Of a stretch of 55,995 nucleotides of DNA, positions 1 through 55,995 are shown piece after piece. A program made the position numbers and the translations under genes. The notes beneath the pieces were generated by a model that made no database searches, was not told the origin of the DNA, and worked only from the letters and a program-made list of their open reading frames with translations. Origin of the DNA: an uncultured Rhodospirillales bacterium (GTDB lineage: Bacteria; Pseudomonadota; Alphaproteobacteria; Acetobacterales; Acetobacteraceae); NCBI GenBank assembly GCA_903835235.1, contig CAILMF010000025.1, forward strand, positions 1 to 55,995. The letters are read 5' to 3'. The stretch's first letter is position 1. Each line of letters starts with the position of its first letter.

Positions 1-920
1 CCCACGCCGCTGCCGCCGCCGCCCTGGCCGAGGCAGAAGCCGCGCTGCGCCAGGGCATCGAGGCCCGGCGCGGCGCCGATGCCAGCTTTGCCGCCGCCCG
101 CGAAGCCCAGCTGCGCGCCCAGGCCGCCACCGAGCAGGCCGAGGCCGCCGCCGAGGCGGTGGAGGAGCGCGTGGTCGAGCGCCTGGGCGAAAACGCCGAG
201 CTGCCGCCGCCGGAGGAATACTCCGACGCCGCCGAGGATCGCGCCCGCCGCAAGGTGGAACGCCTGGCGCGCGAGCGCGAGGAGATGGGCCCGGTCAACC
301 TGCGCGCCGAGGCCGAGCTGGAGGAGCTGGAAGCCCGCATCGGCGGCATCACCGGCGAACGCGACGAGATCACCACCGCCATCGCCAAGCTGCGGGGGTC
401 CATCGGCAACCTGAACCGCGAGGGCCGGGAGCGACTCCGAGAGGTCTTCAACCGGGTGGACCATGAGTTCCGCGGCCTGTTCGGCCGGCTGTTCGGCGGC
501 GGGCGGGCGCACCTGGCGCTGGTGGGCAGCGATGACCCGCTGGAGGCGGGCTTGGAGATCTTCGCGGAGCCGCCGGGCAAGAAGCTTTCGGCGCTGTCGC
601 TGCTGAGCGGCGGCGAGCAGGCGCTGACGGCGCTGTCGCTCATTTTCGCGGTGTTCCGCTGCCAGCCGGCCCCCGTCTGCGTGCTGGACGAGGTGGATGC
701 GCCGCTGGACGACGCCAATGTGGAGCGGCTGTGCGACCTGCTGGACCACATGGCGCTGGAAGGCGGCACGCGCTTCCTGATCATCACCCACCATCCGCTG
801 ACCATGGCGCGGATGCATCGGCTGTACGGCGTGACCATGCAGGAACGCGGCGTCTCCCGCCTGCTCAGCGTGGACCTCAGCCGGGCGGTGGAACTGGCGG
901 AGGGGCCGGCGCCGGCATGA
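1..920 (+). CDS. smc: Chromosome segregation protein SMC, C-terminal part (5' end outside window)
   Basis: This is the C-terminal third of an SMC ATPase, the coiled-coil protein that compacts and segregates chromosomes. The reading frame is open from the left edge. The first ~130 codons are a charged coiled coil rich in Glu, Arg and Ala. The C-terminal head follows with the ABC signature [15 protein letters not shown] and the Walker B/D-loop [16 protein letters not shown], then an HHPLTM switch segment. The Walker A motif lies in the missing N-terminus. The stop is TGA at 918-920, 18 bp from the convergent hydrolase gene. Identification is firm; the protein is partial only because the window starts inside it. 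Confidence 0.96.
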
Positions 921-938
921 GCCTGCGGCAGCCAGCCG

Positions 939-1922
939 TCAGCGCAGCTTCTCCGAAAAGAACCGCGTCACCACGGCGTTGAACTCGCGGTGCATCGCCG
1001 CGCGGTCCAGCCCCGGCGGGTCGATGCAGATTTCCGGCACCGCCGCCAGCATGGCCGGTGGGCAGGGCGCCAGGAAGGCGTAGTGGCCGGCGAGGGGGAT
1101 CTCGGCGTGCAGCGGTGGGTTGGGCAGGGCGTAGCGCACCTGCTCGGCGTGCCAGGGGTGCATCAGCACCTCGTCCTGCCGGCCGCGCCACAGCTGCACC
1201 GGCATGTCCAGGCTGGCCAGGCCATTGGGCACGAACACGTAGCCGAATGCCGGCGCCGCCAGCACCAGCGCGCGCAGCCGGCGGTCATGCGTCCAGGCGA
1301 TCGGCCCCTGCGGCAGCCGGTCTCCGGGGCGGCCCAGGCGGCAGCTGTTGTCGCCCGGCTGCACGGTGCAGTGCAGCGCAACCCGCCGCAGGTCCGGCAC
1401 GCCGCCGGCCGCCACCAGCACGGTGAAGCCGCCGGCGGAGAAGCCGAAGCCGCCGATGCGGCCGGCATCCACCTTGCCGCGCTCGGCCCAGGCGCCCAGC
1501 AGCCAGTCCAGCGCCAGGTGGTATTGTCGCGGCCGCAGGATGAAGCCCCGGGCGGTGCCGGAAAGCGAGGGGTCGTCGGTGCTGTCGCCCGGATGGGTCA
1601 GCGCGGCGGCGACGAAGCCGGCCTCGGCCAGGGCCTGGGCGGTGTCGTGGTGATTGCTCAGGCTGCCGCCGCTGCCATGGCTGATCAGCACCAGCGGCAG
1701 GCCGGAACCACGCAGCGGCGCATCCGGCGCCACCGGCATCACATAGGGGCCGAAGCGCTGCGGCGAGGGCGTGGCATCCGTGGGGTACCAGATCGCCAGC
1801 TCAATCGGCGCGCCCTCCGGGTCGGCCACGACGGCCAGCTGGAAGCCGACCGCGGCCCGCCCCGGCGCGGCACCCAGGGCCGCCAGCAACATCAGCAGGG
1901 CGGGCAGCAGCAGGCGGGGCAT
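939..1922 (-). CDS. Secreted alpha/beta hydrolase, dienelactone hydrolase / PAF-acetylhydrolase-like
   Basis: This predicted exported hydrolase has 327 aa. Residues 1-24 form a signal peptide (leucine-rich core, AAPGRAA end). The nucleophile elbow GFSAGG places Ser at residue 162, the oxyanion segment is SHGSGGS near residue 81, and the probable acid and base are in WRGRQDE and LAGHYAF near the C-terminus. Layout and length fit the predicted dienelactone hydrolases related to platelet-activating-factor acetylhydrolases, which cleave esters; the substrate is unknown. The ATG at 1922 is chosen because the signal peptide begins there. The gene is divergent from the TetR gene, with 66 bp between starts, so TetR control is plausible. 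Confidence 0.85.
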   Translation of the reverse strand: MPRLLLPALLMLLAALGAAPGRAAVGFQLAVVADPEGAPIELAIWYPTDATPSPQRFGPYVMPVAPDAPLRGSGLPLVLISHGSGGSLSNHHDTAQALAEAGFVAAALTHPGDSTDDPSLSGTARGFILRPRQYHLALDWLLGAWAERGKVDAGRIGGFGFSAGGFTVLVAAGGVPDLRRVALHCTVQPGDNSCRLGRPGDRLPQGPIAWTHDRRLRALVLAAPAFGYVFVPNGLASLDMPVQLWRGRQDEVLMHPWHAEQVRYALPNPPLHAEIPLAGHYAFLAPCPPAMLAAVPEICIDPPGLDRAAMHREFNAVVTRFFSEKLR

Positions 1923-1965
1923 GGCAGGATTCACAACGGTTTCACCTGCATCATTGCGAGGCGGA

Positions 1966-1980
1966 GTTGGCAATGTCAAC
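1966..1980. promoter_or_regulatory. Candidate TetR operator
   Basis: GTTGGCAATGTCAAC is a 15-bp inverted repeat with one mismatched pair around a central A. It lies 8 bp before the tetR start codon and 43 bp from the start of the divergent hydrolase. A dyad here suits autorepression by the TetR protein. Location and symmetry are seen; the function is inferred. Confidence 0.42.
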
Positions 1981-1988
1981 ATGAGGCC

Positions 1989-2567
1989 ATGGCCCGACCC
2001 TACCACCATGGCGACCTGCGCGCCGCGCTGCTCGACGCTGCCCTGCGGGCGGTGGAGGCCGGCGGCCATGCCACGCTTTCCCTGCGCGAATTGGCCCAGG
2101 GGCTGGGGGTTTCCCACGCCGCGCCGTACCGGCACTTCGCCAACCGAGACGCGCTGCTGGCCGCGGTGGCCAATGCCGGCTTCGCCCGGCTGGCGGAGGC
2201 CTGGCTGGCGGCCTGGCAAGGCAGCGGGCCGAAGGCCGCCGCGCCGGCGGCACGGCTGCGGGTGGCGGCGCGGGCCTATATCGGCTTCGCCACGGAACGC
2301 CCGGCGCTGTTCCGGCTGATGTTCCAGGGCCCAGCGCCCCCGGGGGCGGAAGCTGCCTTCGCGGGGTTGCAGGCCACCGTCGCCGCCGCCCTGCCCGGCG
2401 CGGCGGAGGCGGTGGTGAAGGCCCGCACCATCGCCATGTGGTCGGCGCTGCACGGCTTCGCCTGGTTGTGCCTGGAAGGCCGCATCCGCCCGGCCATGCT
2501 GGGGCCGCTGCCGCCGGCGGCAATGCTGGAGGCGGTGCTGGACACCGCGCTGGGGCCGGCGGAGTAG
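1989..2567 (+). CDS. TetR/AcrR family transcriptional regulator
   Basis: A 192-aa one-component repressor. The N-terminal helix-turn-helix is clear (LSLRELAQGLGVSHAAPYRH, roughly residues 34-53), followed by the YRHFANRDALLAAV segment typical of TetR proteins. The C-terminal half resembles the TetR_C_33/WHG-type ligand domain (YIGFATERPALFRLMF). ATG at 1989 is the start that yields a normal TetR N-terminus (MARPYHHGDLRAALL); the longer upstream frame is antisense to the hydrolase. The stop is 3 bp before a possible GTG start of the ABC exporter, so the regulator probably controls that exporter and the divergent hydrolase. Confidence 0.9.
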   Translation: MARPYHHGDLRAALLDAALRAVEAGGHATLSLRELAQGLGVSHAAPYRHFANRDALLAAVANAGFARLAEAWLAAWQGSGPKAAAPAARLRVAARAYIGFATERPALFRLMFQGPAPPGAEAAFAGLQATVAAALPGAAEAVVKARTIAMWSALHGFAWLCLEGRIRPAMLGPLPPAAMLEAVLDTALGPAE

Positions 2568-2633
2568 ATCGTGATCGGCGCGCCGGCCGCAACCCGGGTT
2601 GACGCCGGGGCGGGGCTGGCGCGTTCTGCCGCA

Positions 2634-4496
2634 ATGCTGGTCCGCTTCATCGAGCGTTTCCTCAACCCCGTCGCCCCGCCCGGGGAGGCAGCCGCGCGGC
2701 TGCTCGGCCGGCCGGTGCCGCAGGCGCCGCCGCCACGGACGCTGCTGGGGTTCTATTGGCACTTCCTGGCCCAGGCGCGCGGCCTGGTGGTGGCCATGGT
2801 CGTGCTCGGCGCCCTGGTGGCGCTGGCGGATGCCGCCATTCCCGCCATGATCGGGCGGCTGGTGGCGCTGCTGGGGCAGCAGCGGCCGGAGACGCTGTGG
2901 GCCGAGGCCTGGCCGGCGCTGGTGACCATGGGCCTGATAATCCTGGCCCGGCCGCTGGCGATCACCGCGCAGAACCTGGTGCTGAACCAGGGGGTGAACC
3001 CGGCCTTCACCAGCATGATCCGCTGGCAGAGCCATTGGCATGTCATCCGCCAGGGCCTGCCCTTCTTCCAGGAGGATTTCTCCGGCCGCATCGCCAACCG
3101 GGTGATGCAGGCCGGCCCTGCCCTGCGGGAAAGCGTGGTCCAGGTGGTCAACGCGGTCTGGTACATTGTGGTCTATGGCGGTGCCGCCATTGGCCTGCTG
3201 GCCAGCGCGGATTGGCGGCTGGCGGCGCCTATCGTGGTGTGGTTCGGCTTCTACGCCGCCTGGCTGCGCTGGCTGGTGCCGCGCATGCGGGACCGCAGCC
3301 GCCGCGCCAGCGAACAGCGCAGCCAGCTCACCGGCCGCATCGTCGACAGCTACACCAACATCCAAACCGTGAAACTCTTCGCCCGTGCCAGCCAGGAAGA
3401 CGCCTTCGCCCGCGACGGGCTGCTGGGGCTGAACGCCGCCTTCCAGGCGCAGATGCGGCTGGTGACGCTGAACGGCGCGCTGCTTTCGGGCCTGAACGCG
3501 CTGCTGCTGGTGACCACCGCCACCACCGGGGTGTGGCTGTGGCGGCATGACGCCATCAGCCTGGCGGCGGTGGCCACGGCGCTGCCGCTGGCCTGGCAAC
3601 TGGCCAACATCTCCGGCTGGGTGGCGTTCAACGTCACCGCCATCTTCGAGAATATCGGCGTGGTGCAGGAAGCCATGGGCAGCATCGCGGTGCCGCCGAC
3701 CGCGCCGGACCCGCCCGGTGCCGTGCCGCTGGCCGCCCCGCATGGCGAGATCCGGTTCGACAACGTCACCTTCGGCTATGGCCGGGACGTCGGCGTGCTG
3801 CGCGGGCTGAACCTGGCGATCAAGCCGGGCGAGCGGGTGGGCCTGGTCGGCCATTCCGGCGCCGGCAAGTCCACCCTGGTGAACCTGCTGCTGGGCTTCT
3901 TCCAGCCGGAGGACGGGCGGATCACCGTGGATGGCCAGGATATCGGCGGCGTGACGCTGGAAAGCCTGCGCGCCGCCATCGGCGTGGTGACGCAGGACAC
4001 CGCGCTGCTGCACCGGAGCATCCGCGACAACATCCGCTACGGCCGGCCGGATGCCTCGGCCGAGATGGTGGCAGCCGCCGCCGCCCGCGCCCATGCCGCC
4101 GCCTTCATCGATGACCTGGCCGACTGGCGTGGCCGCACCGGCTACGACGCCCATGTCGGTGAACGTGGCGTGAAGCTTTCGGGCGGCCAGCGCCAGCGCA
4201 TCGCCATTGCCCGGGTGCTGCTGAAGGACGCGCCGATTTTGGTGCTGGACGAGGCGACTTCGGCGCTGGATTCGGAGGTCGAGGCCGCCATCCAGGAGCA
4301 ACTCGCAGAACTGATGGCCGGCAAGACCGTCATCGCCATCGCCCACCGGCTCTCCACCATCGCCCGGATGGACCGGCTGGTGGTGATGGAGCATGGCCAC
4401 ATCGTGGAACAGGGCACGCATGACGGGCTGCTGGCGCAGAACGGCGTCTATGCCCGGCTGTGGCGGCAGCAATCCGGCGCCTTCGCAGAGGCTTAA
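2634..4496 (+). CDS. ABC exporter, fused permease-ATPase
   Basis: A half-transporter of about 620 aa, expected to homodimerise in the inner membrane. Roughly residues 40-330 hold the six-helix type-1 exporter domain. The ATPase follows with Walker A GHSGAGKST, Q-loop GVVTQDTALLH, signature LSGGQ, Walker B ILVLDEATSALD and switch histidine AHRLST, so it should be active. Substrate is unknown; pairing with TetR suggests a drug or lipid. An in-frame GTG at 2571, 3 bp after the tetR stop and preceded by GGAG, would add 21 residues and couple translation; I prefer ATG 2634 because family members begin near MLVRFIERFLNP. Confidence 0.9.
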   Translation: MLVRFIERFLNPVAPPGEAAARLLGRPVPQAPPPRTLLGFYWHFLAQARGLVVAMVVLGALVALADAAIPAMIGRLVALLGQQRPETLWAEAWPALVTMGLIILARPLAITAQNLVLNQGVNPAFTSMIRWQSHWHVIRQGLPFFQEDFSGRIANRVMQAGPALRESVVQVVNAVWYIVVYGGAAIGLLASADWRLAAPIVVWFGFYAAWLRWLVPRMRDRSRRASEQRSQLTGRIVDSYTNIQTVKLFARASQEDAFARDGLLGLNAAFQAQMRLVTLNGALLSGLNALLLVTTATTGVWLWRHDAISLAAVATALPLAWQLANISGWVAFNVTAIFENIGVVQEAMGSIAVPPTAPDPPGAVPLAAPHGEIRFDNVTFGYGRDVGVLRGLNLAIKPGERVGLVGHSGAGKSTLVNLLLGFFQPEDGRITVDGQDIGGVTLESLRAAIGVVTQDTALLHRSIRDNIRYGRPDASAEMVAAAAARAHAAAFIDDLADWRGRTGYDAHVGERGVKLSGGQRQRIAIARVLLKDAPILVLDEATSALDSEVEAAIQEQLAELMAGKTVIAIAHRLSTIARMDRLVVMEHGHIVEQGTHDGLLAQNGVYARLWRQQSGAFAEA

Positions 4497-4533
4497 GCGG
4501 AGGATTAACCAGCACGGGGGCAGGGTAGCAACC

Positions 4534-6321
4534 ATGCCTCTAGATACCTCGCCGGACGCTGCCCACCTGCCCGATGGCCTGATGGCCGCCCTGGCCGACC
4601 ACGAGGCCGGCCGCATCGCCGAGGCCGAGGCGGCCTATCGCGCGATCCTCGCCGCCGACCCGATGCAGGGCCAGGCGCTCTACCTCTACGGCATGCTGGC
4701 GTTGCAGGGTGGCCGGCTGGCGGAGGCGACCAGCCTGCTGTCCCGCGCCGCCCAGGCCCGGCCCGACCACGCGGAAACCCGCTTCGCCCTGGGCAATGCC
4801 CTGTGGCAGCAGCGCGACAAGCCCGGCGCCATCGCCGCCTGGCAGCAGGCGCTGGAACGCGACGGCACCCTGCTGGGCGCAGTGCTGAACCTGGCCAAGG
4901 CGCGGGCCGACAGCGGCGACTACGGCGCCACGGTGGCGCTGTGCCATGAGGCCACGCGGATCGCCCCCTTCGACGCCAGCGCCCATGCCGCGCTGGGCGC
5001 CGCCTTGCTGGGCGGCAGCCAGCCGGAAGCGGCGGTGCGCGCCGCCGACACCGCGCTGGACCTGGCCCCGGACCTGGCGGAGGCGCATTTCCTGCGCGGC
5101 ACCGCGCTGAAGCAGTTGGGCAAGCTGGCCGAGGCCGCCGCCGCGCTGGGCCGCGCCGCCGCACTGGCACCGCGCCACGCCCAGGCGCTGCTGAACCTGG
5201 GCAATGCCGAGCTGGCGCTGGGCAACCCCACGGCGGCCGAGCAGCATTGCCGCGCCGCCCTGGCCGCCGACCCGCGGCTGGCGGAGGCGCATGCCAGCCT
5301 GGGCTGCCTGCTGACCAATACCGGCCGCCTGCCGGAAGCCATGGCCGCCTGCCGCGAGGCCCTGGCGCTGAAGCCGGACTTTGCCGAGGCGCATTGGAAC
5401 CTGGGCATCGCCCAGCTGCTGGGCGGCGACCTGCCGGCCGGCTTTGCCGAATACGAATGGCGCAAGCGCCACCCCGCCCACGCGCAGGAATTCCGCCGCC
5501 TGCCCCAGCCGGAATGGCAGGGCGAGCCGCTGGAGGACCGCACCCTGCTGGTGCTGGCCGAGCAGGGCCTGGGCGATGCCGTCATGTTCGCCCGCTTCCT
5601 GGCGCTGCTGGCGGCGCGTGGCGCCCGGGTGGTGCTGGCCTGCGACAAGCGCCTGCTGCCACTGCTGGCCGCCGCCCCCGGCGTGGCCCGCGCCGTGCCG
5701 CGCGACCGCCCGCTGCCGGAATGCGACCTGTGGGTGGACCAGATGAGCCTGCCGCACCGGCTGGGCACCACGCTGGCGAGCATTCCCGCCGCCGAGGGCT
5801 ATCTGCGCCCGGACCCTGCCCGAGTCGCAGCCTGGGAGGCCAGGCTGCCGAAGCGCCGCGCCGGCGCCCGGCGGATCGGCCTGGCCTGGGCCGGCAACCC
5901 GCTGCATTCCAACGACGCCAACCGGTCCTGCCCCGCCGCCGAGCTGCGGGCGTTGACCGGCATGGCCGGGGATGACTTCGTCAGCCTGCAGGTCGGCCCG
6001 GCCGCGGCGGAGGCCCGCTCGATCGGCGTGGCGGACCATTCCGCGGGCCTCACCGACTTCGCGGAAACCGCGGCCCTGCTGGCGGGACTCGACGTGGTGG
6101 TGACGGTGGACACTTCGGTGGCGCACGTGGCGGGCGCGCTGGGCCGGCCGGTCTGGCTGATGCTGCCGCAGGCGCCGGATTGGCGCTGGCTGCTGGGCCG
6201 CGGCGACAGCCCCTGGTACGCCAGCGCAAGGCTGTTCCGGCAGCCCGCGCCAGGGGATTGGGCCGCCGTTGTGGCCGCCATTGCCACCGCCCTGGCCACG
6301 GAACCATCAGCGCTATATTGA
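4534..6321 (+). CDS. TPR protein with C-terminal GT9-like glycosyltransferase domain
   Basis: A 595-aa protein. Residues ~10-310 are degenerate 34-residue TPR repeats (recurrent DxxxAxAHxxLG and AEAHWNLG-type segments). The C-terminal ~280 residues resemble heptosyltransferase-like GT9 domains: ADRTLLV-type beta strand with EQGLGDAVMFARF, RRIGLAWAGNPLH, and VVVTVDTSVAHVAGALGRPV followed by PDWRWLLGR and SPWY. Such TPR-GT proteins are common in Acetobacteraceae and are assumed to glycosylate proteins or envelope glycans; no acceptor is known. ATG 4534 gives the first TPR; the upstream frame overlaps the ABC gene antisensibly. No signal peptide is seen, so it is probably cytoplasmic. Confidence 0.85.
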   Translation: MPLDTSPDAAHLPDGLMAALADHEAGRIAEAEAAYRAILAADPMQGQALYLYGMLALQGGRLAEATSLLSRAAQARPDHAETRFALGNALWQQRDKPGAIAAWQQALERDGTLLGAVLNLAKARADSGDYGATVALCHEATRIAPFDASAHAALGAALLGGSQPEAAVRAADTALDLAPDLAEAHFLRGTALKQLGKLAEAAAALGRAAALAPRHAQALLNLGNAELALGNPTAAEQHCRAALAADPRLAEAHASLGCLLTNTGRLPEAMAACREALALKPDFAEAHWNLGIAQLLGGDLPAGFAEYEWRKRHPAHAQEFRRLPQPEWQGEPLEDRTLLVLAEQGLGDAVMFARFLALLAARGARVVLACDKRLLPLLAAAPGVARAVPRDRPLPECDLWVDQMSLPHRLGTTLASIPAAEGYLRPDPARVAAWEARLPKRRAGARRIGLAWAGNPLHSNDANRSCPAAELRALTGMAGDDFVSLQVGPAAAEARSIGVADHSAGLTDFAETAALLAGLDVVVTVDTSVAHVAGALGRPVWLMLPQAPDWRWLLGRGDSPWYASARLFRQPAPGDWAAVVAAIATALATEPSALY

Positions 6322-6386
6322 CACCCCGTCATCACCGCCTTAGGAGCCGCCTGCCTTCCGGCGGGTGACCGCGGGGGAGCAGGGTA

Positions 6387-6677
6387 TTGAACGAGCGCGA
6401 CGGTTTCGAACGGCGTTTGCAGGAAGCCCGGGCCAAGCGAGGCCTGGACAAGCCTGCGGACGGCCAGAAGGGCCTTCCCGCGGGTTCCTGGGGGGTCGGC
6501 TTCCGAGCCGGCATCGAGGTTGTGTCGGCCCTGGCGGTCGGCGTGGGCGTCGGTGTTGGACTGGACCGCTGGCTTGGCACCTGGCCTTGGCTCTTCCTGC
6601 TGTTCTTCGTCGTGGGTGCCGTCGCCGGCGTGTTGAACGTGTACCGCATGTTCAGCCCTCCCCGGCGCAGGCCATGA
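6387..6677 (+). CDS. atpI: ATP synthase accessory protein I
   Basis: A 96-aa small membrane protein heading the F0 operon. It has a charged N-terminus (~45 residues) and two hydrophobic helices with the glycine-rich signature VGVGVGVGLDRWLGTWPW, then FLLFFVVGAVAGVLNVYRM, as in AtpI proteins that assist c-ring assembly. The start is TTG, preceded by GGGGGAGCAGGG 5-13 bp upstream; the rare start may keep its level low relative to the structural subunits. It lies 33 bp before atpB. Confidence 0.92.
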   Translation: MNERDGFERRLQEARAKRGLDKPADGQKGLPAGSWGVGFRAGIEVVSALAVGVGVGVGLDRWLGTWPWLFLLFFVVGAVAGVLNVYRMFSPPRRRP

Positions 6678-6710
6678 CCGCAGAGACTGAACCAGACCGG
6701 AGAGCCGCAC

Positions 6711-7466
6711 GTGGCCGCTGAGGGCAAAGCCATCGACGCACTGCACCAGTTCCAACTGGCGCCCGTGCTGGGTGAATTCGGCGAACAGTACATGTTCAGC
6801 CAGTCGGCCCTGTTCATGGTGGCCGCGGTCGTCTGCATCACCGCGCTGATGGTGCTGGGCATGGCGCGCGGCGCCGTGGTGCCGGGCCGGCTGCAATCCC
6901 TGGCGGAAGCCAGCTACGAATTCGTGCACGACCTAGTGGTCGGCCAGGTGGGCGACGAGGGCAAGAAGTTCTTCCCCTTCGTGTTCTGCCTGTTCATGTT
7001 CGTGCTGTTCGGCAACCTGCTGGGCCTGATCCCCTACGCCTTCACCTTCACCAGCCACATCGCGGTCACCTTCGCGCTGGCCGCCCTGGTGTTCGTGCTG
7101 GTGACCATCGTCGGCCTGGTGATCCACGGCACCCACTTCTTCAGCTACTTCTTCCCGGAAGGCGCGCCGAAGCTGCTGGCCCCGCTGATCATCCCGATCG
7201 AGATCATCTCCTACCTGTCGCGCCCGGTCAGCCTGAGCGTCCGTCTGTTCGCCAACATGGTGGCCGGGCACGTCATGCTGATCGTCTTCGCCACCTTCGT
7301 GGTGATGATCGGCTCGGCCGGCGTCATCGGCTACTTCGGTGCCGTGCTGCCGCTGGCCATCAACGTCATCCTGGTCGGGTTCGAACTGCTGGTGGCCTTC
7401 CTGCAGGCCTATGTGTTCGCCATCCTGACCAGCATCTACCTGCACGACGCGGTGCACCTGCACTAA
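6711..7466 (+). CDS. atpB: F0F1 ATP synthase subunit a
   Basis: Subunit a of 251 aa, the stator half-channel for protons. Multiple hydrophobic helices are evident. The essential arginine is Arg178 in [16 protein letters not shown], and the last helix carries [18 protein letters not shown], the canonical subunit a C-terminus. The start is GTG (6711), with GGAGAGCC upstream. It is followed 44 bp later by atpE. Confident by motif and operon position. Confidence 0.97.
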
Positions 7467-7510
7467 CTCGGCACGCCACCCTCTTCAAATCCCGACGAAA
7501 GGACACTGTC

Positions 7511-7735
7511 ATGGAAGTTGCAGCCGCGAAGGCCCTCGGGGCCGGTCTGGCCGTTATCGCGCTCGCCGGCGTTGGCATCGGCATCGGCAACATCTTCTCC
7601 GCGCTGGTCACCAGCGTGGCGCGCAACCCGGGCGCCCGCGACGCGGTCTTCCCGCTGGGCATCCTGGGCTTCGCCCTGACGGAAGCCGTGGCGCTGTTCG
7701 CCCTGCTGATCGCCTTCCTCATCCTGTTCGCCTGA
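7511..7735 (+). CDS. atpE: F0F1 ATP synthase subunit c
   Basis: The c-ring proteolipid, 74 aa, with two transmembrane helices. The first contains the GxGxGxG packing motif ([12 protein letters not shown]), the polar loop is ARNPGARD, and the second helix holds the proton-binding Glu58 in [10 protein letters not shown]. No sodium-type Gln/Ser-Thr ligand set is apparent, so a proton ring is expected. A good ribosome site (AAAGGA, 8 bp before ATG) and a downstream hairpin suit the higher stoichiometry of this subunit. Confidence 0.97.
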
Positions 7736-7816
7736 TTTTACGCCCTCAGGCGCCGGGCGCGGCCATCCGGCCGCTTGGCTTACGCCGAACAATCGGCGGC
7801 CGCCATTCGGCGGCTC

Positions 7817-7839
7817 GGTTCGCGGCCTGGCCGCGAACC
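7817..7839 (+). promoter_or_regulatory. Intercistronic hairpin between atpE and atpF'
   Basis: GGTTCGCGGCC-T-GGCCGCGAACC is a perfect 11-bp inverted repeat about a single central T, inside the unusually long 176-bp gap between atpE and atpF'. No U-run follows, so it is unlikely to be a full terminator. By analogy with other atp operons it may stabilise the atpE end of the message or partly attenuate read-through. The palindrome is seen; the role is inferred. Confidence 0.45.
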
Positions 7840-7911
7840 GGTAGCACTGGTTCTTCTGCCCGAGGGGCGCGGCTTGTGTCGCGCCCTTTCGCGCATTTAC
7901 AGGAGACGGGT

Positions 7912-8508
7912 ATGAGCAAGAGCCTCCGGCTCGCCGCCCTCACCGCGCTGGCCTTGCTGCCGGCGGCGGGGAGCTTTGCGGCCGAGCACGAAGAGCACGC
8001 CGGCGGCATGCCGCAGCTGCGCTTCGACGATCCCTACCTGGTCGCCCAGGTGTTCTGGCTGCTGGCGATCTTCGCCCTGCTGTACGTGCTGATGGCCGGC
8101 TTCGCGCTGCCGCGTGTGGCCAAGGTGCTGGAAGCCCGGCGCAGCCGCATCGACGGTGACCTGGAGGCCGCCCGCGCCGCCAAGGACCGCGCCGATGCCG
8201 CCATGGCCGACCACCGCAGCGCCACCGCCCGCGCCCGTGCCGAGGCCCAAGCCCAGGTTGCCACCGCCGTGGCCCGCGCCCAGGAAGAACTGGCCGTGAA
8301 GACCGAGGCGATGAACGCCAAGCTGGCGCAGCAGATCGAGGCCGCCGAGGCCCAGATCGCCGCCGCCCGCGGTGCCGCCATGGGCGCGCTGCGCCAGGTT
8401 TCCGCGGATACCGCGGCGGCCGTGGTGGCCCGCATCGCCGGCGGGGCCGACCGTGGCCTGGTGGATGCGGCGGTCGACCGCGAACTCAGCGCCCGGGGGC
8501 ATGCCTGA
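7912..8508 (+). CDS. atpG: F0F1 ATP synthase subunit b' (peripheral stalk)
   Basis: A 198-aa b'-type subunit. Residues 1-22 form a leader-like hydrophobic segment (LRLAALTALALLPAAGSFA), a short charged stretch follows, then one membrane helix (VAQVFWLLAIFALLYVLMAG, ~44-63) and a long Ala/Arg/Glu-rich coiled coil. The duplicated b/b' pair is characteristic of alphaproteobacteria and phototrophs. ATG 7912 is chosen over one 36 bp upstream because ACAGGAGACGG sits immediately before it. The stop overlaps the atpF start by one base (TGATG). Confidence 0.93.
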   Translation: MSKSLRLAALTALALLPAAGSFAAEHEEHAGGMPQLRFDDPYLVAQVFWLLAIFALLYVLMAGFALPRVAKVLEARRSRIDGDLEAARAAKDRADAAMADHRSATARARAEAQAQVATAVARAQEELAVKTEAMNAKLAQQIEAAEAQIAAARGAAMGALRQVSADTAAAVVARIAGGADRGLVDAAVDRELSARGHA

Positions 8509-9005
8509 TGGAACACCTGCTCAGCGACCCGCATGTCTGGGAAGCCGTCAGCTTCGTGCTGTTCTTCCTGCTGCTGGGCAAGACCATCTGGTCCAAGCTG
8601 ACCGGCGCGCTGGATGCACGTGGCGAGGCGGTGAAGGCCGAGCTGGCCGAAGCCTCCCGCCTCAGGACCGAGGCCGAGGCCATGCTGCGCCAGGCGGAAG
8701 CCGACCGCACCGCGGCGCTGGCCGAAGCCCAGCAGATGCTGGACCGCGCCCGGGCCGAAGCGGTCCGCGTGGCCGAGGCCGCCGGCGTGGAAGCCGAAGC
8801 CGCGGCCAAGCGCCGCGAGCGCATGGCCATGGACCGCATCGCCTCGGCGGAAGCCGGCGCGATTGCCGAAGTGCGCAACGCCGCGGCCGAGATCGCCACC
8901 GCGGCGGCCCGCGCCGTGATCACCCAGCAGCTGGACGCCAATGCCGATGCCCAGCTGATCGACCGCGCCGTGGCGGAACTGCCGACCGCGCTGCGCGCCG
9001 CCTGA
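8508..9005 (+). CDS. atpF: F0F1 ATP synthase subunit b
   Basis: The second peripheral-stalk subunit, 165 aa. It has one N-terminal membrane helix (WEAVSFVLFFLLLGKTIW), then a coiled coil from ~residue 30 to 150 rich in Ala, Glu and Arg that should pair with b'. Translation is coupled to atpF' by TGATG. It is the last gene of the F0 operon; the F1 genes are absent here, as expected where they form a separate operon. Confidence 0.95.
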   Translation: MEHLLSDPHVWEAVSFVLFFLLLGKTIWSKLTGALDARGEAVKAELAEASRLRTEAEAMLRQAEADRTAALAEAQQMLDRARAEAVRVAEAAGVEAEAAAKRRERMAMDRIASAEAGAIAEVRNAAAEIATAAARAVITQQLDANADAQLIDRAVAELPTALRAA

Positions 9006-9030
9006 ACCGGGCCCCAGGGCCGGAGCAGGG

Positions 9031-9054
9031 AACGGGGACCTTCGGGTCCCCGTT
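9031..9054 (+). terminator. UUCG-capped terminator of the F0 operon
   Basis: AACGGGGACC-TTCG-GGTCCCCGTT forms a perfect 10-bp stem with a C(UUCG)G tetraloop, 25 bp after the atpF stop, followed by the short pyrimidine-rich CTCAATTCT. UUCG loops closed by C-G are the most stable and common terminator loops. The U-run is poor, as often in high-GC genomes. Confidence 0.85.
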
Positions 9055-9147
9055 CTCAATTCTGCGGCTCGCCCCCCGGCGCCGTTATCGTTTACGGCGG
9101 CATCGTTCTTCCGTAGCCTCTCCCCGGGGAAGCAACCTCGGGAGAAC

Positions 9148-10725
9148 ATGATGCGTCGTTTGGCCCTCGCCGCCGCCTTGCTGTGCGGCACCACCCTTGC
9201 TGCACAGGCACAAACCTTCCGCTGGGCCAATGACGGCGACGTCAACTCGATGGACCCCTATACCCGGCAGGAAACCTTCCTGCTGGCCTTCAACGCCAAC
9301 ATCTACGACCCCCTGGTGCGCCGTGGGCCGGACATGGTGGTGCAGCCCGCCCTGGCGGAGCGCTGGGAGACCCCCTCCCCCACCGTCTGGCGCTTCCACC
9401 TGCGCCGCGGCGTGAAGTTCTCGGACGGCACGCCCTTCACCGCCGATGACGTGGTGTTCAGCTACCAGCGCACCCGCGCCCCCGGCTCCAACATGGCGTC
9501 CATCTTCGCCGCGGTGAAGGAGATCCGGAAGATCGACAGCCACACCGTGGAGTTCGAGACCACGGTGCCGAACCCGATCTTCACCCAGGAGATCACCAGC
9601 TGGGCGATCATGTCCAAGACCTGGGCCGAGACGCACAATGCCGTCCGCCCGGCGGACCTGACGACGCGTGAGGAAAACTTCGCCACCCGCAACGCCATGG
9701 GCACCGGGCCCTTCCGCCTGGTCAGCCGCGAGCCGGACCGCCGCACGGTGCTGGAACGCAACCCCGGCTGGTGGGACACGCCGGTCCACAATGTGGAACG
9801 CGCCGAACTCAACATCATCGCCAATGACGCGACGCGCGTGGCCGCGCTGCTCTCGGGCGAGGTCGATTTCGTCTACACCGTGCCGCCGCAGGACGTGACA
9901 CGCATCGGCAATGCGCCGGGCGTGCGGATCATCCAGGGGCCGGAGCTCCGCACCATCTACCTGGGCATGGACCAGCTGCGGCCGGAGTTGCTGAAGAGCG
10001 ACGTGAAGGGCCGCAACCCCTTCCAGGACGTCCGCGTCCGCCGCGCCTTCGCCCACGCCATCGACACCCAGGCGATCAGCCGCACCGTCATGCGCGGCCA
10101 GTCCCGCCCGACCGGGCTCATCTACGGCCCCGGCGTCAACGGCTTCCGCGAGCAGGATGACGTGCGCTACCCGTTCAACCCGGACGAGGCGAAGAAGCTG
10201 CTGGCGGAGGCCGGCTACCCCAACGGCTTCGGCGTGACCATGGACTGCCCGAACGACCGCTACGTGAATGACGAGGCGATCTGCACCGCCATCGTCAACA
10301 TGCTGGCGCGGGTCAACATCCGCATCACGCTGAACGCGCAGACCCGGGTGCGCTACTTCGCCGAGATCAATGCGCCGCGCTACAACACCAGCTTCTACCT
10401 GCTGGGCTGGACGCCGGCGACCGGCGACGCGCACAACGCCCTGAACAGCCTGGGCTACACCCGCGCCGGCGACCGCGGCATGTTCAACAATGGCGGCTAC
10501 CACAACCCGCGCTTCGACGCGCTGGTGGACCAGATCGGCGTGGAGCTGAACGCCACCCGGCGGCAGGAGCTGATCACCCAGGCCAGCCGCCTGCTGCACG
10601 AGGATGCCGGCATGATCCCGCTGCACCAGCAGCAGGTGGTGTGGGCGGCCCGCGCCAATGCCCAGGTGGTGCAGACCGCGGACAACTTCTTCCAGCTGCG
10701 CTTCGTGCGGGTGAACCCGCGCTGA
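9148..10725 (+). CDS. Peptide/nickel-type ABC transporter substrate-binding protein
   Basis: A 525-aa SBP_bac_5 (DppA/OppA-like) periplasmic receptor. Signal peptide 1-21 (MMRRLALAAALLCG... AQAQ). Family landmarks are visible: the LAERWE/WRFHLRRGVKFSDGTPF segment, GTGPFRLVSREPDR, IDTQAISRTV and the C-terminal IPLHQQQVVWAAR. It is followed by no permease or ATPase in this window, so the partner transporter must be elsewhere. Ligand unknown: peptides, amides or other small organics are all possible in this family. Confidence 0.9.
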   Translation: MMRRLALAAALLCGTTLAAQAQTFRWANDGDVNSMDPYTRQETFLLAFNANIYDPLVRRGPDMVVQPALAERWETPSPTVWRFHLRRGVKFSDGTPFTADDVVFSYQRTRAPGSNMASIFAAVKEIRKIDSHTVEFETTVPNPIFTQEITSWAIMSKTWAETHNAVRPADLTTREENFATRNAMGTGPFRLVSREPDRRTVLERNPGWWDTPVHNVERAELNIIANDATRVAALLSGEVDFVYTVPPQDVTRIGNAPGVRIIQGPELRTIYLGMDQLRPELLKSDVKGRNPFQDVRVRRAFAHAIDTQAISRTVMRGQSRPTGLIYGPGVNGFREQDDVRYPFNPDEAKKLLAEAGYPNGFGVTMDCPNDRYVNDEAICTAIVNMLARVNIRITLNAQTRVRYFAEINAPRYNTSFYLLGWTPATGDAHNALNSLGYTRAGDRGMFNNGGYHNPRFDALVDQIGVELNATRRQELITQASRLLHEDAGMIPLHQQQVVWAARANAQVVQTADNFFQLRFVRVNPR

Positions 10726-10742
10726 GCTGAAGGAACGGACCG

Positions 10743-10780
10743 GCTGGAGCGTGATCCACCTTGATGGATCATGCTCCAGC
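10743..10780. repeat. Hairpin repeat after the binding-protein gene
   Basis: The arms GCTGGAGCGTGATCCA and TGGATCATGCTCCAGC pair with one G-T mismatch around a short loop. It lies 18 bp after the SBP stop and could terminate that transcript. The core GGAGCGTGATC recurs at 47649-47659, and a related hairpin (GCTGGACCGTGATC...) lies at 34390-34435, so it belongs to the dispersed palindromic family of this window. Confidence 0.6.
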
Positions 10781-10874
10781 GGTTGGTTGCGAGATGGCTG
10801 GACCGCCCCGGCGGTTCCGCCTGAGCAGATCAGGCTCAAGCAGGTTGCGAAGAAGCTCGGCCGCGTGCCGCCTT

Positions 10875-10959
10875 CGTCATCACCGGGCTTGACCCGGTGA
10901 TCCCTCAACCACCGATGTGATGCGGCCCTTGGATGCCCGGAACAAGCCCTGGGATGACG
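10875..10959. repeat. Alphaproteobacterial-type compound palindromic repeat
   Basis: The left arm is CGTCATCACCGGGCTTGACC followed by CGGTGATCC, itself a hairpin; the right arm is GGATGCCCGG, AACAAGCC, CTGGGATGACG. The arms are an imperfect inverted repeat of each other about 30 bp apart. The CGTCAT...CCGGG-CTTGA-CCCGG...ATGACG pattern resembles palindromic repeats widely scattered in alphaproteobacterial intergenic DNA (from memory). The sequence shows no coding potential. Confidence 0.6.
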
Positions 10960-10994
10960 ATCGCGGCGCCACGCTGGGATTTGCCACGGCCAGC

Positions 10995-11109
10995 TACAGC
11001 ACTATCCGCTCACGCTGAATCAGCGTGAGCGGATTTCGTGCTGTAGCTTCAATAGGTTGCAGAGCACGAAATCCGTTCTGATGATTCCATCAGAACGGAT
11101 ATTGCTCTA
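10995..11109. mobile_element. Two-hairpin MITE-like palindromic element, copy 1
   Basis: A 115-bp compound element. Hairpin 1 (10995-11045) has outer arms TACAGCAC/GTGCTGTA and inner 14-bp arms ATCCGCTCACGCTG/CAGCGTGAGCGGAT. A spacer with TTCAATAG follows. Hairpin 2 (11061-11108) has outer arms AGAGCA/TGCTCT and 13-bp inner arms ATCCGTTCTGATG/CATCAGAACGGAT. Both ends are TA. The right end supplies the TAG stop of the MBL-rhodanese gene. A near-identical copy lies at 34493-34607. Non-coding; origin as an IS630-linked MITE is inferred. Confidence 0.75.
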
Positions 11110-12129
11110 CGCCGTCGCGCCGCCGGCCTGCTTCCAGGCGGCGATGCCACCATGCAGGTGGCACGCCGCGCCCAGCCCCTGGTCCTGCGCCGCCTGCACC
11201 GCCATGGCGGAGCGCTCGCCATAGGCGCAGTAGAACACCAGGCGGCGGCCGGTGCTGACCGCCAGCTCATGCAGCAGCCCACCAGGCGCGATGCTGTCGC
11301 GCAACTCCGGATAGGGCACATGCACCGCGCCGGCGATGCTGCCATGGCGGCGCCGCTCCTCGGCCTCGCGCAGGTCCACCAGCGTGCCGCCCTGAAGCAC
11401 CATCAGCTCCGCCGCCTCCAGCGCCCAGCCGCGCGCCTTGATCGCCGCCTGCTGCAAGCCCTGGCGCATGTTGGCCGGCACCGCCACGTCCATCATCTTC
11501 GGGTTGGCCAGGTTCAGCCCGGCCATCAGCGCGGCGTATTCCCCCGCGTCCTTCACCCGCAGGCGCGGGTTCCAGCGCCGCTCCTCGCCGATGGTGGAGA
11601 CCGTGTCGCCCTTGTAGTCATGCGCGGGGAAGACCAGCGTTTCCTCCGGCAGCGTCATCAGCCGTTGCAGGCTGGCCCAGGCGGCGCGGGCATCGCCGTT
11701 CTGGAAGTCGCAGCGCCCGGTGCCGCGGATCAGCAGCGTATCGCCGGTGAAGACGCGGTTGTCCCAGCGGAAGCTGTAGCTGTCATCGGTATGGCCAGGC
11801 GTGTACATCACCTCCAGCGCCATGCCCTCCACCCGCAGCGTGTCGCCATCGGCGACGCGCATGGAAACCACGTCCACGCCGCTCTGCTCGCCCATCACGG
11901 TGATGCACTGCGTCTGGTCGCGCAGCGCGCCCAGGCCGGTGATGTGGTCGGCGTGCAGGTGGGTGTCCACCGCCTTGACCAATTTCAGGTCCAGCTCGCG
12001 GATCAGTTGCAGGTAGCGGTCCACCTTCTCCAGCACGGGGTCGATGATCAGCGCCTCGCCACCGCGCCGGCTGGCCAGCAGGTAGGTATAGGTGCAGGAG
12101 ACCGGCTCGAAAAGTTGGCGGAAGATCAT
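11107..12129 (-). CDS. MBL-fold persulfide dioxygenase-like protein fused to rhodanese
   Basis: A 340-aa two-domain protein. Residues 1-~235 are an ETHE1-like metallo-beta-lactamase domain with THLHADH (His57, His59, Asp61, His62), His113 in TPGHTDDS, Asp130 and His170. ETHE1 enzymes oxidise glutathione persulfide to sulfite. Residues ~240-340 are a rhodanese domain with Cys301 in the loop CAYGERSA, which could deliver or accept sulfane sulfur. The start overlaps the stop of the upstream binding-protein gene (ATGA), so the two are translationally coupled. The stop codon TAG is formed by the adjoining repeat element. Cytoplasmic. Confidence 0.9.
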   Translation of the reverse strand: MIFRQLFEPVSCTYTYLLASRRGGEALIIDPVLEKVDRYLQLIRELDLKLVKAVDTHLHADHITGLGALRDQTQCITVMGEQSGVDVVSMRVADGDTLRVEGMALEVMYTPGHTDDSYSFRWDNRVFTGDTLLIRGTGRCDFQNGDARAAWASLQRLMTLPEETLVFPAHDYKGDTVSTIGEERRWNPRLRVKDAGEYAALMAGLNLANPKMMDVAVPANMRQGLQQAAIKARGWALEAAELMVLQGGTLVDLREAEERRRHGSIAGAVHVPYPELRDSIAPGGLLHELAVSTGRRLVFYCAYGERSAMAVQAAQDQGLGAACHLHGGIAAWKQAGGATA

Positions 12130-13682
12130 TTCTCCACCTCCCAGAACATCGGGAAGCTGGATTGCGGCAGGCGCTTCAGGTCGGTGCGGTAGGCCGCGGG
12201 GATGGTGAACTGCCCCCAGGTCACGCTGGGCGTCAGCGCAAAGGCGATGCGCTGGATCTGCTCGGTCACCGCGCGCCGCGCCGCCAGGTCCGGCGCGCGG
12301 GTGAAGGCGGTCAACAGCGGCGGAATGCGGGCATCGCAGCTCCAGCCGGGATAGTCGGCGCAGGTATTGGCCACGTAGAAGTGGTTGAGCGGCGAGATCA
12401 TGTCGATGCCGTTGGAATAGACGCTGAACATGCTCCAGCCTTCCTTGCGGGCGCGGCGGGCCAGCACCGTGCCCCAGTCCATCACCTGCTGGTCCACGGT
12501 GAAGCCGGCCTGCTTCAGCGCCTGGGCCAGCACGGCGGAGGCGGTCTGGCTGATGCTGCCCGCGACCTCCAGCATCACCACGGGCTGGCCGGCATAGCTG
12601 GTCTTGGCCAGGGCCGCCCTGGCCTCGGCGACATTGTAGCGGAACACCTCGGCGCCGGCGCTGCTGTACAGCGGGCCGTCGCACATGAAGAAGCCGGGGC
12701 AGGCATCGACATGGAACTGCTTGGGAATGCCGATGGCCTGCAAAATCGCCGCCTGGTCCACCAGCTGCCACAGCACCTGGCGCACGGCGGGGTCGTTGAA
12801 CGGCGCTGCCTCATGATTCAGGCGGAAATTGCCCTGGAACATGTGCAGCCCGCCCAGCGGCATCAGCTTGATGTTCCGCGCCCGCTCCAGCCGCGGCAGC
12901 ATGTCGAAGGGGCAGTATTGCTGGTAGTCGATCTCACCGGCGATCAGCGCCGAGGACGCCGTGGCCTGGTCCGGCATCACCCGCAGGTTCAGCGTGTCGA
13001 TATGCACGCGCTTGCCGCCGGCCAGGAAATCCGCCGCTTCGGCGCGCGGCGTGTAGTGCGGGTTGCGCTCCAGCACCATGACGCTGCCCGGGCGCCACTG
13101 GTCGGCGCGGAAACGGAAGGGGCCGCTGCCGAACACCTCTGTGAGTCGCTGGTCGCCAGGCGTCTTCGCCAGTCGCTCCGGCAGCATGAAGGGCACCGGC
13201 GCATTGGGCTTGCCCAGCACTTCCAGCACCAGCGGGAACTCTTCCTTCAGGCGCAGCAGAATGGTGCGCGCATCCGCCACCTCGAAGCCATGGGCGCTGG
13301 CCATCAGCAGCCGGCCCATCGCGTCCTTCGGTGCCCACCTCTGAAGGGAAGCGACGCAATCCGTCGCGGTCACCGCGCTGCCGTCATGCCATTTCAGGCC
13401 TTCGCGCAGCTGGAAGCGCCAGGTCAGGCCGTCGCTGGATTTCTCATAGGCGCCGACCATCTGCGGCTGGATCGCGCCGCGTTCGTCCATCGCGAACAGC
13501 GTGTCGTAGACGTGGTAGCCGAAGCTGCGGGTGATCGCCGCCGTGGTCAGGTAGGGGTCGAGGATCACCGCCTCGCTTTCCAGCACCACGTTCAGCGTGC
13601 CGCCGGCCGCATGGGCCAGCCGTGGCGCCGCCAGCATCGCCGCGCCCGAGGCCAGAAGACCGCGCCTGCCCATTCCCGTCAT
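12126..13682 (-). CDS. Peptide-type ABC transporter substrate-binding protein, Tat-exported
   Basis: A second SBP_bac_5 receptor (518 aa). The N-terminus MTGMGRRGLLASGAAMLAAP carries an RR motif with a hydrophobic core, ending at LAHA, and suggests Tat export. Family landmarks: VVLESEAVILDPYLTTAA, WRFQLREGLKWHDGSAVTA, GSGPFRFRADQW and a C-terminal VTWGQFTIPAAYRTDLK. ATG 13682 is preceded by AGGGGATG; an ATG 33 bp upstream is possible. No transporter subunits are adjacent. Coupling to a persulfide dioxygenase gene is unusual and may point to a sulfur-containing ligand, which is inference only. Confidence 0.88.
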   Translation of the reverse strand: MTGMGRRGLLASGAAMLAAPRLAHAAGGTLNVVLESEAVILDPYLTTAAITRSFGYHVYDTLFAMDERGAIQPQMVGAYEKSSDGLTWRFQLREGLKWHDGSAVTATDCVASLQRWAPKDAMGRLLMASAHGFEVADARTILLRLKEEFPLVLEVLGKPNAPVPFMLPERLAKTPGDQRLTEVFGSGPFRFRADQWRPGSVMVLERNPHYTPRAEAADFLAGGKRVHIDTLNLRVMPDQATASSALIAGEIDYQQYCPFDMLPRLERARNIKLMPLGGLHMFQGNFRLNHEAAPFNDPAVRQVLWQLVDQAAILQAIGIPKQFHVDACPGFFMCDGPLYSSAGAEVFRYNVAEARAALAKTSYAGQPVVMLEVAGSISQTASAVLAQALKQAGFTVDQQVMDWGTVLARRARKEGWSMFSVYSNGIDMISPLNHFYVANTCADYPGWSCDARIPPLLTAFTRAPDLAARRAVTEQIQRIAFALTPSVTWGQFTIPAAYRTDLKRLPQSSFPMFWEVEK

Positions 13683-13822
13683 CGCCACATCCCCTGTTGG
13701 AGCCTGATCGGCCAAGGCGGAAGCGCCGCGGGCCGTGAATCAGCCTCCTGTTGGTGCCCGGGTTGGCCCCGGGCCTGCGGCCAGCTTAGGCTGGTGGCGA
13801 TATCAGTTGGAAGGATTAGCGC

Positions 13823-15253
13823 ATGACCGACCTGCTCTCGCTCTCGGCCACCCAGGCGGCCGCGCTGATCCGCCGGCGCCGGCTTTCCCCGGTGGAGTAC
13901 GTGCAGGCGGTGCTGGACGGGATCGCCCGGGTGCAGCCGGCGCTGAACTGCTTCGTCACCGTGCTGGAGGAGCGGGCGCTGGCCGCGGCGCGCGCCGCCG
14001 AGGCCGCCGTGATGGCCGGCGACGCGCTGGGACCGCTGCACGGCGTGCCGATCCACATCAAGGACCAGCTGGACACCAAGGGCATCCTGACCACCCACGG
14101 CAGCGCGATCTTCGCGGACAACATCCCGGCGCGGGACGACATCATCGTGCAGCGGCTGCGCGCCGCCGGCGCGATCCTGGTCGGCAAGACGCGCCTGCCG
14201 GAGTTCGGCAACAAGGCGCTGACGGATGGCCCGAGCTTCGGCACCACGCGCAACCCCTGGGACCTCTCGCGCACTTCGGGCGGTTCCTCCGGCGGCGCGG
14301 CGGCGGCGCTGGCCGCGGGCATCGCGCCCTTCGGCGTGGGCACGGATGGCGCGGGCAGCATCCGCATTCCCGCGGCCAGCTGCGGCGTGGTGGGGCTGAA
14401 GCCGACGCTGGGCCTGGTGCCGTGGGAGGGCGCCAGCGACGCCTTCGGCAACTACACCTATGCCGGGCCGATGAGCCGCAGCGTCACCGATTCAGCGCTG
14501 CTGCTGAGCGTGATGCAGGGGCCGAGCGAGCGCGACCCCTGGACCCTGGCCGGCGCGCGGCAGAGCCAGGTCTCGCCGCGCCTGGTGGGCCATGACCTGC
14601 ACGGGCTGCGCGTCGGCTTCATCCGCCTGGCCGCCAACCCGCAGCTGGACCCGGATTTCGAGCGTGACACCCGCGCCAGCCTGGACGCCTTCGCCGCGCT
14701 TGGTGCCGAGGTGGAGGAAGTGACCGACGCGATCGACTGGATGGAGATGCCGGGCCGCGTGATGTACCAGGGCAACTACGCCGTCGCGATGCAGAAGCAC
14801 CTGGCGCAATGGGCCAACCAGATGGACCCGACGCTGCTGGCCTGGGTCGAGCGCGGCAGCCAATTCAGCATGGCCGAGTTCCGCCAGGGCCAATACGCCC
14901 GCACCACGCTGTTCCGCGCCATTCAGGCGCTGTTCGAGCGGTATGACGTGCTGGTCTCGCCGTCGCTGGCGTGCACCGCGCTGCCGGCGGATTTCGACGC
15001 GGCGAATGACGAGGTGGTGATCAACGGCGTGACGTGCGGCATCACCCGGCAGAGCTCCAGCGCCTATGCCTATCCGTTCAACCTGACGGGCCACCCCGCG
15101 CTGACGCTGCCGGCCGGGTTGGCGCGCGACGGCCTGCCGACGGCGGTGCAGCTGATCGGGCCGTGGGGTGGCGACATGGACCTGCTGCGCCTGGGCAGCC
15201 TGCTGGAACAGGCGCGGCCCTGGGCCGGGCGCCGCCCCGCGACGCATGCCTGA
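13823..15253 (+). CDS. Amidase (amidase-signature family)
   Basis: A 476-aa amidase-signature hydrolase. The Ser-cisSer-Lys triad is visible: Lys80 in HIKDQLD, the cis-Ser in GGSSGG (~155) and the nucleophile Ser179 in TDGAGSIRIP. It hydrolyses amide bonds to a carboxylate and ammonia or amine; substrate cannot be told from sequence. No signal peptide, so it acts in the cytoplasm, probably on imported amides given the surrounding binding proteins. The last codons ACG CAT GCC TGA lie in the first unit of a 57-bp tandem repeat, so the C-terminus may have been altered by the repeat. Confidence 0.9.
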   Translation: MTDLLSLSATQAAALIRRRRLSPVEYVQAVLDGIARVQPALNCFVTVLEERALAAARAAEAAVMAGDALGPLHGVPIHIKDQLDTKGILTTHGSAIFADNIPARDDIIVQRLRAAGAILVGKTRLPEFGNKALTDGPSFGTTRNPWDLSRTSGGSSGGAAAALAAGIAPFGVGTDGAGSIRIPAASCGVVGLKPTLGLVPWEGASDAFGNYTYAGPMSRSVTDSALLLSVMQGPSERDPWTLAGARQSQVSPRLVGHDLHGLRVGFIRLAANPQLDPDFERDTRASLDAFAALGAEVEEVTDAIDWMEMPGRVMYQGNYAVAMQKHLAQWANQMDPTLLAWVERGSQFSMAEFRQGQYARTTLFRAIQALFERYDVLVSPSLACTALPADFDAANDEVVINGVTCGITRQSSSAYAYPFNLTGHPALTLPAGLARDGLPTAVQLIGPWGGDMDLLRLGSLLEQARPWAGRRPATHA

Positions 15254-15414
15254 GCGGCTGATTCACGGCTGCGCGCCCTGCGGCGCTACGCCGATCAGAC
15301 GCATGCCTGAGCGGCTGATTCACGGCTACGCGCCATGCGGCGCTACGCCGATCAGACGCATGCCTGAGCGGCTGATTCACGGCTACGCGCCCTGCGGCGC
15401 TACGCCGATCAGAC
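15244..15414. repeat. Three tandem copies of a 57-bp repeat
   Basis: Units at 15244-15300, 15301-15357 and 15358-15414 differ by only a few bases. Each begins GCATGCCTGAGCGGCTGATT and ends CGCTACGCCGATCAGACGC-like. Inside, CTGAT/ATCAG and GCGCC/GGCGC inverted repeats predict a hairpin. The unit shares both ends (TGAGCGGCTGATTCACG and CGATCAGACGCTA) with the reverse complement of a single-copy element at 36907-36957. It fills the whole gap between the convergent amidase and aminotransferase genes. The 57-bp period is divisible by three, but neither strand shows a convincing gene. Confidence 0.93.
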
Positions 15415-15415
15415 G

Positions 15416-16642
15416 CTACATGCGTGACACCGCGCGAAAACCGGCCTCGGCCGCTTCCAGCCCGCGGTCGATATCCGCCGGCCCATGCGCGGTGCTGAGG
15501 AACATGTTGTGCTTGGGGTGGAAATAGGCGCCCGCCCGCAGCGCCGCCGAGCAGAAGGCGTTGCCGCGGCGGAAATCGGCATCGCCGTCGAACAGCATCA
15601 GCGGCATCTGCGCCGGCCCGCTATGCGTCACGCCCACGCCGTATTGCGCCGCCAGCGCGGAAAGCCCAGCGCGCAGCCGCTCGCCCATCGCCGCCATCAC
15701 GGCCGGGCCGTCCACGCGCTGCAACTCGCGCAGCGTGGCCAGAGACGCCGCCATGCTCGTGGCTTCGGCCCAGAAGCTGCCGGTGGTGAAGACGCGCGCC
15801 GCCGCGTCCCTCCATTTCTCCGCGCCGGTCACGGCGGAAAGCGCGTAGCCATTGGCAATCGCCTTGCTCCACGCGGAAAAATCCGGCCGCACGCCATAGG
15901 CTTCCCAACTGCCGCCCAGATGCAGGCGGAAGCCGGCGCGCACGTCGTCCAGTATCAGCGCCGCGCCGGCCTGGTCGCACAGCGCGCGCAGCCCCTGGGC
16001 ATAGTCGCGCGTCGGCAGTTCCAGCGCGCGCGCCATGTCGTGGCGGAAGGCGCTGGCCAGCACGGCGGCGCAGTCATCGCCTGCCTCGGCCAGCGCCGCC
16101 CGCACGCTGTCCAGGTCGCCATGGTCGTAGTGGATGATGTGCGCGCGGTCCTCCGCCGTAACCCCCACCAGTGAAGGCGAGCACCACGGCGCCGCGCCAT
16201 GGTAGCTGCCGCGCGCCAGCAGCACCTTGCGCCGCCCCGTGCCGGCGCGGGCGATGGTGACACAGGCGGTCGTCGCATCCGTGCCGTTCTTCTCGAACAG
16301 GCACCAGTCGGCGGCCGGCAGCATGCCCGTCAGCTGCTCGGCCAGCTCCACCAGCACCGCGCCCGGCCCGTTCATGGTGGCGCCCTGGGCCGCCTGGGCG
16401 CGCACCGCCTCCTCCACCGCGGGGTGATGGTGGCCCAGCACGATCGGCCCCCAGCTGCACATGAAGTCCACCACTTCATTGCCGTCCACATCCCACAGCC
16501 GGCAGCCGCGGGCGCGGGCGAAGAATTGCGGGTAGCCGTCGGGCAGGTTGGCGGCGTTCAGGTGGCCCCACATGCCGCCGGGGATCACCTTGGCCGCCCG
16601 CACGCGCAGCGCCGCATCCGCTGAATTCAACCGCTCGGCCAT
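15416..16642 (-). CDS. Class III PLP aminotransferase, glutamate-1-semialdehyde aminomutase-like
   Basis: A 408-aa fold-type I PLP enzyme. The Schiff-base lysine is Lys260 in FSAWSKAIANGY; the pyridine-binding Asp is in ALILDDVRAGFR (~232). The N-terminal PGGMWGHL and GSYHGA motifs are typical of HemL-like class III enzymes. It is not a clear HemL, because the GSGTEA-type loop is replaced by FEKNGTDATT and the context is catabolic; amine or beta-amino-acid transamination is more likely. ATG 16642 follows AAGGAGTGTGACC; a GTG 6 bp upstream is in frame. The stop lies next to the tandem repeats. Confidence 0.87.
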   Translation of the reverse strand: MAERLNSADAALRVRAAKVIPGGMWGHLNAANLPDGYPQFFARARGCRLWDVDGNEVVDFMCSWGPIVLGHHHPAVEEAVRAQAAQGATMNGPGAVLVELAEQLTGMLPAADWCLFEKNGTDATTACVTIARAGTGRRKVLLARGSYHGAAPWCSPSLVGVTAEDRAHIIHYDHGDLDSVRAALAEAGDDCAAVLASAFRHDMARALELPTRDYAQGLRALCDQAGAALILDDVRAGFRLHLGGSWEAYGVRPDFSAWSKAIANGYALSAVTGAEKWRDAAARVFTTGSFWAEATSMAASLATLRELQRVDGPAVMAAMGERLRAGLSALAAQYGVGVTHSGPAQMPLMLFDGDADFRRGNAFCSAALRAGAYFHPKHNMFLSTAHGPADIDRGLEAAEAGFRAVSRM

Positions 16643-16696
16643 GGTCACACTCCTTCGCCTGCGTCCATACTAGCCAGGTTGAGGGAGACGACCACC

Positions 16697-18199
16697 ATGC
16701 GCCGCATCCTGCCCCTGATCTTCTGCCTGTTGGCGCTGCCGGCGGCGGCGCAATCCGTCCTGCGCATCGGCCTGGCCAGCGACCCCGACGTGCTGGACCC
16801 CACCCTCTCGCGCAGCGTGGCCGCGCGCCAGGTCTTCGCGGCCATGTGCGACAAGCTGGTGGATATCAACGAAAAGCTGGAGATCATCCCGCAGCTGGCC
16901 ACCGCCTGGGAATGGCAGCAGGAAGGCCGCGCCCTGCTGCTGACGCTGCGCCCGGGCGTGAAGTACCAGGACGGCGTTGCGATGGACGCCGCCGCCGTCA
17001 TCGCGGGCTTGCAGCGCCACTTGACCACCAATGGCAGCACCCGCCGCGGGGAGATGGGGCCGGTGCGCGGCATCGAGGCCGTGGGCGACATGCAGGTCCG
17101 CATCCTGCTCAGCGAACCCTTCGCGCCGCTGCTGGCGGCACTGAGCGACCGCGCGGGCATGATGGTCTCGCCGCGCCAGGCCACCGTCACCGGCATCGAC
17201 TTCCAGCGCGACCCCGCCTGCGCCGGGCCCTACCGGCTGACCCGCCGCGTGGCGCAGGACCGCATGGAGCTGGAACGCTTCGACGGCTACTGGGACGCCG
17301 GGCGCATCCATATCGACCGCGTGGTCTACCGCCCCATTCCGGATACCACCGTGCGCGCCGCCAACCTGCGCGCGGGGCAGTTGGACATCATCGAGCGCGT
17401 GCTGCCTTCCGACGTCGCCATCCTGCGGCAGGACCAGCGTGTGCGGCTGCTGGAAGGCCCGGGGCTGGCCGCCATCTACATCGCGGTCAACATGGCCAAT
17501 GGCCCCGCGGCCAACAGCCCCATCGGGCGGGACGCGAGGGTGAGGGAAGCGCTGGACCTCGCCATCGACCGCCAGGTGCTGAACCAGGTGGCGTTCGAGG
17601 GGCTGTACCGCCCGGGCAACCAGTCGGTCGCGCCGGACAACCCGTTCTACGCGAGGGCGTTGCCGGTGCCGGCGCGCAACCTGGACCGCGCCCGCGCCCT
17701 GCTGCGGGAGGCCGGCTACCCCAATGGCCGCGTCAAGATCCGCATGTCCGTCCCCAACACCACCGAATACGTCCAGGCCAGCGAGGTCATCCAGGCCATG
17801 GCGGCGGAGGCCGGCATCGAGATGGAGTTGCAGGTTATCGAGGTTGCGACGCTGCTGCGGCAATGGACCCAGGGCGAGTTCGAGAGCCTGATCATCCAGT
17901 GGTCCGGCCGCACCGATATCGACGCCAACCTGTGGAGCTTCAACACCTGCGGTGAATCGCTGAACGGCGGCAAGTATTGCAACGCCGAGGCCGATGCCGC
18001 GCTGCGCGAGGGCCGCACCCAGGTGGAACTGCCGCGCCGCGTCGGCGCCTATGACCGCGCCATGCAGGTGCTGCTGCGAGACAGGCCGTACATCTACCTG
18101 TGGCACCCCACCAATTTCTTCGGCACCTCGGCGCGCCTGCAGGGCATGCGCCTGGTGGCGGATGGCCTGGTGCGCGTGCAGGACCTGCGGCTGCGATAA
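16697..18199 (+). CDS. Peptide-type ABC transporter substrate-binding protein
   Basis: The third SBP_bac_5 receptor here, 500 aa. Signal peptide 1-19 (MRRILPLIFCLLALPAAAQ). Landmarks: IGLASDPDVLDPTLSRS, LLTLRPGVKYQDG, CAGPYRLTRRVAQDR and IDRQVLNQVAFEGLY. GAGGGAG lies 9 bp before ATG 16697. The divergent aminotransferase begins 54 bp away, and the acylase gene follows after 13 bp, so receptor and acylase are probably one operon importing and cleaving an N-acylated compound. No permease or ATPase is linked. Confidence 0.9.
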   Translation: MRRILPLIFCLLALPAAAQSVLRIGLASDPDVLDPTLSRSVAARQVFAAMCDKLVDINEKLEIIPQLATAWEWQQEGRALLLTLRPGVKYQDGVAMDAAAVIAGLQRHLTTNGSTRRGEMGPVRGIEAVGDMQVRILLSEPFAPLLAALSDRAGMMVSPRQATVTGIDFQRDPACAGPYRLTRRVAQDRMELERFDGYWDAGRIHIDRVVYRPIPDTTVRAANLRAGQLDIIERVLPSDVAILRQDQRVRLLEGPGLAAIYIAVNMANGPAANSPIGRDARVREALDLAIDRQVLNQVAFEGLYRPGNQSVAPDNPFYARALPVPARNLDRARALLREAGYPNGRVKIRMSVPNTTEYVQASEVIQAMAAEAGIEMELQVIEVATLLRQWTQGEFESLIIQWSGRTDIDANLWSFNTCGESLNGGKYCNAEADAALREGRTQVELPRRVGAYDRAMQVLLRDRPYIYLWHPTNFFGTSARLQGMRLVADGLVRVQDLRLR

Positions 18200-18212
18200 G
18201 GGAAAGACGACC

Positions 18213-20486
18213 ATGACCGCCCATACCCTGCCGCAACTCGACGGCACGCTGACCCTGCCCGGCCTGGCCGCACCCGCGACGGTGCTGCGCGACAGCGAAG
18301 GCGTGCCGCATATCCGCACCGTGAGCGCACACGACGCCTGGTTCGCGCTCGGCTTCGTGCATGCGCAGGACCGTCTGTTCCAGATGGATTTGAACCGCCG
18401 GCGCGGCCTCGGCCGTTCGGCGGAGTTTCTGGGCGCCGCGGCGGCCGACGCCGATGCGCTGTCCCGCCGCCTCGGCGTGGCGCAGGCCAGCCAGCGCGAC
18501 TACGCCATCGCCCTGCCCGAGACGCGCGCCATGCTGGACCGCTATGCCGAGGGGGTGAACGCCTTCATCGCGCAAGGCAGCCCTTGGGCGGTGGAATACA
18601 CCCTGCTGGGCGCCTCGCCGGAACGCTGGGAGGGCTGGCACAGCATCGCCACCATGCGGCGGCTCGGCCTGCTGATGGGCAGCGTGTGGTTCAAGCTGTG
18701 GCGCGCCGCCGCGCTGCCGGTGGTGGGGCCGGAAAACGTCGCCAAGCTGCGCTACGACGACAACGGACGCGACCTGCTGATCATCCCGCCCGGCGTCGAG
18801 GCCGAACGCTGGGTGGCGACACTTACAGAACTGCAACCGGCCATCGCGGCCCTGCTGGAAGCGGCAGCGCCGGATGCCTCGGGCGGCGGCAGCAACAACT
18901 GGGCCCTCAGCCCCGCGCGCACCGAAACCGGCCGCCCGCTGCTGGCAGGCGACCCGCATCGCGTCTTCGAAATCCCCAACATGTACGCGCAGCACCATCT
19001 GGCCTGCGACGCCTTCGACGCCATCGGCCTGACCGTGCCGGGCGTGCCGGGCTTTCCGCATTTCGCGCATAACGGCCGTGTCGGCTACTGCGTCACCCAC
19101 GCCTTCATGGATATCTACGACCTCTACATCGAACGCTTCGACGCCAGCGCCGCGCATACGCAGTTCCGCGGCGAATGGGTGCCGGTGCAGCGCCGCACCG
19201 AGACCGTGCACATCCGCAACGCGCCGCCCCGCACGCTGGAGATCACCGAGACCCGCCACGGCGCCATCATCGCCGGCGACCCCGCCCATGGCACCGCGCT
19301 GGCGCTGCGCAGCATGCAGACCACCGAGGCAGACCGCAGCTTCGACTGCCTGCCGCGCATGCTGCGGGCCAACACGGTGGAGGAACTGTACGAAGCCACG
19401 CGGGGCTGGGGCCTGATCGACCACAACCTGGTCGCCGGAGACACGCAGGGCAATATTGGCCAGCTGGTGCGCGCCGTGCTGCCGAAGCGCCCGCGGATCA
19501 ATGGCTGGCTGCCGGTGCCCGGCTGGACCGGCGCGCATGAATGGGACGGCGTGATCCCGTTCGAGGCGATGCCCCGCGTGATCAACCCCGCCGATGGCGT
19601 GCTGGTGACCGCCAACAACCGCGTCGTGGCGGATGGCGGCGCCGACTACTTCTGCACCGATTGCCACCCACCCTATCGCGCCCAGCGCATCGCCCAGCGC
19701 ATCGCCGAAGGTGGCTCCCGCACGCCGGCAGCCGCCGCCGCCGTGCATGCGGATGTGCTGTCCTTCAACGCGCAACTCCTCCAGGCCCGCCTCGCCGCCC
19801 TGCCCGCCCAGCCACCGGCCGAGGAAGCCCTGCGCCAGCGCCTGCTGGCCTGGGACTGCCAACTCTCCGCCAGCAGCGAAGCCGCCACCGCCTATGTCGC
19901 GCTGCGCCGCGCGTTGACCGCGGTGCTGGCGGAACGCAGCGGCCTCGGCGCGCTGGCCGGCCACCCCTACCTCTCCGTCGCGCCGGGCGTGGCGCCGATC
20001 AACCAGCTCTGGTGGTGCCTGCCGACCCTGCTGCGCGCCGACGACACCTCCCTGCTCGGCGGCCTGACCTGGGCGCAGGCGCTGGCGGAAGCGCTGACCC
20101 GCACCGCCGCCCTGCCGCCGCAGCCCTGGGGAGAGGCGCACCAGCCGCGCCTGACCCATCCGCTCTCGGCGCAATTCCCGGATGCCCGGCTGGATTGTCC
20201 CTCGTTGCCCCTGGCCGGCGATACCGACACGGTGCAGGCCATCGGCTTCGTCGTGGCCAATGGCCCGGCGGCCACCTATGGCGCGCTGGCGCGCTATGCC
20301 TTCGATGTCGGCGCCTGGGACAACTCGCTGTGGTGCGTCTTCCACGGCGCCTCCGGCCACCCGACCAGCCCGGACTTCGCCAACCAGAACCCGGCCTGGA
20401 GCGACTGCCGCATGCACCCCATGCGCTATTCCTGGCCCCTGGTGGAGGCCGCGGCCAAACTCAGCCAGTCCCTGCTGCCGGGGTGA
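18213..20486 (+). CDS. Penicillin acylase family hydrolase
   Basis: A 757-aa Ntn-hydrolase precursor of the penicillin G acylase/acyl-homoserine-lactone acylase family. The autoprocessing site is GGGSNNWALSP with the future N-terminal nucleophile Ser227; the beta-chain asparagine and VTANNRVV segments follow. Cleavage would give an alpha chain of ~226 residues and a beta chain of ~530. Reaction: amide hydrolysis of N-acyl substrates. Unlike many relatives it shows no signal peptide (MTAHTLPQLDGTLTLPG), so it is predicted to be cytoplasmic. Its last 61 bp overlap the convergent flippase gene. Confidence 0.9.
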   Translation: MTAHTLPQLDGTLTLPGLAAPATVLRDSEGVPHIRTVSAHDAWFALGFVHAQDRLFQMDLNRRRGLGRSAEFLGAAAADADALSRRLGVAQASQRDYAIALPETRAMLDRYAEGVNAFIAQGSPWAVEYTLLGASPERWEGWHSIATMRRLGLLMGSVWFKLWRAAALPVVGPENVAKLRYDDNGRDLLIIPPGVEAERWVATLTELQPAIAALLEAAAPDASGGGSNNWALSPARTETGRPLLAGDPHRVFEIPNMYAQHHLACDAFDAIGLTVPGVPGFPHFAHNGRVGYCVTHAFMDIYDLYIERFDASAAHTQFRGEWVPVQRRTETVHIRNAPPRTLEITETRHGAIIAGDPAHGTALALRSMQTTEADRSFDCLPRMLRANTVEELYEATRGWGLIDHNLVAGDTQGNIGQLVRAVLPKRPRINGWLPVPGWTGAHEWDGVIPFEAMPRVINPADGVLVTANNRVVADGGADYFCTDCHPPYRAQRIAQRIAEGGSRTPAAAAAVHADVLSFNAQLLQARLAALPAQPPAEEALRQRLLAWDCQLSASSEAATAYVALRRALTAVLAERSGLGALAGHPYLSVAPGVAPINQLWWCLPTLLRADDTSLLGGLTWAQALAEALTRTAALPPQPWGEAHQPRLTHPLSAQFPDARLDCPSLPLAGDTDTVQAIGFVVANGPAATYGALARYAFDVGAWDNSLWCVFHGASGHPTSPDFANQNPAWSDCRMHPMRYSWPLVEAAAKLSQSLLPG

Positions 20487-21889
20487 AGCAGCCGCCAGGC
20501 CAGCAGCGCCGCCGCCCAGGCCAGGCCACCGGCGCCGATCATCGCCGCCAGCGCCCAGGCCGCCGGCCAGTCGGCGGTGGCGCGGTGCAGCGCCTCGGCG
20601 CCCAGCAGCATGGCCAGCGCCGCCAGCAGTGCCGGCGCCGTCCACTGCGCCAGCCATAGCCAGCCGCGATGCAGCGCCTGCAACGCCAAGTGCAACTGCC
20701 CCGCCGGCAGCAGCAGCGCGGTGGAGGCCCAGCACCAGGCCGCCATGGCCGGCGTTTCGGGCCGCAGCACCGCCATCAGCAGCAGCGGCAGCACGCAGGC
20801 CACGCCCTGCACCCACAGGTTCATCCGGGTGCGCCCCATGGCCAGCCAAAGCGCCATCACCGGCCCACCGGCGATCCACAACGCCGCGGAGATGCCCACC
20901 ACCTGCGCCGGCGCCGCGGCACCGGCCCATTCCGGCCCCATCATCGCCTCGATGAGCCGCGGCGAGACCACCGCCAGCCCCAGCGCCACCGGCAGCCCGC
21001 CCAGGGACTGCCAGCGGCTGAGCATGCCGAAGGTCTCGGCCAACGCGGTGCGGTTATGCTGCAACGCCGCCAGGCGCGGCGCCGCCAGCCGGCCGATGGC
21101 GGAGACCACGATCGACCCCGCCACATCCACCATGCGGAAGGCCACATGCGTCGCCGCCACCACCAGCTCGGAACTGGTCAGGCCCAGCACCAGCAGGAAG
21201 GCACGGTAGCGCCCGGTCATTACCACCAGCGCCGTCACCTGCGGCCCGGCCACGGCCCACAACTCCTTCAGCGCCGGGCGGTCGATGCGCGGCGCCTGTG
21301 CCACCGCGCGCCAGTCCCGGAACCACAGCGCCAGCAGCAGGAAGCCCGCCACCGAGGCGACGCTCTGCTGCACCACCAGCGCCCAGGCGCCCATGCCGTG
21401 CAGGCCCGCGGCAATGCCCGCCGCCAGCGCCAGCGGCTGGCCGATCAGCGTGCGCAGCGCCAGCAGCCGATACCACCTCTCCCGCAGCGCCAACCCGCTG
21501 AACATGCCGCCCAGGCCGGACAAAGGCAGCAGCAGCGCCAGCGCCCGCAGCATCGGCACCATATCCGGCAGGCCGGAGGCGGCGGCGATCAGCGGCGCCA
21601 GCAATGCCAGGGCCAGCCCGGCGACCACGCTGACGCCCAGCGTCACCCAGAAGGCGGTGGCGATATGCGCGCGCGAGAGCTCGCGCCGCTGCATCAGCGC
21701 ATCGCCGAACAGCATCGAAGCCGGCCCCTCGATCAGCAGGAAGGCGCTGGCCGCCAGCGCCCCCAGCCCGGCCTGCGCCGGCCCGATGACGCGCGCGACG
21801 AACAGCAGCCCGACCAGCGAAAACACCGCCGAGGTGGCGGTCTCCGCGACAACCCAGGCGGCCCCTTGCGGCCCCGGCAGCAACCTCAT
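20426..21889 (-). CDS. Wzx/MVF-like polysaccharide flippase
   Basis: A 487-aa polytopic membrane protein with about 12-14 hydrophobic segments. The N-terminus (VVAETATSAVFSLVGLLFVA, GALAASAFLLIEGPASMLFG) and the pattern of helices match oligosaccharide flippases of the MOP superfamily (RfbX/Wzx, polysaccharide synthesis proteins). It would move lipid-linked glycans across the inner membrane. Its start overlaps the stop of the GT-C gene (ATGA). The 3' end overlaps the acylase gene tail-to-tail by 61 bp; a shorter C-terminus is possible but no earlier in-frame stop exists. Confidence 0.82.
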   Translation of the reverse strand: MRLLPGPQGAAWVVAETATSAVFSLVGLLFVARVIGPAQAGLGALAASAFLLIEGPASMLFGDALMQRRELSRAHIATAFWVTLGVSVVAGLALALLAPLIAAASGLPDMVPMLRALALLLPLSGLGGMFSGLALRERWYRLLALRTLIGQPLALAAGIAAGLHGMGAWALVVQQSVASVAGFLLLALWFRDWRAVAQAPRIDRPALKELWAVAGPQVTALVVMTGRYRAFLLVLGLTSSELVVAATHVAFRMVDVAGSIVVSAIGRLAAPRLAALQHNRTALAETFGMLSRWQSLGGLPVALGLAVVSPRLIEAMMGPEWAGAAAPAQVVGISAALWIAGGPVMALWLAMGRTRMNLWVQGVACVLPLLLMAVLRPETPAMAAWCWASTALLLPAGQLHLALQALHRGWLWLAQWTAPALLAALAMLLGAEALHRATADWPAAWALAAMIGAGGLAWAAALLAWRLLHPGSRDWLSLAAASTRGQE

Positions 21890-23505
21890 TCCGGCAGCAT
21901 CGTCAGCTGCACGCCGCTGGGCAGGCTGGGGGCGAAGCGGCCCAGCGCGTCATGCACCGCCGCCACCGCCTCCGGCCTGGTCGCGTAGAAGGTGATGGAG
22001 GGGCCGACCGCCGTCACCACGCGGTTGCGCAGCACCAGGCGGGCAACCGGCCGCCAGGCGGCGGGCGGCGTGCGGGGAATGGCGTTGTCGTACAGCATGG
22101 CCAGCGCAACGCCGTGCCGCACCGCCAGTTTGCCGGCCCAGTCGGGTTCCGCTGCCAGCGCCGCCTCGCGCGCTTCCAGCGAACCCAGGCCCGAGAGGTC
22201 CAGCATGTAGTGCGGGTTGCGCCAGTTCACCCAGCCCGGGTGGTTGGTGGCGAAGGGCTGCCGCCATTCCTGCACCACGAATCGCCGCATGCTGCGCTGC
22301 TGGTCCGCCACATTGCCGGCGGCCGGCACCGCATCCGCGGTGCGCAGCACATAGCCGGCAAACAGCAGCAGCGCCGCGCCGCAGACCAGAACCGCCCGCC
22401 CCGGCCGCAGCCGCGCCAGCCAGCCATCCAACGCCTGGCCGTGCAGCACCATCAGCCCGGCCAGGCCCAGCACCAGCACATAGATCTCATACCGCGAAAA
22501 ACTGTTCAGGCTGCCGCCCACCAGTTGCGCCAGGCCGACCAGCACGCAGAACCCCACCACCACGGCACGGCGCGGCTCCGGCCGGAAGCAGCAGGCCAGC
22601 GCCACCAGCAGCGCCAGGATATGCGTGCCGCCATAGGCCATCAGGTTCTGCCGGAACGCCCCGTACATCGCATGCAGCACGGCGAAGGGGCCGGTCGCCG
22701 CCACCTCCAGCCCCGTCACCGCCACCTGGGACCGGTCCAGTACCGAAAGCGGCAACCACGGCAGCCCCTGGCTGTGCAGGAACCAGCAAAAAGCCAGCAC
22801 CGGCAGCGCCCCCGCCAGCAGCACCAGGGCGGCATGCCGCATGCGGCCGAACAGCGCCAGCACCAGCACATCCGCCAGCAACGCGGCCGTGGCCTCAAAC
22901 CGCAGCAGCGGCAGCAGCACCATGGAGGCCAGCCACCACCAATCCGCCCGTTCCCGCCTGAGGAAGCGCAGCAGCCCCAGCAGGGAGGCCAGCGTCAGCG
23001 TCACATGCAGGGAGTGTTCGAGCCCCGAGAACACCAGCCCCGCCAGGTTCAGCGCCAGCGCCGCGGTGGCCGCGAACATGGCGAGGATCCAGGGCGCCAG
23101 GCGGTCCAGCCGGATGCCGGCCTCCCGCGCCAGGCCGTGGATCAGCGCCATGCTGGCCATGGCCGCGCCCAGGTTGACCAGCAGCGGCGGAAACTGCCCC
23201 AGCGGCAGCAGCGCCAGCGCCGCCAGCAGGAAGGGATACAGGATGGAGGAACTGGGCGAGGCCGGCTCCCCCGGGTTCAGCCCATAGGTGCCGTGCAGCA
23301 CCTGCTCGGCCAGCGAGAGATGGGTGTAGGGCGCATCCAGCGTATAGGCGAAGCCGCCGACGCGCAGCCAGATGGCTGCCGCCAGCACGCCGCAGACCAG
23401 CAGCAGCCCGGCCTGCATGGCCAGCAGCGGATGCAGCGCCAGGCGCCTTGCCAGCGGTTGAGAGAAGGCGCCGGCGCCAGGCGACGGCCGCGTGCTGCTG
23501 CTCAT
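21886..23505 (-). CDS. Polytopic GT-C-type glycosyltransferase, candidate arabinosyltransferase
   Basis: A 539-aa protein with about 10-12 membrane helices and a C-terminal soluble part. The first periplasmic loop contains YTLDAPYTHLSLAEQVL (Asp57), matching the acidic loop motif of lipid-phosphosugar-dependent GT-C enzymes such as AftB-like arabinosyltransferases, followed by SSSILYPFLLAAL. It is therefore a candidate to use the lipid-linked pentose made by the next genes. ATG 23505 is chosen because the 21 codons upstream are encoded by a palindromic repeat (23516-23620) rather than by the family. The donor and product are inferred from neighbours. Confidence 0.75.
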   Translation of the reverse strand: MSSSTRPSPGAGAFSQPLARRLALHPLLAMQAGLLLVCGVLAAAIWLRVGGFAYTLDAPYTHLSLAEQVLHGTYGLNPGEPASPSSSILYPFLLAALALLPLGQFPPLLVNLGAAMASMALIHGLAREAGIRLDRLAPWILAMFAATAALALNLAGLVFSGLEHSLHVTLTLASLLGLLRFLRRERADWWWLASMVLLPLLRFEATAALLADVLVLALFGRMRHAALVLLAGALPVLAFCWFLHSQGLPWLPLSVLDRSQVAVTGLEVAATGPFAVLHAMYGAFRQNLMAYGGTHILALLVALACCFRPEPRRAVVVGFCVLVGLAQLVGGSLNSFSRYEIYVLVLGLAGLMVLHGQALDGWLARLRPGRAVLVCGAALLLFAGYVLRTADAVPAAGNVADQQRSMRRFVVQEWRQPFATNHPGWVNWRNPHYMLDLSGLGSLEAREAALAAEPDWAGKLAVRHGVALAMLYDNAIPRTPPAAWRPVARLVLRNRVVTAVGPSITFYATRPEAVAAVHDALGRFAPSLPSGVQLTMLPE

Positions 23506-23515
23506 GCAGAATCCC

Positions 23516-23620
23516 CTAGAGTGTGATCGTCGCAGGCGGAATCGCCGGAGACGTGAATCACGCGACAAGACAAGGAGCGGGAGGCGGCCAGGCGCGGCTG
23601 TCTGCGCCTGGCGGTCTCTA
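23516..23620. repeat. CTAG-bounded palindromic repeat (module B)
   Basis: A 105-bp stretch starting CTAGAGTGTGATCGTCGCAG and ending GTCTCTAG. GTGTGAT/ATCACGC form outer arms, CGTC/GACG and GGCGG/CGCC inner arms. A second part has CCAGGCGC/GCGCCTGG arms. Closely related copies are at 36909-37013 and 47649-47746. Its left CTAG sits before the GT-C gene and its right CTAG supplies the TAG stop of the upstream DprE2-like gene, so it separates two members of the glycan operon. Confidence 0.75.
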
Positions 23621-24379
23621 GAGGTCGAGACGGTTGAACACCCGGTCCGGCACGGCGCGGATCGCCGCCATGACCGGCGCCCAGATGCGCGGCAGATGCA
23701 CCTGGCCGGAACGCCGGCGCGCCTGGCACCAGGCCTGGGCGGCGAAGGCGGCGGGGCTGGCGATGAAGGGCAGCCGCGGCAGCGGCCAGGTCAGCGCGGT
23801 ATCCACCGGGCCGGCCAGCAGGTTCAGCACCCGCACCCCATGCCGCGCATGCCGCGCCGCATAGCCTTGCAGGAACACCGCCAGCGCCGCCTTGGTGGCG
23901 CCGTACAGGTGGTTGCGCGGCCGCCCGCGCTCCCCAGCCACCGAGCCCAGCGCCACCACCACGCCGCCACCCTGGCCGCGCAGCACCGGCGCCAGCGCGG
24001 TCAGCACGGAAGCCGCGCCGGTCACGTTGGTCTCCACCATGCGGCGCGCCAGCAGCGGGTCGGCCTCGCACTCGGCCTGGCTGGGCATGATGCCGAAGGC
24101 CAGCAGCAGGTTCAGCTGGCGATGTCCATTCCCTTGGGCCAGCGTGGCGCAGGCACGGGCGAAGCCGCGATGCGCCTCCAGCTCCAGCGCGTCGAACAGC
24201 ACGGAGGTCGCGGGCACGCCGTGGCGCAGCCGCAGGTCCGCGGCGCTGCGTTCCAGCTCCGCCACGTCGCGCCCAGCCAGCAGCACCGCCGCGCCAGCCG
24301 CCGCCGCGCGCTGCGCGAAGGCACGGCCGATGGTGGAGCCGCCGCCCAGCACCAGCCAGGTTTCCGTCACCGCCGGCAT
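23618..24379 (-). CDS. SDR oxidoreductase, DprE2-like
   Basis: A 253-aa short-chain dehydrogenase. The NAD-binding motif is LGGGSTIGRAFA at ~11-22, the catalytic Ser and Tyr/Lys are in VVALGSVAGERG and LYGATKAALAVF. In Mycobacterium and Azorhizobium, DprE2 reduces the 2-keto intermediate made by DprE1 to give polyprenyl-phosphoryl-arabinose. The DprE2 assignment rests on adjacency: its ATG overlaps the stop of the DprE1-like gene (TGATG). The TAG stop is inside a repeat element. It is probably active at the inner membrane as a complex with DprE1. Confidence 0.82.
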   Translation of the reverse strand: MPAVTETWLVLGGGSTIGRAFAQRAAAAGAAVLLAGRDVAELERSAADLRLRHGVPATSVLFDALELEAHRGFARACATLAQGNGHRQLNLLLAFGIMPSQAECEADPLLARRMVETNVTGAASVLTALAPVLRGQGGGVVVALGSVAGERGRPRNHLYGATKAALAVFLQGYAARHARHGVRVLNLLAGPVDTALTWPLPRLPFIASPAAFAAQAWCQARRRSGQVHLPRIWAPVMAAIRAVPDRVFNRLDL

Positions 24380-25749
24380 CAGCCCAACCCCAGCCGGCGC
24401 GACATGTCCGACGAGAACCGCCCGCGCGGGTCCAGCCGCGCCCGCACCTGCTGGAACGCCTCCAGCCGCGGATACATCTCCGCCATGCCCTGCGGGGAAA
24501 GCGCACTGTCCTTGGCCAGATAGAGCCGCCCGCCATGGTCGCGCGTGATGCGTTCCAGCCGCAGCAGCAGCGCCCGGCTGTCGGGCCGCGCCGGCATGTC
24601 CAGCGCCAGGGTGAAACCTGGTTGGGCGAAGGAGAGCATGCCCAGCCCCGGCCGCCCCATCCACTTCAGCACCGCCAAGAAGCTGGCGGCGCCGGCACGG
24701 CCGACTTCCTCCAGCAGCCGGCGCAGGCCGCGTGGCGCCTCGGCTTCCGGCAGCACGCATTGGAACTGATGGAAGCCGCGGGCGCCGTACAGCCGGTTCC
24801 AGCCGCCGATGCCGTCCAGCGGAAACAGGAAGCGGTTTGCGTGTACGGTGCGCTCCTCGCCCCGCGCCGGCACGCGGCGCCAATAGGCGGCGTTGAAGGC
24901 GCGGATGCTCAGCGGGTTGAGCAGCAGGCCCGGCACGTCGAACGGCATGCTGCGCGTGCCGGCGGCGGGAATGGCGACGCTCTCCGCCGCGTGCTCCGCG
25001 GTTTCCAGCACGCCGCGGCCCAACGCCGCACCGCCAGCCAGCGCGTCCACCCAACCCACCGACCAGGTGGCGCCCCGCGCGGCGCGAAAGGCGTCCAGGT
25101 ATTCATCCAGCCCGCCGACCCGCCGCCGCCGCACGCGCATGGCGTTGGACGGCACGCGCAGCAGCCGCAGCGCCATGGCGGTGATGATGCCGGTCAGCCC
25201 GATGCCGCCGATGGTCGCGTGGAACGCGGGGGCGTCCTGGGTCGGCGAAAGCCGGCGCGTGCTGCCATCCGCCAGCAGCAGGTCCAGCCATGCCACATGG
25301 TCGCCCAGGCAGCCGGCGACATGCTGGTTCTTGCCGTGCACGTCATTGGCCACCGCGCCGCCCAGCGTGGCGAAGGCGGTGCCCGGCGGCGTCGGCGGCA
25401 GGAAGCCCTGCGGCAGGAACACGCGGATGACGTCGGCGAAGGTCACGCCCGGTTCCGCCACCAGCACGCCGGTCGCGGCGTCGAAGCCCAGCATGCGGTC
25501 CAGCCGCGCGGTCAGCACCGCGGCACCGCCGCCATTCAGCGCGGCATCGCCATAGCTGCGCCCGGCGCCATGGGCGATGATGTTACGGCCATTGATCGAG
25601 GTGACCGCGTCGGCCACCTCGCGCAGGCGTTCCGGCCGCGCCGCCTGGCAGGGCGCGCTGCCCAGCCGCCCCCAGCCCCGCAGCGCCACGCTGCGCCAGG
25701 CGACATCCGATGCGGCATGCAGGTTCAGCCGCGGCAATACGAGGTTCAT
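24379..25749 (-). CDS. FAD-dependent decaprenylphosphoryl-ribose 2'-oxidase, DprE1-like
   Basis: A 456-aa vanillyl-alcohol-oxidase-fold flavoprotein. FAD-binding landmarks are HGAGRSYGDAALN (60-72), PPGTAFATLGGAVANDVHGK (121-140) and GGIGLTG (181-187). The C-terminal LYLAKDSALSP keeps the lysine equivalent to mycobacterial Lys418 (Lys413 here). PGFTLALD has Ala382 where Mycobacterium has the Cys387 targeted by benzothiazinones. It oxidises the 2'-OH of polyprenyl-phosphoryl-ribose. Start and stop overlap the UbiA fusion (ATGA) and the SDR (TGATG), a tight operon. Confidence 0.85.
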   Translation of the reverse strand: MNLVLPRLNLHAASDVAWRSVALRGWGRLGSAPCQAARPERLREVADAVTSINGRNIIAHGAGRSYGDAALNGGGAAVLTARLDRMLGFDAATGVLVAEPGVTFADVIRVFLPQGFLPPTPPGTAFATLGGAVANDVHGKNQHVAGCLGDHVAWLDLLLADGSTRRLSPTQDAPAFHATIGGIGLTGIITAMALRLLRVPSNAMRVRRRRVGGLDEYLDAFRAARGATWSVGWVDALAGGAALGRGVLETAEHAAESVAIPAAGTRSMPFDVPGLLLNPLSIRAFNAAYWRRVPARGEERTVHANRFLFPLDGIGGWNRLYGARGFHQFQCVLPEAEAPRGLRRLLEEVGRAGAASFLAVLKWMGRPGLGMLSFAQPGFTLALDMPARPDSRALLLRLERITRDHGGRLYLAKDSALSPQGMAEMYPRLEAFQQVRARLDPRGRFSSDMSRRLGLG

Positions 25750-27212
25750 AGTGCAAGGCCTATCGCCAGGGCGACCAGCACGCCGCTGGCCCAGCTCTGC
25801 GGGTCCCGCAGCGCGAACACCACGGGGTCGTCGTGGAGCTGCTGGCGATGCGCCAGCAGCCACAACCGGGTCAGCCACACCGCCAGCAGCGGCGGCGTCG
25901 CGTAGAGCCACACCGGCGTGTGGTAGAGCCGCGACGGCCAGGCATCATTGGCCACGAACAGGATCATGATCTGCAGCGCCGCCACGCCGGCGGCCAGGCC
26001 GAAGCCGAGCGTCAACGGCCAGTCATCCGCGCGATAGCCGCGATGCGTCAGCGCGGTGGCAGGCTGGCCGCGCGCCTGCATCACCTCGCCATGCCGCTTG
26101 GCCAGCGCGAGGGAGAAGAAGAAGAAGCCGGCGAAGGACATCAGCCAGGGCGACCACGGCACGCCCGCCAGCAGCACGCCAAGGCCGAGCCGCGTCATGA
26201 ACAGCCCGGCGATGGTCAGCGTATCCAGCAGCGGCACGCGCTTCAGCGCCGCCGAATAGGCCATGGAGACCACCACATAGCCGGCCAGCCCGGCGCCGAA
26301 CAGCGGCGCCATCAGCAGCGCAGCGCCGACGGGCACGCCGATCAGCAGCATGGCCAGCAGCAGCGCCGGCATCGGCGCCACCCGGCCACTGGCCAGCGGG
26401 CGGCGGCACTTGGTGGCGTGCTGGCGGTCCGCCGCCAGGTCGGCCAGGTCGTTCAGCAGATAGGTGCCGGAGGCCACCAGGCACATCGCCAGCATGCCCA
26501 GCAGCACCGGCAGCAGCGCCGCCGCCTCCAGCAGCCGATGCCCAAGTACCAGCGGCACCAGCATCAGCAGGTTCTTCGACCACTGGTGCGGCCGCAGCGC
26601 GCGCGTCCAGGCACGCCATCCGCCCTCGGCGCCGGCGATCTCGCGCAGCACCGGCCTGCCCAGCGCGCGCGCCGCGCCGGCCACCTCGCGCGGCGTGCCG
26701 ACCAGCGCAATCTCCCGCGCCGCCGCGAAGACCGCGAGATCGGCACGGCTGTTGCCGGCATAGGCGAAGCCGGCGGGGAAGCGCGCCGCCAGCCAGCGCG
26801 CCTTCGCCCCGGCCGTCAGGTTCAGCGCGCCATTGCTGCCGGTGGCACTGTCGAACAGGTCCAGCCGCTCGGCCACCGCATCCGCCACCGCCTGGTCGGC
26901 GCCGGTCACCAGGTGCAGCGCGCGGCCGGCATCGCGCTGTTCATGCAGCCAGGCCAGCACCTGCGGCCGTACCGGCACCGCCGTCGCCACCTCCGGCGCC
27001 GCCAGCGCGACATGGCGCTTGAAGGCGGCGCGGCCCTGGCGCAGCAGCGGCACGGCACGCAGCAGCGTGAAGGGTCGCTTCAGCAGCAGCGCCAGCACGC
27101 CTTCATGCAGGGTGTCGCCGGCCAGCAACGTGCCGTCCAGGTCCACGGCCAGCGGCAGCAACGGGGCATCCAGCCTGTTGGCACGGGTTGTCGTGGTCGA
27201 TTGCAGCATCAT
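25746..27212 (-). CDS. HAD phosphatase - UbiA prenyltransferase fusion, DPPR synthase-like
   Basis: A 488-aa bifunctional protein. Residues 20-190 are a HAD domain with the nucleophile motif DLDGTL (Asp24, Asp26), the second-motif TGAD and YAGNSRADL. Residues ~200-488 are a UbiA-type membrane prenyltransferase with RPHQWSKN (207-214) and the Asp-rich motif NDLADLAAD (254-262). UbiA members of this type transfer 5-phosphoribosyl from PRPP to polyprenyl phosphate; the fused HAD could remove the 5-phosphate, giving the DprE1 substrate. ATG 27212 (double ATG) follows GGAG. First gene of the glycan operon. Confidence 0.85.
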   Translation of the reverse strand: MMLQSTTTTRANRLDAPLLPLAVDLDGTLLAGDTLHEGVLALLLKRPFTLLRAVPLLRQGRAAFKRHVALAAPEVATAVPVRPQVLAWLHEQRDAGRALHLVTGADQAVADAVAERLDLFDSATGSNGALNLTAGAKARWLAARFPAGFAYAGNSRADLAVFAAAREIALVGTPREVAGAARALGRPVLREIAGAEGGWRAWTRALRPHQWSKNLLMLVPLVLGHRLLEAAALLPVLLGMLAMCLVASGTYLLNDLADLAADRQHATKCRRPLASGRVAPMPALLLAMLLIGVPVGAALLMAPLFGAGLAGYVVVSMAYSAALKRVPLLDTLTIAGLFMTRLGLGVLLAGVPWSPWLMSFAGFFFFSLALAKRHGEVMQARGQPATALTHRGYRADDWPLTLGFGLAAGVAALQIMILFVANDAWPSRLYHTPVWLYATPPLLAVWLTRLWLLAHRQQLHDDPVVFALRDPQSWASGVLVALAIGLAL

Positions 27213-27455
27213 CGCACCAGGTCTCCGCCTCGGTGCCGACAATGCCTTCCTTCGCCGCGTCGCAAAGTGCCAACGGCGCGAGGAAACGGCGCCGTGCAGC
27301 ACGCGGCGCGGAGCCGCGCGCGGCTCTGCGAGATGCCAACGAAGCAAGCGCTTGTGAAGTTGCCGCGCGGCGCGCTCCGCATGATGCTGGTTGCGCGGCG
27401 CAGTCCCGTCTCGCCAGCTTAGGCCATGACGAGAACCCGCTTCCGGGAGCATGGC

Positions 27456-28577
27456 ATGATCCGCGCAAAGGCCCGCGCGCACGCAACCGACATGGCAGCG
27501 CAGGCACCAACCGACCAAGGGCGTGGCGGCACTCTCGCCGGCGCGTTCACGCTCTCGGTCTGCATCTGCACGCATGAACGCCCGGGCTACCTGGCGGCCT
27601 GCCTGGAAAGCCTGCGCCAGCAGAGCATCGGCCTCGACCGCTTCGAGGTGATCGTGGTCGACAGCGCCTCCTCCCCCGCCGCCGCCGCACGGCTGCGGGA
27701 GGTGGTGGACGCCATGCCGAATGCGCTGCTGATCCGCGTGGAGGAGCCCGGCGCCAGCCTGGCGCGCAACCGCGGCATCGAGGCCTGCACCGGCAGCCAC
27801 ATCGCCTTCCTCGACGACGACGCGGTGGCGACGCCGGACTGGCTGGAACGCATCCAGGAGGTGCTGACGGAGTCCGCGCATCCGCCGGCGGTCATCGGCG
27901 GCCGCGTGCTGCCGCGCTGGGAAGCGCCGCTGCCCCACTGGTGGCCGCAGCAACTGCGCGGCCTGCTCTCGATCATCGAATTCGAAGGCCGCGGCGAATA
28001 CCGCACGGCCGCGCTGCCGCGCACGCTGGAGCCCTACAGCGTGAACATGGTGGTCAACCGCGCCGCCGTCATCGCGGTGGGCAGCTTCGACGCGCAGCTC
28101 GGCCGCGTCGGCACGCGATTGCTCTCGGACGAGGATGTCCACCTGGCGTGGAAGCTGCAGGATGCCGGCTATTCCGCCCGCTACGACAGCCGCGTGGTGG
28201 TGTTCCACCAGATCCAGGCGCCGCGGCTGCGCCCGGAATGGCTGCTGGACCGGCTGTACTGGCAGGGCGCCTCCACCGTGCTGACGCGCAGGCTGCTGCG
28301 CCAGGCCGGCCAGCCGCGGCTGGAACTGGCGCGCCGCCTGCTGGTGGAAGTGCTGTGCGCGCCGGCGGCGCTGCTGCCGGGCAGCAGCACCTGGCTGCTG
28401 GCCATGCGCTGGCGCCACGCCTATGCCTGCGGCTTCACCCGCATGGCGCTGGCGGGCATGGACCGCAAGCGCAGCGTGGCGCTGCGCCGGTTGCAGCGGC
28501 TGTGGAAGCAGGGCAACGCGGCGCTGGAGCCGCACCCCGAAACCCGGCCGGCACCCAAGCCGGAAGCGAGCACCTAG
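27456..28577 (+). CDS. GT2 family glycosyltransferase
   Basis: A 373-aa family 2 glycosyltransferase. The GT-A core begins FTLSVCICTHERPGYLAAC and continues VIVVDSASS and SLARNRGIEACTGSHIAF with the metal-binding LDDDA; a later SDEDVHLAWKL provides the catalytic-base region. The C-terminal ~100 residues hold amphipathic segments. ATG 27456 is chosen for GGGAG 6 bp upstream; an ATG 30 bp earlier lacks a ribosome site. It diverges from the HAD-UbiA gene across ~240 bp and is followed after 3 bp by another GT2 gene. Sugar and acceptor unknown. Confidence 0.87.
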   Translation: MIRAKARAHATDMAAQAPTDQGRGGTLAGAFTLSVCICTHERPGYLAACLESLRQQSIGLDRFEVIVVDSASSPAAAARLREVVDAMPNALLIRVEEPGASLARNRGIEACTGSHIAFLDDDAVATPDWLERIQEVLTESAHPPAVIGGRVLPRWEAPLPHWWPQQLRGLLSIIEFEGRGEYRTAALPRTLEPYSVNMVVNRAAVIAVGSFDAQLGRVGTRLLSDEDVHLAWKLQDAGYSARYDSRVVVFHQIQAPRLRPEWLLDRLYWQGASTVLTRRLLRQAGQPRLELARRLLVEVLCAPAALLPGSSTWLLAMRWRHAYACGFTRMALAGMDRKRSVALRRLQRLWKQGNAALEPHPETRPAPKPEAST

Positions 28578-28580
28578 CGC

Positions 28581-29525
28581 ATGCTCACCGTCGTCTTCGC
28601 CACCCGCAATCGCGGCCATGCGCTGCCCCGCGTGCTGCGCAGCTTCACCGCCCTGCACGCGCCGGCGGGCGGCTGGCGCCTGGTCGTCGTGGACAATGGC
28701 AGCACGGACACCACGCCGGAGGTGCTGGCGCGCTACGCCGCGCGGCTGCCGCTGCTGGCGCTGAAGGAGCCGCGCCCGGGCAAGAACCGCGCGCTGAACC
28801 TGGCGCTGCCGGCGCTGGCCGGTGACCTCGCGGTGTTCACCGATGACGACGTGCTGCCCGCGCCGGACTGGCTGGTGCGGCTGCGCGCCAGCGCCGATGC
28901 GCAGCAGCAGGCCAGCATGTTCGGCGGCCGCGTGGCGCTGGAATGGCCCGAGCCCCCGCCGCGCTGGCTGCAGCCGGCGGCCGTGCCGTTCAGCGTGCTC
29001 TATGCCGAGAACCTGCGCACCACCGGCGCCTGCGGCCCGCACGAGATCTTCGGCCCCAACATGGCGCTGCGCACCTCCGTCTTCACCCATGGGCTGCGCT
29101 TCGCCGAGGGCGTCGGCCCCGACGAGACCAACCCGCGCTACGCCATGGGCAGCGAGACCGAGCTGCTGCGGCGGCTCGGCGAAGGTGGCGCACAGGGCTG
29201 GTTCTGCGCCGAGGCGCAGCTGCGCCACCTGGTGCGGCCGACGCAGATGACCGAGGCATGGGTGCTGGCGCGCGGCTTCCGCTACGGCAGCGGCGCCGGG
29301 CGCGAACATGCCGGCGCGCTGCTGCGCGGGCCGCAGATCGGCGGGCTGCCGGCGGCGCTGGCGCTGCGCGTCGCGGCCTATCGCGCGCTGGTGCCACTGA
29401 CGCGACTGCTGCCGCAGGGGCCGCTGCGGCTGCGCCTGCGCTGGCGCGAACGCGAGCTGGCCGGCATTGCCGCCAGCCTGCGCGAGGACATGACACAGGA
29501 CGGGGGAAGGCTGGCATGTACCTGA
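28581..29525 (+). CDS. GT2 family glycosyltransferase
   Basis: A 314-aa family 2 glycosyltransferase, similar in plan to its neighbour. Motifs: MLTVVFATRNRGHALPRVL, RLVVVDNGSTD, PGKNRALNLAL, VFTDDDVLPAPDW (metal-binding DDD) and MGSETELLRRL. It starts 3 bp after the previous stop, so the pair is co-translated, and its last 10 bp overlap the next gene. It probably extends or decorates the same envelope glycan as the divergent operon. Confidence 0.88.
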   Translation: MLTVVFATRNRGHALPRVLRSFTALHAPAGGWRLVVVDNGSTDTTPEVLARYAARLPLLALKEPRPGKNRALNLALPALAGDLAVFTDDDVLPAPDWLVRLRASADAQQQASMFGGRVALEWPEPPPRWLQPAAVPFSVLYAENLRTTGACGPHEIFGPNMALRTSVFTHGLRFAEGVGPDETNPRYAMGSETELLRRLGEGGAQGWFCAEAQLRHLVRPTQMTEAWVLARGFRYGSGAGREHAGALLRGPQIGGLPAALALRVAAYRALVPLTRLLPQGPLRLRLRWRERELAGIAASLREDMTQDGGRLACT

Positions 29526-31156
29526 CCGGATCGCGCGGCTTCGCGCTGCGCATACCCAAGGCCGAGCTGGCGGCGCCGTTGGCGCTGCTGCTGTTCTCGC
29601 TGCTCGGCTTCAAGGCGCTGCGCAAGCTGGTGTTCCACGCGTCGCAGGGGGAGGCCACCGCCTTCCTGCTGGTGCTGGCCTGCTGCGTCGGCGCCGCCTG
29701 CTTCGTGGGCATCCGCTATGCCGCGCTGCCGCACCTGCTGCGCGCGGTGGTGCGCGGCATCGGTGTGGTGGTGCTGGTGCAGGTGCTGTTCGACACGCTG
29801 GCGCCGGTGCCGCCGGCGCCCAACGTGCTGTTCGGCGAAGGTGGCGGGCACGCACTGTTCTTCCGCTATGGCGGCATGGTCGCGATCGCCGCCGGCATCG
29901 CCGCGATGTGGCGCCCCAGCTTCCTGGTGCCGCTCTTCGCCTGGTACACCGCCTTCCGCCTGCTGATCGGCCCGCTGGCCGGCATTCCCGTGGTTGATAC
30001 CGACTTCCTGAACATGCTGGACACCGGGCTGTTTGCCGTGGTCGGCGGGCTGTTCGTCGTCTCCGTCACATCGGAGGAGGTGCTGAAGCGCGCACCCTGG
30101 CTGCGCGGCTGGATGGGCGGGCTGACGCCGGCGGAACTCCGGCTCGGCGCCTGTTCGCTGCTATGGGCCTGCGCGGTCGGCGCGCATCTCGGCAACTACT
30201 TCTGCTCCGGCCTGGCCAAGCTGCTGGCCAGCGGCATGGATGCGCCCTGGACCTGGCTGACCAGCAACCCCACGCAGACCGCCATGGTGATCGGGCTGGA
30301 ACGTGGCGACAACCCGCTGGCCACCTTTCCGCACCTGCTGCAATGGGTGTGGGACCGCATCAGCGGCAATGCGCTGTACTTCAACTTCTTCGTGCTGGGC
30401 GCGCAATTGCTGGCGCCCTTCGCCATCCTGCGGCTGCGCTGGCTGCTGGTGTTCACGCTGCTGTTCGACGTGTTCCACCTCGGCGTCTATGTCACGCTCG
30501 GCGCGCTGTTCCACTTCTGGATCGCGGTGAACCTCATCGTCTATTCCAGCGCCTGGCGGCTGAAGCCCAGCGACATCACGCCCATGATGAAGGCGGTCTG
30601 CGTGGTGACGGTGATGTTCGGCAACCTGGTCTTCTACACCAACTGGCTGGGCTGGCTGGACGGCGCCAAGCTGGCCAGCCCGCAATTCTACGCCGAGACG
30701 CAGGACGGCCGCAGCGTGCTGATGCCGCAGGTCTATTACGGCATCTACAGCTACACCATCGCCCAGGCCGGCATGTACATTCCGGACAACCACTTCAGCT
30801 TCCGCATCGGCGGCAACAACCTGAACCGCGCAGCCTGGCAGGATGCGCGGCATTGCGGCCCGGCGACCGTGCCGCACCAGGACACCGGCGTTTCCCTGGC
30901 GGCGGTGGAAGCGCTGGTGCGCGACACGCATCGCTTCATGCAGGCCAACCCCGCCATCAAGGACCTGAACCTCTACTACCTCTACCCGCACCACATGCAG
31001 CCGAACCCCTGGGTCTTCACCGAGTTCAACCGGCTGAAGCTGGAAGATATCGTCGGCTATCGCTACGTGGTGGAAAGCGTCTGCCTGGACCTCAGGGACG
31101 GCCAGTTGCAGCGCGATGTCCGTCACCGCTCGGAGTTCCGCTACGATGTGCGCTGA
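29516..31156 (+). CDS. HTTM-like multipass membrane protein
   Basis: A 546-aa integral membrane protein, with about 10 hydrophobic segments in residues 20-400 and a soluble C-terminal ~140 residues ending HRSEFRYDVR. The segment HLGNYFCSGLAKLLASG plus FNFFVLGAQLLAPFAI and FDVFHLGVYVTLGALFHFW resembles HTTM proteins, a family related to vitamin-K-dependent gamma-carboxylase. Pairing with a DCC-domain gene (11-bp overlap) is the usual context of HTTM proteins and supports the call. Biochemical role unknown. The start overlaps the upstream GT2 gene by 10 bp; ATG 29516 follows GGGGGAAGG. Confidence 0.7.
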   Translation: MYLTGSRGFALRIPKAELAAPLALLLFSLLGFKALRKLVFHASQGEATAFLLVLACCVGAACFVGIRYAALPHLLRAVVRGIGVVVLVQVLFDTLAPVPPAPNVLFGEGGGHALFFRYGGMVAIAAGIAAMWRPSFLVPLFAWYTAFRLLIGPLAGIPVVDTDFLNMLDTGLFAVVGGLFVVSVTSEEVLKRAPWLRGWMGGLTPAELRLGACSLLWACAVGAHLGNYFCSGLAKLLASGMDAPWTWLTSNPTQTAMVIGLERGDNPLATFPHLLQWVWDRISGNALYFNFFVLGAQLLAPFAILRLRWLLVFTLLFDVFHLGVYVTLGALFHFWIAVNLIVYSSAWRLKPSDITPMMKAVCVVTVMFGNLVFYTNWLGWLDGAKLASPQFYAETQDGRSVLMPQVYYGIYSYTIAQAGMYIPDNHFSFRIGGNNLNRAAWQDARHCGPATVPHQDTGVSLAAVEALVRDTHRFMQANPAIKDLNLYYLYPHHMQPNPWVFTEFNRLKLEDIVGYRYVVESVCLDLRDGQLQRDVRHRSEFRYDVR

Positions 31157-31544
31157 GACGACGACACGGACGCAACTGCTCACCGTCATCTACGATGGTG
31201 AGTGCCCGTTCTGCGCCAACTACGTGCGGCTCTACCGGCTGCGGCACCTGGTCGGGCGGGTGCAGCTGGTGGACGCCCGCGGCAACGACCCGGTGCTGCA
31301 GCGGGTGCGGGACGCCCGGCTGGACCTGGACGAGGGCATGGCCGTGCTGTGGCAGGGCAAGCTCTACCACGGCGCCGAGGCGCTGCACGTGCTGGCGCTG
31401 CTGGGCAGCGAGGCCGGCCTGTTCAACCGGGTGAACCGCTGGCTGTTCAGCCGCCCGCGGCTGGGGCGCAGGCTCTACCCGTGGATGGTGGCGGGCCGCC
31501 GGCTGACGCTGCGCCTGCTGGGCCGCGGGAAGATCAACGACTGA
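31146..31544 (+). CDS. DCC family thiol-disulfide oxidoreductase-like protein (DUF393)
   Basis: A 132-aa small protein with the family hallmark DGECPFCANYVRLYR near the N-terminus (CxxC of a thioredoxin-like fold) and a second conserved region DEGMAVLWQGKLYHGAEAL, then FSRPRLGRRLYPW. Family members are predicted thiol-disulfide oxidoreductases. It is translated in overlap with the HTTM-like gene (ATG 11 bp before its stop), so the two probably act together. Confidence 0.88.
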   Translation: MCAETTTRTQLLTVIYDGECPFCANYVRLYRLRHLVGRVQLVDARGNDPVLQRVRDARLDLDEGMAVLWQGKLYHGAEALHVLALLGSEAGLFNRVNRWLFSRPRLGRRLYPWMVAGRRLTLRLLGRGKIND

Positions 31545-31566
31545 CGGCGCATTGCCGCGCCCTGTC

Positions 31567-33147
31567 CTACCGGCGCGTCACCGCGCCAGGCGGCTTCTGC
31601 CGCAGCGTCAGCGCCGGCAGCAGCGCCAGCAGGCACACCAGCGCCACCGCCAGGAAGGCGTCGCGGAAGCCCAGCATCTCCGCCTGCGCTGCCACCATGC
31701 GGCCCAGGAAGTCATGCGCCGCATCCCGCGCAATCAGCTCCGGCAGGCCGCCCACCGCATACATCTGCTCCAGCAGCCGCCGCGCTTCCAGCGTGCTGCT
31801 GCCGCCGTCGATGAAGCCGTTCAGCGTCTCCGCATGCAGCTGGGTCCGCCGTTCCAGGTACACCGCCAGCAGGTTGGTGCCGAAGGCGCCTCCCAGCATG
31901 CGCATGAAGTTGATGCTGCCGGCGCCCTGGCCGAACAGCCTGGGCGGCAGCGCCCGCATGGCGCCCACATTCATGCTGGGCATGGTGAAGCCCAGCCCGA
32001 TGCGGCCGATCAATATCCACCAGGCCAGGCCCCAGAACGGCGTATCCGTGCCCACGCCGCCGATCAGCCAGGACGAGACCGCGAAGATCACCAGCCCCAG
32101 GCTCACGGGAATCCAGGGCGGGATGAAATCCGCCATCCGCCCGGCCAGCAGGAAGACGAAGGCAACCACGATGCCGGCGGGCATCAGGATCAGGCCGGAT
32201 CGCGTGGGGGTATAGCCCTGCACCATCTGCACCAGCAGCGGCAGCAGGTAGGTGGAACCGAAGATCGCCGCGCCGTAGATGAAGGCCACCAGTGACGCCA
32301 TGGCGAAGCCGCGCTCGGCGAAGACGCGCGGGTCCATCAGCGGCGCCGGCGCGCGCAACTGCCACAGCAGGAAGCCGATGCTGGCGCAGAACGCGACCAC
32401 CAGCTCCCCCACCACGCGGTTGCTGCCCCAGCCATGGTGCTGGCCATCCGTCAGGCCGGAAAGCAGGGTGCCCAGCGCCAGCGTCAGCAGCACGCAGCCC
32501 AGCCAGTCGAAGGGTCGCCCGGCCACCTGGTCGCGCTTGCCGGGCATGAAGAACAGCCCCATCCCCATGCCCAGGAAGGCGGTGGGCAGGCACAGGTAGA
32601 ACACCGCATGCCAGCTGAAGGCATCCACCAGCACGCCGCCCAGCGCGGGACCTATGGCCGGCGCCATCACCACGCCGAAGCTGAACATGCCCATGGCGGT
32701 GCCGCGGCGTTCCGGCGGGAAGACCAGGAAGATCAGCTGCATCGAAAGCGGTTGCAGCAGCCCCGCCGCGGCGCCCTGCGCCACCCGGCAGGCCACCATC
32801 AAGCCGCTCGTCTCCGCCATGCCCGCCATGATGCTGGCCACCACGAAGACGCTGATGGAGCCGAGATAGGTCACCCGGTAGCCGAAGCGTTCCACCGCCC
32901 AGGCGTTCAGCAGCATCGCGCCGGTATTCGCCGCCAGGAAGCCGGTGGAGAGCAACTGCCCTTCCTCATGCCCCATGCCCAGCGCGCCCATGATGTCCGG
33001 CAGCGCCACGTTGACGATGGTGGACGACAGGATGCAGGAGATGGTGCCGGTCAGCGCCGTCAGCGTCACCAGCCAGCGGAAGGCCGGGCCATAGCGCTCG
33101 AACAAGGCCTCGACACTGTCTTCTCGCCTTGGCCGGTGGTCACTCAC
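31567..33147 (-). CDS. emrB: MFS drug:H+ antiporter, DHA2 (EmrB/QacA) family
   Basis: A 526-aa transporter with 14 predicted helices. DHA2 markers: TIVNVALPDIMGALGM in helix 1, the motif A-like AWAVERFGYRVTYLGS, ACRVAQGAAAGLLQPLS and the motif C-like GVVMAPAIGPALGGVLVDAFSW. It exports drugs, acids or siderophores with its adaptor partner. Its start overlaps the stop of the emrA-like gene by 8 bp. Substrate not predictable. Confidence 0.9.
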   Translation of the reverse strand: MSDHRPRREDSVEALFERYGPAFRWLVTLTALTGTISCILSSTIVNVALPDIMGALGMGHEEGQLLSTGFLAANTGAMLLNAWAVERFGYRVTYLGSISVFVVASIMAGMAETSGLMVACRVAQGAAAGLLQPLSMQLIFLVFPPERRGTAMGMFSFGVVMAPAIGPALGGVLVDAFSWHAVFYLCLPTAFLGMGMGLFFMPGKRDQVAGRPFDWLGCVLLTLALGTLLSGLTDGQHHGWGSNRVVGELVVAFCASIGFLLWQLRAPAPLMDPRVFAERGFAMASLVAFIYGAAIFGSTYLLPLLVQMVQGYTPTRSGLILMPAGIVVAFVFLLAGRMADFIPPWIPVSLGLVIFAVSSWLIGGVGTDTPFWGLAWWILIGRIGLGFTMPSMNVGAMRALPPRLFGQGAGSINFMRMLGGAFGTNLLAVYLERRTQLHAETLNGFIDGGSSTLEARRLLEQMYAVGGLPELIARDAAHDFLGRMVAAQAEMLGFRDAFLAVALVCLLALLPALTLRQKPPGAVTRR

Positions 33148-34285
33148 GCGCCTCGGCCTCCACCTGCACCATCATGCCCGGGCGCAGCAGCCCCGGTGGC
33201 GGCGGCGGGCGGAGTTGAACGCGAATGGGCAGGCGCTGGGTGATCTTGGTGAAGTTGCCGCTGGGGTTGGGGCTGGGTAGCAGCGCGAACTCGCTGGTCG
33301 CCGCCGCCACCACGCGGTCCACCTCCCCCTGAAAGACCCGGCCGGGATAGGCATCCACCGTCACCCGCACCGGCGTGCCCGGCCGGAAGAAGCGGATATC
33401 CGTCTCCTTCACATTGGCCTCCACCCGCACCGCGGCCGGGCTGTGCACCAGGATGATGCGCTGCGCCGCCAGCACGTATTCGCCGGGGTCGATGAAGATG
33501 CGGTCCACCACGCCGTCGAACGGCATGCGGATGGTGCGGTCCGCCAGGTCCAGCGCCGCGCGGTCGCGGGTGGCCGTCAGCTCCCGCAGCTGCGGCCCGA
33601 TGCTTTCCAGCTGGCGATCGATGACGTTCAGCTGTTCCCGCGCCGCCAGTGCGGTGGCCAGCTGCGCTTCGGCATTGCGGATCTCGGCGGCGGCGACAAC
33701 CACGCGCTGCCGCGCGCCATCCATCGCCGCGCGCACCTGCTGCAGCCGCTGCTGCGTCCCGGCGCCGGAGCCGATGAGCTGCCCGGCGCGGCCGTATTCG
33801 GCCTCGGCGAAGATGCGGTCGGCCTCGGCCGCCGGCAGGCTGGCGCGGGCGCTGTCCAGCTTTGCCACGGCCGCGGCGTATTGGCTGCTGCTCTGCTGGT
33901 CCACCAGCACGCGCTGCGCCGCCAGCTCCGCCCGGCGCGCCGCCACCCCGGCCATCCGCGCCTCCAGCTCCTGCACCGCCAGCGCCGATTCGCGCGCATC
34001 CACCTGCACCAGCAGGTCGCCCTGGCGCAGGCTGTCGCCGGCGCTCACCGGCAGGTCCTTGACCCAGCCGGGCACGCGGCTGGCCAGCATGATCATGTCC
34101 GAGGTGACGCGCGCATCGTCCAGCACCACATGGGTGAACTGCCAGTGCAGCCAGCGCAGGCCGAACCCCAGGGCCAGCACCGCACCCAGCAGCATGGCCG
34201 CCAGGCGCAGGCGGCGCCGCAGCGGCAGGCCCAGCAGGCGCCCCATCCTGGATGCGGCTGCCCGCTTGGGCGGCCCGATGTCCAT
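33140..34285 (-). CDS. emrA: HlyD/EmrA-family membrane fusion protein
   Basis: A 381-aa periplasmic adaptor. One N-terminal membrane helix (~30-50, LRLAAMLLGAVLALGFGLRW), a biotinyl-lipoyl half-motif (RVPGWVKDLPVSAGDSLRQGDLLV is its core region), a coiled-coil hairpin ~90-220 and the second lipoyl half (MPFDGVVDRIFIDPGEYV), then a beta-barrel with DIRFFRPGTPVRVTVDAYPG. It links EmrB to an outer-membrane channel not found here. It is the first gene of the pair; the upstream 300 bp are repeats, so no clear promoter can be named. Confidence 0.9.
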   Translation of the reverse strand: MDIGPPKRAAASRMGRLLGLPLRRRLRLAAMLLGAVLALGFGLRWLHWQFTHVVLDDARVTSDMIMLASRVPGWVKDLPVSAGDSLRQGDLLVQVDARESALAVQELEARMAGVAARRAELAAQRVLVDQQSSSQYAAAVAKLDSARASLPAAEADRIFAEAEYGRAGQLIGSGAGTQQRLQQVRAAMDGARQRVVVAAAEIRNAEAQLATALAAREQLNVIDRQLESIGPQLRELTATRDRAALDLADRTIRMPFDGVVDRIFIDPGEYVLAAQRIILVHSPAAVRVEANVKETDIRFFRPGTPVRVTVDAYPGRVFQGEVDRVVAAATSEFALLPSPNPSGNFTKITQRLPIRVQLRPPPPPGLLRPGMMVQVEAEARE

Positions 34286-34389
34286 GCTGAACTTCCTCGC
34301 CTGTCGCCGCGCCCTTCAGGGGGCACAGCCACGTTATGGCGGAAGCTTAGGACCACATTGCGCCAAGGGCCAAATCCCCGGCGCCGGCC

Positions 34390-34435
34390 GCTGGACCGTG
34401 ATCTCCGCCGATTGAAGCGGCGATCACGGTCCAGC
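34390..34435. repeat. Hairpin repeat with 13-bp arms
   Basis: GCTGGACCGTGAT and ATCACGGTCCAGC form perfect outer arms; CGCCG/CGGCG form an inner stem. It resembles the hairpin at 10743-10780 in its outer bases. It stands upstream of the emrAB pair in a ~320-bp repeat island (34286-34604) that also holds GAGCGGCTGATTCAAGC at 34443-34459, a fragment of the 57-bp repeat unit, and the two-hairpin element. Confidence 0.65.
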
Positions 34436-34492
34436 TGATGTCGAGCGGCTGATTCAAGCCTTTCGACGACTCCGTCTCAGGCGATAAGGCTC

Positions 34493-34607
34493 TACAGCAC
34501 TATCCGCTCACGCTGAATCAGCGCGAGCGGATTTCGTGCTGTATTTTCAATAGATGGGAGAGCAAGAAATCCATTCTGAAGATTCCATCAGAACGGATAT
34601 TGCTCTA
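34493..34607. mobile_element. Two-hairpin MITE-like palindromic element, copy 2
   Basis: Same 115-bp architecture as the element at 10995-11109: TACAGCAC...GTGCTGTA (34493-34543), spacer with TTCAATAG, then AGAGCA...TGCTCT (34559-34606), with TA at both outer ends. Hairpin 1 has one and hairpin 2 two mismatches, so this copy is decaying. Its right end supplies the TAG stop of the small exported-protein gene. Confidence 0.75.
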
Positions 34608-34928
34608 CCGCAGCGGCGGCAAGGGGCTGGGCGGCGGTTCCACCAGGCCGGGCGCCGGCACGGTGGTGGCGGACGGCGCCTCATCCGGCCGCAGCCGGCG
34701 GCCCAGGCGCTCGGCGGCGCGGCCGGTGGCCTCCCCGGCGCGCTGCAACCCGCGCCCGGCCCCCTCGGCGCCCTCGGCCACCAGTTCCTGCCCGCGCACC
34801 ACGCCGCGGTCCAGCGCCCGCCCGATGCGGGAGAACAGGCCGTCCTCGGCCCGCGCTGCGCTGGGCAGGGCCACACTGGGCAGGGCCAGCGCGCCCAGCA
34901 GCAGCGCCGTGGCAATCCTGAAGTTCAT
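34605..34928 (-). CDS. Small exported hypothetical protein
   Basis: A 107-aa protein not recognised as a known family. Residues 1-28 are a convincing signal peptide (MNFRIATALLLGALALPSVA...SAARAEDG). The mature part has a helical, Glu/Arg/Ala/Gly-rich segment (VVAEGAEGAGRGLQRAGEATG) and a proline-rich tail ending PPSPLPPLR. Codon bias matches neighbours. AAGGGGG is ~6 bp before ATG 34928. The TAG stop is made by the adjacent repeat element, so the native C-terminus may have been different. Confidence 0.7.
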   Translation of the reverse strand: MNFRIATALLLGALALPSVALPSAARAEDGLFSRIGRALDRGVVRGQELVAEGAEGAGRGLQRAGEATGRAAERLGRRLRPDEAPSATTVPAPGLVEPPPSPLPPLR

Positions 34929-34969
34929 GGGCGGGACCCCCTTGCGATGTCGCGCCCACATAGCCCCGA

Positions 34970-35866
34970 TCAGGCCGCCTGTTCCAGGGTGGGCGCCACA
35001 TCCGCCACCGTGGTGCGGCGCAGCTCCCGCACCTGGGTCGCGTCATAGCGCCGCGCCCGATGCATGGTGCAGCGATTATCCCAGATCACCAGGTCATCGG
35101 ACTGCCAGGCATGCGCATGCACGCGCTCGCGCTGGGTGGCGTGCTCGTTCAGGTCGCGCAGCAGGGCGCGGGCCTCCGGCACCGGCCAGCCGATGATGCC
35201 CCCGGCATGCGCCGAAAGGTACAGCGAAAGCCGCCCCGTGGCGGGATGCCGCCGCACCAGGCGCTGCGGCACCGGCGCCCATTTCACCCGCTCCTCCGCG
35301 GTGAAATCGGTGAAGCCCAGCACCCCGCGGGAGAACACCTGGCTGTGCTCGCAGACCAGGTCGCGCACCAGCGCCTTGTCGTCGTCGGGCAGCGTGTCCC
35401 AGGCGGCGCGCATGTCCGCGAACTCGGTATTGCCGCCGGGGCCGGTGGGCAGCACCCGGGCCGAAAGCAGCGAATACTTGGCCGGCGTGGGCTTGAAGCT
35501 GCTGTCGCTGTGCCAGAGCATGTTGCCCAGGCTGAACAGCCGCTTGCGGTCGTCGCGCGGCATCACGCTGCCGTCGCGCTGCAGGTTGGAGATGTCGTTG
35601 ACCTCCATCGGCAGCCGGCGCTGCTCGCCCTGCGCCAGGTCGCCGGTGGCCAGCTCCAGCTCGCCGAAATGCCGGCTGAAGGCAATCTGCTGCGGGTCCG
35701 CCAGGCGCTGGCCGTGGAACACCAGCACGCCGAAGCGGTCCATGCCGCGGTCGATCTCGGCCGCCGTCGCGACATCCACCGGCTGGCTGAGATCCACGCC
35801 GGCGACCACGCCGACGAAGCCCGGCCGCGCCGGGTTGGCTGGGGTGATGCTGAGCGTCATGGCCAT
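34970..35866 (-). CDS. TauD/TfdA-family Fe(II)/2-oxoglutarate dioxygenase
   Basis: A 298-aa non-haem iron oxygenase. The facial triad is His119-x-Asp121 in LWHSDSSFKPTP and His269 in WDNRCTMHRARRYD; the 2-oxoglutarate-binding Arg is in VRELRRTT (~283). The WDNRCTMHRARRYD segment is closer to TfdA (2,4-D dioxygenase) than to taurine dioxygenase. It hydroxylates a carbon next to a heteroatom, causing ether or sulfonate cleavage; substrate unknown. ATG 35866 follows GGAGGAG; an ATG two codons later is equally possible. Divergent from the crotonase gene. Confidence 0.88.
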   Translation of the reverse strand: MAMTLSITPANPARPGFVGVVAGVDLSQPVDVATAAEIDRGMDRFGVLVFHGQRLADPQQIAFSRHFGELELATGDLAQGEQRRLPMEVNDISNLQRDGSVMPRDDRKRLFSLGNMLWHSDSSFKPTPAKYSLLSARVLPTGPGGNTEFADMRAAWDTLPDDDKALVRDLVCEHSQVFSRGVLGFTDFTAEERVKWAPVPQRLVRRHPATGRLSLYLSAHAGGIIGWPVPEARALLRDLNEHATQRERVHAHAWQSDDLVIWDNRCTMHRARRYDATQVRELRRTTVADVAPTLEQAA

Positions 35867-36022
35867 GGCTCCTCCGCGCCGGGGCTTGCCGCCCCGCTTT
35901 GACGGCAGGCTAGCGCGCCCGTCGCCGCCGGCCAACGCCGCCGTTGCGGCCGCAGCAACGGCTGGCGCGCCCGGCCCGCCGGCGGCACACTCCGCCGCAA
36001 ACCTGCACGGGCGGAAGCGACC

Positions 36023-36808
36023 ATGACCGATTTCAGCACCCTCGAAGCCTTCACCGTCGAGATCGCCGACCACGTGGCGACGGTGACGATCCGCCGCCCG
36101 CCGGTGAACGCGCAGAACCGCCAGTTCCGCGAGGAGATCGTCCGCATCTTCGATACGCTGCACGACATGGCCGAGGTGCGCGCCGTGGTGCTGACCGGCG
36201 ATGGCCGCGCCTTCTCGGCCGGCGCCGACCTGCGCGAGCGGCCCAACCTGGGCAACGAGGCCGGCGCCTATCCGCGCCACAACCGCCTGGTGCGCGCCGC
36301 CTTCGACGCGGTCATGGAATGCGAGAAGCCGGTCATCGCCGCGGTCAACGGCGCGGCCATCGGCGCCGGCTGCGTGCTGGCGCTGTGCTGCGACATCATC
36401 ATCGCCAGCGACAACGCCTTCCTGTCGATGACCGAGGTGGATGTCGGCCTGGCCGGCGGTGTCAAGCATGTGCGCCGCCACTTCGGCGAAAGCGATGCGC
36501 GGCTGATGATCTACACCGCCCGGCGCATCACCGGGCCGGAGCTGCTGCGGATGAACGTGGCTTCCGCCTGCGTGGCGCCGGACGCGCTGATGCCCACCGC
36601 CATGGGCATTGCGCGGGAGATCGCCGGCAAGGTGCCGCTGGCGGTGCGCGCGGCCAAGCGGTCCTTCACCGTCACCGAGGAATTGCCGCTGCACGAGGGC
36701 TACCGCTACGAGCAGTCGCAGACGGTCGCGCTTTCCACCACCGAGGACACGCGCGAGGCGCAGCTGGCCTTCGCCGAAAAGCGCAAGCCGAGCTTCACCG
36801 GGCGCTAG
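36023..36808 (+). CDS. Enoyl-CoA hydratase/isomerase family protein
   Basis: A 261-aa crotonase-fold protein. The oxyanion segments are FSAGADLRERP and NGAAIGAGCVLALCCD; Glu138 in SMTEVDVGLAGG sits where the first catalytic Glu of hydratases lies, whereas the second hydratase Glu position has no acid, so isomerase, hydrolase or lyase activity is possible. It hydrates or rearranges acyl-CoA intermediates. Divergent from the TfdA-like gene with ~155 bp between starts. Its TAG stop is the CTAG at the start of a palindromic element. Confidence 0.88.
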   Translation: MTDFSTLEAFTVEIADHVATVTIRRPPVNAQNRQFREEIVRIFDTLHDMAEVRAVVLTGDGRAFSAGADLRERPNLGNEAGAYPRHNRLVRAAFDAVMECEKPVIAAVNGAAIGAGCVLALCCDIIIASDNAFLSMTEVDVGLAGGVKHVRRHFGESDARLMIYTARRITGPELLRMNVASACVAPDALMPTAMGIAREIAGKVPLAVRAAKRSFTVTEELPLHEGYRYEQSQTVALSTTEDTREAQLAFAEKRKPSFTGR

Positions 36809-36907
36809 AGCAATATGCGTTCAGATGGAATCATCTGAACGCATATTGCTCTAGATTCAATGTCTTCCAGAGCACGAGCTGCGTCCAAGTGGACGCAGCG
36901 TGCTCTA
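36806..36907. mobile_element. Two-hairpin MITE-like palindromic element, copy 3 (variant stems)
   Basis: Two palindromes joined by a TTCAAT-containing spacer, with CTAG at both outer ends (36805-36808, 36905-36908) and at the inner junction. Hairpin 1 (36807-36852) has perfect arms of 20+ bp beginning AGAGCAATATGCGTTCAGAT. Hairpin 2 (36869-36906) has AGAGCACG/CGTGCTCT outer and GCTGCGTCC/GGACGCAGC inner arms. The stems differ in sequence from copies 1 and 2 but the architecture and spacer are the same. It lies between convergent genes and may also terminate both. Confidence 0.8.
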
Positions 36908-36908
36908 G

Positions 36909-37013
36909 CGTCTGATCGTCGCCGGTGGAATCACCGGCGGCGTGAATCAGCCGCTCAAACAACGGCTTGGAGTCTGGCAGGCGCTTCTGTCTGCGCCTGG
37001 CAGACTGCGGCAG
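36909..37013. repeat. Palindromic repeat module B, copy next to MITE copy 3
   Basis: Starts CGTCTGATCGTCGCCGGTGG and continues GAATCACCGGCGGCGTGAATC, AGCCGCTC, with CTGAT/ATCAG and CCGGTG/CACCGG arms; its second part has GTCTGGCAGGCGC and GCGCCTGGCAGAC arms. The reverse complement of 36907-36957 shares its termini with the 57-bp tandem unit at 15244-15414; the second part matches 47712-47746 and 23588-23618. Confidence 0.7.
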
Positions 37014-37020
37014 CGGCGGC

Positions 37021-37704
37021 TCAGACGCTGGCCGCCGCCTGGGCCAGCAGCGCCAGCGTGCGGGACTGCACCTGCGCCGCCTGGCGCGCGTCGAACATCG
37101 GTCGCGCCGGGTTGCAGAAGGAATGCCCGGCGCCGGCATAGCCGAACACCGTCACCCGCTCATTGGCCACAACCAACTGCTGCACGGCGGCGATCTCGCT
37201 GCCCGGCACGTGCTCGTCGGCCAGGCCGTAATGCAATTGCACCGGGCAGCGCAGCGCGGCGAAGTCGGCGCCATGGGCGGAAAGCCCCAGCCCATAGAAG
37301 CTGGAAGCGCCGGCCAGCCGCAGCCGGGCCGCCGCCTGCACCGCCAGCCGCCCGCCCATGCAATGCCCCACCGCGACCACTGGCAGCCCGCCGGTCCGCG
37401 CCCGCAGCCATTCCACGGCAGCGGCCATGTCCACCAGCGCCAAGGCGGCGTCGAAGCCCTGCACCCGCTCCCATGCCAACTGCCGCTCCGGGCCTTCATA
37501 CTGCAACACGCCCGGGTGCTGGCTGCGCCAGAACAGGTTGGGCGCCAGCGCCGCAAAGCCAGCCGCGGCGAAGCCGGCGGCGCTGCCCTGCATCGCCGGC
37601 GTCACCCCGAACATCTCTGACAGCAGCAGCACGCAGGCGCCGGCCGGCTGCGCCGCCGGCTCGAACCAGCCATCGAAGCCCGGCGCAATCTCGACGCCGT
37701 TCAC
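37021..37704 (-). CDS. Dienelactone hydrolase family protein
   Basis: A 227-aa alpha/beta hydrolase. The Cys-His-Asp triad is Cys115 in VGHCMGG, Asp163 in GLADEHVP and His194 in AGAGHSF; Glu30 in LLLSEMFGV matches the glutamate that activates Cys in dienelactone hydrolase. It opens lactone rings formed after aromatic ring cleavage. Its start overlaps the stop of the cupin dioxygenase gene (ATGA), a pairing that suggests it acts on the product of that enzyme. Last gene of the MarR-headed operon. Confidence 0.9.
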   Translation of the reverse strand: MNGVEIAPGFDGWFEPAAQPAGACVLLLSEMFGVTPAMQGSAAGFAAAGFAALAPNLFWRSQHPGVLQYEGPERQLAWERVQGFDAALALVDMAAAVEWLRARTGGLPVVAVGHCMGGRLAVQAAARLRLAGASSFYGLGLSAHGADFAALRCPVQLHYGLADEHVPGSEIAAVQQLVVANERVTVFGYAGAGHSFCNPARPMFDARQAAQVQSRTLALLAQAAASV

Positions 37705-38225
37705 CCGCCGAAGCCCGGCGGCACCGGCATCTCGTGCCCGCAGGCGTCGCAGGTGCGGTTGGCCTTGCTGCCGTAGAACGCCTTGTAGGCCTGGCCCACG
37801 GGGTCGGCGCTGTACTGCCCGACCACCGCGCTTTCCTCATGCAGCAGCTTGTCGCAGGCCGGGCAATACCACTGGAAGCGGTCCACCATCCCCGGCTTGC
37901 GCTCCTGCTCCATGATCACCGCATAGGCGTCCGGCGGAAAGCGCGGGGAATGCGGAATGCCCGAGGGCGTGTAGATCATGCTGCCCTCCGGCAGCACGCT
38001 GATCTCCTCGCGCCCGTCCTCGGTGCGCCAGTGCAGGTTCATCGTCCCCTTCACCTGGAACATCACCTCGTCCACCGGGTTGATGTGGAACTCGCTGCGG
38101 TATTCCCGCCCGCGCGCCATGAAGGCGATGCTCTGCGGGTGCTGCCAGAACACCTCCACGCGCTTTTCCTGCCCGGCAAGCTTTTCCATGGTCGCGGCCA
38201 GGCTGACGATCGGCATCCTGCTCAT
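37701..38225 (-). CDS. 3-hydroxyanthranilate 3,4-dioxygenase-like cupin
   Basis: A 174-aa cupin extradiol dioxygenase. Iron ligands correspond to His47, Glu53 and His92 (EFHINPVDE and IPHSPRF), and Arg43 matches a substrate-binding Arg. A rubredoxin-like site is present: Cys121/Cys124 (WYCPAC) and Cys159/Cys162 (TCDAC), as in bacterial 3-HAO. The second substrate Arg (HSPQR in Cupriavidus, from memory) is replaced by HSPRF, so the substrate may not be 3-hydroxyanthranilate. ATG 38225 follows GGGAG; no kynurenine-pathway genes are nearby. Confidence 0.8.
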   Translation of the reverse strand: MSRMPIVSLAATMEKLAGQEKRVEVFWQHPQSIAFMARGREYRSEFHINPVDEVMFQVKGTMNLHWRTEDGREEISVLPEGSMIYTPSGIPHSPRFPPDAYAVIMEQERKPGMVDRFQWYCPACDKLLHEESAVVGQYSADPVGQAYKAFYGSKANRTCDACGHEMPVPPGFGG

Positions 38226-38239
38226 CGTGTTTCTCCCGC

Positions 38240-38644
38240 TCAGTCGAACATCGCCACGCAATCGATCTCCACATTCACCCCCTTGCGGTGCGGCGTGGCG
38301 CCGATGCAGGTGCGGGTGACCTTCTCGCCATCCATGTAGCCGGCGAAGACCTCGTTGAAGCGCGGGAAGTCGCCGGGGTCGCGCAGCACCACGCGCATGT
38401 TCACCACATTGGCCAGCGTCGCGCCGGCGGCGTCCAGCACGCTCAGCAGGTTGTCCATGGTGCGGCGGGTCTGCACCTCGATATCGCCTTCCACCACCGT
38501 CTTGGTCGCGGGGTCCAGCGGCCCCTGGCCGGAGACGAACAGCATGTTGCCGTGGCGAATGGCCTGGGCGATGGGCGCCGGCTTGGAGACGGCGGTGAAG
38601 CCGGTGGTCGGCGCATTGGCCGAGGTGATGATCTGCTTCGGCAT
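38240..38644 (-). CDS. RidA/YjgF-family deaminase
   Basis: A 134-aa Rid-family protein. Family motifs: HGNMLFVSGQGPLDP, NLLSVLDAAGATLANVV and the C-terminal ...HRKGVNVEIDCVAMF. The classical catalytic Arg of RidA (R-x-C-x-E region) is not in the usual place: the corresponding segment reads KGVNVEIDC. Rid proteins hydrolyse enamine/imine intermediates, or act as 2-aminomuconate deaminase next to 3-HAO-type enzymes. Here it lies 13 bp after the FAD oxidase gene and 14 bp before the cupin, consistent with deaminating their products. Confidence 0.88.
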   Translation of the reverse strand: MPKQIITSANAPTTGFTAVSKPAPIAQAIRHGNMLFVSGQGPLDPATKTVVEGDIEVQTRRTMDNLLSVLDAAGATLANVVNMRVVLRDPGDFPRFNEVFAGYMDGEKVTRTCIGATPHRKGVNVEIDCVAMFD

Positions 38645-38657
38645 GGCGGCTCTCCGT

Positions 38658-40094
38658 TCAGGGTTTCGTCGGCAACGTGGCCAGCGCCAGCGGCGCCAGC
38701 GCGGCATCCAGGCGCCAGGGCTTCCGCCCATCGCGCTCCGCGGTTTCCTTGCGCCGCACCGCGCCCTGCACCACGGATGCCGCCAGGTAGCGCAGCGGCT
38801 CCGGCGGGTAGCGGCCGTTGCGCACACGCGCCATCAGCGCGCCCACCTCGTGCCAGCGGTCCTGCCGGCCCAGCACGGCGCTGGCCAGCACGCGCCCGCA
38901 CAGCGCCGTGGCGCCGACGCCATGGCCGGTATAGCCCAGCGCGTAGTGCACCCGCGGGTCCGCCGCCAGCGTGCCGAATTGCGGCATGCCCGTGGTCGAG
39001 CGGTCGATCGGCCCGCCCCAGCCATGCGGCAGCTTCACGTCGTGCAGCTCCGGGTACAGATGCCGGAAGTCGGCCGCCAGTTGCCGCAGCTGCGCCGGCG
39101 CATGCTCGAAGGCCGCACCGATGCGCGCGCCGAAGGCCAGCACGCCGGCACCACGGCCCAGATAGACCTGCCCCGCCGGCGTCACCCCGCCATAGTTCAG
39201 CATCATTCGGCTGTTGGTCCCGCCGGGGCGCCCCAGCAGCCCGCGCGCCGCCAGCACCTGCGGGATCGGGTCGGTCGCCACCATGTCGGACGACAGCACC
39301 ATCACCTCGTCGCGGAACGGCGCCAGGTGCGCCATCCAGGCATTCGCCGCCAGCACCACCTGCCCCGCGCGCACCTGGCCCAGCGCGGTCTGCACCAGCA
39401 CATGGCCGGGCGCCGAGGTCACTCGCGTCACCGGCGAGGATTCATGCACCGCGATGCCCTGCGCCAGCGCCACGCGCCGCAACCCGCGCGCCAGCGCCGC
39501 CGGGTTCAGCCGCGTCGCGCGCGCCTCCATCACCCCCGCGAAATAGGGCGCGGTGCCATACAGCGCGCGCATCTCCTCGGCCGGCACCGGGCGCTGCGGC
39601 GGGGTCACGCCGATGCTCTCGGCGGCCTTGAACATCGGCCCCCAGGCCCCCGGCCGCCCCGGCGCCGTCACCGCCCAGACCGAGCGTTCGTAGCGCGCCT
39701 CGCATTCAATGCCGTGCTGCGCGGCGAAGTCGTGGATATCGGCAACCGCCGCCTCGCTGGCCTCGATCACCGCCATGGCACCTTCGCGGCCCAGGCACTT
39801 CAGCAGCAGCGGCAGCCTGGTCCACCAATGCCCGGCGGCGCCGCTGTTGCGGCCGCTGGCCCCGGTGCCGCAGCGGTCCGCCTCCAGCACCGCAATGCTC
39901 AGCCCGGCATCCTGCTCGCGCAGCCGCAGCGCGGTCCACAGCCCGGAAAAGCCGCCGCCGATGATGCAGACATCCACAGTCGCCGCGCCGGCGAAGGGCA
40001 TGGGCGCCACCTCGCCGGCCAGCGCGGCGACAATCCAGGGGGCGCGTGGCGGCCGCGCGGCAAAGGAGCGGAAGCGAAACGCCACGCCGCTCAT
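38658..40094 (-). CDS. FAD-dependent amine/amino-acid oxidase (DAO family, OrdL-like)
   Basis: A 478-aa flavoprotein. The dinucleotide-binding motif VDVCIIGGGFSGLWTALRL starts near residue 40, followed by GTGASGRNSGAAG, where family members may attach FAD. The C-terminal GYTGHGVGATALCGRVLA is the DAO signature. It dehydrogenates secondary or primary amines to imines, which fits the RidA gene immediately downstream. ATG 40094 overlaps the MarR stop (ATGA). Cytoplasmic; substrate unknown. Confidence 0.9.
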   Translation of the reverse strand: MSGVAFRFRSFAARPPRAPWIVAALAGEVAPMPFAGAATVDVCIIGGGFSGLWTALRLREQDAGLSIAVLEADRCGTGASGRNSGAAGHWWTRLPLLLKCLGREGAMAVIEASEAAVADIHDFAAQHGIECEARYERSVWAVTAPGRPGAWGPMFKAAESIGVTPPQRPVPAEEMRALYGTAPYFAGVMEARATRLNPAALARGLRRVALAQGIAVHESSPVTRVTSAPGHVLVQTALGQVRAGQVVLAANAWMAHLAPFRDEVMVLSSDMVATDPIPQVLAARGLLGRPGGTNSRMMLNYGGVTPAGQVYLGRGAGVLAFGARIGAAFEHAPAQLRQLAADFRHLYPELHDVKLPHGWGGPIDRSTTGMPQFGTLAADPRVHYALGYTGHGVGATALCGRVLASAVLGRQDRWHEVGALMARVRNGRYPPEPLRYLAASVVQGAVRRKETAERDGRKPWRLDAALAPLALATLPTKP

Positions 40095-40636
40095 GCGGCT
40101 GCCTCCTCGCCATCGGCCTCGAAGCGTTCCGCCAGCAGCGCCAGCTTGCCCAGCGCCGAGCCCAGCGCGCGCCGCTCCACCAGGGTCAGCCCGGCCAGCA
40201 GATGCGCCTGCGCCCGCCGCGCCACCGGCAGCAGCGCCTGGAACAGCGCCTGCCCGGCCTCGGTCAGCGCCACCGCCTTGCCGCCGCGCGCCGCCAGCCC
40301 GCGCCCGATCAGCTGCGCCAGCGCCCGGCTGATCTGCGCTTCATCCATGCCCGAGAACAGCGCCACGCGCCGGGCGGAAACCGGGCCATGCCGGTCCAGC
40401 AGCGTCAGCATGCGCCATTCCGGCAGGCTCAACCCGCTGTCTTCCAGATACGCCTTGGTGACGCGCCGATGCAGCGTGGCGCTGAGCGCCGCCAGCCGCA
40501 TGGTCAGGAAATCCTCCACCGCCAGGCCCTCGCCAGCGGGGTCCAGCGCCAGCCAGGAAGCGGGCGTGCCGCGCCGCGTCGCCGGGCGTGCCGGGGCTGC
40601 CTTCATTCGCGTCCTGCTGCCTGCTGCTTCATCCAT
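40091..40636 (-). CDS. MarR-family transcriptional regulator
   Basis: A 181-aa winged-helix regulator. Core: FLTMRLAALSATLHRRVTK, LSLPEWRMLTLLDRHGPVS, the recognition helix DEAQISRALAQLIGRGL and a GGKAVALTEAGQALF wing. Such regulators often bind aromatic acids and repress divergent catabolic operons. It heads the leftward operon and diverges from the MBL-ABC operon, with a TTGAC-AA-GTCAA dyad between them. ATG 40636 gives an N-terminal extension; an ATG 30 bp downstream is also possible. Confidence 0.9.
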   Translation of the reverse strand: MDEAAGSRTRMKAAPARPATRRGTPASWLALDPAGEGLAVEDFLTMRLAALSATLHRRVTKAYLEDSGLSLPEWRMLTLLDRHGPVSARRVALFSGMDEAQISRALAQLIGRGLAARGGKAVALTEAGQALFQALLPVARRAQAHLLAGLTLVERRALGSALGKLALLAERFEADGEEAAA

Positions 40637-40684
40637 GGTCCTTGAACGCTGGCATGAAAGTCGCGTCTTCTCAAGGCTGAAGAG

Positions 40685-40696
40685 TTGACAAGTCAA
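40685..40696. promoter_or_regulatory. Candidate MarR operator
   Basis: TTGACAAGTCAA is an inverted repeat (TTGAC/GTCAA) in the 102-bp gap between the divergent marR and MBL genes. Each half reads as a -35-like TTGAC(A/T) for one direction, so binding would block both operons, the common MarR arrangement. Only one full copy is seen. The dyad is visible; the function is inferred. Confidence 0.5.
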
Positions 40697-40738
40697 ACCG
40701 CCGCGCCGCACCATCGGCGTGGTCGAGGGAGTGCTGCG

Positions 40739-41638
40739 ATGACCGCCTGGCGCATCGGCGAGACGGAAATCCTGCGCATCCCCGAACAGCTCGGGCCGAA
40801 TGCGATGGCGCCGGACGCCTTCTTCCCGGGGCTGGACCGCGCCCTGCTGGAGACGCACCGCGCCTGGCTGGAACCCACCTACTACGACCGCGCGGCCGAT
40901 AGGCTGATCTCCTCGATCCACAGCTGGCTGATCCGCCACAATGGCCGCACCATTCTGCTGGATGGCTGCGCCGGCAACCACAAGAACCGACCGTTCAACC
41001 CGCGCTTCCACATGCTGAACACGCCCTTCCTGGAACGCCTGGCGGCCGTGGGCACCACGCCGGAAGCGGTGGACATGGTGCTGTGCACCCACCTGCACGC
41101 CGACCATGTCGGCTGGAACACGCGGCTGCTGGATGGCCGCTGGGTGCCGACCTTCCCCAACGCGCGCTACCTGTTCAGCCGCACGGAGCACGACCACTGG
41201 CGCCCCACCGCGGAAACGCCGGGGCCCCGCGCGGAGGTCTACGCGGACAGCGTGCTGCCGGTGGTGGAAGCCGGCCTGGTGGAGCTGCTGGACGGCGCTG
41301 CGCAGCTGGATACCGGCCTGTTCGTGGACCCCGCGCCGGGCCATACGCCGGGCCATGTGGTGCTGCGGCTGGAAGCACCGCGGCAGAGCGCGCTGTTCTG
41401 CGGCGACGTGGTGCACCACCCGTTGCAGCTCTACGCGCCTGAGATGAACTCGGCCTTCTGCGAATGCGGGCCGGAAGCGCGCACCACCCGGCGCCGCGTG
41501 CTGGAGCACTGCGCCGAGGCCGGCACGCTGCTGTTCCCGACCCATTTCGGCCCGCCCCACGTCGCCGGCGTGAAGCGGGAAGGCGCCGCCTTCGCCCCCG
41601 ATTTCGCCGCCGGCACCGCCGCACGGAGCACCCCATGA
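40739..41638 (+). CDS. MBL-fold metallohydrolase (lactonase-like)
   Basis: A 299-aa metallo-beta-lactamase-fold enzyme. The dinuclear metal motif is THLHADHVGW (His118, His120, Asp122, His123), with later ligands in PGHTPGHV, CGDVVHH and PTHFGPPH. The layout matches the lactonase/phosphotriesterase-like MBL group. No signal peptide, so intracellular. ATG 40739 follows GAGGGAG. It is the first gene of the rightward operon; its stop overlaps the SBP start (ATGA), so it probably processes the imported substrate or a lactone made from it. Confidence 0.88.
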   Translation: MTAWRIGETEILRIPEQLGPNAMAPDAFFPGLDRALLETHRAWLEPTYYDRAADRLISSIHSWLIRHNGRTILLDGCAGNHKNRPFNPRFHMLNTPFLERLAAVGTTPEAVDMVLCTHLHADHVGWNTRLLDGRWVPTFPNARYLFSRTEHDHWRPTAETPGPRAEVYADSVLPVVEAGLVELLDGAAQLDTGLFVDPAPGHTPGHVVLRLEAPRQSALFCGDVVHHPLQLYAPEMNSAFCECGPEARTTRRRVLEHCAEAGTLLFPTHFGPPHVAGVKREGAAFAPDFAAGTAARSTP

Positions 41639-42636
41639 AGCGCCGCACCGCCCTGGCCAGCCTGCTCGGCACGCTCGCCGCCCCCGCCTTGGCGCAGCCG
41701 GTTAAGATCAAGATCGTGGTGTTCAACTCCATCTCCGACGGCGCGCTGTTCGTCGCGCTGGAGAAAAGCTGGTTCCGCGCCGAGGGGCTGGAGGTGGAGA
41801 TCGCCCAGCTGGACACCGGCGCCGCCATCCACGCCGCCCTGGCCAGCGAGGCGGTGGATGCCGCGGGCGACAGCCCGGCGGTGGCGCTGTACAACGCCGC
41901 GCGCCAGCGCATCGGCTTCAAGGTGGTGGCGGACAAGGGCAGCACGCCGCCCGGCCATGGCTACCAGGCCATCATGGTGCGGTCGGACCTGGCGGAGAGC
42001 GTGAAGACCGCCGCCGACCTGCGCGGCAAGCGCTTCGGCCTGACCGGCTGGATGAACGGCGTCGCCAACGAGGCGATGATGAACAAGCTGCTCACCGCCA
42101 ACGGCATCGCCGAGCGCGAGATCAACTTCGTCAACCTCTCCTACCCCGATGTGCTCGCCGGCCTCGGCACCAAGGCGATCGACGCGGGCATATTGATCGA
42201 GCCGCTGGCGGCGCGCGCCGAGGAACTCGGCACCGCGAAGATCTGGAAGCGCGCCGACGAGGTCTACGCCAACCAGCAATACGGCGTGCTGGTCTATGGC
42301 CCCGGCCTGCTGAAGCGCGGCGCCGCGCCGGATGCCTTCATGCGCGCCTACCTGAAGGGCGCCCGCTTCTACAACGACGCGCTGGATGGCAAGTCGCCGC
42401 GCGCCGGCCTGGTGGAGATCCTCACCAAATACACCGCGGTGAAGAACCCGGCGGCCTATGACCGCATGCGCTTCCCCGGCATCGACCCGAATGGCGGCAT
42501 CAATGTCGCCGGCCTGGCGCAGGACATGGCCTATTACGTCGCCTCCGGCCGGCAGCGCCAGGCCATCGACATGTCGCTGATCATCGACCAGGGCTACGCC
42601 CAGCGCGCCGTCGGGCAACTCGGCCGCTACGGATGA
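41635..42636 (+). CDS. SsuA/TauA/NMT1-like ABC substrate-binding protein
   Basis: A 333-aa periplasmic receptor. Signal peptide 1-21 (MKRRTALASLLGTLAAPALA). The KIKIVVFNSISDGALFVALE opening, DTGAAIHAALASEAVDAAGD and DLRGKRFGLTGWMNG segments match aliphatic sulfonate/nitrate/taurine and thiamine-precursor receptors. Its stop overlaps the start of the ATPase gene (ATGA). Ligand unknown, expected to be the substrate of this operon. Confidence 0.9.
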   Translation: MKRRTALASLLGTLAAPALAQPVKIKIVVFNSISDGALFVALEKSWFRAEGLEVEIAQLDTGAAIHAALASEAVDAAGDSPAVALYNAARQRIGFKVVADKGSTPPGHGYQAIMVRSDLAESVKTAADLRGKRFGLTGWMNGVANEAMMNKLLTANGIAEREINFVNLSYPDVLAGLGTKAIDAGILIEPLAARAEELGTAKIWKRADEVYANQQYGVLVYGPGLLKRGAAPDAFMRAYLKGARFYNDALDGKSPRAGLVEILTKYTAVKNPAAYDRMRFPGIDPNGGINVAGLAQDMAYYVASGRQRQAIDMSLIIDQGYAQRAVGQLGRYG

Positions 42637-43391
42637 CGCCGAAGATCGCGATCCAGGGCGTCAGCCGCAGCTTCGGCGCCGTGGCCGCGCTGGCGCCGGT
42701 CGATATCGCCATCGCCCCCGGTGAGTTCGTCTGCATCGTCGGCCCTTCCGGCTGCGGCAAGACCACGCTGCTGCGCATCCTCGCGGGGCTGGAGACGCCC
42801 AGCACCGGGGAAGTCGCGATCACCCGCGAAAATCCGGCGCAACCGCTGAACACCATGATCTTCCAGGAAAGCTCGATCTTCCCCTGGATGACGGTGCGGC
42901 AGAATGTCGGCTACGGCCTCAGGCTGCGCGGCGTCCGTGCCGCCGAGATCGCCGCGCGCATCGCGCCGCTGCTGGACCTCACCGGCCTCTCGCGCTTCGC
43001 CGATGCCTTCCCCTACCAGCTCAGCGGCGGCATGAAGCAGCGCGTCAGCGTCGCCCGCGCCTTTGCCAACGACCCCGAGCTGCTGCTGATGGACGAACCC
43101 TTCGCCGCGCTGGACGAACAGAACAAGGCGCTGCTGCAGGAAGAATTGCTGCGGCTGTGGAGCGCCACGCGCAAGACCGTGGTCTTCATCACCCACAGCA
43201 TCGACGAAGCCCTGGTGCTGGGCGACCGCGTGCTGGTGATGAGCGCGCGTCCCGGCCGCATCAAGGCCGACATCGCCGTGCCCTTCCCCCGCCCGCGTTC
43301 CGTGGTGGAACTGAAGCAGGACCCCGACTATGTGCGGCTGAACCACGAGATCTGGACGCTGCTGCGCGATGAAGTGCGCCCCGCGGCATGA
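42633..43391 (+). CDS. ABC transporter ATP-binding protein, SsuB/TauB type
   Basis: A 252-aa ATPase. Walker A GPSGCGKTT, Q-loop MIFQESSIFPWMTV, signature LSGGMKQR, Walker B LLLMDEPFAALDE and switch His in FITHSIDEAL. The Q-loop sequence FPWMTV is typical of the sulfonate/nitrate/taurine importer class. Overlaps both neighbours by 4 bp (ATGA), so the transporter genes are translated together. Confidence 0.94.
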   Translation: MTPKIAIQGVSRSFGAVAALAPVDIAIAPGEFVCIVGPSGCGKTTLLRILAGLETPSTGEVAITRENPAQPLNTMIFQESSIFPWMTVRQNVGYGLRLRGVRAAEIAARIAPLLDLTGLSRFADAFPYQLSGGMKQRVSVARAFANDPELLLMDEPFAALDEQNKALLQEELLRLWSATRKTVVFITHSIDEALVLGDRVLVMSARPGRIKADIAVPFPRPRSVVELKQDPDYVRLNHEIWTLLRDEVRPAA

Positions 43392-44221
43392 GCGAGCGCG
43401 CCCCGCACACCGTGCTGATCCGCCCGGCCCCGGCCCAGGCCGCGCTGCACCTCTCGCCGGCGCTGCTGGCCGTCGCCTCGCCGATCCTGCTGCTGCTGGG
43501 GTGGGAAGCGGTGGTGCGGCTGGAATGGCTGGACAGCCGCTTCTTCCCGGCGCCATCCGACGTGCTGGTGGCGCTGTGGCAGATGCTGCTGACCGGCGTG
43601 CTGCTGGAACACACCTTCTGGACCGTGCAGCGCGTGCTGGTCGGCTTCGTGCTCGGCGCCGTGCCGGGGCTGCTGCTGGGCCTGGTCATGGGGCTCTCGC
43701 CCTGGATACGCGCCTTCCTGAAGCCGGCGGTCGCCGCGGTCTATCCCATTCCCAAGGTGGCGCTGCTGCCGCTGATCATGATGATCTTCGGCCTGGGCGA
43801 ACCCTCAAAGTGGGTCATCGTCGGCATCGCCGTGTTCTTCCAGCTGCTGCTCAGCACCATCGCCGGCGTGCTGGGGATCGAGCGCATCTACCTCGACGTT
43901 GCCCGCAACCTGCGTGCCAGCACCTGGCAGGCCTATACCACCGTGGCGCTGCCGGGCGCGCTGCCCACCATCTTCGCGGGCTGCCAGCTCGGCCTGGGCA
44001 TGGCACTGATCGTCGTCGTCATCGCCGAGAATTTCGGCACCTCCGCCGGCCTCGGCTACCTGGTCTGGCGCAGCTGGCAAGTGTTCGAGGTGACGGACAT
44101 GTATGTTGGCCTCATGATGATCGCGCTGCTGGGCTATCTGTTCCAGCTGGCCATGGGTTGGCTGGAACGCCGGCTGCTGCGCTGGAAACCGGCGGCCACC
44201 GCCATGAAGGGAACGCCATGA
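43388..44221 (+). CDS. ABC transporter permease, SsuC/TauC type
   Basis: A 277-aa inner-membrane permease with ~6 hydrophobic segments. The EAA-like cytoplasmic loop contains RASTWQAYTTVALPGALPTIFAG, and the GLVMGLSPWIRAFLKPAVA and PIPKVALLPLIMMIFGLGE segments are diagnostic of the sulfonate/taurine permease family. Its stop overlaps the RidA start (ATGA). Confidence 0.93.
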   Translation: MSERAPHTVLIRPAPAQAALHLSPALLAVASPILLLLGWEAVVRLEWLDSRFFPAPSDVLVALWQMLLTGVLLEHTFWTVQRVLVGFVLGAVPGLLLGLVMGLSPWIRAFLKPAVAAVYPIPKVALLPLIMMIFGLGEPSKWVIVGIAVFFQLLLSTIAGVLGIERIYLDVARNLRASTWQAYTTVALPGALPTIFAGCQLGLGMALIVVVIAENFGTSAGLGYLVWRSWQVFEVTDMYVGLMMIALLGYLFQLAMGWLERRLLRWKPAATAMKGTP

Positions 44222-44613
44222 CCGAACATCGCCGCCTCAGCTCCCCGCTGCTGCGCCCGCCGCCGGGGCCGTGGAGCAACGCCATCGAAATCCGCGCCGG
44301 CGCCCGCACCGTCTACAGCGCCGGCATCGTCGGCGCGATGGTGGACGGCAGCATCCCCGAGGGCGTGGCCGCGCAGACCACCCGCATCTTCGAGATCATC
44401 AGCATCCTGCTGGCCGAGGCCGGCATGCAGATGACCGATGTGGTCAAGATGATCACCTACCTGGTGGATGTGGCGGACCAGCCGTCCTATTCGGCGGCGC
44501 GCAAGCCGTTCTTCGCGGGGTGCAGCCCGGCGATGACGCTGGTCGGCGTCAACCAGCTCGCCAGCCCGGCGATCCGGGTCGAGGTCGAGGTCATCGCGGC
44601 GAAGCACGACTGA
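44218..44613 (+). CDS. RidA/YjgF-family protein (second copy)
   Basis: A 131-aa Rid-family protein, only distantly similar to the copy at 38240-38644. Motifs: ARTVYSAGIVGAMVDG, QTTRIFEIISILLAEAGM, MTDVVKMITYLVDVAD and C-terminal LASPAIRVEVEVIAAK, which keeps the catalytic Arg (IRVEVE) expected for imine hydrolysis. Between a transporter and a flavin monooxygenase it recalls RutC of the pyrimidine (Rut) pathway, where the Rid protein acts after RutA. Stop and next start overlap (TGATG). Confidence 0.9.
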   Translation: MTEHRRLSSPLLRPPPGPWSNAIEIRAGARTVYSAGIVGAMVDGSIPEGVAAQTTRIFEIISILLAEAGMQMTDVVKMITYLVDVADQPSYSAARKPFFAGCSPAMTLVGVNQLASPAIRVEVEVIAAKHD

Positions 44614-45896
44614 TGCCGCGGCAGATGCGCCTGGGTGTCTTCGCGGTGGGCACCGGCAACCACAGTGCCGGCTGGCGCATGCCCGGCGCGGACCGCAGCA
44701 ACCAGGACCCCGCGGTGCTGCTGCGCATCGCCGCCGAGGCCGAGCGCGCGAAGTACGACATGTTCTTCATCGCCGATGGCCTGCACGCCGCGCCGGGCGA
44801 CCACCCCAGCTTCCTCGCGCGGATCGAGCCGGTGGCGCTGGTCTCCGCGCTCAGCCAGACCACGAAGCACATCGGGCTGGGTGCCAGCATCGCCACCACC
44901 TATGCGCAGCCCTTCACCACGGCGCGGCAATTCGCCAGCATCGACCACCTCAGCGGCGGGCGCGCCGGCGTCAACATCATCACCGGCGCCAACCTGAACT
45001 CCGGCGCCAATTTCGGCCGCATCCACCCCTCCCATGCCGAGCGCTACGAGATCGCCGAGGAGTTTGTCGATGTACTGACAAAGCTCTGGGACAGTTGGGA
45101 GGATGGCGCGATCATCGCGGATGCCGCGAGCGGTCGCTATGTGGACACGGCCAAGCTCCACGTCATCGACCACGTCGGCAAGCACTTCCAGGTGCAGGGG
45201 CCGCTGAACGCGGCGCGCTGCCCGCAGGGCCGCCCCGTCATCATCCAGGCCGGCGGCTCCCCGGCCGGCCAGGCGCTGGCGGCGCGCACCGCGGATGTGG
45301 TCTTCGCCGTGGCGCAGGATTTGGGCGAGGCGCGCGAGAACTACGCCGATTTCAAGCGCCAGGTCGTGGCCTTCGGCCGCGACCCCGGCCAGGTGCACAT
45401 GCTGCCCGGCGTCATGCCCATTCTCGGCCGCGACCCCGGCGCCGCCCGCGCGCTGCTGGCGCAGCTGCAATCCTTCGTCGGCGACCGCGACGCGCTGAAG
45501 CTGGTGGAGGTTCGCCTGGGCCACGACATCTCCGGCTATCCGCTGGACGGACCCGTGCCGGAATTCGGCGAGACCCAGGGCGGCCGCAGCATGGCCCGCG
45601 CACTGTTTGCGCTGGCCAAGCGCGAGGGCATGACGCTGCGCGACCTGTACAACCTGGTTGCCGCCGCCCGCGGCCACCTGGTGCTGACCGGCACGCCCAG
45701 CATGATCGCGGACACACTGGAGGAATGGTTCACCACCGGCGCGGCGGATGGCTTCATCATGCTGCCCGCCTGGTTCCCCGGCGCCTTCGTGCAGTTCAAC
45801 GAGGAGGTGCTGCCGATATTGCGGCATCGCGGCCTGTTCCGGCAGGACTACACCGGCACCACGCTGCGCGACCACCTCGGCCTGGTCAGGCCGTGA
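44613..45896 (+). CDS. LLM-class flavin-dependent monooxygenase (NtaA/SnaA/DszA family)
   Basis: A 427-aa luciferase-like monooxygenase using reduced FMN. Family marks: MRLGVFAVGTGNHSAGWR, RAKYDMFFIADGLH, EPVALVSALSQTTKHIGLG, HLSGGRAGVNIITGAN, and PVIIQAGGSPAGQALAARTADVVF. Members act on nitrilotriacetate, EDTA, dibenzothiophene sulfone or, as RutA, on uracil. It needs an FMN reductase, not found here. With RidA upstream and an amidase downstream it gives a Rut-like logic: oxidise, release amine or imine, hydrolyse amide. Confidence 0.92.
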   Translation: MPRQMRLGVFAVGTGNHSAGWRMPGADRSNQDPAVLLRIAAEAERAKYDMFFIADGLHAAPGDHPSFLARIEPVALVSALSQTTKHIGLGASIATTYAQPFTTARQFASIDHLSGGRAGVNIITGANLNSGANFGRIHPSHAERYEIAEEFVDVLTKLWDSWEDGAIIADAASGRYVDTAKLHVIDHVGKHFQVQGPLNAARCPQGRPVIIQAGGSPAGQALAARTADVVFAVAQDLGEARENYADFKRQVVAFGRDPGQVHMLPGVMPILGRDPGAARALLAQLQSFVGDRDALKLVEVRLGHDISGYPLDGPVPEFGETQGGRSMARALFALAKREGMTLRDLYNLVAAARGHLVLTGTPSMIADTLEEWFTTGAADGFIMLPAWFPGAFVQFNEEVLPILRHRGLFRQDYTGTTLRDHLGLVRP

Positions 45897-46110
45897 ACGC
45901 CGTGCGGCCGGCGACGATGGTGCGTACCGCACGCACGTCGCGCAGCCGCGCGTCCGGCACGCCCAGGAACGGGCGGCCATGCCACTTGCCGCGTGCGGCA
46001 ACGCCTTCCAAGATCGCCCCCGGCACCGCGCCAGGCAGCGCCACGGCCGCATGCTGCGTCGCCACCTGTGCCACCAGCGCCACCGCGTGCCCCCCGCAGG
46101 AGACCGCCTG
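45886..46110 (-). pseudogene. Possible C-terminal gene remnant
   Basis: The gap between the LLM and amidase genes is 214 bp. Its minus strand has an open, GC3-rich frame of about 65 codons ending GVPDARLRDVRAVRTIVAGR and TAFTA, then TGA at 45888-45886. The composition and VRTIVAGR-type ending resemble the last strands of an amidohydrolase-like enzyme, but the family is not certain. Upstream of 46110 the same frame is merely antisense to the amidase. It may be the tail of a gene lost when this operon was assembled. Confidence 0.28.
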
Positions 46111-47559
46111 ATGACCAGCGAAGCCTACCTCCCCGCTTGGGCCCTGCTGCACCAACTCAGGCGCGGCGAGACCACCAGCCGCGCGCTGCTGGACCGCATG
46201 CTGGAACGGGTGGCCCGGGTGAACCCCGGCATCAACGCCATCATCCTGCAGGACGCGCCGCGCGCCCGCGCCGCGGCCGACGCCGCCGACGCAGCGCTGG
46301 CCCGCGGCGAACCGCTGGGCGCCCTGCACGGCCTGCCGATGACGGTGAAGGAGACCAACAACGTCGCGGGCTGGCCGACCACCTTCGGCGACCCCGCCTG
46401 CCGCGACGAAGTCCCGGCCCGCAGCGCCGAGATCATCCGCCGGCTGGAGGCCGCCGGCGCGGTGATCTTCGGCAAGACCAACGTGCCGCTGAACGCGTTG
46501 GACTGGCAGAGCTACAACGCCATCTACGGCACCACCCGCAACCCGTGGAACCCTGCGCATTCGCCCGGCGGTTCCTCGGGCGGTTCGGCCGCGGCGCTGG
46601 CGGCGGGGCTGACGCCGCTGGAACTCGGCAGCGATGCCGGCGGCTCCATCCGCATCCCCGCGGCCTTCTGCGGCGTCTATGGCCACAAGCCCACGCCGGG
46701 CCTGGTACCCGGCGAAGGCAATGGCCGCGGCAGCCTGCTGGACAATGATCTCGTCACGTCGGGGCCTTTGGCTCGCAGCGTCAAGGACCTGTCCCTGGCG
46801 CTGGAGGTGCTGGCCGGCCCGGCCGGCGAGCGCAGCAAGGCCTGGCGCCTGCACCTGCCGCCGGCCCGCGCCACCCAGGCGCGCGAATTCCGCGTGGCGC
46901 TGCTGGAAACCTCCCCGGTGGCCGAGGTGGCGGAGGAATACCGCGCCGCCATCCGCACGCTGGGCGAAAGGCTGCGCGGCATGGGCGCCAAGGTCTCGCT
47001 CAACGTGCTGCCGTTCAGCGACCACGCGGCGCACCACGCCGCCTACGTACAACTTCTGCGCGGCAGCGCCGTAACGCGCCTGCCGGAACCCGTCTTCCAG
47101 GCCGCCATCGCCGAAACCGAGAAGCACGCCAGCAACGCCACCCCCTATGTCCGCCAGATGTCCGCCGCCTATGCCCAGCGCCACCGCGCCTGGTTGCAGG
47201 CCGAGGAATACCGCGCCGGCCTCAAGCGCGACTGGGCCAGCTTCTTCGAGGAATTCGACGTGCTGGTTGCCCCCGCCGCCATGGGCCCGGCCTTCCCGCT
47301 GGATGAAGCCCGGCCGCGCGAGGAGCGTACCCTGCGCATCAATGGCCGCGACGCCGACTACAACGACACGCTGTTCTGGGCCGGCATCGCCACCCTGCCC
47401 TCGCTGCCCGCCACGACGGCGCCGATCGGCTTCAGCGCCACGGGCCTGCCGCTGGGCGTGCAGGTGCTGGGCCCGGCCTGGGAGGACCGCACCACCCTGG
47501 CCTTCGCCGCCGTGCTGGAAGCGCTGCTGCCATTCAGCCCACCGCCGGGATACGCCTGA
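46111..47559 (+). CDS. Amidase (amidase-signature family), second copy
   Basis: A 482-aa amidase-signature enzyme. Triad: Lys80 in MTVKETNNVAG, cis-Ser in GGSSGG (~155), nucleophile Ser179 in SDAGGSIRIPAAFCG. The TVKETNNVAGWPTTFG and GHKPTPGLVPG segments resemble those of acetamidase/aryl-acyl-amidase relatives. It follows the LLM gene after 214 bp, the only long gap in this operon, so it may have its own promoter or be a later addition. Ribosome site AGGAG 9 bp before ATG 46111. Likely last step of the pathway: amide to acid plus ammonia. Confidence 0.9.
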   Translation: MTSEAYLPAWALLHQLRRGETTSRALLDRMLERVARVNPGINAIILQDAPRARAAADAADAALARGEPLGALHGLPMTVKETNNVAGWPTTFGDPACRDEVPARSAEIIRRLEAAGAVIFGKTNVPLNALDWQSYNAIYGTTRNPWNPAHSPGGSSGGSAAALAAGLTPLELGSDAGGSIRIPAAFCGVYGHKPTPGLVPGEGNGRGSLLDNDLVTSGPLARSVKDLSLALEVLAGPAGERSKAWRLHLPPARATQAREFRVALLETSPVAEVAEEYRAAIRTLGERLRGMGAKVSLNVLPFSDHAAHHAAYVQLLRGSAVTRLPEPVFQAAIAETEKHASNATPYVRQMSAAYAQRHRAWLQAEEYRAGLKRDWASFFEEFDVLVAPAAMGPAFPLDEARPREERTLRINGRDADYNDTLFWAGIATLPSLPATTAPIGFSATGLPLGVQVLGPAWEDRTTLAFAAVLEALLPFSPPPGYA

Positions 47560-47600
47560 CCGCGCATGCCATCAGGGGGGGCGCCGCAGGCTTCGACCCT

Positions 47601-47648
47601 AGAGCAAGAAATCCGTTCTGATGATTGCATCAGAACGGATATTGCTCT
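47601..47648. mobile_element. Single-hairpin MITE-like element
   Basis: A 48-bp palindrome with AGAGCA/TGCTCT ends and 13-bp arms ATCCGTTCTGATG and CATCAGAACGGAT, directly after CTA (CTAG at 47599-47602). It matches hairpin 2 of the elements at 10995-11109 and 34493-34607 almost base for base, showing that this hairpin also occurs alone. It may end the amidase transcript, 40 bp after its stop. Confidence 0.75.
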
Positions 47649-47746
47649 GGAGCGTGATCGTTGCAGGCGGAAACGCCGGAGACGTGAATCACGCGACAAA
47701 ACAAGGCGCCAGGGTCTGCCAGGCGCTTCCATCTGCGCCTGACAGA
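47649..47746. repeat. Palindromic repeat module B, third copy
   Basis: Begins GGAGCGTGATCGTTGCAGGC and continues GGAAACGCCGGAGACGTGAATCACGC in pieces with GCGTGAT/ATCACGC arms, then GGGTCTGCCAGGCGC and GCGCCTGACAGACCC arms. Near-identical to 23516-23620. The following 47747-47934 contains GCAATATGCGTACACATAT, similar to the MITE terminus, and no gene I can support. Confidence 0.7.
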
Positions 47747-47934
47747 CCCCAGCGCAATATGCGTACACATATACGCCGCTCGTGCTCCCGCGCCTCGACG
47801 ACCTTCGCCTGCCCCCAGGCAACCGGCTGGCGGCCCGCAAGGGCGACCGGGCCGGGGTTCGATACCCTTGGGTTGTTGACTCCGCGGCCAGTCCACCGCA
47901 ACGGTGCAGAAGTCTGTGCGGGGCGAGATCAGAC

Positions 47935-49734
47935 GTGGATCCAAGGCATTTGCCGGTCAGCAGCCTGTTCTTGGCAGCCGCCCTGTTCGGGGGCGCGCCC
48001 GCCGGCGCGCAGGTGCCCCCGCAGCAGGACCTGATCGGCCGAGTTGCGCCGCCCGCGGGGCCGCAACTCGGCCCGCCCATCCTGCCGCCGGAACCGGCGC
48101 CTGCCACCGGCCCGGGGGCCAGCCGGCAGGTGGCCATCCTGCGCGTGGCGCTGCAGGGCAACTCGGCGCTGCCGGATAGCGCGCTGCTGCCGCTCGTGGC
48201 GCCGCTGGCCGGCCAGACCGTCGCCTTGGCCCAGCTGGAGGAAGCCCGTTTCGCCGTGCTGCGCGCCTATCGTGCGGCCGGCTTCCCCTACGTGTTGATC
48301 GGCGCGTCGCTGGCCCCGGTGGAAGGCCAGCCGGCCCCCGAATTCCGCCTGACGGTAACCGAGGGCCATGTCGCCGACATCAGGCTGGATGGCGAGATCG
48401 GCCCCGCCGCCACCCTGGTGCTGCGCTTCCTGGAACGGGTGAAGGCCGAACGCCCGATCAGCCAGGCCACCCTGGAACGCGCGCTGCTGCTGGCCTCTGA
48501 TATCCCCGGCGTCACGGCCCAGGGCGTGCTGCGGCCGCTGGCCGGCGGCGCCGCCGGCGCGCTGGAGCTGGTGGTGCGCTTGCAGCGCCGCCTGGTCAGC
48601 GGCTTCGTCAGCGCCGACAATCGCGGCGCGCCCGCGCTGGGCGCCTGGCAGGGGTTGCTGGTCGGCGGCCTCAACAGCATGACTTCGCTGGGTGAACGCA
48701 CCGAGGTCTCGCTGGTGCGCAGCGAAGGCAATCGCCAGGGCTTCGGCCAGATCTCGGAGGAGATCTTCGCCGGCAGCTCCGGCCTGCGGCTGCGGGGCTA
48801 TTTCGGCATGGGGGAAGTGCGCCCCGGCTCGCCGCTGGCGGCGCTGGGCTATGCCGGGGAGACCAGTCTCGGCGGCGTCGCGGCCAGCTACCCGCTGATC
48901 CGAAGCCGGCCGATGAACCTGACCCTCACCAGCCAGGCCGATACGTTCAACGCCGCGGTCAGCCTCCGGCCGGACCCGGCCCTGCCGCGCCAACGCGCCG
49001 GGCACGACCATGTCCGCGCCCTGCGCTTTGGCGTCGAAGGCTCCCTGCGGGATGCCGAGGTGCTGCCCGGCGCCGGCGCCGCGGCCAATTTCGGCCAGTT
49101 GCGGCTGCATCAGGGCATCACCGCCCTGGGTGCCAGCAGCAATGCCGCCAGCACCGTCCAGCGCCAGGGCAGCGATTTCGGCTTCACCAAGCTGACCGGG
49201 GAGGCAACCCGGCTGCAACCGCTGTTCCGCCCCATGGAGGACAGCGTGGTCAGCCTGCAGGTCACCCTGGCAGGGCAGTACAGCAACACCGTGCTGCCAC
49301 CCTCCGAGAAATTCTATCTCGGCGGCACCCGGCTCGGCCGCGGCTTCTATTCCGGCCAGGTTTCCGGCGACAATGCGCTGGCCGCCAGCGTGGAACTGCA
49401 ACTCAACACCGGCTTGGCGCTGCGGCTGCCCAGCGTGGCGCGCTCGGCCGGGCAGCTTGGCAGCAATTGGGTGGATGGCCTGCTGGCCCAGGGCGAACCG
49501 GCGCTGGGGTTGCAGTTCTACGGCTTCCACGACCAGGGCCGCACCTTCGAGAACAAGCCCGGCGATATCGACCGACGCCTCGCCTCCTGGGGCGGGGGCC
49601 TGCGCGCCATCCTCAGCGAAAGGGTCCAGCTGGACCTGGAGGGCGTGCAGCGGCTGACCCGCATGCCCGACGGCTCCGCCACCCGTCCACTGCGGGGCGA
49701 GGCGGTCTTCGCCCGCCTGCTGACCCGGTTCTGA
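47935..49734 (+). CDS. Two-partner secretion transporter (ShlB/FhaC/HecB family)
   Basis: A 599-aa outer-membrane TpsB. Signal peptide ~1-26 (LPVSSLFLAAALFGGAPAGA). Two POTRA domains occupy ~60-210 (RVALQGNSALPDSALLPLV, YRAAGFPYVLIGASLAP, TEGHVADIRLDGEIG). The barrel includes the conserved loop KFYLGGTRLGRGFYSGQVSG of Omp85/TpsB proteins and ends with an aromatic residue (LLTRF). It exports the exoprotein encoded next. GTG 47935 is chosen because it begins the signal peptide; a TTG five codons later and longer starts are possible. The frame upstream runs into repeat DNA. Confidence 0.88.
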   Translation: MDPRHLPVSSLFLAAALFGGAPAGAQVPPQQDLIGRVAPPAGPQLGPPILPPEPAPATGPGASRQVAILRVALQGNSALPDSALLPLVAPLAGQTVALAQLEEARFAVLRAYRAAGFPYVLIGASLAPVEGQPAPEFRLTVTEGHVADIRLDGEIGPAATLVLRFLERVKAERPISQATLERALLLASDIPGVTAQGVLRPLAGGAAGALELVVRLQRRLVSGFVSADNRGAPALGAWQGLLVGGLNSMTSLGERTEVSLVRSEGNRQGFGQISEEIFAGSSGLRLRGYFGMGEVRPGSPLAALGYAGETSLGGVAASYPLIRSRPMNLTLTSQADTFNAAVSLRPDPALPRQRAGHDHVRALRFGVEGSLRDAEVLPGAGAAANFGQLRLHQGITALGASSNAASTVQRQGSDFGFTKLTGEATRLQPLFRPMEDSVVSLQVTLAGQYSNTVLPPSEKFYLGGTRLGRGFYSGQVSGDNALAASVELQLNTGLALRLPSVARSAGQLGSNWVDGLLAQGEPALGLQFYGFHDQGRTFENKPGDIDRRLASWGGGLRAILSERVQLDLEGVQRLTRMPDGSATRPLRGEAVFARLLTRF

Positions 49735-49741
49735 GGCCCGC

Positions 49742-52690
49742 ATGACCCCGCGAACGCTCGCCGCCCTGCTGCTGGCCTGCACGGCACTGGCAACACCCGC
49801 CCGCGCCCAGTCCATCCCGGCCAATGCGGCGCCCAGCGGCGGCCGCGTGGTCGCCGGCAGCGCCGGCATCGGCCAGACCGCCACCACCACCACGGTCACC
49901 CAGTCCAGCAACCGCGCGGTGCTGGAATGGCAGCAGTTCAATGTCGGCAGCAACCAGACGGTGCAGTTCGTGCAGCCCAGTGCCCAGGCCTGGGCGCTGA
50001 ACCGCGTCACCGGCGGCGACCCTTCGGTCATTGCGGGGCGCATGACCGCCAATGGCGGCATCGCCTTGGTCAACCAGTCCGGCCTGGTCTTCGCCGCAGG
50101 CAGCCAGGTCGATGTCGGCAGCCTGATCGCCAGCGCCAGCAACATCACCAATGCCAATTTCATGGCCGGCACCCTGGCCTTCACCGAACCGCCCCGCCCC
50201 GGCGCCCGGGTCAGCAATGCCGGCGGCATTTCGGTGGCCGCTGGCGGCCTGGCCGCGCTGGTGGGGCCCGAGGTGGCCAACAGCGGCAGCATCCGCGCCC
50301 GGCTGGGGCGCGTCGCCCTGGTCGGCGCCGAGACCTTTACCCTGGACCTCGCCGGGGATGGCCTGCTGTCGATCGACGTGACCCGGCAGGTCCGCCAGGC
50401 GCCCTCCGGCGGCGCTGCCCTGGTGACCAACAGCGGCAGCATCGAGGCACCGGGCGGCAGCGTCCTGCTCAGCGCCAGCGCCGCCAGCGGGCTGCTGGAA
50501 ACGCTGATCGCCAACACCGGCAGCATCAGCGCGCCCAGCGTGGCCGGCCGCACCGGCCAGGTGGCGCTGCGCGCCGAAGGTGGCGGCACCCTGGTCGGCG
50601 GCACGCTTTCCGCCACCGGCGGCGACGGGCTGCGCGGCGGCACGCTGGAAGCCAATGCCACCGGCACCGTCACCCTGTCCTCCGGCGCCAGGCTCGACGC
50701 CTCGGGTGCTGCCGGCGGAGGGCGCATCGCGGTTGGCCTGGCCGCGGCAAGCCAGCCTGGCGCACCCCGGGCCCTGGCGCGGCGCAGCGTGGTGCAGGCC
50801 GGCGCCGTGCTGCGGGCGGACGCGACGAGCCGCGGCGATGGTGGCAGCGTCGTCGTGCATTCGGCCGAGGCGACGACCGATGCCGGCAGCGCCAGCGCCC
50901 GCGGCGGCCCACAGGGCGGCAATGGCGGCATGGTGGAAATCTCCAGCCGCGGCAGCTTCATGGTGAATGGCCAGTACAGTGTCGCCGCGCCTGCCGGCCG
51001 CGCGGGAACCCTGCTGTTCGACCCCACCGATGTCGACATCGTCACCACCGTCACCGGCCCGAACCAGTTGGCGGCAAGCTCCCTGAACGCCGGCGGCACG
51101 GTGCAGGCCACCGACAGCATCACGGTAAGTGCCGCGGTCAACGCCAGCGCCGTCACCGGCATTGCCGACCTGACCTTGCAGACCACCGGCCTCACCGGCG
51201 GTGTCATCACGGTCAACCAGCCCATCTCGGTCATCAATGGCAGCCTGCTGCTGCAAACCCAGTCCAGCAGCGGCGGCAGTATCGCGGTCTACGCGCCCAT
51301 GACCGTCACCAACGGCAGCATCACCCTGGCCAGCTTCGGCGGCGGCACGCTTGGCGGCCCCGGCGGCAGCATCGCCCTGGCCGCCAACCTGACCAATACC
51401 GGCTCCACCGGCGTCTTCATCATCGCCGGCAGCGGCGGCACCGTCACCCAGGCCGCCGGCACCAGCATCAGCACCGACGCCCTGCTCTCCATCGGCGGCG
51501 GCGGCCTCACGCTGGCGGGCACGCTGAGCACCAGCGGCCCCATCAGCCTGGACAGCTTCGGCGCCACCACCGACGCCGGGGCCAATTTCGGCGCCATGGT
51601 GCTGAACGCCACGCTGGTCGGCAACTCGGTGGGCCTCAACGCCGCCGGCACGCTGACCCAAGGCAGCGGCGGCATCACCGCCAATATCCTCACCCTGAAC
51701 GCCGGCAGCGCCAGCCTCGGCGGCAGCAACGCCGTTGCCCTGCTGGATGACATCGGGGTCTCCGGCAGCCTGGCCTTGACCAACAACGTCGCCCTGCAGC
51801 TTTCCGGCAGCATCACCGCCGGCGGCAAGATCAGCATCGCCAATGCCGGCCCGCTCAGCCTGCTGGCCGGGCTGTCGATCAGCGCCGATTCCCTGGAACT
51901 GACCGGCCGCGGCATCACGGTGGACAGCGCGCAGCTGCTGCTCGGCCAGGCGGGGTTGCTGAGTTCGCGCGGCGCCATCAGCATCCGCGACACCTCCCTC
52001 AGCGGCCTCGGCACCGACCTGCCCGCCCTGGTGCTGGACAGCCGCGCCGCCGGGCTGACCGCCCTGCCGGGCTTCGTCCAGCCCGATACCGCCACCACCC
52101 AGCCGACCCAGCTGGCGCAGTTCGGCAGCACCCCCACGGCGGCCAGCGCCTCGGCCATCAGCCTGGAACTCGCTGCCGGCAGCAGCCCGGTCTTCCTGCT
52201 GACCGGCGCCGGCGCGGTCACCGGCACGCTGCAGGCGGGCCGCGTCGGCCTGCTCGGCACCGGCGGCAGCGCCAGGCTGACCGGCCAGCTCGCCGGCCAG
52301 GCCGACAGCAGCGCCGCCACCCTGGCCCTGACCCGCATCTACACCGACGATCCGGCGTTGCAGCGCTACCTGTTCAACGGCGGCGTCTTCCAGGGCATCC
52401 CGCGGCCGCGCGTGGTGCCGCCGCTGCTGAACCCGGCCATCGACACCACCACCAGCGGCACCGGCACGCCGACCAGCGTTGCCAACCTCTATGGCTCCCA
52501 GGCCGGGCTGGGCCCCTACGACGCCACCGACCGCCTGGCTGCCGCCGAGACCGAAGCCACCGACCCCAGCGGCAACGCCTTCACCCGCCGCAGCGCCGAG
52601 CCGCTGCCGGTGACGGTGGTGCAGGCCGAGCAGGGCCGCACCGCCGACCCGGAGCTGGAATTGCCCAATGCCGGCAGCCGGGACTTCTGA
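49742..52690 (+). CDS. Two-partner secretion exoprotein with filamentous-haemagglutinin N-terminal domain
   Basis: A 982-aa TpsA. Signal peptide 1-22. The TPS secretion domain follows: NRAVLEWQQFNVGSNQTVQF, ALNRVTGGDPSVIAGRMTAN, GGIALVNQSGLVFAAGSQVD and VGSLIASASNITNANF (residues ~57-140). The rest is a beta-helix of irregular repeats (GSIxA..., ITANILTLNAGSASLGG) poor in Cys and charged residues. No pretoxin-VENN, C-terminal toxin or RGD is visible, so an adhesin or scaffold is more likely than a toxin. It starts 7 bp after the transporter stop and ends 1 bp before the CHAT gene. Confidence 0.9.
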   Translation: MTPRTLAALLLACTALATPARAQSIPANAAPSGGRVVAGSAGIGQTATTTTVTQSSNRAVLEWQQFNVGSNQTVQFVQPSAQAWALNRVTGGDPSVIAGRMTANGGIALVNQSGLVFAAGSQVDVGSLIASASNITNANFMAGTLAFTEPPRPGARVSNAGGISVAAGGLAALVGPEVANSGSIRARLGRVALVGAETFTLDLAGDGLLSIDVTRQVRQAPSGGAALVTNSGSIEAPGGSVLLSASAASGLLETLIANTGSISAPSVAGRTGQVALRAEGGGTLVGGTLSATGGDGLRGGTLEANATGTVTLSSGARLDASGAAGGGRIAVGLAAASQPGAPRALARRSVVQAGAVLRADATSRGDGGSVVVHSAEATTDAGSASARGGPQGGNGGMVEISSRGSFMVNGQYSVAAPAGRAGTLLFDPTDVDIVTTVTGPNQLAASSLNAGGTVQATDSITVSAAVNASAVTGIADLTLQTTGLTGGVITVNQPISVINGSLLLQTQSSSGGSIAVYAPMTVTNGSITLASFGGGTLGGPGGSIALAANLTNTGSTGVFIIAGSGGTVTQAAGTSISTDALLSIGGGGLTLAGTLSTSGPISLDSFGATTDAGANFGAMVLNATLVGNSVGLNAAGTLTQGSGGITANILTLNAGSASLGGSNAVALLDDIGVSGSLALTNNVALQLSGSITAGGKISIANAGPLSLLAGLSISADSLELTGRGITVDSAQLLLGQAGLLSSRGAISIRDTSLSGLGTDLPALVLDSRAAGLTALPGFVQPDTATTQPTQLAQFGSTPTAASASAISLELAAGSSPVFLLTGAGAVTGTLQAGRVGLLGTGGSARLTGQLAGQADSSAATLALTRIYTDDPALQRYLFNGGVFQGIPRPRVVPPLLNPAIDTTTSGTGTPTSVANLYGSQAGLGPYDATDRLAAAETEATDPSGNAFTRRSAEPLPVTVVQAEQGRTADPELELPNAGSRDF

Positions 52691-52691
52691 G

Positions 52692-55673
52692 ATGACAACC
52701 CCCCGCCTGCTCCTCGGATTGCTGCTGCTGGCCCTGACCGCCTGCCAGGTGCCGCCGCCCGCGGCGTTCTCCAGTCGCTCGGCCGACGCCGCGGCCGGCG
52801 AGCCGGCTGGCGCCAATGCCCGCGGCGAGAGCTGCACCGTCGCCGCCACGGCGGCCCCACCGCTGGCCACCGTGCCGGCCCGCGCCAGCGCGATCTATTG
52901 CGGCGGCTGGAGCCAGCCCGCGGCCCGGGCCTTCTTCCTGGCCGGCGGCGAAACCGACCCGGCCGCGCTGGAGCGCCTGGCCCGCGGCGGCCCCTGGCGC
53001 AGCTGGCTGGATACGCAGCTGCTATGCGACCAGGTGGAACCGACGCGGCTGGCCGGCGGTACCGCGGCCGTGCTGCTGCACTGCATCCGTCGCCGCGGCG
53101 GCTGGCCCAACGTGGCCTTGGTGGCGGCTGGCCGGGATGGCCCGGTACTGGTGAACGGCCTGGCCGCGACGCTGCCGGTGGTCGAACGCCTCATCACCGG
53201 CAACACCGGGCAACCGGCCGAGGGCCGCTCCGCCGCCATGGAGATTGCCGTGGCCCGACTGGCGGCCGAGGCCTATGGCGCTGCCGACGCCTCGCGCTTC
53301 GAGCAGTTGATGGCGCTTGGCCGCGACCTCAACCAGGCCGAGAAATTCGCCGCCGCCGAGGACGCCTATCGCGCTGCCCTGGCCATCCAGCAACGCGTGC
53401 TGGGCGCCGAGAACCCCAACACCGTGGGCCCGTTGCTGAGCCTGGCGATCAACATCTCCAACCAGGGCCGCGACGCCTCGCCGCTGCTGGCCGCCGCCGC
53501 CACCATGGCGCCACTGGCCGCCAACCCCGTGGCCAGCGCCCGGTTGCTGCACTATCGCGGGATCGACCGGCTGAACCAGGATGAACCGGCCGTCGCGATC
53601 CAGCTGCTGGCCGCCGCCGAAGCCGCCTATCTGCGCCTGTTGCCGGCCGCCTTTGCCACTGGCGGCGGCGCCGCCGAAGGGACCGCCCTGCTGCTGGATA
53701 CACTGACCCAGTCGGCGCTGCTGGGCCTGGCCGAAGCACGCCGCTACCGCGGCGTGGCCCTCGCCCGCGCCGGCCAGCCGGCAGCCGCCGCGGCGGCCAT
53801 GCGGGGCGCCCGCCGGCTGCTGCGCCAGGCCGGGCTGGAAAGCGGCGTGCTGGTGGGCCGCAACCTGCGCAGCCAGGGCGGCGCGCTGGATGACGAGGAC
53901 GCGGGCCAGGCGGCCCGGCTGCATACCGCCTCCGCCGGCCGCTTCGCTGCCGCGCAGCCGGGCGAGCGGCCGGAGGCCATGACCCTGTTCCTGGCCGGCG
54001 CCAGGCGGCTGCGCGCCGGCGACCGCGCGGCGGCCCTGGCGCAGTTCCGCGCCGGAGAACTGCTGCTGCGCCGGCATCACCTTGGCCTGCCGGCGGAGGT
54101 GGTGCTGCCCTTCCTGGACGCGCTGGCCGCCGAAGCGGCCGCCCGCCCCTCCCTGGCCGACGGGATCGCCGCGGAAATGTTCGAAGCGGCGCAGCTGGCC
54201 CGGGGCGAGACCTCCGCCAGGCTGGTCGCCCAGGCCGCAGCGCGGCTCAACGCTGGCGCCGCCAATCCGCAGGTCGGCGCCGCCCTGCGCCGGCTGCAGG
54301 ATGCCGAGCTGACCGTGCGCAGCCTGCTGACCCAACGCGACCAGAACCCCGAGGGCGGTGCCGCGCTGGACGCGCGGATCGCCGCGGCCGAGACCGCCAG
54401 GGCCGAGGCCGAGACCGAGGCCGCCGCCGCCGCGCCGGGCTATCGGCAGTTGCTGCTGGCCGTGGCCGACAAGGCCGCCGTGGCCGCCGTGCTGGCGCCC
54501 GGCGAAGCGATCGTCACGACCATGATCGGCGCCGACCACGGCTACGGCTTCGCCCTGCGCAACGATGGCCGGGTCCATGCCCGACGGCTGGAGATTGGCC
54601 AAACCGGCGCGACTGCGCTGGTGCGCCGCATCCGCAGCGCCATGGAGGTCGGCCCCGAGGGGCTGCACCGCTACGACGCCAAGGCCGCGGCCGAGCTCTA
54701 TCGGCTGGTACTGGCACCGCTGGAGCCGGCGCTGGGCGGGGTGCAGAGCCTGCTGGTGGTGGCCGATGGGCCGCTGCTGTCGATCCCGTTCAACCTGTTG
54801 CTGACCGCACCGCCTGGCGAGACCCCGTTGCAGGCCATGCCCTGGCTGGTGCGCCGCCACGCCGTGGTCCATGTGCCCTCGGCTGAGACGCTGGTGAACA
54901 TGCGCGCCAATGGCGCCCGCGGCGGCTCGGCGGCCCCCTTGCCCTATGCCGGCTTCGGCGACCCGCAGGCGCCCAGCCTGGCGCAGCTGAGGCGCAGCTT
55001 CCCCACCGCCACCTGCGCCGATGACGCGCAGCGGGCCGCGTCGCTGCCCGCCCTGCCGGGCACCCGCACCGAGATCAAGGCCGCGATGATGCTCGCCGGG
55101 GCCCCTGCCGATGCGGTGCTGCTCGGCCCCGCCTTCACCGCCGCAGCCATGCGGAACCAACGGCTGGACCAGTACCGCGTGCTGCACTTCGCCACCCATG
55201 CCTTGATGTCGGGCGAGTTGAACTGCCTGCGGGAGCCCTCGATGCTGGTCTCCACCCCGGCCGGCGCGGCCGATGCCGGTGCCGCCTTCGTCGCGGCGTC
55301 CGCGCTGCTGGAGTTGCGGCTGGACGCCGACCTGGTGGTCCTCTCGGCCTGCAACACCGGCACGACCGGCGGCGCCGCGCTGGGCGGCGAAGGGCTTTCG
55401 GCGCTCGCCCGGGCCTCCTTCTTCGCCGGCGCCCGCGGCGTGCTGGCAACGCATTGGCTGCTCAACGACGCCGCCGCGGCCCGCATGGTGACGGAGTTGA
55501 TGCGGCGCCAGGGGGGTGGGGATGGCGGTTCCGCGGCGGCCCTGCAACATGCGCAGCTGGACATCCTTGACCGCGCCGGCGGGGAACTGCCGGCCAACTG
55601 GGCCCACCCCTATTTCTGGGCCCCCTTCGCCCTGCTTGGGGACGGCGTCAGGGCTGGCCGCCGGCCAGGCTGA
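52692..55673 (+). CDS. TPR-CHAT domain lipoprotein (caspase-like protease)
   Basis: A 993-aa protein. A lipoprotein signal ends in the lipobox LALTAC (Cys19). Residues ~170-560 contain TPR-like repeats (AEKFAAAEDAYRAALAIQQR, AENPNTVGPLLSLA). The C-terminal ~330 residues are a CHAT domain: SLLVVADGPLLSIPFNLL, catalytic His836 in HFATHALMSGE and Cys887 in VVLSACNTGTTGG, then AGARGVLATHWLLND and a closing HPYFWAPFALLGDG. The His-Cys dyad is intact, so peptidase activity is expected. It is one base after the exoprotein stop, and presumably faces the periplasm, where it could process or gate TPS secretion. Confidence 0.9.
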   Translation: MTTPRLLLGLLLLALTACQVPPPAAFSSRSADAAAGEPAGANARGESCTVAATAAPPLATVPARASAIYCGGWSQPAARAFFLAGGETDPAALERLARGGPWRSWLDTQLLCDQVEPTRLAGGTAAVLLHCIRRRGGWPNVALVAAGRDGPVLVNGLAATLPVVERLITGNTGQPAEGRSAAMEIAVARLAAEAYGAADASRFEQLMALGRDLNQAEKFAAAEDAYRAALAIQQRVLGAENPNTVGPLLSLAINISNQGRDASPLLAAAATMAPLAANPVASARLLHYRGIDRLNQDEPAVAIQLLAAAEAAYLRLLPAAFATGGGAAEGTALLLDTLTQSALLGLAEARRYRGVALARAGQPAAAAAAMRGARRLLRQAGLESGVLVGRNLRSQGGALDDEDAGQAARLHTASAGRFAAAQPGERPEAMTLFLAGARRLRAGDRAAALAQFRAGELLLRRHHLGLPAEVVLPFLDALAAEAAARPSLADGIAAEMFEAAQLARGETSARLVAQAAARLNAGAANPQVGAALRRLQDAELTVRSLLTQRDQNPEGGAALDARIAAAETARAEAETEAAAAAPGYRQLLLAVADKAAVAAVLAPGEAIVTTMIGADHGYGFALRNDGRVHARRLEIGQTGATALVRRIRSAMEVGPEGLHRYDAKAAAELYRLVLAPLEPALGGVQSLLVVADGPLLSIPFNLLLTAPPGETPLQAMPWLVRRHAVVHVPSAETLVNMRANGARGGSAAPLPYAGFGDPQAPSLAQLRRSFPTATCADDAQRAASLPALPGTRTEIKAAMMLAGAPADAVLLGPAFTAAAMRNQRLDQYRVLHFATHALMSGELNCLREPSMLVSTPAGAADAGAAFVAASALLELRLDADLVVLSACNTGTTGGAALGGEGLSALARASFFAGARGVLATHWLLNDAAAARMVTELMRRQGGGDGGSAAALQHAQLDILDRAGGELPANWAHPYFWAPFALLGDGVRAGRRPG

Positions 55674-55872
55674 CGCAGGCCGTGCGCCATCTGCATGGAC
55701 GGCTGTCGCCTGGGTCGCGTTGCCAACCCTCATCCGGCACCATATCCTAACCCACCGCCGGCATCAGGTAGTGCCAGCGTTCATCGCCAGCACCGCCACG
55801 GCCGCGCGCAGGGTTTTTGGAGGCGTCCAACTGCCTTTACACCACCACGTAGAACGCTAGAGCATGATGCGT
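55674..55872. other. Non-coding gap after the CHAT gene
   Basis: About 180 bp between the CHAT stop and the CTAG at 55857-55860. No gene on either strand is convincing; the base composition is less GC-rich than the flanks. GCGCAGGGTTTTTGG contains a T5 run but no good stem precedes it. The right boundary is the likely end of an IS630-type element. Confidence 0.5.
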
Positions 55873-55995
55873 TTAGGTTCGGCTATATCCTGAATGGGTT
55901 AGGTAATTGGTGCACTCTGCTGGTGTGTAGGTGCCGAGGAGTGTGCCGATAGTCGCGCAGACCGCGTCGCTGGTCCTGGCTGCAGCCTTTCGGAG
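55858..55995 (-). mobile_element. End of an IS630-family insertion sequence (continues past the window)
   Basis: The outer boundary is CTAG at 55857-55860, the preferred IS630 target with TA duplicated. Inward the terminus reads GAGCATGATGCGTTTAGGTT. On the minus strand, a transposase C-terminus is open from the window edge to TAA at 55875-55873. The terminus is 15/20 identical to the terminus of the palindromic element at 36808, linking the IS to the small repeats. Confidence 0.72.
55873..55995 (-). CDS. IS630-family transposase, C-terminal fragment (5' end outside window)
   Basis: The last 40 codons read LRKAAARTSDAVCATIGTLL then GTYTPAECTNYLTHSGYSRT and TAA. The pattern of an IG-LL helix, TPxEC-NY and a terminal xGY is the characteristic C-terminus of IS630 (Tc1/mariner-like) transposases. 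The catalytic DDE residues lie outside the window. It is not known if the full gene is intact. The stop is 14 bp from the inferred element end, as usual for IS630 elements. Confidence 0.78.
   Translation of the reverse strand, partial: LRKAAARTSDAVCATIGTLLGTYTPAECTNYLTHSGYSRT

Follow-up and report, generated by a model that had tools for sequence, protein, structure and literature searches.

What is the short palindromic unit that begins at the stop codon of a gene of an uncultured Rhodospirillales bacterium, and how did it come to lie there? The window, that is, the whole stretch of DNA that was analysed, is 55,995 nt long, and the unit occupies positions 36806-36907. It is very probably a non-autonomous MITE of the IS630/Tc1-mariner kind, whose ends would be diverged copies of IS630 ends and which would have inserted at a TA (preferably within CTAG) that was duplicated. 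Each half of the unit resembles an IS630 end doubled back upon itself. The left half would comprise an end sequence of about 27 bp, including a GAATC box, followed by its mirror copy, and a short linker would join the two halves. A transposase of the IS630 family, supplied from elsewhere in the cell, would bind both outer ends, move the unit and join it to a TA. We infer that this transposase acts in trans, and that copies which spread retain their hairpin symmetry, whereas dead copies lose it. The following features of the window bear on the argument.

36806-36907, plus strand: two-hairpin MITE of type I (from sequence, genome BLAST and fold)
36806-36853, plus strand: left hairpin, a perfect palindrome TAGAGCAATATGCGTTCAGATG..CTCTA, with GAATC at positions 23-27 from the terminal TA
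36854-36868, plus strand: linker of 15 nt, GATTCAATGTCTTCC
36869-36907, plus strand: right hairpin, whose outer end read inwards is TAGAGCACGCTGCGTCCAC
36023-36808, plus strand: upstream gene (open reading frame) with the stop codon TAG at 36806-36808
36906-37006, plus strand: D1 repeat (a second, abundant family with two hairpins), left end TAGCGTCTGATCGTCGCCGGTGGAATC, with a TA in common with the type I MITE
23517-23620, plus strand: D1 copy with CTAG at both ends
47600-47649, minus strand: left hairpin of the type II/III kind, adjoining a D1 copy
47647-47752, plus strand: D1 copy
10995-11109, minus strand: type III two-hairpin MITE with TA at both ends
34493-34607, minus strand: type III two-hairpin MITE with TA at both ends
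55858-55995, minus strand: trailing (transposase-stop side) 138 nt of an IS630; the contig ends inside the IS

The 102-nt unit reads TA-GAGC...GCTC-TA. A sequence-only reading of this DNA had described it as a single palindrome; the unit is indeed palindromic, but it is made of two hairpins around the linker, and the perfect inverted repeat GAGCAATATGCGTTCAG (partner arm 36835-36851) is confined to the 48-nt left hairpin. The two outermost ends of the 102-nt unit match each other at 14 of 19 positions. TA, within CTAG, stands at both ends, as that reading had it. The right TA is common to the D1 repeat, and the sequence to the right is therefore not that of the original target. On the left, the unit meets the upstream gene, whose product we take to resemble an enoyl-CoA hydratase/isomerase: the TAG stop is built from the target TA and the first G of the element. 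The counterpart of this gene in the congener G002 aligns up to 36806, then diverges and ends in CGC-TGA, not TAG. Since the element begins with G, a TAG or TAA stop codon whose TA receives the insertion ends up as TAG, and the upstream protein is unharmed. Elsewhere in the window, another palindromic repeat, with TCAGACGC at its end, occurs three times in tandem at 15241-15416 (period 57 nt), and a TA follows the last copy.

The element is one of many. BLAST of the element against its own genome gave 83 matches, many of them the palindrome aligned to its own opposite strand, and the stretches taken from this genome contain 59 places of types I-III, partial ones counted. Type I has GCG stems and is old, type II has CCG stems, and type III combines a CCG left hairpin with a different right hairpin and an inverted linker. 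A structure-aware search of the same genome, with a model built from 15 hairpins (two from this genome), found at least 50 hairpins. A strict palindrome pattern matched the window copy alone, as the inner arm is asymmetric in most other copies; it is thus no measure of copy number. The units are short (102-115 nt), non-coding, repeated and bounded by inverted ends, as is the IS630-type MITE RUP. Among 47 copies near full length and above the score limit, both terminal TAs were retained in 3 of 20 of type I, 9 of 16 of type II and 9 of 11 of type III, which bears out the TA flanks expected on the sequence-only reading; CTAG lay on both sides in 12 of these 21 copies. Tandems with one common TA were also present (type III-TA-type II at L048 and L053, type II-TA-type I at L025), as expected from repeated insertion into a terminal TA.

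Empty sites, likewise expected on that reading, were found in relatives. The flanks of 17 sites, picked for non-repetitive flanks and including two tandem composites, were joined and searched in five congeners. Matches spanning the joint were obtained for nine sites, seven with a single TA (five clean, two weaker) and two without TA; the other eight gave no spanning match in the five congeners. The clean empty sites are site 30 (G002, CTGCCTAGGTTG), site 12 (G005), site 7 (G001), site 22 (G001, G003 and G005) and site 28 (G002, with TGA in G005 at this site). TA was kept in the weaker matches of site 27 (74% identity) and the L048 tandem (gapped alignment), and the joint was contiguous without TA at site 32 (G001) and site 17 (G005). 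At sites 7 and 22, the type I copy of the host is without its right TA and the congener shows a single TA. These results support insertion at TA; as read from sequence, a duplication of TA would be indistinguishable from non-duplicating insertion of a unit that ends in TA.

Some of these sites are occupied otherwise in the congeners. Site 17 carries other inserts in G001 (about 143 nt) and G002 (about 104 nt), and at the L053 site G002 has one hairpin, which is like that of the type I right end. Different inserts stand behind the same TA at sites 17 and L053 (L211 and L214, both in G002, and L215 in G001), and such TA sites therefore look like repeated landing places.

A partner with a putative transposase is present in the genome of the MITE. 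An IS630-type end follows CTA at the right edge of the window (55857), as had been noticed from the sequence alone, and it is the trailing end of an IS found in at least seven places of the genome. The agreement between 36805-36824 and 55857-55876, first given as 15 of 20 positions, is 17 of 20 on recount (16 of 20 in a comparison of 38 ends). Copy C72, complete to the contig end, measures 1054 nt from TA to TA, with the ends TAGAGCATGATGCGTTTAGG and TAGAGCGGGATGCGATCAGG. The IS630 HTH and DDE_3 parts of the putative transposase are in different reading frames, with the break at a run of eight A; at L010, an IS630 transposase split in this way lies at 2036-2124. In several relatives, the open frame at the match is about 200 aa long, which suggests that split frames are common in the related IS630 clade. 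TA flanked the IS on all 12 sides read (seven of seven left, five of five right), extended to CTA in six of seven left flanks and to TAG in three of five right flanks. At L013, an IS copy is placed precisely at a hairpin's terminal TA, and at L020 another immediately precedes a D1 repeat. The ends of two other DDE_3 elements of the genome (C77 and C15) were not recognised.

Related IS630s were compared at both ends, which were found in 57 of 80 named loci (44 distinct pairs); CTAG surrounds 35 of the 57. GAATC stands at positions 23-27 in 37 of the 44 distinct leading (transposase-start) ends versus none of the 44 trailing ends, a count made without any score that rewards GAATC. In this genome, the box recurs at these positions in the left ends of D1 and of types I to III, and type III has it at its right end too. 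In other genomes, it stands there in the left ends of elements of G039, G078, G094 and G099, with GAGTC in G067. For a quantitative comparison, 110 ends (55 pairs) were assembled from 40 of the 44 named-locus pairs and 15 family pairs. The latter came from 30 fetched IS630 loci of the host's family, 15 of which gave recognisable end pairs; these were found by a GAATC-rewarding score, so that matches of GAATC-bearing MITE ends are favoured. Positions 7-27 were shuffled, the maximum over all 110 ends was taken, and the share of shuffles reaching it was recorded.

The MITE ends resemble IS630 ends beyond chance, the type II right end only marginally (18 of 27 positions, p 0.05). The type II left end agrees at 22 of 27 with the IS630 of G034, from another genus, and the type III right end at 20 of 27 with the genome's own IS, its best match among the 110 (0 of 2000 shuffles each). 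The type I left end reaches 20 of 27 (0.0025 of shuffles) and the type I right end 19 of 27 with the IS630 of a Rubritepida MAG (0.0055). In the second family, the D1 right end (copy L163) agrees at 23 of 27 with the trailing end of an IS630 of the congener G001, and the D1a left end at 22 of 27 with an IS630 of a Rubellimicrobium MAG (0 of 2000 each). Both ends of the genome's own IS630 were found, and its transposase-start end agrees with the type I left end at 20 of 27 positions, including GAATC at 23-27, level with the best of 90 ends; the likeness of ends anticipated by the sequence-only reading thus held when the second IS end was added. Judged by these comparisons, more than one MITE family of the genome has an IS630 with like ends. 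The interior was not recognised as a remnant of internal deletion, the mirror arms and linker being without an IS counterpart by eye. Such an interior is not required of a MITE. As the interior is not IS-derived and the match to the own IS630 is partial, the MITE is no simple deletion derivative. The proposal that the own IS630 is the best match for the MITE ends was weakened: it came first or level for five of six ends among 38 IS ends, and for only some among 90 or 110.

Which IS630 moved these units is a separate matter. The MITE may have been moved from TA to TA by another IS630 lineage, the present IS copies being recent arrivals. This is a sub-case of the main explanation, whose probability overlaps with it, and we give it an even chance. 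All IS ends found in the genome, seven on the left and six on the right, are identical over the parts read, the flanking TA has been lost in most type I copies, and the IS630 that best matches the type II left end is that of G034. Moreover, no DDE_3 match was found in G003 and G004 (85 and 89% complete), yet type I-like copies are listed in G004. Against this, the own IS is the best of the 110 ends for the type III right end and ties for first place among 90 for the type I left end. Across 120 genomes of the host's family, the hairpin model matched 62 (54 of 102 genera; E-values are rough) and a related transposase was present in 57, with no significant association between the two: the transposase occurred in 33 of 62 hairpin-bearing genomes and 24 of 58 others (Fisher p 0.21), and in 15 of 24 genomes with at least 20 hairpins versus 42 of 96 (p 0.11). 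The sequence-only reading had the MITEs moved by an IS630 transposase of this genome. Its assignment to an IS630-type MITE is supported; given the G034 match and the p of 0.21, the own-genome IS630 is one candidate mover.

The fold of the element was then considered together with its change over time. As single-stranded DNA, the element folds to -42.9 kcal/mol; 200 shuffles averaged -13.0 kcal/mol, and none was as good (z -13.4). In a covariation set of 15 hairpins (14 distinct rows) from the host genus and ten other genera, two-sided changes between genera were seen in 9 of 20 pairs (23 cells, versus 1-3 cells in slid controls), and 96% of cells were paired. Within the genome, type I copies carry 25 one-sided stem changes versus one two-sided change (about 0.8 expected if independent), and type II copies carry six one-sided and three two-sided changes (0.2 expected), which is not simple decay. 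Families retain the fold, and the oldest copies lose it. Because old type I copies decay uncompensated though stems covary between genera, the fold may matter for spreading and not for the host. Two readings of its retention remain: selection on copies still able to move, and template-switch repair, a known process by which palindromes are perfected. The exact inner-outer mirror of the window copy, the sole match to the strict pattern, would fit the latter. We know of no reason in cut-and-paste transposition for palindromic halves.

The same observations bear on the proposal that the unit is a domesticated RNA-level element (a terminator or mRNA stabiliser) kept for host function, with no named means of copying. 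The very stable fold and the three two-sided changes in type II stems would suit it, as would the position at gene ends: 18 of 44 tested copies coincide with the stop of an open frame at least 150 codons long, versus 93 of 901 free TA sites. However, free CTAG sites are stop codons in 10 of 15 cases, at least as often as the copies, and target choice therefore accounts for the position; a separate preference for stop codons was dropped for the same reason. In addition, there was no Rfam match, no T-tract follows either hairpin, and type I copies lose pairing without compensation. A search for intrinsic terminators (G+C-rich stem followed by a T-run) found none at 36806-36907 and one at 36965-36982, within D1. 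A host RNA function was rejected on these grounds, and we regard it as improbable. Least probable is a REP/REPIN-type unit, in which a RAYT (Y1 tyrosine) transposase would mobilise paired hairpins in single-stranded form: a hairpin doublet of about 100 nt with compensatory stem changes resembles REPINs as described (PMC3116915), but the 99% complete genome gave no Y1_Tnp/RAYT match (PF01797; 5 of 14 controls were positive), the insertions lie at TA and the ends resemble IS630 ends, and membership in this class was set aside.

The IS630-type MITE of the window has counterparts beyond the host genome. A type II BLAST query matched at least 14 of the 120 family genomes. In the genome G112 (L298), the matches listed include 20 hairpins of equal score, many of them close to the ends of contigs, which would suit a recent burst of a twin-hairpin element; in the genome G078 (L296), twin-hairpin units form a tandem array with ends in common. 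Hairpins occur in four of 64 examined IS630 loci (of the 80 named). The IS shares a TA with a hairpin end in Azospirillum (L144), a Hyphomicrobiales MAG (L114) and Bradyrhizobium (L100), and at L085, where TG replaces the TA, a hairpin adjoins an apparent leading IS end. An IS630 locus of a Bradyrhizobium MAG (L099, 2899-2959) contains a different sort of palindrome, 61 nt long and bounded by TA. The first 18 nt of the Azospirillum element are the same as in the leading end of the IS630 of the host genome (left end 23 of 27 with that IS; 0 of 2000 shuffles), and its right end had no match among the 110 IS630 ends (p 0.6).

Relatives of the L114 element were found at 593 places in 97 plasmid records, 94 of them from Sinorhizobium or Ensifer and including pSymB of S. 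meliloti 1021. Seven were fetched (six Sinorhizobium, one Methylovirgula; best place per record), and each of them follows the two-hairpin plan and ends in TA on the right. Three carry GAATC at 23-27 and two a variant at this position; in the remaining two, the box or its variant lies one to three bases off. Their linker, GATTCTAATAAGTT, resembles that of the element, GTTTCAATAAGTTA. Rhizobium intergenic mosaic elements (RIMEs) are about 108 bp long and contain two large palindromes. Rhizobial repeats of this class were reportedly described in 1995, and we know of no transposase assigned to them. The Sinorhizobium repeats are probably RIMEs.

Together, the twin-hairpin repeats of the host's family (probably Acetobacteraceae) and of Azospirillum and the RIME-like repeats of Sinorhizobium may form one alphaproteobacterial, IS630-driven MITE superfamily with folded-back ends, whose symmetry is selected during spreading. 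We put this forward tentatively, as a possibility that falls somewhat short of even. If true, an IS630/Tc1-type system would use or profit from hairpins at its ends, as RAYT does by other chemistry, and symmetry would be renewed in active families and lost in dead copies. The IS630 assignment itself gives a testable mobiliser for the abundant intergenic palindromes of the host's family, where the model matches 54 of the 102 genera sampled, and, if the Sinorhizobium link holds, for a class of rhizobial repeats as well. With a box at a fixed position, and covarying families set against decaying copies, the question of why bacterial repeats are palindromic becomes testable.

The closest known systems include RIME and Bru-RS. 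The Sinorhizobium repeats, as probable RIMEs, share the two-hairpin layout, a comparable linker and, in the region of 23-27, GAATC or a variant of it. A literature search that covered few subscription papers found no link of RIME or Bru-RS to IS630. In the reports on RUP of pneumococcus and its IS630-Spn1, RUP is a non-coding repeat of 107 bp in about 110 copies, with IS630-like ends and insertion at TA; it is described there as an IS630-driven MITE on indirect evidence and, as of 2007, as the one bacterial repeat for which such similarity to IS ends had been reported (PMC2229807, PMC3049150). The window MITE is likewise short, non-coding and repeated, with IS630-like ends and TA. RUP is presented in those reports as a simple repeat whose terminal inverted repeats pair mutually, whereas here each half folds on itself; moreover, several end families here match several IS630 ends. 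For ISY100/IS630, transposition into a TA target, which is duplicated, has been demonstrated in vitro (PMC2170065); the target is the same here, and the ISY100 data given there concern an autonomous element, not a twin-hairpin MITE. REPINs and BIMEs, as described, consist of two repeats that form a single mobile, hairpin-forming unit with compensatory changes and are linked to RAYTs (PMC3116915); they share paired hairpins and compensatory changes with the present elements, unlike which they are tied to RAYT, not found in this genome. As far as could be seen, what is new here is the plan of a doubled, folded-back end with a leading-end box at a fixed position, together with several MITE families that match several IS630 ends and a spread across alphaproteobacteria.
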